Below, piece after piece: positions 1 through 34,784 of a stretch of 34,784 nucleotides of DNA. This DNA is from Syntrophomonadaceae bacterium (GTDB taxonomy: Bacteria; Bacillota; Ch66; Ch109). The DNA lies in contig JAAYQE010000004.1 of NCBI GenBank assembly GCA_012519455.1, forward strand, positions 1 to 34,784, in the 5' to 3' direction. Position numbers and translations under genes: made by a program. The notes under the pieces are model-generated. The model did no database searches, was not told the DNA's origin, and saw nothing but the letters and a program-made list of their open reading frames with translations. Every line of letters starts with the position of its first letter. Position 1 is the stretch's first letter.

Positions 1-726
1 CGTGTAGGCCTCTTCTAATTCACGTACTTGCCGTATACTATGAATATTTTTACGTTCCCAATCCTGTAAAATCCGTTCAATATACCGTAAATTGCAAGTC
101 CCCTGAATAACCGAAATCCGTAAAGCTTCAATCACTAGTTCAACGGGAAACTGATCACACCAACTAAAGATTAACTCGCCTTCCATCGGGCTTAGGGGTC
201 GACCAAACTCACTTTCAAAAGCATTGTAAACCATCGCCGTAGTTTCCGAAATCGTATTAATATTAGCCCCTTTGACCGTTCTACTATGGTCTAGATTAGC
301 GGTGAAACTTTTTTCCTGTTTGCGTTTTAACGCGCGTTGCTGTTCCTCAAAATCATTATTTCTTTCGATGGCCCAAACCTCGGATAGTTTATCAAAGAGT
401 CCCTCTAGATTATAAATTTCTATGAATTCTAACGTATCCAGATCGATTCGTTTATCAATGGAGATAATCTTTTTTTCCATAAGCTGATTTAAACAGCTTT
501 CGATTTCTTCGACTGGCGTGCTCATTAGATGAGCAAACTTTTCTAGAGTAGGAAAACTATTTTTTTCCGCCAATCTAAAATAAACCAGGTGAAATAAGAC
601 CACTAATTCTATATCCGTTAGGCCAATACTCTTATAGGTGCGTAATAACAGATTAGGAATACTAGTATAACCCTGCGTAAATGAATCCCGACCAAATTGC
701 GCAATTAGATTAATTCGGTTTGCCAA
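1..726 (-). CDS. dnaD: DnaD-domain replication protein (partial, runs off left edge)
   Basis: I translated this minus-strand reading frame by hand because it has no stop inside the window and is missing from the ORF track. The N-terminal part looks like the DnaD winged-helix region (FTQGYTSIPNLLLRTYKSIG). After a charged linker comes the DnaD/DnaB C-terminal domain, with FESEFGRPLSPMEGELI and a YIERILQDW motif close to the window edge. DnaD-family proteins help load the replicative helicase during primosome assembly in Bacillota. The likely start is TTG at 726, placed after AGGAAAGGG; another in-frame TTG lies nine bases upstream but is too close to that site. The C-terminus is beyond base 1. 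Family assignment is secure; whether it is the primosomal DnaD or a phage-type paralogue is not shown. Confidence 0.85.
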   Translation of the reverse strand, partial: MANRINLIAQFGRDSFTQGYTSIPNLLLRTYKSIGLTDIELVVLFHLVYFRLAEKNSFPTLEKFAHLMSTPVEEIESCLNQLMEKKIISIDKRIDLDTLEFIEIYNLEGLFDKLSEVWAIERNNDFEEQQRALKRKQEKSFTANLDHSRTVKGANINTISETTAMVYNAFESEFGRPLSPMEGELIFSWCDQFPVELVIEALRISVIQGTCNLRYIERILQDWERKNIHSIRQVRELEEAYT

Positions 727-747
727 CCCAACCAACCCTTTCCTAAA

Positions 748-767
748 AATGAGCCAGGCTCATTATA
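748..767 (-). promoter_or_regulatory. TATAAT box overlapping a palindrome upstream of dnaD
   Basis: On the minus strand a perfect TATAAT (bases 762-767) runs into the palindrome AATGAGCC-T-GGCTCATT (748-764). The expected -35 position reads TAGGAA, which is weak, so an activator or an alternative element may be needed. The palindrome lies at the likely transcription start and could be a repressor operator or a small 5' hairpin. The dnaD start is about 22 bases downstream. Confidence 0.4.
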
Positions 768-807
768 ACATCCGGTCGGGATTTTTCCTAGTTTGACCAA
801 GGTCCTT

Positions 808-829
808 AAAAAAGCTTGCCGTTGAAGCA
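808..829 (-). terminator. Weak terminator after the beta-CASP gene
   Basis: On the minus strand a short GCTT/AAGC stem is followed by six T residues, about 60 bases past the stop of the beta-CASP gene. The stem is only four pairs, so the call is tentative. Confidence 0.4.
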
Positions 830-885
830 TCCCCTGGTTTTTTAGCATATTGAATGTTAAGCATAGAAATTAGACCTTAAAGATA

Positions 886-2508
886 TTATATTAGTTCAGG
901 TCCCCCCAGACTACCCGTGGCATACACTTGTTTTTCTAATTCTTTGAGTTGGGTAAGCAGCCATTCGTAATTCCGATCATCCATCTCTTTTTCTACCATT
1001 TCTCGTAATAACATCCGCAGTTGGAAGTAAGAACGCTCGACTTGAACGGCTAGATCTTCTTCCTTCGCGGCCGCAGCCTCTAAGGATGGTGACGCGCCTA
1101 AGCGGATAGTCACGGGCAACAACTCTTTTACTTCCAGCCAATTAGGGATATAGGTTGGTATTTTCGTGTCCTGCGTAATCCTCTGGGCTAGCTCCTCACA
1201 GGCCGCTTCTTCTCCGTGGACTAAAAAAATACAGCCCGGCCCTACCCGAAAACGTTTTACCCAGCGCAATAGATTTTCCCTATCCGAATGACCGGAGAAA
1301 CCTTCTAGGTTACAGATTTCAGCTTGGACCATTACCTCTTCACCGTGTATCCGTACCATTTTTTCCCCATCTAATAAACGGCGTCCAAGCGTTCCTTCGG
1401 CTTGATAACCTACGAATACCACAGAAGACTGTGGACGCCACAAGTTGTGCTTTAAGTGATGTTTAATCCGTCCGGCATCGGCCATACCGCTGGCGGAGAT
1501 AATAATTGCTCCCCCTTTAAGATCATTTAAAGCCCGTGATTCTTCTGCGGACATCGAGTAGGTTAAACCAGGTATTTCAAAGGGGTTATGCCCGCTATTA
1601 ATCATATCTTGCGTTTCGCCATTCATTTCTACCAGGTGCCGACGAAATACTTCAGTAGCGCGTATAGCCAAAGGACTATCAATAATAATCGGTACCGGAG
1701 GTATCGACTTTTCCCTTACGAAAGTACTCAAAGTATAAATTAAATCCTGAGTTCTCTCTACCGCAAAGGCGGGGATAACTACATTCCCCCCTCGTCCCAG
1801 GGTGTTTACAATAATATTGCGAAACTCTTCCTCGTTATTGTGTTTTTCTTTATGCATGCGATCCCCATAAGTACATTCTAAAAATAGATAATCAGCACTT
1901 TCTATAATCGTTGGGTCCTTCATTAAAGGTCGGTTATAGTTACCTACATCACCGCTAAAAACTAGTTTCGTCTCCTGGTCCTGCTCGTGGATCCAGATTT
2001 CGATTAAAGAAGAACCTAAGATATGTCCGGCATCCTGGAATCGCACGGTTATTTCTGGAGAAATAGTCAGGGTTTCACCATAACTAATCCTACGAAACTG
2101 CTGTAAGCAACCTTCGGCATCTTCAACTTTATAAATAGGCGTGATTAAGGGTTTACCCGCCCGCTTAAATTTTCGGTTCTTCCGTTCTACCTCCATCTCT
2201 TGAATATGAGCGCTGTCCGGCAACATTATCCCACATAAATCAGCAGTAGCGGCTGTACAATAGATTGGCCCTCTAAAGCCGTAACGGTATAATTTAGGAA
2301 TCATCCCAGAATGATCAATATGCGCGTGGGTGAGCAACACAAAATCAATTTGAGCCGGGTCAAATAAAAAACTAGCGTAGTTTCTTTCCTTAAGAGCCTT
2401 TGAGCCTTGAAACATTCCACAGTCAATTAAAAACCGGGACTTTTGCGTCTCAATCAGATAACAAGAACCAGTTACAGTACGGGTTGCGCCTAAGAACTGT
2501 ACTTTCAC
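886..2508 (-). CDS. Beta-CASP MBL-fold RNase-like metallohydrolase
   Basis: This 540-residue protein carries the metallo-beta-lactamase metal-binding signature THAHIDHSG at residues 60-68, a second metal ligand region AGHILGSS near 162, and FSGDVG near 186. The beta-CASP insert follows, with the acidic LECTYGDRMH motif, and a SGHSDRENLLRW motif marks the RMMBL C-terminal part. The family (CPSF73-like, YsiA-like) consists of zinc-dependent RNA endo- or exonucleases acting in the cytoplasm. About 65 extra residues follow the core and look helical and charged, possibly an interaction tail. The start is GTG with a good AAGGAGG seven to eight bases upstream. The upstream helical protein ends 32 bases before it, so the two are probably co-transcribed. 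It differs from RNase J, which has a long C-terminal domain. RNA as substrate is inferred from the family. Confidence 0.85.
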   Translation of the reverse strand: MKVQFLGATRTVTGSCYLIETQKSRFLIDCGMFQGSKALKERNYASFLFDPAQIDFVLLTHAHIDHSGMIPKLYRYGFRGPIYCTAATADLCGIMLPDSAHIQEMEVERKNRKFKRAGKPLITPIYKVEDAEGCLQQFRRISYGETLTISPEITVRFQDAGHILGSSLIEIWIHEQDQETKLVFSGDVGNYNRPLMKDPTIIESADYLFLECTYGDRMHKEKHNNEEEFRNIIVNTLGRGGNVVIPAFAVERTQDLIYTLSTFVREKSIPPVPIIIDSPLAIRATEVFRRHLVEMNGETQDMINSGHNPFEIPGLTYSMSAEESRALNDLKGGAIIISASGMADAGRIKHHLKHNLWRPQSSVVFVGYQAEGTLGRRLLDGEKMVRIHGEEVMVQAEICNLEGFSGHSDRENLLRWVKRFRVGPGCIFLVHGEEAACEELAQRITQDTKIPTYIPNWLEVKELLPVTIRLGASPSLEAAAAKEEDLAVQVERSYFQLRMLLREMVEKEMDDRNYEWLLTQLKELEKQVYATGSLGGPELI

Positions 2509-2540
2509 GTCTGTTGCCTCCTTAAAATGGTAAATAGCTG

Positions 2541-3017
2541 CTACATGGCCCGTATTTTATTGCCTCGGTTATCCCCCTGGGTTAAACTTTTATAGGTCTC
2601 GAACATTTCAATTACTTCCAATCGGGTTCTTTCTAAATTCCCGTTACGGGCGGCTTCATAAATATGGTTTAGTCCCAAAAAAACCCCTTCTAAAACTCCG
2701 TCAAACACCTCGAAATTTTCTAAAAGCGGAGCGTATTTGTCGTAAAAATGTTCATATACCCCTAGGCAAATATTTTTGATTCTACGTACTCGTTCCATAG
2801 ATTCAGCACAATAAGAATCCGTTGACTCGGACAGTAGATACAAACTCTGTAAGTTATTAAAAAACCAAGGATTATTTATCAACTGAGAATAAAGTTCATA
2901 TCGACACTGCTGAACTACCAAATAACTCAGATAAGATTGTAGTTGCCGCCGGCTATCTGGGGGCAAGATCGCATACTGGTTAAGTATTTGGATCTCGGAT
3001 AAACTTAAACTATTCAT
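2541..3017 (-). CDS. Small helical protein of unknown function
   Basis: I do not recognise this 158-residue protein. It appears largely alpha-helical, with no signal peptide, membrane segment or metal motif. It has many aromatic residues (for example NNPWFFNNLQ) and two cysteines. It starts with ATG after a clear AGGAGG and lies directly upstream of the beta-CASP nuclease gene on the same strand, so a role linked to that enzyme is possible but unproven. A SigH-like promoter motif and a terminator-like hairpin lie upstream. Confidence 0.7.
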   Translation of the reverse strand: MNSLSLSEIQILNQYAILPPDSRRQLQSYLSYLVVQQCRYELYSQLINNPWFFNNLQSLYLLSESTDSYCAESMERVRRIKNICLGVYEHFYDKYAPLLENFEVFDGVLEGVFLGLNHIYEAARNGNLERTRLEVIEMFETYKSLTQGDNRGNKIRAM

Positions 3018-3098
3018 ACTTGATCCTCCTTAGCAGGTAGTTTAAACCAGCAGACTTCATCTTTAGCTAAGATTACCGATTTTAGCTTTACGTAAATC

Positions 3099-3125
3099 AA
3101 AAAAGGCGGTTCTGCCGCCATTTTT
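3099..3125 (-). terminator. Intrinsic terminator, GGCGG/CCGCC hairpin
   Basis: The stem GGCGG/CCGCC flanked by A and T runs (AAAAATGGCGG on the minus strand, then CCGCCTTTTTT) is a textbook terminator and would work in both directions. It lies 131 bases downstream of the aminotransferase stop and 80 bases upstream of the 158-residue protein, so it probably ends the lrp-aminotransferase transcript. Because a SigH-like promoter precedes it by about 20 bases, it may also act as an attenuator. Confidence 0.8.
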
Positions 3126-3142
3126 GGTTGAGGCCGGGTGAT

Positions 3143-3172
3143 TATTTCGACGCTGGAAAACACAAATCCTGC
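3143..3172 (-). promoter_or_regulatory. SigH-like promoter motif upstream of the 158-aa gene
   Basis: On the minus strand GCAGGATTT is followed after exactly 12 bases by GTCGAAATA. The published Spo0H/SigH consensus is RnAGGAwWW, 11-12 bases, RnnGAATww; the -10 half here has one mismatch (GAAA for GAAT). Two similar sites occur elsewhere in this window. The terminator hairpin lies immediately downstream. Confidence 0.4.
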
Positions 3173-3255
3173 CTAAAACGAAAGAGGATTAACAAGAATT
3201 TTATGCTAGTTTATTGCTTTTTTCGACTAATTTCCTTTATAATTAATTTTTACCA

Positions 3256-4524
3256 TTACAACAATCGAGAAACAAAACACCTTATTCTCTCTAAAGCTTC
3301 TTCAATATCGCGGGGGGCAGCGGCATAACAACACCGAATAAATCCTTCCCCAACTTGTCCGAAAGCACTCCCGGGTACTACCGCTACTTTTTCCTCCATT
3401 AATAACCTTTCCGCAAATTCCTCACTGGTAAGGCCGGTCTGTTGAATGGACGGGAACATATAAAAGGCACCTTGAGGCTCAAAACAGTTTAATCCCAGAC
3501 TACGAAAACCACGGAGCATCATCCGGCGTCTTTGGTCATAAGAGCGGATCATTTTTTGCATTTCCGGTTCGCCCCGACGCAAGGCCTCAATGCCGGCCCG
3601 TTGGGCTTGCGTGGGAGCACACATAATAGCATACTGATGAATTTTACACATCGCTTCGATAATTGGCTTCGGGCCAGCCGTATAACCCAAACGCCAGCCG
3701 GTCATTGCAAAGGCCTTAGAAAATCCGTTCATTACCAGGGTACGGTCAAACATACCCTCTAGGCTGGCGATAGAAACGTGCTGTCCTTCATAGGTCAACT
3801 CCGCATAAATCTCATCCGATATCACTAGCAAGTTATGCTCATTTACTACTTGCGCAATCGGCTCCAGGTCTTCCTGCCGCATAACCGCCCCGGTCGGATT
3901 ACTGGGAAAAGCGAGTACCAAAACCTTGCTCCGCGGCGTCAAGGCAGCCCGTAAAGCGTCGGCCGTCAGCCGAAATTCATCTTCAGCCCGAGTAGGCACG
4001 CCCACTGGAACCCCTCCGGCCAATATCGCACACGGACGATAAGAAACAAAACAAGGTTCGGGAATCAAAACCTCATCCCCCGGATTAAGTACCGTACGAA
4101 AAGCGAGATCAACAGCTTCACTAACGCCTACTGTGACCAGAATCTCATTTTCCGGTGCATAGTCAAGATTAAAACGTCGATAAAGGTAACGAGCTATTTC
4201 TTCCCGTAATTCAGGCATGCCCCAGTTAGAAGTATAACTAGTATGACCCTTCTCCAGGTAATAAACGGAAGCCTCCCGGATATGCCAGGGAGTAACAAAG
4301 TCCGGTTCGCCAATTCCTAAAGATATTACGCCCTCGGTCTGGGATACTAAATCGAAAAACTTACGAATCCCCGAAGGCGGAAGGGCTTGAACTACTGGTG
4401 AAATACAGGCCGCCGGGTCCCAAATTTTTGTCGAACCAACCGGCTTCTGGTCGGATCCCCGAGATATAAGCTTCGGCAAAAAACTATCTTTTTTAGCCAC
4501 ATTACCACCCCCGTGCCCGGTCAT
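3256..4524 (-). CDS. PLP-dependent class I/II aminotransferase
   Basis: This 422-residue protein has the fold-type I aminotransferase pattern: GIGEPDFVTP near the N-terminus, FPSNPTGAV, the SDEIYAELTY segment, and NGFSKAFAMTGWRLGY, whose lysine should bind pyridoxal phosphate. A late arginine region (RCCYAAAPRDIEEAL) would hold the substrate carboxylate. The closest families are aspartate, alanine and aromatic aminotransferases; substrate cannot be read from sequence. Its ATG overlaps the stop of the Lrp/AsnC gene (ATGA), so translation is coupled. A GTG eight codons in, after GGGGGTGG, is an alternative start. The upstream T-box has alanine-type candidate specifiers, which makes an alanine-forming transaminase attractive but unproven. 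Confidence 0.9.
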   Translation of the reverse strand: MTGHGGGNVAKKDSFLPKLISRGSDQKPVGSTKIWDPAACISPVVQALPPSGIRKFFDLVSQTEGVISLGIGEPDFVTPWHIREASVYYLEKGHTSYTSNWGMPELREEIARYLYRRFNLDYAPENEILVTVGVSEAVDLAFRTVLNPGDEVLIPEPCFVSYRPCAILAGGVPVGVPTRAEDEFRLTADALRAALTPRSKVLVLAFPSNPTGAVMRQEDLEPIAQVVNEHNLLVISDEIYAELTYEGQHVSIASLEGMFDRTLVMNGFSKAFAMTGWRLGYTAGPKPIIEAMCKIHQYAIMCAPTQAQRAGIEALRRGEPEMQKMIRSYDQRRRMMLRGFRSLGLNCFEPQGAFYMFPSIQQTGLTSEEFAERLLMEEKVAVVPGSAFGQVGEGFIRCCYAAAPRDIEEALERIRCFVSRLL

Positions 4525-5000
4525 GGGGTCACCACCAATCTGAAGTCCTCTTCGTTATTTTCAAAAATTACGCCATCTTGTTTATACTTTTTTAAGACAA
4601 AATGGGTCGTGGTCCCCTGGACATGCTCCAGAGTCGCTAATTTTTCCGCAACAAAAAAGGCTACTTCCTTCATGTTTTTTCCTTCAATAGTTACTAAAAG
4701 ATCATAAGTACCCGACATCAAGTATACACTTTTTACTTGAGGGAAGCGATAAATGCGTTCAGCCACCTTTTCAAAACCTACTTCTCGTTCGGGAATAACC
4801 CGAACCTCAATTACCGCGGTTACCCCATTACCCCCAACCCGATCCCAATTAACCAGGGTTTTATACCCCAATACCACCTTTTCTTTTTCTAATTGCCGCA
4901 ATACCCGCTTAACCTCTCCCGGGTCTAGATCCAAACGGACCGCAATTTCCTCCGGGCGAATCCGGCCATCCTGTTCCAGCAATTCTAGTATTTCGCGCAA
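4521..5000 (-). CDS. Lrp/AsnC-family transcriptional regulator
   Basis: The protein has an N-terminal winged helix-turn-helix (GRIRPEEIAVRLDLDPGEVKRV) and a C-terminal RAM/AsnC ligand-binding half (VAERIYRFPQVKSVYLMSGTYDLLV). Lrp/AsnC proteins sense amino acids and often control neighbouring amino acid genes. The ORF track starts 20 codons upstream, but AAAGGAGGG lies inside that extension with proper spacing to a TTG at base 5000, giving LREILELLEQDG, the usual Lrp N-terminus of about 159 residues. It overlaps the aminotransferase gene by four bases. It is preceded by a T-box leader, an unusual arrangement for a regulator of this family. Confidence 0.88.
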   Translation of the reverse strand: MREILELLEQDGRIRPEEIAVRLDLDPGEVKRVLRQLEKEKVVLGYKTLVNWDRVGGNGVTAVIEVRVIPEREVGFEKVAERIYRFPQVKSVYLMSGTYDLLVTIEGKNMKEVAFFVAEKLATLEHVQGTTTHFVLKKYKQDGVIFENNEEDFRLVVTP

Positions 5001-5112
5001 AAGCGAACCCTCCTTTACCAAAAAAGATAATGAAATTTTAAAACAAATAACGTAAATCATAATGAATCGGCGTCAAATTATTAACCAATCAGAAAGTAAA
5101 AATATTTCTGTA

Positions 5113-5376
5113 CAAATAAAAAAGCCTCTCTCCTTTATAAAGGGACGAGAGACTATCTCGCGGTACCACCCTAATTGGCATAGGCCCACCTCAATCATCC
5201 CGGATAACGGAGGGACCGGGCGGACCTACTTGGTTAATCCCAGGCAACCTTTCGACCGCCAGCTTCCGGGGGGCTTTCCCTGTTCCCTCTGATCGGTCTT
5301 CCACCGTCACCGACTCTCTAAACAGAGGTTGCATACAGTTTTTTCCCGGTCATTGCTTAAACCTTTTAATTTTTCT
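5113..5376 (-). ncRNA. T-box leader upstream of lrp-aminotransferase operon
   Basis: The minus strand contains the hallmark T-box sequence AGGGTGGTACCGCG (5159-5172). Upstream is a long Stem I with closing helix GACCG/CGGTC, a CCTCTG/CAGAGG helix and a distal AGAGAGTCGGTGACGG-type arm. Downstream is the competing terminator. T-box RNAs bind a specific uncharged tRNA and read its anticodon with a specifier codon. Two candidate positions on the 3' side of Stem I read GCC and GCT, both alanine codons; I cannot fix the register by eye. The UGGU of the antiterminator bulge would suit a tRNA with A at position 73. The downstream gene is the Lrp/AsnC regulator, about 115 bases past the terminator. 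Confidence 0.9.
5118..5153 (-). terminator. T-box conditional terminator
   Basis: The minus strand reads CTCTC..CCTTT, a short loop, AAAGGAGAGAG and then GCTTTTTT. This is the terminator alternative of the T-box; formation of the AGGGTGG antiterminator would prevent it. Confidence 0.85.
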
Positions 5377-5382
5377 ATAAAA

Positions 5383-5411
5383 ATTTTAGCACTGGAATTA
5401 ACCGAAGTCAA
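5383..5411 (-). promoter_or_regulatory. SigA-type promoter of the T-box leader
   Basis: TTGACT and TAAAAT on the minus strand are separated by exactly 17 bases. Transcription would begin near 5376, just before T-box Stem I. The -35 box lies about 20 bases after the stop of the upstream gene. Confidence 0.75.
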
Positions 5412-5431
5412 TTACCGGATTGTCCTTTTTC

Positions 5432-6193
5432 CTAAAACGAAGGAGCCTGTCGCCAAATCTGCCGCTGCACGGCCCGATGGTTAGTTGCTTGTTCTGGAGA
5501 CAAAATTACCAAGGATATTTGATGTTGTTTCCAGAAAAGTCGATTTCGACGGGACGAGCCCCTAGCCGGCTTTTCCCAATCAAAGGCTAACCGTGCTTGC
5601 GGCAAATACCAAAGTACGGACCGTCCATCTTTGGTGTAATTGGGAATCATCTTGCACTCAGGAAACAAAACGGATAAGGACCATTCTAGGGGATCCATCG
5701 ATGGCGCCGTTATTACAACTGGGGCTGGTGGCGCTGACGCCGATATTTCCTCCTTCTCCACGGGTAATTCTGGCCATCCATTAACCCTATTGGCCGGTAC
5801 CCCGTTGGCCGGTAGCATCGGTAGTGGTGGCGGGAGTTCAACTGCCACTGCTTCAGTCGGCTCAAAAGGCAAAAGGTCATTCTCTCCCCGATACTGCCGA
5901 ATCCCTTCCATAATTATTTCCTCTAGGTTAGCGGACAAGTCCGGAAAATTACTCCACACGACTGGGTCGGCTAATTTTTGTCTAAGCATCTCGCGTACCG
6001 CTACCTCTAAATAATTGATGGCCTCAGGAAATACCTCCATAAATAGGGCCATTAATTCTTTAACTACGCTTACATTCCATTCCCAACGCTGCTGTTCCCC
6101 ATCAATCGATCTACTGGTAATTAAGCTGTTAATTAGGTTATCCGCTTTCTCCAGAATTTCTTTTTCCTTCTGGCGCTGTTCTAAGGTATCCAT
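5432..6193 (-). CDS. Hypothetical protein with proline-rich linker
   Basis: I do not recognise this protein (about 253 residues). The N-terminal 120 residues look helical (LEQRQKEKEILEKADNLI, VVKELMALFMEVFPEAI). A proline- and alanine-rich low-complexity linker follows (ELPPPLPMLPANG), and the C-terminal 80 residues are basic and compact (SVLWYLPQARLAFDWEKP). The last segment faintly recalls PD-(D/E)XK or VSR-like nuclease strands, but no complete catalytic set is visible. No signal peptide or membrane helix is seen. The ORF track uses GTG at 6202; ATG at 6193 after AGGTGAG fits better. It lies between the MetFV-Hdr cluster and the T-box operon with no obvious link to either. Confidence 0.65.
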   Translation of the reverse strand: MDTLEQRQKEKEILEKADNLINSLITSRSIDGEQQRWEWNVSVVKELMALFMEVFPEAINYLEVAVREMLRQKLADPVVWSNFPDLSANLEEIIMEGIRQYRGENDLLPFEPTEAVAVELPPPLPMLPANGVPANRVNGWPELPVEKEEISASAPPAPVVITAPSMDPLEWSLSVLFPECKMIPNYTKDGRSVLWYLPQARLAFDWEKPARGSSRRNRLFWKQHQISLVILSPEQATNHRAVQRQIWRQAPSF

Positions 6194-6275
6194 ATTTCTC
6201 ACCTGCCGGTACCTTTATATATTAGATAATTATTCCAGAGATGTTAAAAAATAACCCTCTTTTTACAGCATTAAA

Positions 6276-7400
6276 CTACACCTTTCGCAGGTTGAATTTT
6301 AGATAATTATTAACTTGGTTCGCCACCTGTTTCCCCTGTTTTAAGGTAGTTGGTAGATCAGCCGGGCCCCTACAGGTCCCTGCTGAAAAAACGCCCGGCA
6401 TCCATTCCCGGCCGGATCGATCCTCCGGACTGATTGTTTCTAAAAATCCTCCGGCATCCAAGTTTAAGCCTAATTGCTGACTTACCCGGTGATTAAAATC
6501 GCCGGCCGTTATCCCTACCGACAAGACTACTAGGTCATATTCATTACTTTGCTGTTTACCAGATGCAGGAAGTTCCCAGTCAAGTACTACTTTTTGTCCC
6601 GGATATTGATAGACTCGGGCCGGGATACTCCGTATTCTTTTTATTCCTGGCGGGGTGGCTTGCAGGACCATTTCTGGAGGTAAAAGGCGCTGCTGCTCCT
6701 GAAAATTCATATAAAAAAGATTAATCTCTATTTCTGGAAATTCCCACTTCATGCGCTGGGCCATCCGTAACGCGTAACTACAGCAGACTTTCGAACAGTA
6801 AGGATTTCCCGCCCGACGATCTCGGCTCCCTACACACTGAATAAAAGCTACGCGCTGTAATTGTCCATAGACAGCGGACAAGGTGCTGTGCTTTAGCCAC
6901 ACCTGCTCCAAGTCTAAACTAGAAACTACTCCAGCATAACGGCCGTAACCAAATTCCCCACGTAACTCCGCGGGAAAGACCTTAAAACCGGTAGCAATAA
7001 TTACCGCTTCTACCTGGTAAGCAGTAAGCGAAAATTCTGACTCCTCCTTATCCGAATTAGACCCGGCTGATTGGACCTGTACCGTATACTGCCGGCGTCC
7101 CCGGCCAGGTCCGGCTTCATGATCTCCTTGCTGCTCCCCTTGAACCGTAATCTCCCGAACTTCATGACCAGTACGTACAGTTAGGCCAGGCTGATTAATC
7201 ACCTCGTTTTTCAGTTGGAGCGGCAGACAAGCTCCACACTTTTGACATTGATCAGTCGCCACACAGGCTAAGTGCAGCGCCTGTCCCCCTAGCTCTTCTT
7301 TCTTTTCAATTAATAATACTTGATACCCCATGCGAGCCAGTTCCAGAGAGGCGGCCATTCCCGCCGTTCCTCCCCCGGCAACAAGTACTTGATATTCCAT
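6276..7400 (-). CDS. HdrA-like FAD-dependent oxidoreductase
   Basis: This 374-residue flavoprotein begins with a Rossmann FAD site, VLVAGGGTAGMAASLELAR. It has the HdrA-type cysteine cluster CVATDQCQKCGACLP near residues 46-60, the HdrA hallmark CVGSRDRRAGNPYCSKVCC near 190-208, and the closing FAD segment FSAGTCRGPADLP. In HdrA these elements hold FAD and 4Fe-4S clusters and can bifurcate electrons. The C-terminal ferredoxin domain of full-length HdrA is absent, so it is a short form. It is the last gene of the run HdrA-MvhD, metV, metF, HdrA-like, 37 bases after metF. A role as electron-entry subunit of the methylene-THF reductase complex is inferred from this context. Confidence 0.85.
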   Translation of the reverse strand: MEYQVLVAGGGTAGMAASLELARMGYQVLLIEKKEELGGQALHLACVATDQCQKCGACLPLQLKNEVINQPGLTVRTGHEVREITVQGEQQGDHEAGPGRGRRQYTVQVQSAGSNSDKEESEFSLTAYQVEAVIIATGFKVFPAELRGEFGYGRYAGVVSSLDLEQVWLKHSTLSAVYGQLQRVAFIQCVGSRDRRAGNPYCSKVCCSYALRMAQRMKWEFPEIEINLFYMNFQEQQRLLPPEMVLQATPPGIKRIRSIPARVYQYPGQKVVLDWELPASGKQQSNEYDLVVLSVGITAGDFNHRVSQQLGLNLDAGGFLETISPEDRSGREWMPGVFSAGTCRGPADLPTTLKQGKQVANQVNNYLKFNLRKV

Positions 7401-7437
7401 TTAGTCCCTTTTACTCCCTTTTAATATACTTTTGCCG

Positions 7438-8364
7438 TTAGCTTTCGTCACACTCGGGTCGAGGATACAAACCGGCCTTTTGGACGATCATCGGGATAAT
7501 TTCTTCCCAGGCTACCGCCATTAAATGTACGCCGGCCACGCCTTTAATTTGCCGCACTTGATGAATTTGTTCTACTACTAACTCGACGGCTTCCGCTTTA
7601 ACCTCCTCAGCCTTTTCCAACCGCTGGCAAATTTCTTCGGAAACCATCATGCCCGCGACATTTTTTTGCATATACCGGGCCATGCGAGCTGATTTAATCG
7701 GCATTAAACCGGCTAGAATATAAGTACGCTCATGGAGGCCCCTTTCTCTTACCTTTTCCATAAAGCGCTCAAATCTTTCCATATCTAAGATCGCCTGGGT
7801 CTGAACAAAATCGGCCCCGGCTGCAACTTTCTTCTCTAAGCGTATGGCTCGAAATTCAAAAGGATCGGCAAAAGGATTGGCTACACAACCAATAAACATG
7901 GCGGGACGGACCTTCATTTCCTCTCCACAGAGAAAGCGGCCTTCATCCCGCATCTGACGTACCGTATGAATTAATTGAATAGAATCTAAATCATAAACGT
8001 TCTTGGCCTCCGGATGATTCCCAAAACTTTGATGATCCCCGGTTAAACATAAGACATTCTTAATTCCGAGCGCCGCCGCCCCTAGCAAATCTGACTGTAA
8101 ACCGATACGATTTCGATCCCGGCAGGTCATTTGCAATACCGGATCTAACCCCTGGGTTACCAAAATGCTGCTAGCCGCTAAACTAGATAAACGAACAATG
8201 GCGGTTTGATTATCCGTTACGTTGTAAGCGTCTGCGTAGCCGTTTAAGGTCTCACTGTGTCGCTTGATCACCTCAGCATCACAGCTTTTGGGAGGACCAA
8301 TTTCCGTACAAACCGCAAAATGACCGGCCTTTAGTACTTTTTCTAAATTACTCCCCGATTTCAT
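7438..8364 (-). CDS. metF: 5,10-methylenetetrahydrofolate reductase (MetF)
   Basis: This 308-residue TIM-barrel protein shows MetF features: TEIGPPKSCD at the first strand, NVTDNQTAIVRLS, CRDRNRIGLQSDLLGAAALG (folate and FAD-facing region), LCLTGDHQSFG, and FVQTQAILDMERFERFM. It reduces methylene-THF to methyl-THF with FAD. In acetogens such as Moorella, MetF works with MetV in a complex with Hdr/Mvh-type subunits rather than with NADH alone. Here metV ends two bases before the metF ATG, and the ribosome binding site GAGGTG lies in the end of metV, indicating tight coupling. It is the catalytic core of the cluster and points to the methyl branch of the Wood-Ljungdahl pathway. Confidence 0.92.
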   Translation of the reverse strand: MKSGSNLEKVLKAGHFAVCTEIGPPKSCDAEVIKRHSETLNGYADAYNVTDNQTAIVRLSSLAASSILVTQGLDPVLQMTCRDRNRIGLQSDLLGAAALGIKNVLCLTGDHQSFGNHPEAKNVYDLDSIQLIHTVRQMRDEGRFLCGEEMKVRPAMFIGCVANPFADPFEFRAIRLEKKVAAGADFVQTQAILDMERFERFMEKVRERGLHERTYILAGLMPIKSARMARYMQKNVAGMMVSEEICQRLEKAEEVKAEAVELVVEQIHQVRQIKGVAGVHLMAVAWEEIIPMIVQKAGLYPRPECDES

Positions 8365-8366
8365 AT

Positions 8367-9050
8367 CTACACCTCATCCTCCCAATCTTCCCGAATCAAC
8401 CGGCGAGGTCCACCGTCTCGATCTTTCGCCCAATTTTTCGGTAAAGCTAAGCTTTGCAAACTATCTAAACGATTCAGGCGGGCTAGCCGTTCATAGATTA
8501 AATGCCAGGCACATTCTACCCCATTCCCGATTTCACACATGCCTTCCTGTGATCCCCCACAAGGACCATTGAGTAAATTTTTGGCGCAGCGAGCAATTGG
8601 ACAGATAGCTCCCGTACTATCTAAAATACATTGACCACAAGCGTGACAACGTTCTACCCATACCCCACTTCGCTCCGGCATCCCTAAAAAACTAGTATTC
8701 AACCCGGGTAATACCGGGAGATGAGGAAAGCACTCGGCTAAAGCCTGAACCCCAATGCCACAGGCTAAAGAAACCAGCCCTTCTACAGCCTGCTCCTGTG
8801 GATAAGAACGTTGCAAGGGACGAATAAATTCATATTCACACTGGCGCTCTACCATCTCCTCAAAGACGACCAGCTCCCGACCCCGCTCATGCGCGGCTAG
8901 CCGTAAAGCAGCCGCTAAAACCGCTACTTCTTTCGCTCCCCCGGCCATACATACGGTCACGCAACCTCGACAACCGATGAGGGCTATCCGTTTAAAGGGT
9001 TCAATCATCTGCCAAATATCCGTAATCGATTTTCTTTCTGCAATAATCAA
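8367..9050 (-). CDS. metV: MetV, methylene-THF reductase zinc/FeS subunit
   Basis: This 227-residue protein matches the MetV (MTHFR C-terminal-associated) family. The N-terminal half has IALIGCRGCVTVCMAGG, and the C-terminal half has CHACGQCILDSTGAICPIARCAKNLLNGPCGG followed by MCEIGNGVECAWHLIYERL. These cysteines bind metal or iron-sulfur clusters and pass electrons to MetF. The start is TTG after a G-rich site (GGGGGGCGGG); a start at an internal ATG (QMIEPFKR) is possible but would remove conserved length. It sits between the HdrA-MvhD fusion (77 bases upstream) and metF (two bases downstream). Confidence 0.92.
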   Translation of the reverse strand: MIIAERKSITDIWQMIEPFKRIALIGCRGCVTVCMAGGAKEVAVLAAALRLAAHERGRELVVFEEMVERQCEYEFIRPLQRSYPQEQAVEGLVSLACGIGVQALAECFPHLPVLPGLNTSFLGMPERSGVWVERCHACGQCILDSTGAICPIARCAKNLLNGPCGGSQEGMCEIGNGVECAWHLIYERLARLNRLDSLQSLALPKNWAKDRDGGPRRLIREDWEDEV

Positions 9051-9127
9051 AATTACCCGCCCCCCAACTCCTGTCTTACTATGAGAAGATACCGTTAAAG
9101 GTTACCCTAAGGGATATTCAGAAGCGA

Positions 9128-10924
9128 CTAATGACTTTTCAACTGGTTGATGATCTTTTTCAGCCACGTCAACCATTGAAGGTAGTTCTGTCCAGCCAGC
9201 GTATAAAAATCCAGACGATCCTTTAAACCTATTTCCTGAAGGTACTGTTCTGTTAAACGCAGACGTTTTTTTGCGCGATGGTTGCCATACTGATGCTGGC
9301 AGGCTCCGGAATGACAGGAGCAGATTAGTACCTTATCCGCACCGTCCTCTAAGCACCTTAAAACGGTTAAATCATCAATCCAGCCGGCACAGGCTACTGG
9401 GTAGACCGCAATCTCCGCTAATATCCCTAGTTTTAGCTGCGGCCTATAAAATGGTAATAGTCGGGTTAAAGTTTGGACCGCTAAAAACCCGGACTGACGA
9501 CAGGCTAAAACCACTAACCGTACTGGCCCTTGATTACCCGAAAAATCCTCTCTTGTCCTGGCTTGATAGAGTTCTCCGTTGTCCAGCATGAAAAAATGCC
9601 ATCCCGAGTCTGGGTCTAGTTTTGATTCCGGTTGCAACGGATCCGCCCCATTGATCGCCTGGGCCGGACATTCCGCAATACAAATCCCACACCCCTGACA
9701 GGCTTCTGGATGGATCCAAGCAGCTTGTTTATATAGTTTACCGTGAGAAGATCTTTTTGTACAATCCGTTATCTCTATCGCGCGGTGCGGACAAACACGG
9801 AAACAAGTAAGACAAACTTCACAAAGCAGCGGATCCACTTGGGCCAAAAGTAAGGTTTTTTCTCGGCTTGAACCCTGACCCAGATCGACGGCTACGCCAG
9901 CCACTTCTTCAGGTAAATCCATAAGCCTCAGTAGACCACGAGCCATGCCGACACAATAAATTCCTTTCCGGTTCGTTTGCCCCCCCCATGCGTGTAGAGT
10001 ATCCGACAATAAAAAACCATCCGGACCAGTAGGTAATCCCGCTAAAGTCGCAACGGTCTCTATTTCTTTGGAAGGATAATATTCAGTCGCAGTAGCGATC
10101 AAGGTTACCGGTATCTCCCAGGGGGGAAAATGATCGGGCAAAGAAGGATCTCGATAGATTATCCTCAACTGGGCCTCCTGCTCTATCACCTGAGGAAACT
10201 CCGTATAACGATAAAACTCCACGCCAGCCTGGCGACTTTCTTGATATAAAGCTTCGATGGCCCCGGCGCCTACCGCTAATTCTTCATAAAAAATCCCTAC
10301 CCGACAATCTACTTGTTGTTTTAAAACCAGAGCGCACTTTATAGCCAGCAAGGTGTTAGGCGCTGCCTCTAAACCGCCTGGTCCCAGTAATATTCCTACG
10401 TTATGACCAGCAGCCCAAACCGAAAGCCCGTCGCGCTCCGGTCTACCCGAGGAACTAGCAAGGACTGGCGTAAGCCGGGTAGTTAGATCGCTCAGCGTTA
10501 TGGTTTCTTCCAACGGCCTTGAAGAGTTAGCAGGACCTGGCCACCCCCATGCTAGCGTTGATACCGGTAAAGCATCTAGGGCAATCACTACCGCCTTACC
10601 CCTTAGATCTCTTACTTCCCCGTTTTCTAATTGTATGCGCAAAATATATTCTCCGACTTGACCGGACCAGTCGAGCAAAGCTACCGCTTTAATTTTCTCC
10701 CAACTAGATTCTATCCGCCCCTTTTCCAAGGCTTCCTGCTTAAGCAGCCAGTCCAGGGGTAAATCCGCCACTGGTCCCCATTTGATTTGCACAATCTTAT
10801 GCGCCGAGGAAAGCCTTTGGGCCGCATAATCTGCGGTTATTCCAGCCCCTAATACGAGTACCGGCTGCACCTTATGCTTATTTAGGGCCCCACTAATTGG
10901 CTCCACCGCTACCTGCTGCTTCAT
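9128..10924 (-). CDS. HdrA-like/ferredoxin/MvhD fusion protein
   Basis: This 598-residue protein joins three modules. Residues 1 to about 350 form an HdrA-like flavoprotein region starting with LVLGAGITADYAAQRL, but the HdrA cysteine motif CVGSRD..CSxVCC is replaced by a cysteine-poor stretch (AAGHNVGILLGPGGLEAAPN). A double 4Fe-4S ferredoxin follows (CEVCLTCFRVCPHRAIEI and CQGCGICIAECPAQAING). The C-terminal part is MvhD-like, with VVLACRQSGFLAVQ, VACAGWIDDLTVLRCLEDGAD and CSCHSGACQHQYGN. MvhD passes electrons between hydrogenase or formate dehydrogenase and Hdr. Its position ahead of metV and metF suggests electron transfer to or from methylene-THF reductase. The partner dehydrogenase is not in the window. 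Start is ATG after GGGGGG. Confidence 0.85.
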   Translation of the reverse strand: MKQQVAVEPISGALNKHKVQPVLVLGAGITADYAAQRLSSAHKIVQIKWGPVADLPLDWLLKQEALEKGRIESSWEKIKAVALLDWSGQVGEYILRIQLENGEVRDLRGKAVVIALDALPVSTLAWGWPGPANSSRPLEETITLSDLTTRLTPVLASSSGRPERDGLSVWAAGHNVGILLGPGGLEAAPNTLLAIKCALVLKQQVDCRVGIFYEELAVGAGAIEALYQESRQAGVEFYRYTEFPQVIEQEAQLRIIYRDPSLPDHFPPWEIPVTLIATATEYYPSKEIETVATLAGLPTGPDGFLLSDTLHAWGGQTNRKGIYCVGMARGLLRLMDLPEEVAGVAVDLGQGSSREKTLLLAQVDPLLCEVCLTCFRVCPHRAIEITDCTKRSSHGKLYKQAAWIHPEACQGCGICIAECPAQAINGADPLQPESKLDPDSGWHFFMLDNGELYQARTREDFSGNQGPVRLVVLACRQSGFLAVQTLTRLLPFYRPQLKLGILAEIAVYPVACAGWIDDLTVLRCLEDGADKVLICSCHSGACQHQYGNHRAKKRLRLTEQYLQEIGLKDRLDFYTLAGQNYLQWLTWLKKIINQLKSH

Positions 10925-10971
10925 TCGTACCCCCCTACAATCTGGGTTTTATTTTTCATGGATACTCCATC

Positions 10972-12633
10972 CTAATACCTACCAGAACGTACAATAGAGA
11001 CGACCAACCAAAAACCCATGGCTACGGCCACTAGATACCCGATCTCGGCGATCGGTAAGGTGGCCAGAAATGATTCTGGTACCTGTTTCACAATTAGAGA
11101 AGAGCCGACAATTAAACTAGCGATTAAAATACTTAAAGAAATACGATTAGCAATCGTATTGAGGCGCCCAAAAAATCGGGGCAAATTTTGGTGTTCCAGT
11201 TGAAGCTTAATTTCTCCTTCTTCCAGTAAACCTAAAACATTTTCTACCTGACGCGGAACCCGGTGGGTAAAATCCCACAGTTCCTGCACAGTACGGGTCA
11301 AGGTCTTGCGAATCGCCTGAGGAGCTAAACGCTGCCGGATAATACCCCGGGCTAAAGGTTCAGCTAATTCGATTAAGCTAATAGTTGGATCTAATTCCTG
11401 TAAAACTCCCTCGTTAGTGATTAAACACTTAATCGCTAGCGCGAATTCAGCTGGAATACGAATCTCATAGCGAAAAGAAAGATCAATTAGTTCTTGCAGA
11501 GCTTGGCCTACCGGAATTTCTGCGAGCGGTAACCCGTAGTATTTTTGCTGTAACCGGCTCAGATCTCGACGTAAAGCAGATCGATTAATTTTACGGTGGA
11601 CGACCCCGATATCCAATAACCCGCGTAGAACTCCATCTACATCGTAGCGCACCATAGCTAAGACCAAGTTTACGGCTTTTTCACGGGTAGCTTGATCTAT
11701 GCGACCGACCTGACCAAAATCCATAAAGACAATTCGTTCTCCCGGTAAGACCGCTAAATTACCCGGATGGGGATCGGCATGAAAAAAACCAAAATAATAA
11801 ATCTGCTTCAATATCGCGTTAACCAAATGCTGGGCTACCCGTTCTAGATTATAACCGGCTTTCCGTAGTTCACTTGGCATCAATTTAGTGCCCTCAATAT
11901 ATTCGATGACTAAAATCCGACGACTAGAAAAATCCCAATAAACCTGTGGGATTACTACGGTGGGGTCATCCGCAAACAATTTATGAAAACGATCCGCATT
12001 GCGCCCTTCCAAGGAAAAATCTAGTTCCGCCCGTAGCGTTTGACTAAACTCCTCCACAATATCCACTAATCCGTAGTGTTTTCCCCAAACAGTACGAGCC
12101 TCCAACATACGGGCTAAATCAAAAAGAATCTCTAAATCGATTTCTATCGTCCGTTGAATATCCGGTCTTTGTACCTTTACTACCACTAATTCACCAGAAT
12201 GCAACCGAGCCCGGTGTACCTGAGCCATGGAAGCTGAAGCGATTGGTTCCGGGTCAAACTCACTAAACAATTCATCTAGCGGCTTTTCTTGTTCTTCATA
12301 AAATATTTCTTGTACCAAAGTATAAGAAAAAGGCGTAACCCGATCTTGTAACTTTACCAATTGATCCATAAAATCTCGAGGTATTAAATCGGGACGAGTA
12401 CTAAGGATTTGCCCCATCTTAACAAAGGTAGGTCCCAGTTCATTAAGGGCTTGGAACATCCTCTGGGGAGCGGTCCGACGTTCCTCGCGTTCGGTACCCT
12501 CCCTTATGCTCCGACGGTGTAGCAAATTACGCAATCCCGCCTGATCGATAAGATAACCAAATCCATGCCGCGCTAAGACATTGGCAATTTCCCGGTAACG
12601 ACCTAAATGTCGATAACGTTTAACCAGAGGCAT
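10972..12633 (-). CDS. UbiB/AarF (ABC1) atypical kinase-like protein
   Basis: About 553 residues with the UbiB-family signatures KMGQILSTRPDLIP, the A-rich loop ASASMAQVHRA, HADPHPGN (catalytic-loop equivalent) and VFMDFGQVGRID (DFG equivalent). The C-terminus has two membrane helices (ISLSILIASLIVGSSLIV and IGYLVAVAMGFWLVVSIV). UbiB proteins are ATPases supporting quinone biosynthesis at the membrane, so a role in menaquinone supply for the Nuo and EMO enzymes is plausible. ATG at 12633 after GAGGTG fits better than the GTG at 12642. A strong terminator hairpin lies directly in front of the ribosome binding site. The HdrA-MvhD gene follows after 47 bases. Confidence 0.9.
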   Translation of the reverse strand: MPLVKRYRHLGRYREIANVLARHGFGYLIDQAGLRNLLHRRSIREGTEREERRTAPQRMFQALNELGPTFVKMGQILSTRPDLIPRDFMDQLVKLQDRVTPFSYTLVQEIFYEEQEKPLDELFSEFDPEPIASASMAQVHRARLHSGELVVVKVQRPDIQRTIEIDLEILFDLARMLEARTVWGKHYGLVDIVEEFSQTLRAELDFSLEGRNADRFHKLFADDPTVVIPQVYWDFSSRRILVIEYIEGTKLMPSELRKAGYNLERVAQHLVNAILKQIYYFGFFHADPHPGNLAVLPGERIVFMDFGQVGRIDQATREKAVNLVLAMVRYDVDGVLRGLLDIGVVHRKINRSALRRDLSRLQQKYYGLPLAEIPVGQALQELIDLSFRYEIRIPAEFALAIKCLITNEGVLQELDPTISLIELAEPLARGIIRQRLAPQAIRKTLTRTVQELWDFTHRVPRQVENVLGLLEEGEIKLQLEHQNLPRFFGRLNTIANRISLSILIASLIVGSSLIVKQVPESFLATLPIAEIGYLVAVAMGFWLVVSIVRSGRY

Positions 12634-12649
12634 GTTTAACACCTCAATC

Positions 12650-12681
12650 TAAGAAAACCCCCGGCCAAATTGGCCAGGGGC
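12650..12681 (-). terminator. Terminator hairpin between phasin-like gene and ubiB-like gene
   Basis: On the minus strand CCCCTGGCC and GGCCGGGGG form a strong stem, followed by TTTTCTT. It lies 17 bases before the UbiB-like ATG, leaving no room for another promoter, so it must act inside the operon as a partial terminator or attenuator. Confidence 0.85.
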
Positions 12682-12707
12682 TCTAATTCTGGATAATAAA
12701 TTATATC

Positions 12708-13031
12708 CTATGGGTTTGCTTCTCCCGGTTTTTCTGAGGCCTGCAATCGCTCCTCCAGTACTTTGAGGCGCTCTTCCAGGTGCTTTATCTCGTCACGGGT
12801 GACCAAACCTAGTTCGGATCGCCACTGACTAATTTCTTTTTGAATAAATCCCTTCAAGGCCTCGCGCTCTTGTTCGCCCTTTTCAATCAGTTCTTTAACC
12901 ACCCGTTTGGCCTCAGTAGGCTCTATATCTTTTTTAGCTACCAGTTCATCCACGATTTCTTCGGCTTTCTCTCGAACCAAGGAAACGCCACCCAGTCCTA
13001 AAAAAAAGGCTTTCCGCATCAGATTGACCAT
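12708..13031 (-). CDS. Phasin-like coiled-coil protein
   Basis: A short protein of about 107 residues with a hydrophobic start (MRKAFFLGLGGVSLV) and then a strongly charged helical, coiled-coil body ending in EEIKHLEERLKVLEERLQ-type heptads. It resembles the small phasin-family or PhaP/PhaF-like proteins of Bacillota that often precede UbiB genes. ATG at 13031 after GGAGGTG is preferred over the GTG at 13040. A good SigA promoter lies just upstream, and the UbiB-like gene follows through a terminator hairpin. Granule binding is a family property and not shown here. Confidence 0.75.
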   Translation of the reverse strand: MVNLMRKAFFLGLGGVSLVREKAEEIVDELVAKKDIEPTEAKRVVKELIEKGEQEREALKGFIQKEISQWRSELGLVTRDEIKHLEERLKVLEERLQASEKPGEANP

Positions 13032-13060
13032 TATGCCCACCTCCAGCCCTTGATAAATAC

Positions 13061-13089
13061 ATCATAAAGGAGCGCCGCCAGCTTGTCAA
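13061..13089 (-). promoter_or_regulatory. SigA promoter of phasin-like/UbiB operon
   Basis: A perfect TTGACA is separated by 17 bases from TATGAT on the minus strand, about 30 bases before the ATG of the phasin-like gene. It may drive the whole run to the MetFV-Hdr genes if the intervening hairpin is read through. Confidence 0.8.
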
Positions 13090-13135
13090 GTTAAGGGATT
13101 CTCCATCGATTATAATTAAATAACCAAAAAATGCC

Positions 13136-13165
13136 TTGAACGCCCCTCGATTTTCAGTGTAAGAT
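13136..13165 (+). promoter_or_regulatory. SigA-type promoter of the MBL hydrolase gene
   Basis: TTGAAC and TAAGAT are separated by 18 bases on the plus strand, about 58 bases before the ATG. It faces away from the phasin-like promoter. Confidence 0.55.
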
Positions 13166-13223
13166 TATAGTGAATGCCCTTTTTTATCGAAAAATTGCGT
13201 AAAAAACTTTAAGGAGTATTATT

Positions 13224-14105
13224 ATGCTTATACCCATAACTGGTCCTATTAAGTTTATCGAAGCCCCGGACAAGGCACGTTTTCCCTATAGTCATGGATT
13301 GCTGGTAGACGATGAAATCAAAACCATCATTGATACCGGTTTCGGTGAGGAAAACCGGCGCCAATTGTCTAAAAAAAATATCCACATGATTATTAACTCC
13401 CACTTCCATGAGGATCACATGGCTTTGAATACCGCCTTTCCCGGGGTGCCCGTGTGGGCATCCCCAGAAGACGCCCCGGGTATTCGCTCCGTTCAGCATT
13501 ATCGTGCCTGGTACGGCTTCGAGTATTTTCAAGCTAGCCATATTGGAGATAAATTTATTGCTTATGTAAACTGGAAGGAAGCTCCGGTTGACCGGGAATT
13601 AACCGCAGGACAGCATTTTCAAACGGGACAAACTAGCTTTGTAGCCATCCCAACGCCGGGTCACACCCACGGACACTATGCCTTCTGGTTCCCTCAGGAA
13701 CGAATCATGTATACCGGAGATATTGATCTAGCTAGATTCGGTCCCTGGTACGGTAATCTGACCAGTGATGTAGATCAATTTATTCAATCGATCCGATTGA
13801 TTCAATCTTATCAACCATCACTGATCATAAGCTCGCATAAAGGTATCGTGGATACCGACCCACAAGCCAAACTGGAAAGGTATCTAACCCGAATTTATGA
13901 ACGGGAGGAACGTTTGCTGCATTACCTTTCCACCTTTCGTACCTTAAACGAAATCGCCCAGCAAAGGATAATTTACGGACCCCATCCTGAACCAGCTAAC
14001 ATAAATTTATATTTTGAAAGGGCCAACGTCTATATTCATCTACGGCGATTACTTAAACTAGGGTGGATTGAAGTCAAGGAAGATACCTACCGCTGTATCA
14101 AATAA
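13224..14105 (+). CDS. MBL-fold metallohydrolase
   Basis: The only clear plus-strand gene encodes 293 residues with the metallo-beta-lactamase motif NSHFHEDHMAL, a second metal site TPGHTHGHYAFW, and the metal-bridging TGDIDL. The C-terminal 80 residues look like a small helical domain (REERLLHYLSTFRTLNEIAQQ, and LRRLLKLGWIEVKEDTYRC), as in glyoxalase II-like or LACTB2-like hydrolases, where a winged helix follows the core. ATG follows AAGGAG with good spacing. It converges with the CDF gene, with only eight bases between stops. The substrate is unknown; thioester or lactone hydrolysis would be typical of the family. Confidence 0.85.
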   Translation: MLIPITGPIKFIEAPDKARFPYSHGLLVDDEIKTIIDTGFGEENRRQLSKKNIHMIINSHFHEDHMALNTAFPGVPVWASPEDAPGIRSVQHYRAWYGFEYFQASHIGDKFIAYVNWKEAPVDRELTAGQHFQTGQTSFVAIPTPGHTHGHYAFWFPQERIMYTGDIDLARFGPWYGNLTSDVDQFIQSIRLIQSYQPSLIISSHKGIVDTDPQAKLERYLTRIYEREERLLHYLSTFRTLNEIAQQRIIYGPHPEPANINLYFERANVYIHLRRLLKLGWIEVKEDTYRCIK

Positions 14106-14113
14106 GATGGCCT

Positions 14114-15043
14114 TCAAGGAACTTCTCCAGGTTCATTTTGCTTTCGAAACCAACAATTATCGCAATCTTTTTCTGCCTCTTTACAGCAAGGCTCCATATG
14201 AATTAAGACCGAAGTATTAGCTAATTGTTCGCGAATATCGAACTCAATGGCGTCACTTAAATCGTGTACCGATACTAAGTCACGATTGCCTGGTAAGAGA
14301 ATGTGTAGATCCACATGCCGGTCCGCTCCGGCTTGCCGTGTACGCAGTTTGTGATAACCCAAAATATCCCCCGTAGCCCGATAGCTACTTAAAATATCGG
14401 TAATGATTTGCTCATCTTGCGCCGGTAAAGCTACATCAACCAGCGGCATAAACGCCCGACGGGTTAATTCCCAGGATGCTTTAATAATCAATAAGGCTAC
14501 GCCCAAAGCAATAAGGGGATCGAGGATAGACAGACCCGTAAAATGAATTAAACCCAGTCCCACGAATACCCCGACTGAAGTATAAACATCGGTCCGTAAA
14601 TGTAAGGCGTCTGCTTCGAGAGCTATGGAACCGGTTTGCCGGGCCACTCTAAACAATAAGCTAGATATGCCAAAATTCAGGGCAGCGGAGATGCCCATAA
14701 CCACCAAACCCGGGCCTACGGTAGAAACCTCTACCCCTACGATTAATTTGTCTACGGCCTCGACAATAATCCAGATCGCCGCAATAAATATTAAAATTGC
14801 TTCAATCGTGCCAGAAACATTTTCTATTTTTCCATGCCCATAACGGTGTTGTTCATCAGGAGGTAAGGAGGAAGTACGAACCGAGAAAAATGCGATTAAG
14901 GCAGCCACCAAATCTAGTCCGGAATGAATGGCCTCTGAAATCACACTAACCGAACCAATCATAAGGCCTACAACAAGTTTTAAGATAACGAGCAGCGAAT
15001 TTGAAGCTACGGAAAGGGCAGCAACCTTGGCTTTTATATCCAT
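14114..15043 (-). CDS. Cation diffusion facilitator (CDF) metal transporter
   Basis: This 309-residue membrane protein has the CDF pattern: VISEAIHSGLDLVAALIAFF in the second helix, an RYGHGKIENVSG cytoplasmic loop, EADALHLRTDVYTSVGV in the fifth helix, and a cytoplasmic C-terminal ferredoxin-like domain (GADRHVDLHILLPGN). CDF proteins export Zn, Fe, Mn or Co/Ni in exchange for protons. The metal-site residues (HSGLD and HLRTD) differ from the DxxxD pairs of strict zinc transporters, so specificity is open. The C-terminus carries an unusual cysteine-rich tail (CCKEAEKDCDNC). The gene has its own promoter and a leader with a terminator hairpin. Confidence 0.9.
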   Translation of the reverse strand: MDIKAKVAALSVASNSLLVILKLVVGLMIGSVSVISEAIHSGLDLVAALIAFFSVRTSSLPPDEQHRYGHGKIENVSGTIEAILIFIAAIWIIVEAVDKLIVGVEVSTVGPGLVVMGISAALNFGISSLLFRVARQTGSIALEADALHLRTDVYTSVGVFVGLGLIHFTGLSILDPLIALGVALLIIKASWELTRRAFMPLVDVALPAQDEQIITDILSSYRATGDILGYHKLRTRQAGADRHVDLHILLPGNRDLVSVHDLSDAIEFDIREQLANTSVLIHMEPCCKEAEKDCDNCWFRKQNEPGEVP

Positions 15044-15071
15044 TTTATTAACTCCTCCAGGTTTATTTTAT

Positions 15072-15112
15072 CCAAAAACAAAAATGGGACTCCGTTTTTT
15101 AAACGAAGTCCC
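15072..15112 (-). terminator. Terminator hairpin in the CDF leader
   Basis: On the minus strand GGGACT-T-CGTTT and AAACG-G-AGTCCC pair around an AAA loop and are followed by ATTTTTGTTTTT. It lies about 30 bases before the CDF start, downstream of a promoter, so it is likely a conditional terminator, or the end of the sigma/partner transcript. Confidence 0.8.
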
Positions 15113-15165
15113 ACGGGTTCTTGTACTCTCCCCGTTGCCACTTTGGCCCGGTCCATAAAGAACTT
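15113..15165 (-). promoter_or_regulatory. Putative riboswitch-like leader of the CDF gene
   Basis: Between the promoter and the terminator, the minus strand can form GTTCTT/AAGAAC, a GCCA-AAG-TGGC hairpin, and ACGGG/CCCGT. An AAGT/ACTT helix would use bases from the terminator's 5' arm. Competing folds upstream of a metal exporter are typical of metal-sensing attenuators. The sequence does not match what I remember of the NiCo or yybP-ykoY consensus sequences, so no class is assigned. Confidence 0.4.
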
Positions 15166-15177
15166 GACTCTATACTT

Positions 15178-15206
15178 ATGTTAGCTCAAGACATAATGAT
15201 TGACAA
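15178..15206 (-). promoter_or_regulatory. SigA-type promoter of the CDF gene
   Basis: TTGTCA and TAACAT lie 17 bases apart on the minus strand. The predicted transcript has a 5' leader of about 125 bases. Confidence 0.55.
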
Positions 15207-15305
15207 GTAGAGAAAAGTCCTTAATTTTAGGTTTTTATGCGTTTAGCCACCTAAAAATGAAGTTTACCGCTATTAGAACAAATTTCCGAGTAGACTCTTC
15301 ACTCC

Positions 15306-16811
15306 TCACCAGGCTAACACCAAAGCTTCAAAAGGTTGCTGATCCAAAAATTCCCCCTGCAACCGGTACATCGGAACCAGCAGCGCCTCATCGTTATCCT
15401 TAGCTAAATAAACTATAAACGGTTCAATTTTCCTTACCTGTACCAGATTAGTAGGAGCAAGGGAATCGGTAACCGCGTTAAAAGACCTCCTCCCTAAATC
15501 TAACCCCATCCAGTAATCCCCGTTTATTAAACGCGTTTGAACTAGTTCCCGGGTTAGGGGTATCTCTTCACTCAATGGTTCAAAATTATGCAACCGGCCC
15601 GATAGAGCAACTACCTCGCCAGTGTATTGGTCAATGATAACTCGCACCGTTTCCCCGAGAAGATTTAAACTGTCAATCTGCTGCTGGAAAACAAGGTCAT
15701 AAGTACCGCCAGCTGCATTAACGGAAATTCCTTGGTTGTTTGAAAAATGGTAATCGCCAAGGGTCCGTAAAACCGTATCTGCTTTTTGGATAGCTGGTTC
15801 TACTCCAATCGCCCTTTGGCTGCTAAGGGTAAACGCAGCCCTTTTATCACGAATAAACTCAATGGTCGTTACCGGCCCTACCGTGATCCGTAAATTAGCA
15901 TCGCTTTGGATAAGCCGGTAGCCGTTTGCTTCCTGAACCATTTTTTCTTGCGGCAAGCCAAGACATTGCGCTAAATTTTGCACCGCTTCTGGGGTGATTC
16001 CGGCAGCCGCAGCATAGAATATTCTTGCCGTATCCAATTCAACAGCCGCCGCCTGCGCAAAATCAAATTTTAGGGGTACGGGGTTATCTCGGCCGATAGT
16101 AAAGTTCTGGGTTAATAATTGATGAAGGTTAAACTGGTCCTCAAATAAACCTACCGAAGTTTTTGCGGCTAAACCCAGACCCCGCCCCGGTAGGGCCCCG
16201 GAACCGGCTTTAATAGTTCCTACGGTCTCGGGGACTGCTAAAGCCGGTTGGAAGTCCGATGGTGTTATACCGTAATTGGGGTCCCCGGGAATCTTTTTAT
16301 GGTTCTTCGAAGCTGAATTCGGATCAGAATCCGTATTCTCAACTTCCTCCTGTATCTCTTTTTCTTGCTTTAACCCCAGTACCTCCATATCTTTTTCCGG
16401 CTCTGTTTCCTTACTTTTCGATTGGCTTTCCTCCCCATTTCCGAACGATATTGCTTGGTCTGGCACTACGGCTATTTTCCATCCCTGGTCTTCGGGAGTG
16501 GAAACCAATTGATTTTTGCTCGGACCTAGTTGAGCATACCCCCAGGTAAACACCCCTAGAATTAGTACCGCAGCTACCGTGGCTACAGACCACCACCGGC
16601 GCCCCTTTCTTTTTAAGGGAACTCCCTGGATATTTTTAGCTTCCAGCATAAGCCTCTCTTTTAATTGATCCCGAAAATCCGTTATCCTTGGTTTCGGATA
16701 AGCATCCTGGTAATACTCGTATAATTCTTGTTCTACTTTCAAGAGTTCCGCCCTTTCCTGCTCATCCATATCCTCGGTCTCTAATAGCTCACGCATTTCC
16801 CTATATTCCAC
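15306..16811 (-). CDS. Membrane-anchored partner of the ECF sigma factor (putative anti-sigma)
   Basis: This 501-residue protein has a charged cytoplasmic N-terminus of about 70 residues, one membrane helix (WWSVATVAAVLILGVFTWG, near 73-92), a low-complexity acidic spacer with EKEIQEEVENTDSDPNS, and a large outside domain. Parts of that domain (VRVIIDQYTGEVVALSG, FNAVTDSLAPTNLVQVRKIEPF) resemble YcdB/YcdC or PepSY-like repeats. I see no zinc-binding HxxxCxxC anti-sigma motif. The gene begins with GTG inside the sigma gene's last 11 bases, so translation is coupled. The topology and position suggest an anti-sigma factor or sensor; this is inference. Its C-terminus ends in a hydrophobic FEALVLAW. 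Confidence 0.7.
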   Translation of the reverse strand: MEYREMRELLETEDMDEQERAELLKVEQELYEYYQDAYPKPRITDFRDQLKERLMLEAKNIQGVPLKRKGRRWWSVATVAAVLILGVFTWGYAQLGPSKNQLVSTPEDQGWKIAVVPDQAISFGNGEESQSKSKETEPEKDMEVLGLKQEKEIQEEVENTDSDPNSASKNHKKIPGDPNYGITPSDFQPALAVPETVGTIKAGSGALPGRGLGLAAKTSVGLFEDQFNLHQLLTQNFTIGRDNPVPLKFDFAQAAAVELDTARIFYAAAAGITPEAVQNLAQCLGLPQEKMVQEANGYRLIQSDANLRITVGPVTTIEFIRDKRAAFTLSSQRAIGVEPAIQKADTVLRTLGDYHFSNNQGISVNAAGGTYDLVFQQQIDSLNLLGETVRVIIDQYTGEVVALSGRLHNFEPLSEEIPLTRELVQTRLINGDYWMGLDLGRRSFNAVTDSLAPTNLVQVRKIEPFIVYLAKDNDEALLVPMYRLQGEFLDQQPFEALVLAW

Positions 16812-17343
16812 AGGTTACACCTTCTTTCCCAAGAACCGAACGCAAACGCTTTAGGGCACGTAAAGACATAGCTTTAACCGCTCCCTCAGTACGATTGGTA
16901 GCTTTAGCAATATCCTTAAATTTCATATCTTCCAGATAATGCATCCGCAGTACTTCCTGTTGATCCGAATTAAGTAATTGCATAGCCTGATTAATCCACT
17001 CACGGTTTTCTACTTGTTCAAACTCCGGTTCAATTTCTATAATCTCCGGCGCATCGAAACAATAATATCGATTAGCCCGCCGGAAATAGTCGATCGTTGA
17101 GTTTTTCGCAATACGATATAACCATACAATAATGGGCTTACCGGTTGGCTTAAAAGTATTAATAGCCCGAAAGGCTTTAAGAAAAGTATCAGAAACGATA
17201 TCCTGGGTTTCTGGGTGACTTTTGACTTGGTTGTACACATAGTAATAGATCCGATCAAAATGAAGTTCATATAGTTCACCAAACGCCTCTGGCTCAACCT
17301 TGGCCCGACGTATCAATTCTTCTTCTATGGAAACCGGTACCAC
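16801..17343 (-). CDS. ECF-type RNA polymerase sigma factor
   Basis: This 180-residue protein has region 2 (GELYELHFDRIYYYVYNQV, DIVSDTFLKAFRAI, IVWLYRIAKNSTIDYFR) and region 4 (LLNSDQQEVLRMHYLEDMKFKDIAKATNRTEGAVKAMSLRALKRLR, with its helix-turn-helix). It has no region 3 or 1.1, so it is an extracytoplasmic-function sigma factor of the SigW-like class. Start is GTG after AAAAGGACG. Its target regulon and inducing signal cannot be read here; the overlapping membrane protein is the likely signal receptor. Confidence 0.9.
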   Translation of the reverse strand: MVPVSIEEELIRRAKVEPEAFGELYELHFDRIYYYVYNQVKSHPETQDIVSDTFLKAFRAINTFKPTGKPIIVWLYRIAKNSTIDYFRRANRYYCFDAPEIIEIEPEFEQVENREWINQAMQLLNSDQQEVLRMHYLEDMKFKDIAKATNRTEGAVKAMSLRALKRLRSVLGKEGVTCGI

Positions 17344-17466
17344 TTACTCACGTCCTTTTTTAGAACCAAAGCCCTTCATTAAATATAACGTTATACCTAG
17401 TTAATAGGATACTAAATATCTAAGGATAAAGAAATCATAAAAACATGGCTTGGCCTCAATTCTCTT

Positions 17467-17500
17467 TAAAAAAATACCCCTCCAACTTAAAAGGAGGGGT
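17467..17500 (-). terminator. Terminator of the nuo operon
   Basis: ACCCCTCC and GGAGGGGT form an eight-pair stem followed on the minus strand by ATTTTTTT, about 50 bases after the nuoN stop. It separates the nuo operon from the sigma factor gene. Confidence 0.9.
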
Positions 17501-17551
17501 TGAATTTTACCTTATAAACTCACATAAGGTTTTCTCAAGTCAACTTGAAAT

Positions 17552-18967
17552 TTAAAACATAAATCGAGCAGCTATATTGGCTAATTCGGCTAAAGGACCC
17601 GGATATGCACCTAGAATAATACTTAATACCATACAAACATATAAAACTAATTTCATGGAACCTTTTAGCTTAATCGCACTGTAGTCAGTTACCTCACCTA
17701 AATACATTACCCTCACTACGGACAAATAGTAATATACGGAAAGCATACTCATTACCAAACCAATAATCGCTAGCCATAAAAATCCTTGTTCAATAACCGC
17801 AGAAAACAGATAAAATTTACCGGCAAACCCGGCTAAGGGTGGGATACCCGCCATGGACAGCATACACACCAATAAAGTTACGGCCAATAAGGGTGAACGG
17901 CGGGCTAAACCAGAATAATCGGCGATATCATCACTCTCGGACACATTATTAAAGGCAATGGTTACAGCAAAAGCGCCCACCGTAGCAAATACATAGATCA
18001 TGGCATAAAACAAAATACTTTTTACTCCCGCTTCACTAGCTGCTACTAACCCAACTAATAAATAACCGGCCTGGGCGATACTGGAGTAAGCTAACATCCG
18101 TTTAATATTTTGTTGGGGGATAGCCGCTAAATTACCTAAAATCATGGTGGCAGCAGCCATAATGGCAATCACTGGGATCCAGTGGTCTGCATGTTGGGGA
18201 AAAGCTGTCAAGAAAAATCTTACAAAAACCCCAAAACCAGCTGCTTTAGAAGCTACGGCCAGGAAAATAGTAACCGGTGTAGGCGCCCCTTCGTAAATAT
18301 CTGGAGCCCACATATGAAAAGGTACAGCAGCAATCTTAAAACCAAAACCAGATAGAGCAAAAATAACCCCTAACCAAAAAGCGGGACTGGCCTCCTTAAA
18401 TTGAGCTATTTCATGAATCATGGTCGTACCGGTAACGCCGTACAATAAAGTAAACCCGTACAGCATAACGGCGGAAGAGATGGCTCCTAAAATAAGATAC
18501 TTTAAACCGGCCTCAGAAGAACGTGCATCTTCCCCAGCCAGATTGGCAGTTAGGATATAGAAAGAAATAGTCATTAACTCTAGCCCTACATAGAGGGTAA
18601 TTAATTCCCCCGCGGAGACCAAAATCATCATCCCTAGGGTAGCAAAGAGCATAATCGTATACGCTTCGCCCCCCTCGCCGGCTAAGGGTTTATAATAATT
18701 CATGGTCGTTAAACAAACTAATAGGGCCGCAATTAAGAAAAGTATCTTGAAAAAACTAGCATACGCGTCAACTAAATACATCCGGCCTAAAAAACCATCA
18801 AACATATCAAAATTGAACGCAACCACCGCAATTGCCGCCAAGATTCCGAGCACGGCAAAAATTACTAAACCTCTCCGCTCACCCCGAGGGGCTACTAAGT
18901 TTAGGATTAGTAGTAAACAGGCAAGGGCCGCTACAAACATTTCTGGAACCAATAAAGTAAAATCCAT
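17552..18967 (-). CDS. nuoN: NADH-quinone oxidoreductase subunit N
   Basis: A 471-residue antiporter-like membrane subunit (about 14 helices) with the conserved glutamate in YVGLELMTISFYIL and the PFHMWAPDIYEGAPTPVTIFLAVASKA segment carrying the proton-channel lysine region. It forms part of the proton-pumping arm of complex I. Its ATG overlaps the nuoM stop by one base (TAATG). It is the last gene of the nuo operon. Confidence 0.95.
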   Translation of the reverse strand: MDFTLLVPEMFVAALACLLLILNLVAPRGERRGLVIFAVLGILAAIAVVAFNFDMFDGFLGRMYLVDAYASFFKILFLIAALLVCLTTMNYYKPLAGEGGEAYTIMLFATLGMMILVSAGELITLYVGLELMTISFYILTANLAGEDARSSEAGLKYLILGAISSAVMLYGFTLLYGVTGTTMIHEIAQFKEASPAFWLGVIFALSGFGFKIAAVPFHMWAPDIYEGAPTPVTIFLAVASKAAGFGVFVRFFLTAFPQHADHWIPVIAIMAAATMILGNLAAIPQQNIKRMLAYSSIAQAGYLLVGLVAASEAGVKSILFYAMIYVFATVGAFAVTIAFNNVSESDDIADYSGLARRSPLLAVTLLVCMLSMAGIPPLAGFAGKFYLFSAVIEQGFLWLAIIGLVMSMLSVYYYLSVVRVMYLGEVTDYSAIKLKGSMKLVLYVCMVLSIILGAYPGPLAELANIAARFMF

Positions 18968-20493
18968 TAGAATCCACCTCCTATCACCGTACTTAACCCG
19001 GTCCTGGCGAACAAGGAGGTAACCCCTGTATTAATAGGATCCATTAGCAAGTAAGGGAAAATACCGAAGGTAACCAAAACCGTTCCTAGCACGATTAAAG
19101 GCACCCATTCCGGACCCTTTAGATCCGTAAGCTTATCCCATTGTTGCTGCCTTGGTCCGAAAAGGACATTCCCCAGCATACGTAAAATATAAACGGCGGT
19201 AAAGATTATTCCGCTTATCGCGATGATGGTAAATACCTGATAAACACCAAAGGCCCCTACAAAAATCGTAAACTCTGCTGGAAAACTGGCTAATCCGGGA
19301 AGACCTAGCGAAGCTAAACCAGCCAACATAAAACCTACCGCCAGACGGGGAACCTGGTTAGCTAATCCTCCAAAGTCAGGGATATTACGGGTATGGCTCT
19401 TCTCGTAGAGATTACCAATCATGGCAAAGAATAAGGCGGCCATCACCCCATGGGCGAACATTTGAGCTATGGCCCCATTAATACTTATTACATTCAAAGC
19501 CGCGATCCCAATTAAGACATAACCCATGTGACTAACACTAGAGTATCCAACCACGTATTTTAGATCTTTTTGTACCAAACAGATTACGGCGGCATAAACA
19601 ACATTCCCTACCGCTAGAACGGCGATTAGTGGAGCCCAAAACTTGGCTCCGGCCGGTAATACAAACAAGCCAATGCGAATTAAACCATAACCACCTATTT
19701 TTTTCAGCACCCCAGCATGGATCATGCTGACCGCGGTCGGGGCCCCGGCATAGCCGTCAGGTGACCAAGAATGAAAAGGCCACATCGAAATAAGGGTACA
19801 AAAACCGATTCCCAACAACAAGAAACCGATTATTTGGAAATGCTCGGTAAACGGTACCAACATTAAGGATTCAATATCCATGGTTCGAACCCCAGTCAGT
19901 TGATAAGCGTTAACGTAGAGGGCGATCATCCCTGCTAGGAGAAAAGCACTTCCGATGAGCAAGTAGATCGTTAACTTCATTCCAGCGTATTCTTTCGTCA
20001 CCCGTTTCGTACTACCCCAAATAATAACCATAATATAAATGGGGATTACCACCACTTCGTAAAAAAGCAAGAAAATAAACAAATCGCGGGTTACAAAAGT
20101 CCCCATTACCCCAGTGATTAAGATCAAAAGCAAAATAAAAAACTCTTTGACTCGATCCTTGTTATTCCAGGAAGCATAAACCGCAGAAAACCCAATTAAG
20201 TTGGTTAAAAGCAATAAAGGTAAGGAAATACCGTCTACCCCCAGAGAGTAACTTACCCCTAGATCCTTGATCCATAAGATATCTTCCTTAAACTGCATTC
20301 CACCGATCGTTTGATCGTAAGCCAAAAAGATCAAAACACTTAGTATAAGGGACACCAGGGTTGAGACAGCGGCAATGGCCTTAATGGTCCAAACCTCTTC
20401 CCGTGGTACAAAAATCAAAGCTAAAGCACCAACCAAAGGAGTTAAGAGAATTACCGATAGGTAGGGGAAACCCGGGTTCGTTATAAAGTCCAT
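18967..20493 (-). CDS. nuoM: NADH-quinone oxidoreductase subunit M
   Basis: A 508-residue antiporter-like proton-pumping subunit. Visible hallmarks are LLFYEVVVIPIYIMV (channel glutamate) and WPFHSWSPDGYAGAPTAVSM with IHAGVLKKIGGYG (channel lysine). Length matches the family. Its ATG directly follows the nuoL stop with no gap. Confidence 0.95.
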   Translation of the reverse strand: MDFITNPGFPYLSVILLTPLVGALALIFVPREEVWTIKAIAAVSTLVSLILSVLIFLAYDQTIGGMQFKEDILWIKDLGVSYSLGVDGISLPLLLLTNLIGFSAVYASWNNKDRVKEFFILLLILITGVMGTFVTRDLFIFLLFYEVVVIPIYIMVIIWGSTKRVTKEYAGMKLTIYLLIGSAFLLAGMIALYVNAYQLTGVRTMDIESLMLVPFTEHFQIIGFLLLGIGFCTLISMWPFHSWSPDGYAGAPTAVSMIHAGVLKKIGGYGLIRIGLFVLPAGAKFWAPLIAVLAVGNVVYAAVICLVQKDLKYVVGYSSVSHMGYVLIGIAALNVISINGAIAQMFAHGVMAALFFAMIGNLYEKSHTRNIPDFGGLANQVPRLAVGFMLAGLASLGLPGLASFPAEFTIFVGAFGVYQVFTIIAISGIIFTAVYILRMLGNVLFGPRQQQWDKLTDLKGPEWVPLIVLGTVLVTFGIFPYLLMDPINTGVTSLFARTGLSTVIGGGF

Positions 20494-22383
20494 TTAATTG
20501 CCACCTCCCCAGGCTGATATCCCCAATGAAGGGTCTAACAGACCTAATAATAAAATTATTACTACCACTGCTGCCACCAATACCATTCCATAGTGCTGCG
20601 TTTGCCCGGTTTGTAAATACCGCAGAATAGTACCACTCTGACGTGTACCTTTGGCCAGACCATTTACCACCCCATCTACTACGTGTAGATCGATCCAGTA
20701 AGCCACACGCCCGGCCCCATCTACGATATGATTAATTCCCCACTGATAAATCTCATCAATGTAATACTTGTTATAAAGCAGAGTATAGATAGCTTTAAAA
20801 CGATTGGCTATCGCTGAGGCGGATATTGTCTTCTTGTAATACATCAAATAAGCTAAATAAATCCCCATTAAGGCGATAACCGTTGAAGTAACCATAATCA
20901 TTAAACTATAGCCATGATGCGCTTCCCCAAAATAAACATAACTACCAAAATTAGTGGATAGCCAAGGCATACCTACTAAGCCGCCGACTACGGAAAGTAA
21001 GCCCAGAATAATTAAGGGGGTCGTCATAACCGCGGGTGATTCATGTGGATCATTATTGGGCTTAGCTTGACCATAGAAAGCCACAAACACCAGCCTAAAC
21101 ATATAAAATGCGGTTAGAAAGGCAACCAGGCTACCGATCAGATAGAGCCCCGTAAAGCCATTACTCTGCGCGGCTAATAAAATTTCATCCTTACTCCAGA
21201 ACCCGGCTAGCGGAAAAATTCCGGCCAAGGCCAAAGAGCCAATAATAAACGTTTTAGTGGTAATTGGCATTTTACGGGCCAATCCACCCATCTCCCAGAT
21301 ATCCTGCTTTCCTTGTAGAGCATGGATCACGCTACCAGCACCTAAAAAGAGCAGGGCCTTAAAGAAGGCATGGGTCATTAAATGAAACATACTAGCAGTT
21401 AAACCACCTACCCCCAAAGCCATCACCATATAGCCCAATTGACTGAGGGTAGAATAAGCCAGAATTCGTTTAATATCATTCTGAGTAATGGCAATAGTAG
21501 CCGCAAAGAGAGCCGTGAAACCACCAACGTAAGCAATTACCTGTAAAGCGGTTGGCACCGCGGCAAACAAGAAAAAGGCGCGGGCAATCAAATAAACACC
21601 AGCTACCACCATGGTGGCCGCATGGATCAACGCACTAACCGGGGTAGGGCCTTCCATGGCATCCGGTAACCAGACGTGCAAAGGAAATTGACCCGACTTC
21701 CCGATCGGACCGGTAAATACTAGGAGGGCAATCACTGTCAGTAGGCCCACGTTAGCATAAGTCGGAATAATTTGAGCCAGGTCCGTAAAATTTAAAGTGC
21801 CGAAAATTATTTGTAAAAACAAAATACCTAGTAGAAAACCATAATCCCCTACCCGGTTAGTTACAAAAGCCTTTTTTGCCGCCTCCCGGGCTGAAATTTT
21901 GTAAAACCAAAAACCAATCAACAGATAAGAACATAAACCCACCAATTCCCAAAAGACAAACATTTGCACAAAATTATTCGCAATAACTAGTCCCAACATC
22001 GACATGGCAAACAAAGACTGATAGGCAAAATAAATGGAATAACCGGGATCATTCTCCATGTAACCGACGGAATAAATTTGTACCAGTAAAGCGATTAAAG
22101 AAACCACAAAAACCATCATCCCGGAAATAGGATCAATTAAAGTTCCCATTTCCACCGTTAAACCGGGCATAGAAAACCAGGTCACACTGGATTCTACGGC
22201 AGCTGGATCCATTAAGACCCCGGCTACTACTCCCAAGGATAAAAGAAAAGAAACCGAGATACAGCTTATAGAAAAGAAAGCACTTGCCTGAGGTGTTCTA
22301 CGTAAGAAGAACACGATTATCGCAAAGGCGATAGCGGGCATCAAAGGAATTAACCAAGAATTTTGCACTGCAAAATGTATCAT
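20494..22383 (-). CDS. nuoL: NADH-quinone oxidoreductase subunit L
   Basis: A 629-residue proton-pumping subunit with FWELVGLCSYLLIGFWF (channel glutamate), GPIGKSGQFPLHVWLPDAM and GPTPVSALIHAATMV. The C-terminal 150 residues include the lateral amphipathic helix and a final membrane anchor, as in complete NuoL. It begins 32 bases after nuoK. Confidence 0.95.
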   Translation of the reverse strand: MIHFAVQNSWLIPLMPAIAFAIIVFFLRRTPQASAFFSISCISVSFLLSLGVVAGVLMDPAAVESSVTWFSMPGLTVEMGTLIDPISGMMVFVVSLIALLVQIYSVGYMENDPGYSIYFAYQSLFAMSMLGLVIANNFVQMFVFWELVGLCSYLLIGFWFYKISAREAAKKAFVTNRVGDYGFLLGILFLQIIFGTLNFTDLAQIIPTYANVGLLTVIALLVFTGPIGKSGQFPLHVWLPDAMEGPTPVSALIHAATMVVAGVYLIARAFFLFAAVPTALQVIAYVGGFTALFAATIAITQNDIKRILAYSTLSQLGYMVMALGVGGLTASMFHLMTHAFFKALLFLGAGSVIHALQGKQDIWEMGGLARKMPITTKTFIIGSLALAGIFPLAGFWSKDEILLAAQSNGFTGLYLIGSLVAFLTAFYMFRLVFVAFYGQAKPNNDPHESPAVMTTPLIILGLLSVVGGLVGMPWLSTNFGSYVYFGEAHHGYSLMIMVTSTVIALMGIYLAYLMYYKKTISASAIANRFKAIYTLLYNKYYIDEIYQWGINHIVDGAGRVAYWIDLHVVDGVVNGLAKGTRQSGTILRYLQTGQTQHYGMVLVAAVVVIILLLGLLDPSLGISAWGGGN

Positions 22384-22415
22384 TCAACCTCTCACCTGCC
22401 TTATATAGCCAAAGC

Positions 22416-22727
22416 TCACCACTTCAGCCAATCAAAATCTTGTATGTTAACCGAGAGCAGGTCTCGATATACTGTCAATACTAGAGCTAAACCAACCGCT
22501 ACCTCTGCTGCCGCTAGGGCGATAACAAAAAGCCCAAAGGCATGACCGACTAAATGATTCGGGGCCATAAACCGGTTAAAGGCCACTAAATTAATGACAC
22601 AGGCATTCAGCATTAACTCAATACCCATCAAAATGGATATCGCATTTTGTTTGGCCAAAGCACCGTATAACCCGATACAAAACAGCATACCCGCTAGTAA
22701 TAAATAATGATTAAGGGTAATGGTCAT
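22416..22727 (-). CDS. nuoK: NADH-quinone oxidoreductase subunit K
   Basis: A 103-residue, three-helix membrane subunit with the conserved glutamate in MGIELMLNACVINLVAF. It overlaps the end of nuoJ by four bases (ATGA), showing coupled translation. Confidence 0.95.
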   Translation of the reverse strand: MTITLNHYLLLAGMLFCIGLYGALAKQNAISILMGIELMLNACVINLVAFNRFMAPNHLVGHAFGLFVIALAAAEVAVGLALVLTVYRDLLSVNIQDFDWLKW

Positions 22728-23227
22728 AGTATTCGTCTCGCCCCTTTCGTAAGGATAATCGCTCCTACTACGGCCACCAGCAGGAGAATACCTACGGCTT
22801 CAAAGGGAATAACCAGTTCGGTAAGCATCATTTCTCCCAGTAAACCGACGGTTGTATCAGGAGCAGCTTCGTCAACCACTAACCAGGGGGTATGTGTAAC
22901 AGCATAGCCAAATAGGATTTGGAGTAAAATAACTAAAAAAGCAGCTACCCATTTATGCCGTGAAAAGGCATTAGTTTGAGCCATTTCCTTACGTTGGGTA
23001 AGCATCACCCCAAAAACAATCAGCACCGCTACGGCACCCACGTAAATCAAGATTTGCACTACCGCTAGAAAATCAGCCTCGAGTAACACGTACAACCCGG
23101 AAACCCCAAAAAAGGTGAGCACCATAAAGAAGGCTGCGTGTACCAGGTTATGCGCGGTAACTACCGAGATCGCTGATCCTAAAATAACCGCGGCGATAAT
23201 CCAAAAAACTATAGCTGAAACACTCAT
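22724..23227 (-). CDS. nuoJ: NADH-quinone oxidoreductase subunit J
   Basis: A 167-residue five-helix membrane subunit with the typical AHNLVHAAFFMVLTFFGVSGLYVL and EADFLAVVQILIYVGAVAVL segments. The tyrosine-containing helix forms a pi-bulge in known structures. It overlaps nuoI and nuoK by four bases on each side. Confidence 0.95.
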   Translation of the reverse strand: MSVSAIVFWIIAAVILGSAISVVTAHNLVHAAFFMVLTFFGVSGLYVLLEADFLAVVQILIYVGAVAVLIVFGVMLTQRKEMAQTNAFSRHKWVAAFLVILLQILFGYAVTHTPWLVVDEAAPDTTVGLLGEMMLTELVIPFEAVGILLLVAVVGAIILTKGARRIL

Positions 23228-23619
23228 TCCTCCACCTTCTTCCTGTACAGTACCCGACCGATTTCCTCTACATGATAGGTGGCCAGTTCAAATTCGTCCG
23301 TAAATCTTAAACCACCTTTAGGACAGGCCTCAAGACAAAGCCCACAAAACATACAATATTTAAGGTCAATTCGGTATTCGGTTAAAATTTTTTTCTTACC
23401 GTCTTCGCCACCCTTTTCCGATTTAATCGTAATCGCACGATTAGGGCAAACGTTCTGGCAAATGCCACAAACAATACAAGCATCCGGCTCAAAAGTAAGA
23501 CAACCATGAAAGCGGGGAGGAAGATTGGGTCGTTCTTCCGGGTAATACTGCGTTACATGTTGACCAAAAAAATGTTTTAAAGTAACTTTTAATCCTTTAA
23601 GTAACCCTATACCATACAT
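23224..23619 (-). CDS. nuoI: NADH-quinone oxidoreductase subunit I
   Basis: A 131-residue ferredoxin-type subunit with two 4Fe-4S motifs, CIVCGICQNVCPNRAI and CMFCGLCLEACPKGG, carrying clusters N6a and N6b toward NuoB. With NuoEFG absent, these clusters are the likely entry point for electrons from a soluble donor. The gene begins four bases after nuoH. Confidence 0.95.
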   Translation of the reverse strand: MYGIGLLKGLKVTLKHFFGQHVTQYYPEERPNLPPRFHGCLTFEPDACIVCGICQNVCPNRAITIKSEKGGEDGKKKILTEYRIDLKYCMFCGLCLEACPKGGLRFTDEFELATYHVEEIGRVLYRKKVEE

Positions 23620-23623
23620 TTAA

Positions 23624-24670
23624 TCACCCCCCCATCACCCGGTAAATCTCGATACCCACCCCAGTTAACACTAAATTAACCAAAGATAACGGGATCAAAA
23701 ATTTCCACCCAAAATGCATGAGATGGTCGACGCGAATCCGGGGATAAGTCCATTTAACCAGCATAAATATAAAGATCAGAAAATAAACCTTGATAAAAAA
23801 CCACATCCAAGAAGGTAACCAGGGACCGTGCCACCCCCCGAAAAACAGGGTAACCGCAAGCGCAGCCGTAGCCACCAGATTAGTATACTCGGCCAGGAAA
23901 AACAGGGCCCAGCGCATTCCGCTATATTCCGTGTAAACCCCAGCAACTAACTCCTGTTCTCCTTCAGGTAGATCAAAGGGTCCTCGATTTAATTCTGCCG
24001 TAGCGGCAATAAAGTAAATCACAAAAGCTACCGGCTGGATCAAAATAAACCAGACGTTTCTCTGAGCCGATACAATGTCGGATAAATTTAAAGATCCTAC
24101 AATCATTACCACCCCTAAAACGGAAAGAAGTAGGGGAATTTCATAACTGATCATTTGCGCTACGGTGCGCATCCCGCCCAACAAAGAATACTTATTACGC
24201 GATCCCCATCCGGCCATTAAGAAAGAAACCGTTCCTAAAGAGGCGATGGAAAAACAATAAAAAAGGCCTACGTTTAAGTTTACCGCTACCATATCCTTAC
24301 CAAATGGTATTACGGCATAAAGCATAATGGCGGGTACAAAGACGATCGGAGCCGCTAAAAGAAACAACCAACGATCGGCTGAACGCGGTACAACATCTTC
24401 TTTGCTTAACAACTTTAAGGTATCGGCAATCGTTTGGAAAAAGCCGGCCGGTCCTAACCGATTGGGACCAGGACGTTCCTGGATGAAACCAACTACTTTA
24501 CGTTCTAACCATACCAAAATCAAAGCATCTAAAACGATTAAGCCTAAAATACCAATAATGGCTAAAAATAAAATAACCAGTTCGATTACGCTATAAGAAA
24601 CCGACCATTCCATAAGTAAATTACGTGCATAGAGGGCTATATTGGTAAATAGATTTTCTAATACGTCCAT
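23624..24670 (-). CDS. nuoH: NADH-quinone oxidoreductase subunit H
   Basis: A 348-residue eight-helix membrane subunit with [17 protein letters not shown], and the [27 protein letters not shown] loop that lines the quinone cavity. The start follows AAGGAG. It connects the peripheral arm with the antiporter modules. Confidence 0.95.
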
Positions 24671-24682
24671 ATATACCGCTCC

Positions 24683-25780
24683 TTACCTGTCAACCTCACC
24701 CAGAACTGGATCCAGGGAGGCTAAAATAGAAATGACATCTTGAATTTTCCATCCCTTTATCAGTTCTGGAAATACCCCCATATTTACAAAAGAGGGGCCT
24801 CGAATATGCAAGCGATAAGGTTTATTCGATCCGTCGCTAACTAGGAAAAAACCTAGCGCGCCCTTTGATGACTCCACTTGATGATAAACCTCTCCGGGGG
24901 GAATTTTAATCATTCTCGGTACCTTGCCCTTAATCTCACCCTCGGGCAGGTTCTCCAAAGCTTGTTCGATGATCAGACGGCTTTCTTCCATTTCATCAAA
25001 ACGAATCATATACCGATCAAAACAATCACCTTTATAGCGCACGGGAACTTCAAAGGTAAAACGTTCATAAATACTATAAGGCTGGGCACGCCGTACATCA
25101 TAGGAAACCCCGCTGGCCCTAAGATTAGGTCCAGTGATACCGTAAGCCATGGCCATGTCCGGGGGTAATATCCCAATAGATTTGGTGCGCGCTAAAAAAA
25201 TTTCATTACCGGATAATAAATCATGAATCTCATGCATCATCGCGGGAAATTGTTGAATGAATTCACGGCAAGCGGGTATAAACTCCGCCGGTAGGTCTTC
25301 CGAGACGCCACCAATACGCATATAGCTAACGCTCATCCTTGACCCGCAGGTCATCTCAAACAGATCCAGTATCTTTTCCCTTTCTCTTAAGGCATACATC
25401 CATCCCGTTGAACTGGCTAGGTCAATGGCCATGGTGGCAACCATTAACAGATGGGACGCCATGCGAGACAATTCAGCCATAATAACGCGCAAATATTCAG
25501 CCCGCTCCGGGACCTGTAAGCCCATTATTTTCTCAATCGTTTCTACATAGCCTTGATTATAGACCATAGGACAAAGATAATCGATGCGATCCGTATAAGG
25601 AATAAACTGGGGATACGTTTTCGCTTCCGCAATTTTTTCCATCCCCCGATGAAGATAGCCTATATGATTCTCCGCCTGGGTTACGGTTTCTCCATCAAGC
25701 GTTAAAAGGCAACGAAATACGCCATGTGTACTGGGGTGCTGGGGACCCATGTTCAAATGCAATTCCTGTGTTCTAGGCAT
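24683..25780 (-). CDS. nuoD: NADH-quinone oxidoreductase subunit D
   Basis: A 365-residue 49-kDa-type subunit. The quinone-site histidine lies in [16 protein letters not shown], and the C-terminus ends in the conserved [20 protein letters not shown]. It lacks the nickel ligands of group 4 hydrogenases, supporting a quinone-reducing complex I rather than a hydrogenase. Start follows a strong AGGAGG. Confidence 0.95.
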
Positions 25781-25806
25781 GGTCCCACCTCCTATCTAAT
25801 TAGGGT

Positions 25807-26253
25807 TTAGACTTTAAAATCTTTTCTTAAAGGATGCCCCTCAAAATCTTCCGGCAATAAAATTCGACGAAGGTTGGGATGACTCAGAAATTCAATCCCC
25901 ATTAAATCATATACCTCACATTCCATTACCTCAGCTGCCGGGTAAAGATCCGAAATAGTAATAATTGATGGATTTTCATGCTCTATACGGCATTTAACCA
26001 TAATTTGATGACTATTTTTTATCGAAAAAAGATTATAAAAAACCATATAATGATCTTGGTAATCCACCGCCGTAATATCGAGCAGTATTTCAAAGTTATA
26101 TTCCGGATCATCACGTAATTCTTCAATCAAATAAATCAATTCATTTTCTTCAACTTGTACCTTGGTTAACCAATTATCTGGGAGTACATTAAGGGTAAAA
26201 TATCTTGAAGTTAAACGGCTAACTAATTCAGCAGACATTAAGTTATTATCCAT
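25807..26253 (-). CDS. nuoC: NADH-quinone oxidoreductase subunit C
   Basis: A 148-residue 30-kDa-type subunit with VYDLMGIEFLSHPNLRRILLPEDFEGHPLRKDF at the C-terminus, the family signature. It is a stand-alone NuoC, not fused to NuoD. Six bases separate it from nuoB. Confidence 0.95.
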   Translation of the reverse strand: MDNNLMSAELVSRLTSRYFTLNVLPDNWLTKVQVEENELIYLIEELRDDPEYNFEILLDITAVDYQDHYMVFYNLFSIKNSHQIMVKCRIEHENPSIITISDLYPAAEVMECEVYDLMGIEFLSHPNLRRILLPEDFEGHPLRKDFKV

Positions 26254-26259
26254 CGCTTT

Positions 26260-26763
26260 TTACCTCGCTGCTCTTTCCGGGTGGATAATTTTTTCGCGTA
26301 ATTTTAAAAGACCATAAATTAAGGCTTCTGGTCGGGGAGGACAACCGGGAATATATACATCAACCGGTAAAAAATCACCTACGCCTGGTAGTACGCAGTA
26401 TGAGTCTCGATAAGGGCCCCCACTAATCGCACAATTACCCATGGCAATTACATACTTGGGGTCCGCCATTTGATTATAAACCCGTTCCACCAATGGTTTT
26501 AATTTTTTATTTACTGATCCAGGAACAATTAATAAATCCGCCTGCCGCGGTGAAGGACGAAATAACTCAGAACCAAAGCGGGCAAAATCATACCGGGCAT
26601 TATTAGTGGACATCATTTCAATCGCACAACAAGCGATACCAAAAGTTAAAGGCCAAAGTGAATAGGCACGACCCCAGTTTAATACTTTTTCCACCGTAGT
26701 AAGAATAATGTTATGTTTAAGTAATTCCTGAACTTCGGCCGGTTGTTTGGTATCTAAATCCAT
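26260..26763 (-). CDS. nuoB: NADH-quinone oxidoreductase subunit B
   Basis: The 20-kDa-type subunit binds the terminal cluster N2 through cysteines in [20 protein letters not shown] and [10 protein letters not shown], all present. The ORF track begins at 26814 and overlaps nuoA by 61 bases. ATG at 26763 after AAGGAGGG gives [15 protein letters not shown] and only a ten-base overlap, so I use that start (about 167 residues). Confidence 0.95.
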
Positions 26764-27110
26764 TCTAAAGCGCCCTCCTTCCAGGCATACCAAAGACCGA
26801 GTAATAAAATACAAATAAAAATAAACATTTCAATAAAAGCAAATAACCCGAGACATTGAAATTGCACTGCCCAAGGATAAAGAAATACACATTCTACGTC
26901 AAAAGCTACGAATACCAGACCATATAAAAAATATTGTGACCTAAATTGAACCCAGGTCTCACCTTCGGTTTTCAGACCGCATTCATAAGTATCTTGCTTA
27001 ATCGGGTTAGGTCGTTTAGGGTTAACCAGCCAGGCCGTAGCTAAAGCTAATATTCCAAAAGAAAGCGCTACTAAGAAAAAAACACCGATACCTGCAAAAT
27101 CATTTAGCAT
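26754..27110 (-). CDS. nuoA: NADH-quinone oxidoreductase subunit A
   Basis: A 118-residue three-helix membrane subunit with the conserved [11 protein letters not shown] loop and [13 protein letters not shown]. It is the first gene of the nuo operon. Start ATG follows GGAGGGAAAAGGGGT. Confidence 0.95.
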
Positions 27111-27143
27111 ACCCCTTTTCCCTCCTTTCTATCTATAACAAGC

Positions 27144-27173
27144 ATTCTGCCATAAGTCAGGCCTAGGTGTCAA
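27144..27173 (-). promoter_or_regulatory. Candidate promoter of the nuo operon
   Basis: A perfect TTGACA is followed after 18 bases by CAGAAT on the minus strand, with the predicted start about 27 bases before the nuoA ATG. The -10 is not ideal. Confidence 0.55.
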
Positions 27174-27320
27174 TAATTGTCGGTTTTTGCACAAGCCGGT
27201 ATGCAATATGCAAAACAATTTGGTTGCTTAAATTCAGATATTATTACTATAATAATGATTTTATGGGAGAAAGAAAATACTTTACGACAAAATTTCTTTT
27301 GGTTAAATCTATCAAAACAT

Positions 27321-27343
27321 AAAAGTCGCCCCCAGGCGACTTT
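27321..27343 (-). terminator. Terminator downstream of tRNA-Leu
   Basis: AAAGTCGCC and GGCGACTTT form a nine-pair stem on the minus strand, followed by TATGTTTT. It lies about 50 bases past the tRNA and ahead of the nuo promoter. Confidence 0.8.
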
Positions 27344-27395
27344 GTAATCAAAACCTATTTTTGTATCATTTTATTATAATGTAGCATTTTTCAAT

Positions 27396-27483
27396 TGGTG
27401 CGGCAGAAGGGACTTGAACCCCCACGACCCCACGAGCCACTAGACCCTGAATCTAGCGCGTCTGCCAATTCCGCCACTGCCGC
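27396..27483 (-). tRNA. tRNA-Leu (anticodon CAG)
   Basis: The minus strand folds into a tRNA with acceptor GCGGCAG/CTGCCGC, D-arm, a long variable arm typical of class II tRNAs, and T-loop GGTTCAAGTCC. The anticodon loop TTCAGGG gives CAG, reading CUG leucine codons. The 3' CCA is encoded (GCACCA). Confidence 0.95.
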
Positions 27484-27558
27484 AATTTTTAAATCCACGC
27501 TTTTTAGTATAGTCCTTTCAAGGAATATTGTCAAGAGAGGCTTCATTATTTATTTAAC

Positions 27559-28053
27559 TCAATCCGTTCCTTTTCGCACCTGTATCTTCTCCAGCAGTTT
27601 ATGTTCAACATAAGGCGGCACTAATCCATCAATGCATCCCCCTAGCATGGCTACTTCTTTTATTTTGGTCGAACTAATATAAATATACTGGGGACTGGAA
27701 ACGATAAATATAGTTTCTACCGATGGACAGAGTTTATTATTCATTAAAGCCATTTGCATTTCATAATCGAAATCACTAACTGCTCTTAATCCCCTCACGA
27801 TAGCCTGAGCTTTTTGTTTTACGACATAATCCATTAAAAGCCCGGTAAAAGAGTCTACCAATACCCGTGGGTTGTGCCGGGTAACTTTCTGCAGGAGTTC
27901 TACCCTCTCTTCAATCGAGAAGAATCCCTTTTTTTGTGGATTATGAATTACCGCGACAATTATCTGATCGAATAACTTCGACGCTCGCTCCAGTATATCC
28001 AGGTGCCCATTTGTTACTGGATCGAAACTCCCCGGGTAGACGCCGATTCTCAA
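27559..28053 (-). CDS. coaD: Phosphopantetheine adenylyltransferase
   Basis: A 164-residue enzyme that adenylates 4'-phosphopantetheine, the penultimate step in coenzyme A synthesis. It has the nucleotidyltransferase motif YPGSFDPVTNGHLD with the TNGH signature, VRGLRAVSDFDYEMQMALMN, and the C-terminal YIYISSTKIKEVA. The start is TTG after a GGGGG site; the nearby ATG is out of frame. The usual Bacillota partner rsmD is not upstream; instead a structured intergenic stretch and a thiolase gene precede it. Confidence 0.95.
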   Translation of the reverse strand: MRIGVYPGSFDPVTNGHLDILERASKLFDQIIVAVIHNPQKKGFFSIEERVELLQKVTRHNPRVLVDSFTGLLMDYVVKQKAQAIVRGLRAVSDFDYEMQMALMNNKLCPSVETIFIVSSPQYIYISSTKIKEVAMLGGCIDGLVPPYVEHKLLEKIQVRKGTD

Positions 28054-28090
28054 CTTTTTGCATCCCCCTTTTTGGAAACCCGACGCTTAA

Positions 28091-28117
28091 GTATTACCCA
28101 CTGGGCAAACCCAATAC
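28091..28117 (-). promoter_or_regulatory. Hairpin in the coaD leader
   Basis: GTATT/AATAC encloses GGG-CAAA-CCC. Other small stems, such as TAGGA/TCCTA and CTCC/GGAG, fill the preceding 60 bases. The predicted coaD leader of about 125 bases is therefore structured; no known class is recognised. Confidence 0.3.
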
Positions 28118-28185
28118 GCACAGGACTGGTAGGATTTCCTATTCCCTCCCAAGGAGAGCACCGATTAGGTACCTCCCGAGTATTA

Positions 28186-28215
28186 ATATTACCAAAACCA
28201 AGTCTAAAAGATCAA
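28186..28215 (-). promoter_or_regulatory. Candidate promoter of coaD
   Basis: TTGATC and TAATAT are 18 bases apart on the minus strand. It lies between the nested hairpin element and coaD. Confidence 0.5.
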
Positions 28216-28237
28216 TGTTTTTATCAAATAAATATGG

Positions 28238-28313
28238 AGGGGGACCACTCGAAGCTCGGTGCTTGAACAGCCTCATCGGATGTCCGATGCCCCCGATTTC
28301 AAGGGGACCCCCT
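28238..28313. repeat. Nested inverted-repeat element (possible structured RNA)
   Basis: Three inverted repeats are nested: AGGGGG/CCCCCT (outer), CTTGAA/TTCAAG (middle) and CATCGGA-TG-TCCGATG (inner). The element is GC-rich within an AT-rich 320-base gap between the thiolase stop and coaD. It could be a small RNA, a 3' UTR processing element, or a dispersed palindromic repeat. The strand is not decided. Confidence 0.55.
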
Positions 28314-28377
28314 AATCTCTCACTTACCTAATGGTATCCGTTACAATGAAAAATAACATTATGAAAGGGCAGCAAAA

Positions 28378-29568
28378 CTACATTTCTACTGCCAGAGCTG
28401 TACCCATGCCACCACCAATGCAGAGAGTGGCCAGACCTTTCTTCGCTCCTCTACGCTTCATTTCATAAAGCAGGGTAACTAAAATACGAGCACCAGAGGC
28501 GCCAATCGGGTGACCGATAGCAGTTGCGCCACCGTTTACGTTGACCTTACTGAGGTCAAAACCGAGGTCTTTACCTACAGCAATCCATTGAGCTATAAAT
28601 GCTTCGTTGGCTTCAATCAGATCAAAGTCTTCAACCTTTAGGCCGGTTTTCGCACATAATTTCCGTACTGCCGGAATGGGGCCAGTACCCATAACCTTAG
28701 GATCAACACCACCGGAGGCCCAACCAACAAACTTAGCCATCGGGGTCAGTCCTAATTCTTTTGCTTTTTCTTCGGACATAACCACGATTGCGGCGGCTCC
28801 GTCATTAATCCCGGAGGCATTACCCGCAGTCACTATTCCGCCATCTTGGAAAGCAGGTCTTAGTTTACCTAGCGCTTCTTTGGTTGCCCCAAAACGAACA
28901 AATTCGTCGGTATCAAATACCGTGGTACCTTTTCTGGTCTTGATTTCTACCGGAACGATTTCATCCTTAAATTTACCTGCTTTGATCGCTGCTTCCGCTT
29001 TATTCTGACTGAGAGCTGCTTGCTCATCTAATTCTTCCCGAGTAAGACCATACTCTGCAGCTACGTTCTCTGCAGTATTACCCATATGGATGGAGTTGTA
29101 AACATCCCAGATTCCATCATAAATCATCATATCTTTTACTTTGCCAAAGCCACTTTTTGGGCTGGCCATCCGGTAGCCCCAGCGGGCTTCATCCAGAACA
29201 AAGGGAGCATCGGACATGTTTTCAGTACCGCCGGCTACGATGATATCCGCATCGCCGTTTTGAACGAATTGAGCCGCAATAGAAACGGCCCGTAGACCGG
29301 AGCCACAAACCTTGTTTATGGTCAAAGCAGGAACTTCAACCGGTAAGCCAGCACCCAAAGAACACTGACGAGCAATATTCTGGCCTAAACCACCCTGGAG
29401 AACACAACCAAATACTACTTCCTCTACTTTCGCCGGATCCAGATTAATCCTGTTCAAAGCTTCCTTAATAACTAAGGACCCAATCGAAGCTGCGCCCTGG
29501 CCTTTGAGGCTTCCCCCAAAGCTACCGACCGGAGTACGCACTGCACTGACGATTACAGCATTTCTCAT
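28378..29568 (-). CDS. atoB: Acetyl-CoA C-acetyltransferase (thiolase)
   Basis: A 396-residue thiolase with the nucleophilic cysteine in [17 protein letters not shown] (near 88), the histidine segment [18 protein letters not shown] near 350, and the second active-site cysteine in [13 protein letters not shown]. It condenses or cleaves acetoacetyl-CoA in the cytoplasm. Full length suggests a biosynthetic or short-chain type rather than a SCP-like form. Start follows GGAGG. With the etf/EMO genes nearby, a role in butyrate or fatty-acid beta-oxidation is plausible. The leader is about 190 bases from a SigH-like promoter motif. Confidence 0.95.
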
Positions 29569-29647
29569 TTCTTATTAACCTCCATCTTTTATAATTTTTT
29601 TGGTTTTGGTACAACTTCTACCCTAAAACGTTTACCCCTCCACCAAT

Positions 29648-29668
29648 GAGGTGTATTCCCTTCACCTC
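29648..29668 (-). promoter_or_regulatory. Hairpin with an orphan Shine-Dalgarno in the thiolase leader
   Basis: GAGGTG/CACCTC form a six-pair stem that includes a perfect AAGGAGGTG, 80 bases upstream of the thiolase start and without a matching start codon at usual distance. The rest of the 370-base gap (29569-29939) holds the SigH-like motif and the hairpin at 29858. Confidence 0.3.
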
Positions 29669-29763
29669 CTTCAATACATAATAAAGACTGAGCCTTCCGA
29701 TTGCAGGATCTGCACAATCTCGCTCGTATGTTTGCCTGAACTGCTTGTTTTTGCTTTAGCTCT

Positions 29764-29793
29764 TTATTCTACAAAGATCTCCAAAATTCCTGC
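29764..29793 (-). promoter_or_regulatory. SigH-like promoter upstream of the thiolase gene
   Basis: GCAGGAATT, 12 bases, GTAGAATAA on the minus strand matches the SigH consensus RnAGGAwWW-(11-12)-RnnGAATww without a mismatch. No terminator lies between it and the thiolase gene. Confidence 0.55.
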
Positions 29794-29857
29794 CGCTTCT
29801 ACTACTTTTCTACGCTAACTTCGACTAAAATCCATCTTATTTAGGTTAGGACAGGAT

Positions 29858-29886
29858 GAGTGACTGCTCTTTCTAAGCAGTCACTC
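29858..29886 (-). terminator. Strong hairpin after the DUF224 oxidoreductase gene
   Basis: GAGTGACTGCT and AGCAGTCACTC form an 11-pair stem with a seven-base loop, 54 bases past the oxidoreductase stop. There is no T run on either side, so it may be a 3' stabilising or processing hairpin rather than a true intrinsic terminator. Confidence 0.5.
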
Positions 29887-29939
29887 TTCCCAACTATTCC
29901 TTTTCTACATCCGAGCGGATGAGATATGGCTTTATACAA

Positions 29940-32150
29940 TTAATGCTGCATGGCTTCTACCACTAATTCAGCTAAATCGCGGATCGGGAATTCTTCTAAA
30001 TCTTTGGACTTCACGCCGTCCTCAAACATTTGTAAACAGAACGGGCAGTTAGTAATGATTAATTCAGGATCAAGGTTTAGAGCCTGCTCGGTACGGTCTA
30101 TATTGATCCGCTTTTGCCCTTCATGCACATGCTCTTCTAACCACATCCGACCACCGCCGGCCCCACAACAGAAGCCTTTTTCGCGATTCCTTTCCATTTC
30201 CACAAAATTTGCCCCCGGTAAAGCCGAAATAATTTGACGTGGTGCATCATATTCATCGTTATGCCGTCCCAAGAAGCAGGAATCGTGATAAGTGACCTTC
30301 TTGCCCAGGGATTTATTTAGCTTGATTCTTCCGCTCTTAATCAAGTCCGCAATAAACTGGGTATGATGGATAACTTCGTAGTTACCGCCAAACTGCGGAT
30401 ACTCATTCTTTAGCGTATTCAAACAGTGCGGACAAGCCGTAATAATCTTTTGTACTCCGTAACCGTTCATGGTTTCTACAGCTTCAGTTACTAGTTGATA
30501 ATACAGATACTCATTACCTAAACGCCGAGCAGAATCACCGCAGCACTTTTCTTCGGCGCCTAGAATGGCAAACTTAACGCCGGCTTGTTTGAATATCTGG
30601 ACCATCGCCTTAGCTATCTTCTTGTTGCGATCATCATAAGCGCCAGAACATCCTACATAGTATAGATAATACTGAGAACGTTCATTTTCAGGAATTTCCG
30701 ACCACATGGGTACATCCATTCCTTCGGCCCATTTATCCCGATCTGCCCAACCAACGTTCCAGGGATTGCTGTTGTTTTCCATTCCCCGGAAAACCAGTTG
30801 CGCTTCACTGGGGAAGGAGCTTTGCCACATGACCAAGTTACGTCGCATCTCCACGGTCTTCGGAATATGCTCAATAAACATCGGGCACATTTCCATACAA
30901 GCACCACAATTGGTGCAATCCCAAATGGCTTCTTCCGAAATTACATCACCAATTAAGGCCTTCTCCATCACATCAACTACGCCTTCATCAGACATCGCAC
31001 CGGCAGCCTCTTCTTCGGCAACGGCCGCTTTCTTTTGCGTCAGCAAGATTGGAGCTTTCTCTAACCAGTGGGCCTTAAGATCCTGGATCAACATCTTTGG
31101 ATTCAGGGCCTTACCGGTCAGGTAGGCCGGACAGTTATCCTGACACCGTCCACAACGGATACAGGTATCAAAATCCAGCATATCCTTCCAGGTGAATTCT
31201 TCAATCGCTTCTACCCCAAAGGTTTCTGCTTCTTCAATGTTAGGAATCGGTTTAACGGCACCTTTAGGTCCTAAGTTACGGAAGAAGTAGTTCAGCATAC
31301 CGGCCATAATATGCCATAGTTTGGTCTGCGGAATTAGACCAATGAAGAGGAAAGCGATAAACATATGGAACCACCATAACATCCGATGCCAGATCGTTAC
31401 GGTGTCAACCGGAACGTTGTAAAATAGTTGCGCCAAGGCCCAACCAATAGGATGAGCAGCTTTATAGATAGGAGCTAGTTGAGCAATTGCGGACGCAGTT
31501 ACCACCCCGCCACCCATAGCGATTAATTGACCGGTAATACGTAAGGACTCAATAAAGTAACCGGTAAGCATAATAACCAATACCAGGGCCAGAATCCAGC
31601 CATCTTCTTCCCGGGTATCATTTAACCGGTCTGGTTTTACCACATAACGACGATAAATGAAGTATAAAACCCCTAAAATAGCGACAATACCACCGATCTC
31701 ACCTATAAGATGAAATCCAACAAAGAAATTACCCGTCATTTTTGGAATGTGCAAGCCAAACCACATCTCCGTTACTTCCCGAACGGTCGAGGTAATAGCT
31801 ACTGTTCCGGTTAGGGCAAACATGAGTACCCATCCCCAAAAAAGTGCAAAGTGACTCCAACCAGGAAGCGTTTCCCGAGTAATTCGGCCATGACCAAAAG
31901 TATATTTCAACCAGGAGCCAATACGGGTTCCTACCTCATCGGTCCGTTTCTCGGATTTACCTACGCTATACAATCGGCAGCGGCAATAAAAACCATAGAT
32001 AAACGCAAGTAACGGAATCCACATGATTAACAAATACATATGAGCCCAGGGAATGTTGGTAGGAGAGACCCGGGTAATAAGTTCTACAGCTTCTTTAGAC
32101 GCCTCTGCGAAACTAGCCGAATAACTGAAAAAGTGTAACAGACCCTCCAT
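29940..32150 (-). CDS. DUF224/HdrD-like membrane FeS oxidoreductase (Etf:menaquinone type)
   Basis: A 736-residue fusion. The N-terminal third is a membrane domain of about six helices resembling the NarI cytochrome b subunit, with His residues in FALFWGWVLM and IWHRMLWWFHMFIAF regions. Two 4Fe-4S motifs follow, CIRCGRCQDNCPAYLTGK and CTNCGACMEMCPMFIEH. The C-terminal part carries two cysteine-rich CCG domains (CCGDSARRLG and CCGAGGGRMW), as in HdrD/HdrB. Such proteins, next to etfBA, are described as Etf:menaquinone oxidoreductases (EMO) in syntrophs and Geobacter-like anaerobes. Here it lies downstream of etfBA in the same orientation. It would pass electrons from reduced EtfAB to menaquinone, or the reverse. 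A large stem-loop separates it from etfA. Confidence 0.92.
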   Translation of the reverse strand: MEGLLHFFSYSASFAEASKEAVELITRVSPTNIPWAHMYLLIMWIPLLAFIYGFYCRCRLYSVGKSEKRTDEVGTRIGSWLKYTFGHGRITRETLPGWSHFALFWGWVLMFALTGTVAITSTVREVTEMWFGLHIPKMTGNFFVGFHLIGEIGGIVAILGVLYFIYRRYVVKPDRLNDTREEDGWILALVLVIMLTGYFIESLRITGQLIAMGGGVVTASAIAQLAPIYKAAHPIGWALAQLFYNVPVDTVTIWHRMLWWFHMFIAFLFIGLIPQTKLWHIMAGMLNYFFRNLGPKGAVKPIPNIEEAETFGVEAIEEFTWKDMLDFDTCIRCGRCQDNCPAYLTGKALNPKMLIQDLKAHWLEKAPILLTQKKAAVAEEEAAGAMSDEGVVDVMEKALIGDVISEEAIWDCTNCGACMEMCPMFIEHIPKTVEMRRNLVMWQSSFPSEAQLVFRGMENNSNPWNVGWADRDKWAEGMDVPMWSEIPENERSQYYLYYVGCSGAYDDRNKKIAKAMVQIFKQAGVKFAILGAEEKCCGDSARRLGNEYLYYQLVTEAVETMNGYGVQKIITACPHCLNTLKNEYPQFGGNYEVIHHTQFIADLIKSGRIKLNKSLGKKVTYHDSCFLGRHNDEYDAPRQIISALPGANFVEMERNREKGFCCGAGGGRMWLEEHVHEGQKRINIDRTEQALNLDPELIITNCPFCLQMFEDGVKSKDLEEFPIRDLAELVVEAMQH

Positions 32151-32181
32151 TCATTACCCCCCCTTGGTGTTTTTTACATGA

Positions 32182-32231
32182 ATACTGGATATGCGAGGCG
32201 GCAGATAGAATGCAGTGCGCATATCCAGTAT
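32182..32231 (-). repeat. 14-bp inverted repeat between etfA and the DUF224 gene
   Basis: ATACTGGATATGCG and its exact reverse complement are separated by 22 bases, making a strong stem-loop in the etfBA-EMO transcript. No T run follows within ten bases, so it is more likely a processing, stability or protein-binding site than a terminator. Confidence 0.7.
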
Positions 32232-32286
32232 CCTTTTCTTTACCAAACCAGGAGTTTTAGCAACTCATGGTTATTTCTCTAAATAC

Positions 32287-33243
32287 TTACTTCTTTAATT
32301 CCTTAATCATCTCTGGGACAACGGCAAACATATCGCCCACAACCCCAAAGTCAGAAATAGCGAAAATTGGAGCTTCTGGGTCTTTGTTAATAGAAACAAT
32401 ATTCTTGGAAGAAGACATACCCGCTACGTGCTGGATCGCGCCGGAAATACCAGCTGCCACATAAAGAATCGGGTTAACCACTTTACCGGTTTGACCTACT
32501 TGATACTGGTTATCAATCCAGCCTGAGTCAATCGCAGCTCGCGAAGCACCAACTGCGGCCCCAAAAATATCTGCCAATTCTTCCAGTAATTTGAAGCCTT
32601 CGGCCCCTTTAGCCCCACGACCGCCGGATACTACATAGTTAGCTTCCGTAAGTTCTGGACGACTGGAAACGGTAGGAATGAATTCTTTTATGGTTTGATA
32701 TAGATCTGCATCGGTTACAGCTACATCAGCTTTAATAACCTCAGGAGTCTTACCCGCTTCAGCAACGTCAAAAATATTCGCCCTGATAGTAGCCATGGCC
32801 GGTACCGCAGCACATGACACCTTAGCAAAAGCCTTACCCGCATAAATCGGACGGGTAAAAGTCAGTTTTCCCCCGCTGGCTTCAACATCGGTGCAGTCGG
32901 TAACTAAACCAGTATCTAATTTTTGAGCCGCCCGAGGAGCCAAGTCTTTACCCATTGCGGAATGACCAAATAAAATCGTAGCCGGCTCATATTTTTTCGC
33001 TAGTGCAGCTAGTTGAGCTGCATAAGCTCCAGTATTATAAACAGCAAACTTAGCATCATCAACTAGGTATACTTTATCCGCACCGGCTTTGCCCGCTTCA
33101 GCAGCTAAGCCTTCAACACCCTGACCCATGATCACTGCTGCTACTTCATCACCGAATTCGCAGGCTTTACTAATCAGTTCTAAAGAAACCTTTCTAATCT
33201 TACCATCCCGTTGGTCTATGACAACCCACGTTCCTTTTGCCAT
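32287..33243 (-). CDS. etfA: Electron transfer flavoprotein subunit alpha
   Basis: A 318-residue EtfA. The N-terminal half is the ETF fold (residues 1-185). The C-terminal FAD domain shows VVSGGRGAKGAEGFKLLEELAD, VGASRAAIDSGWIDNQYQVGQTGKVV, YVAAGISGAIQHVAGM and INKDPEAPIFAISDFGVVGD. It receives electrons from acyl-CoA dehydrogenases. There is no N-terminal ferredoxin domain. It follows etfB by 40 bases, and the DUF224 oxidoreductase follows downstream. Whether it is a bifurcating or non-bifurcating type is not settled by inspection. Confidence 0.95.
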   Translation of the reverse strand: MAKGTWVVIDQRDGKIRKVSLELISKACEFGDEVAAVIMGQGVEGLAAEAGKAGADKVYLVDDAKFAVYNTGAYAAQLAALAKKYEPATILFGHSAMGKDLAPRAAQKLDTGLVTDCTDVEASGGKLTFTRPIYAGKAFAKVSCAAVPAMATIRANIFDVAEAGKTPEVIKADVAVTDADLYQTIKEFIPTVSSRPELTEANYVVSGGRGAKGAEGFKLLEELADIFGAAVGASRAAIDSGWIDNQYQVGQTGKVVNPILYVAAGISGAIQHVAGMSSSKNIVSINKDPEAPIFAISDFGVVGDMFAVVPEMIKELKK

Positions 33244-33283
33244 CGGTTTGTTCTCCTCCTTCGTTCACTAAATTCTAAGCCGA

Positions 33284-34030
33284 TTAGCCGACGACCCGAG
33301 CTTCGTTCTTCAGCCAGTTAACGAGTTGAGCAGCTACATCCGCTGCTTCGCCTTCGATTTTCTTACCCGCAGCTTTTGGAGGCGGAATGAATAACGATTC
33401 AACGGTAGTTTTATTCGCCAAAGCTTCTCCAGCTACCTTGTCTACCGGTTTCTTTTTCGCTTGCATAATACCCTTCATGGAAGGATAACGAGGTTCATTC
33501 ATTCCGACCTGGCAAGTAATAACCGCTGGAAGCTTAACCTCGATAATTTCGGTACCGCCATCGGTTTCACGGGTACAGGTAGCAACGCCACCATTCAATT
33601 CTAATTTACGTACTACGTTAACATGGGGAAGGTTCAGGATTTCGGCCATCCGAGTAGGAACTTGAGAAGAACCATCGTCTGCCGCTACGTGACCGCAAAG
33701 AATCAGGTCTGCGCCTAAACCGCCAACTGCCTTGGCTAAAATGCCTGCCCGAGCATATTCATCGGCATCTGCATCAGCACTAACTACAACACCCTTATCC
33801 GCACCCATCGCTAGTGCTTGTCGAAGCGTATCCTGCGTTTTTTCAGGACCTGCGGTTACTACAATTACTTCTCCGCCCTGCTTTTCTTTTATTTGCAGAG
33901 CTTCCTCCACGGCTACTTCATCGTAAGGGTTTAGAATTAGGTTAATACCATCTTCACTAACTTTGCCGTCTTTAAGAGTAATCTTAGCCTCTGTATCAAA
34001 GGTTTGCTTAGCTAATACAGCTATTTTCAA
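33284..34030 (-). CDS. etfB: Electron transfer flavoprotein subunit beta
   Basis: A 248-residue EtfB with VVTAGPEKTQDTLRQALAMGADKGVVV, LILCGHVAADDGSSQVPTRMAEIL and the TDGGTEIIEVKLPAVITCQVGMNEPRYPSMKGIMQAKKKP recognition-loop region. The ORF track starts at 34063, but AAAGGAGG lies inside that extension eight bases before a TTG at 34030, giving LKIAVLAKQTFDTEAKI, the usual EtfB N-terminus. It is the first gene of the etfBA-EMO group and has an exceptionally long structured upstream region. Confidence 0.93.
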   Translation of the reverse strand: MKIAVLAKQTFDTEAKITLKDGKVSEDGINLILNPYDEVAVEEALQIKEKQGGEVIVVTAGPEKTQDTLRQALAMGADKGVVVSADADADEYARAGILAKAVGGLGADLILCGHVAADDGSSQVPTRMAEILNLPHVNVVRKLELNGGVATCTRETDGGTEIIEVKLPAVITCQVGMNEPRYPSMKGIMQAKKKPVDKVAGEALANKTTVESLFIPPPKAAGKKIEGEAADVAAQLVNWLKNEARVVG

Positions 34031-34201
34031 AGCTCTTTCCTCCTTTGAGAATGGTTTTTTCACTAAAATAATCTTTGTACTACTTACCTATTGATTTTAA
34101 CCAACTCTGTCTCTACTTAGAAAAACGAACCTTCTTTCACCACCCCCAACCGAGTTTTATGTGTGATTCGTGGCCCCCTCAGTCTATCTCTGACGGTATT
34201 T

Positions 34202-34272
34202 TCCACTTTCTAACTCAGTTTCTGTAAAACTAAAGCAAATAAGATTAATCCTCTTACTGGTTAGAAAGTGGA
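34202..34272. repeat. 13-bp perfect inverted repeat upstream of etfB
   Basis: TCCACTTTCTAAC (34202-34214) and GTTAGAAAGTGGA (34260-34272) flank a 45-base loop. The core CACTTTCTA also recurs in the loop of the hairpin at 34453. It lies within the etfB leader. Confidence 0.75.
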
Positions 34273-34280
34273 TTGTGATG

Positions 34281-34394
34281 CCCTCATTATTGTAGACGCA
34301 TATGGAATGCGTCTTTGAGGGGTCCACCCATAGCCGATTCACCTTTCGGCTAGAAAGACTAATTGTCCCCAGGTAAATAGATTCCTGATGGACC
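34281..34394 (-). ncRNA. Candidate three-way-junction RNA element in the etfB leader
   Basis: GGTCCA/TGGACC (34321-34326, 34389-34394) encloses two hairpins: TAGCCGA/TCGGCTA with an eight-base loop, and CAGG/CCTG with a ten-base loop. Immediately next to it, CCCTCA/TGAGGG encloses AGACGCAT/ATGCGTCT with a five-base loop. This resembles a riboswitch-like three-way junction plus an expression-platform hairpin. I do not recognise the class; no T run follows. Confidence 0.4.
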
Positions 34395-34452
34395 CTGCTT
34401 TAATGTGCCCAGAAAAATCCAGGCCAAAAAATTACTTAAATTCAGTTTAGCC

Positions 34453-34481
34453 AATTAGTCGCACTTTCTATCCGACTAATT
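34453..34481. repeat. 9-bp inverted repeat AATTAGTCG in the etfB leader
   Basis: AATTAGTCG and CGACTAATT are separated by 11 bases (CACTTTCTATC). The AATTAGTC sequence also occurs in the junction of the neighbouring three-way element, so the two stretches could pair alternatively. Confidence 0.65.
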
Positions 34482-34526
34482 CATTCCCGGGCTCTATCTC
34501 CTAATTTCCCATTTGATTACTCATAA

Positions 34527-34548
34527 AAAAAGCCCGGCCCTAGAGCAT
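34527..34548 (-). terminator. Weak terminator after cheR
   Basis: On the minus strand GCTC and GGGC pair around TAGGGCC and are followed by seven T residues, about 80 bases past the cheR stop. A longer-range alternative pairs CCGGGCT with AGCCCGG 40 bases away. Confidence 0.4.
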
Positions 34549-34573
34549 TTCATAACAAAGTTTTCTTTTCTCC

Positions 34574-34603
34574 TAGTTCTACATAAAGCAAACAAATTCC
34601 TGC
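34574..34603 (-). promoter_or_regulatory. SigH-like promoter motif upstream of the etfB leader
   Basis: GCAGGAATT, 12 bases, GTAGAACTA on the minus strand. The -35 half is identical to that upstream of the thiolase gene; the -10 half has one mismatch (GAAC for GAAT). A weak terminator follows within about 30 bases, so it may drive a short RNA or an attenuated etf transcript. Confidence 0.4.
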
Positions 34604-34628
34604 CTGAGGCTAAAAATTTTCATCTATT

Positions 34629-34784
34629 TTAAGTCTTTTGATAAAAAAAAGTCGCAATAGAGGTCAAACCTAATTCTCGTGCCTGAAAAATTTGTTCGGT
34701 ACTACCGATGAATAATACTCCGCCCTTGCGTAAAGCCTGGTGAAAACGCTGATACAAACGGGTTTTAGCTTCCTCGGTAAAATA
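34629..34784 (-). CDS. cheR: CheR-type chemotaxis methyltransferase (partial, runs off right edge)
   Basis: Translation of the minus strand from the window edge gives [18 protein letters not shown], then [21 protein letters not shown] and a terminal [10 protein letters not shown] before TAA. This is the C-terminal end of the SAM-dependent CheR domain, which methylates glutamates of chemoreceptors. Most of the gene is outside the window, so its start and any N-terminal or fused domains are unknown. Confidence 0.88.

What the first reader, a model, noticed from the sequence alone, without database searches (positions are those of the whole stretch)
34030..34603. Unexplained 560-base structured leader of etfB
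The gap between cheR and etfB contains a 13-bp perfect inverted repeat, a three-way-junction-like fold, an eight-pair hairpin enclosed by CCCTCA/TGAGGG, and a 9-bp hairpin. The short words CACTTTCTA and AATTAGTC recur among them, allowing alternative pairings. Such density of structure suggests a riboswitch, large regulatory RNA or RNA-protein target controlling electron-transfer flavoprotein expression.
Basis: partly seen in the sequence, partly recalled or inferred. Interest (0 to 1): 0.65.

Follow-up and report, generated by a model that had tools for sequence, protein, structure and literature searches.

The report
Structured leader with start-less ribosome site
The 600-base gap before the electron-transfer gene etfB in this relative of syntrophic fatty-acid-oxidising bacteria looks like a real messenger-RNA leader: it begins with a conserved alternative-sigma promoter, carries a block of hairpins shared with one sister genus, and holds a ribosome-binding sequence without a start codon that is conserved in all 52 related leaders examined and may protect this normally very abundant message.

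Summary
The cheR-etfB gap (34031-34628, minus strand) folds better than shuffles (z -3.8 to -5.3), and its 13-bp perfect inverted repeat was matched by 0 of 300 shuffles. No Rfam family matches. The host belongs to a small class near Syntrophomonas; the operon etfB-etfA-FeS oxidoreductase is the counterpart of S. wolfei Swol_0696-0698.

Comparing 52 etfB leaders separates three layers. (1) A SigH-type promoter (34577-34603), in 52/52. (2) An extended Shine-Dalgarno (SD) sequence, GGRGGUGRU (here GGGGGUGGU, 34139-34147), 71-124 nt upstream of etfB in 52/52, with no conserved start codon; it varies almost only where the ribosomal anti-SD has a U. (3) The hairpin array, found only here and in a sister genus: a three-hairpin block (34323-34428) keeps 19/19 pairs, five of them changed (alifold z -5.2).

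Best reading: a long SigH-driven 5' UTR with a conserved start-less SD, resembling the STAB-SD mRNA stabiliser of Bacillus thuringiensis cry3A (5' ends -558 and -129), plus a lineage-specific structured domain of unknown role. A ligand riboswitch is unsupported but not excluded. The likely mechanism is a variant of a known one. No expression data were available.

The parts
34577..34603 (-). SigH-type promoter GCAGGAATTTGTTTGCTTTATGTAGAA
   Evidence: Same element in 52 of 52 related etfB leaders; SigH gene in the genome; 27 genomic sites versus 2 for the reversed control; fits AGGA-(17-18)-GAAT of PMC12456013 except the last base
34525..34546 (-). Terminator-like GCTC-loop-GGGC followed by T7, about 30 nt after the promoter
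   Evidence: GGGCTTTTTTT shared by three genera at the same place, but the stem is only 4 bp, -3.6 kcal/mol here, and the terminator scan does not call it
34453..34482 (-). 9-bp hairpin AATTAGTCG/CGACTAATT, window-specific
   Evidence: Present; this segment is missing in the sister genus
34323..34428 (-). Conserved three-hairpin block (GGCCUGG.., GUCC..GGAC, CUAGCCG..CGGCUAU)
   Evidence: 19 pairs kept in L040:208-312, 5 changed, 0 broken; alifold z -5.2, 0 of 500 column shuffles; model R1 finds only these two among 52 leaders
34281..34321 (-). Eight-pair hairpin enclosed by CCCTCA/TGAGGG
   Evidence: Present; no alignable counterpart in L040
34202..34272 (-). 13-bp perfect stem with 45-nt loop
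   Evidence: 0 of 300 shuffles; a long stem sits in a similar place in L040
34139..34147 (-). Orphan (start-less) extended Shine-Dalgarno GGGGGUGGU
   Evidence: GGRGGTGR in 52 of 52 leaders, 71-124 nt upstream of etfB, A/G changes only at positions 3 and 8; no conserved start or frame
34045..34055 (-). ACCAUUCUCAA, can pair with UUGGGGGUGGU (34139-34149) next to the etfB SD
   Evidence: -14.4 kcal/mol, 0 of 200 shuffles; no co-evolution outside the host family
34035..34046 (-). etfB Shine-Dalgarno AAAGGAGGAAAG
   Evidence: conserved in relatives
33284..34030 (-). etfB, start TTG 34028-34030
   Evidence: Pfam ETF 1.8e-43
34629..34784 (-). 3' end of cheR (cut by window end)
   Evidence: Pfam CheR 1.8e-08; cheR-etfB neighbourhood in most relatives

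Best explanation
The gap is a long 5' untranslated leader transcribed from a SigH-type promoter at its far end. Its conserved core is a start-less extended Shine-Dalgarno sequence about 110 nt upstream of etfB. Most likely a 30S subunit binds there through the 16S anti-SD and blocks 5'-to-3' exonuclease, giving a stable etfB-etfA-oxidoreductase message, as STAB-SD does for cry3A. The roughly 400 nt upstream of it is a lineage-specific structured region in which one three-hairpin block is kept in two genera and may be a processing site or a protein target. Shown: conservation of promoter and orphan SD, absence of a conserved start codon, structure-preserving changes in the block. Inferred: transcription, 30S binding, stabilisation, and any role of the hairpins.
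For: Promoter in 52/52 leaders and SigH gene present. Orphan SD in 52/52; G positions invariant, A/G only where the anti-SD has U (anti-SD sequence from general knowledge). No conserved reading frame after it. Second operon in the window, thiolase, has the same plan and keeps it in the sister genus. Precedent with similar geometry: cry3A 5' ends at -558 and -129, STAB-SD close to -129, 30S blocks RNase J1 (PMC4113751). Counterpart proteins in S. wolfei are among its most abundant (PMC4324140). Three-hairpin block z -5.2 with 5 of 19 pairs changed and kept.
Against: No RNA data. The host's 16S 3' end is not in the assembly, so the anti-SD is assumed. RNase J was not looked for in this genome. 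In the window the orphan SD can be buried in an 11-bp helix, which would oppose 30S binding. GGGGG is a weaker core than the usual AGGAGG. A DNA-binding protein could also keep the motif. Only one of the five changed pairs in the block changed on both sides.
Confidence: 0.5

Rival explanations
1. Metabolite- or protein-sensing switch: the hairpin array and the terminator-like U7 element form an attenuator or riboswitch that controls etfB.
For: Strong excess folding; three-hairpin block with compatible changes; GGGC-U7 conserved in three genera; alternative pairings exist.
Against: No Rfam match; block in only 2 of 52 leaders; weak terminator stem; the long stem and outer hairpin are not alignable in the sister genus.
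Confidence: 0.15
2. The hairpin-rich upstream part is neutral lineage-specific expansion or a decayed element without function; only promoter and ribosome sites matter.
For: Inferred leaders are 551 nt here, 491, 312 and 364 nt in the three classmates and 165-245 nt in the eleven other relatives folded, most of which show no excess folding; part of the structure is missing in the sister genus.
Against: Five changed but kept pairs of 19 and none broken; 63% identity over the block (67 of 106 columns) while its flanks have diverged.
Confidence: 0.2
3. GGRGGTGRT is a DNA operator or a site for a regulatory protein or small RNA rather than a ribosome site.
For: Very high conservation, and in Syntrophomonadaceae a fixed neighbourhood GGCGGTAAANTTGCCGTAGGCAA plus AT-rich stretch just upstream, whose hairpins show no covariation.
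Against: Substitution pattern is the one expected for pairing with the anti-SD; that upstream neighbourhood is absent from the window although the motif remains.
Confidence: 0.15

Closest known systems
STAB-SD 5' mRNA stabiliser of Bacillus thuringiensis cry3A (PMC4113751)
   Same: Long leader, SD-like sequence about 110-130 nt before the gene that does not start translation, highly expressed product
   Different: Extended GGRGGUGRU instead of the cry3A sequence; SigH-type promoter; preceded by a structured domain; stabilisation not tested
SigH promoters driving energy metabolism in anaerobes (Sporomusa sphaeroides, PMC12456013)
   Same: AGGA and GAA elements 18 nt apart before central catabolic genes
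   Different: Here before etf and thiolase operons of syntrophic-type bacteria; last base of GAAT is C; start site not mapped
Leader riboswitches and attenuators of Firmicutes (for example the T-box at 5138-5362 of this window)
   Same: Structured 5' leader with a terminator-like element
   Different: No family match; structured block limited to two genera; terminator stem weak

Membership tests
STAB-SD | SD-like sequence in the 5' UTR complementary to the 16S 3' end | tested here: met
   GGRGGTGR in 52 of 52 leaders; complementarity is to the standard anti-SD, the host's own 16S end is missing from the assembly
[quoted passage not shown]
   No conserved start codon or reading frame; translation itself not measured
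STAB-SD | Lies at the processed 5' end of the message | not testable with these tools
   No transcript ends available
STAB-SD | Binding of 30S blocks RNase J1 and stabilises the mRNA | not testable with these tools
   Needs half-life and toeprint experiments
SigH (Spo0H) promoter | AGGA and GAAT elements with 17-18 nt spacer | tested here: met
   AGGA-18-GAAC at 34577-34603, last base differs
SigH (Spo0H) promoter | SigH in the genome | tested here: met
   TIGR02859 379.7 bits, cut-off 294.8
Known RNA families (riboswitches, large structured RNAs) | Match to an Rfam covariance model at gathering score | tested here: not met
   None in the leader
Intrinsic terminator / attenuator | Stable G+C-rich stem followed by a U-run | tested here: inconclusive
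   U7 after a 4-bp stem, -3.6, -4.3 and -7.3 kcal/mol in short folds of three genera; not called by the scan

The most novel reading that the evidence does not exclude
The leader is a two-state RNA: a 30S subunit parked on a start-less SD both protects the message and frees the adjacent etfB ribosome site, and an upstream hairpin domain tunes this in response to a cellular signal, linking the key electron-transfer operon of fatty-acid oxidation to ribosome availability.
Probability: 0.1. Interest if true: 0.75.

Novelty: new variant of a known kind. Interest (0 to 1): 0.5.

Why it matters
In Syntrophomonas wolfei the counterpart EtfAB2 and membrane oxidoreductase are thought to carry electrons out of beta-oxidation and are among the most abundant proteins. 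A start-less SD kept in 52 of 52 leaders, behind a shared SigH-type promoter, would make the control of this operon directly testable, and would show a STAB-SD-like device as an order-wide selected feature.

Tried and rejected
Known RNA family: Rfam at two thresholds, nothing; S. wolfei leader, nothing. Repeated or mobile element: single copy in the genome, no match in plasmids or phages. Leader peptide behind the orphan SD: no conserved start or frame; no matching frames in the hairpin block. Sigma-54 promoter from TGGC..TTGC in Syntrophomonadaceae: spacing varies and GG is often GA (read). Co-evolving helix between orphan SD and etfB SD flank: swap test negative outside the family. Covarying hairpins in the Syntrophomonadaceae element: sequence conserved, no double changes (the structure string was misplaced by me). 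Covariance-model hit in G050 (E 9.6e-4): inside what reads as a glutamine synthetase gene, taken as chance. Anti-SD check in the class genomes: 16S ends not found.

Full report
What is there. The gap between cheR (stop 34629-34631, minus strand) and etfB (TTG start 34028-34030) is 598 nt. The ORF list gives a GTG start at 34063, but the conserved AAAGGAGG followed by TTG marks the likely real start. They exceed chance: folding z -3.84 on the minus strand, -5.26 from the inferred transcript start, and a 13-bp perfect inverted repeat that none of 300 dinucleotide shuffles matched. The opposite strand folds equally unusually, so the strand must come from other evidence.

Context. The operon is etfB, etfA and an FeS oxidoreductase with CCG, Fer4 and nitrate-reductase-gamma domains, followed by a thiolase. 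This is the arrangement of S. wolfei Swol_0696-0698, whose products were highly abundant under all growth conditions tested (PMC4324140). The host's class holds only four genomes in the searchable set. Named relatives are Syntrophomonadaceae MAGs, Syntrophothermus, Thermosyntropha and Syntrophomonas, and cheR precedes etfB in most of them.

Promoter. All 52 related leaders carry AGGA-like and GAA elements in one 25-27 nt unit. In the window this is 34577-34603. It fits the SigH motif AGGA-(17-18)-GAAT (PMC12456013) except for the final base. The genome encodes SigH, and the pattern occurs 27 times against 2 for the reversed control. Sites outside long frames lie before etfB, the thiolase, and a gene that reads as GAPDH, among others. 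By inference the transcribed strand is minus.

Start-less Shine-Dalgarno. All 52 leaders hold GGRGGTGR 71-124 nt upstream of etfB. Positions 1, 2, 4, 5, 6 and 7 are invariant; position 3 is G/A (43/9), position 8 G/A (28/24), position 9 is T in 51. Opposite the standard 16S tail (general knowledge: GAUCACCUCC) the two variable positions face U, so both letters pair. The chance of such an 8-mer in a given 55-nt stretch is below 1% per leader (55/8192, simple estimate), but the leaders are related, so counts are not independent. No start codon at usable spacing and no reading frame is conserved. The thiolase operon in the same window has the same plan: SigH-type promoter 29767-29793, AAGGAGGTGAAGG about 100 nt before its ATG, then its own SD; the sister genus keeps both, while more distant thiolase genes do not. 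The closest precedent is STAB-SD of cry3A: 5' ends at -558 and -129, with an SD-like sequence near -129 that binds 30S and stops RNase J1 without starting translation (PMC4113751).

Structured part. Only the window and its sister genus L040 have strong excess folding (z -5.3 and -3.3); the two other class members give -1.9 and -1.1; of eleven further relatives most are near 0, with one at -2.7. Between the two, a 106-nt block (34323-34428; L040:208-312) keeps three hairpins: 19 pairs hold in both, 5 differ (U-G/C-G, G-C/G-U, U-G/U-A, C-G/U-G, U-A/C-G), none is broken; alifold z -5.2 and 0 of 500 column shuffles as low. Only one of these five is a change on both sides, and two sequences cannot give a formal covariation test. 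A covariance model finds only these two among the 52 leader loci (a weak L063 hit, E 0.25, lies 2 kb from its etfB) and no other credible one in 101 genomes. The 13-bp stem and the CCCTCA/TGAGGG hairpin have no alignable counterpart, although a long stem sits in a similar place in L040. The segment holding the 9-bp hairpin is missing in L040. A GGGC-T7 element after the promoter is shared by three genera but has a weak stem.

A possible switch. In the window the orphan SD can pair over 11 bp with ACCAUUCUCAA beside the etfB SD (-14.4 kcal/mol, 0 of 200 shuffles as low); L040 and L041 can form it as well. But in the wider set matched arms are no better than swapped arms, so this is at most a family feature.

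Judgement. The leader is real and structured, and part of it is conserved. The riboswitch reading is not supported. The best-supported function is message stabilisation or ribosome loading at a conserved start-less SD behind a SigH-type promoter; the hairpin domain is an extra layer of unknown role. No step involving RNA abundance, binding or stability has been shown here.

Noticed in passing
29568-29793 (minus): Thiolase leader with the same plan as etfB: SigH-type promoter 29767-29793 and orphan SD GGAGGTGA about 100 nt before the ATG, both kept in the sister genus; here GAGGUG could pair with a nearby CACCUC.
   Followed up: partly
3146-3172 (minus): A third SigH-type site in the window, outside long frames, before the 158-aa ORF 2541-3017.
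   Followed up: no
L087:3862-3925 and 40 similar loci (alignment A2): Syntrophomonadaceae etfB leaders share an undescribed element GGCGGUAAANUUGCCGUAGGCAA, an AU-rich stretch and UCAUGGGGGUGAUGG; conserved in sequence, two mutually exclusive hairpins possible, no covariation, no Rfam match.
   Followed up: partly
cheR-etfB junction across Syntrophomonadales: A chemotaxis methyltransferase gene directly precedes the etf operon in most genomes examined, an unexplained conserved neighbourhood.
   Followed up: no
5138-5362 (minus): T-box leader, Rfam 103.5 bits.
   Followed up: no
27396-27483 (minus): tRNA-Leu (CAG).
   Followed up: no
24683-25780 (minus): Complex I 49-kDa subunit family protein, in a run of minus-strand genes.
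   Followed up: no
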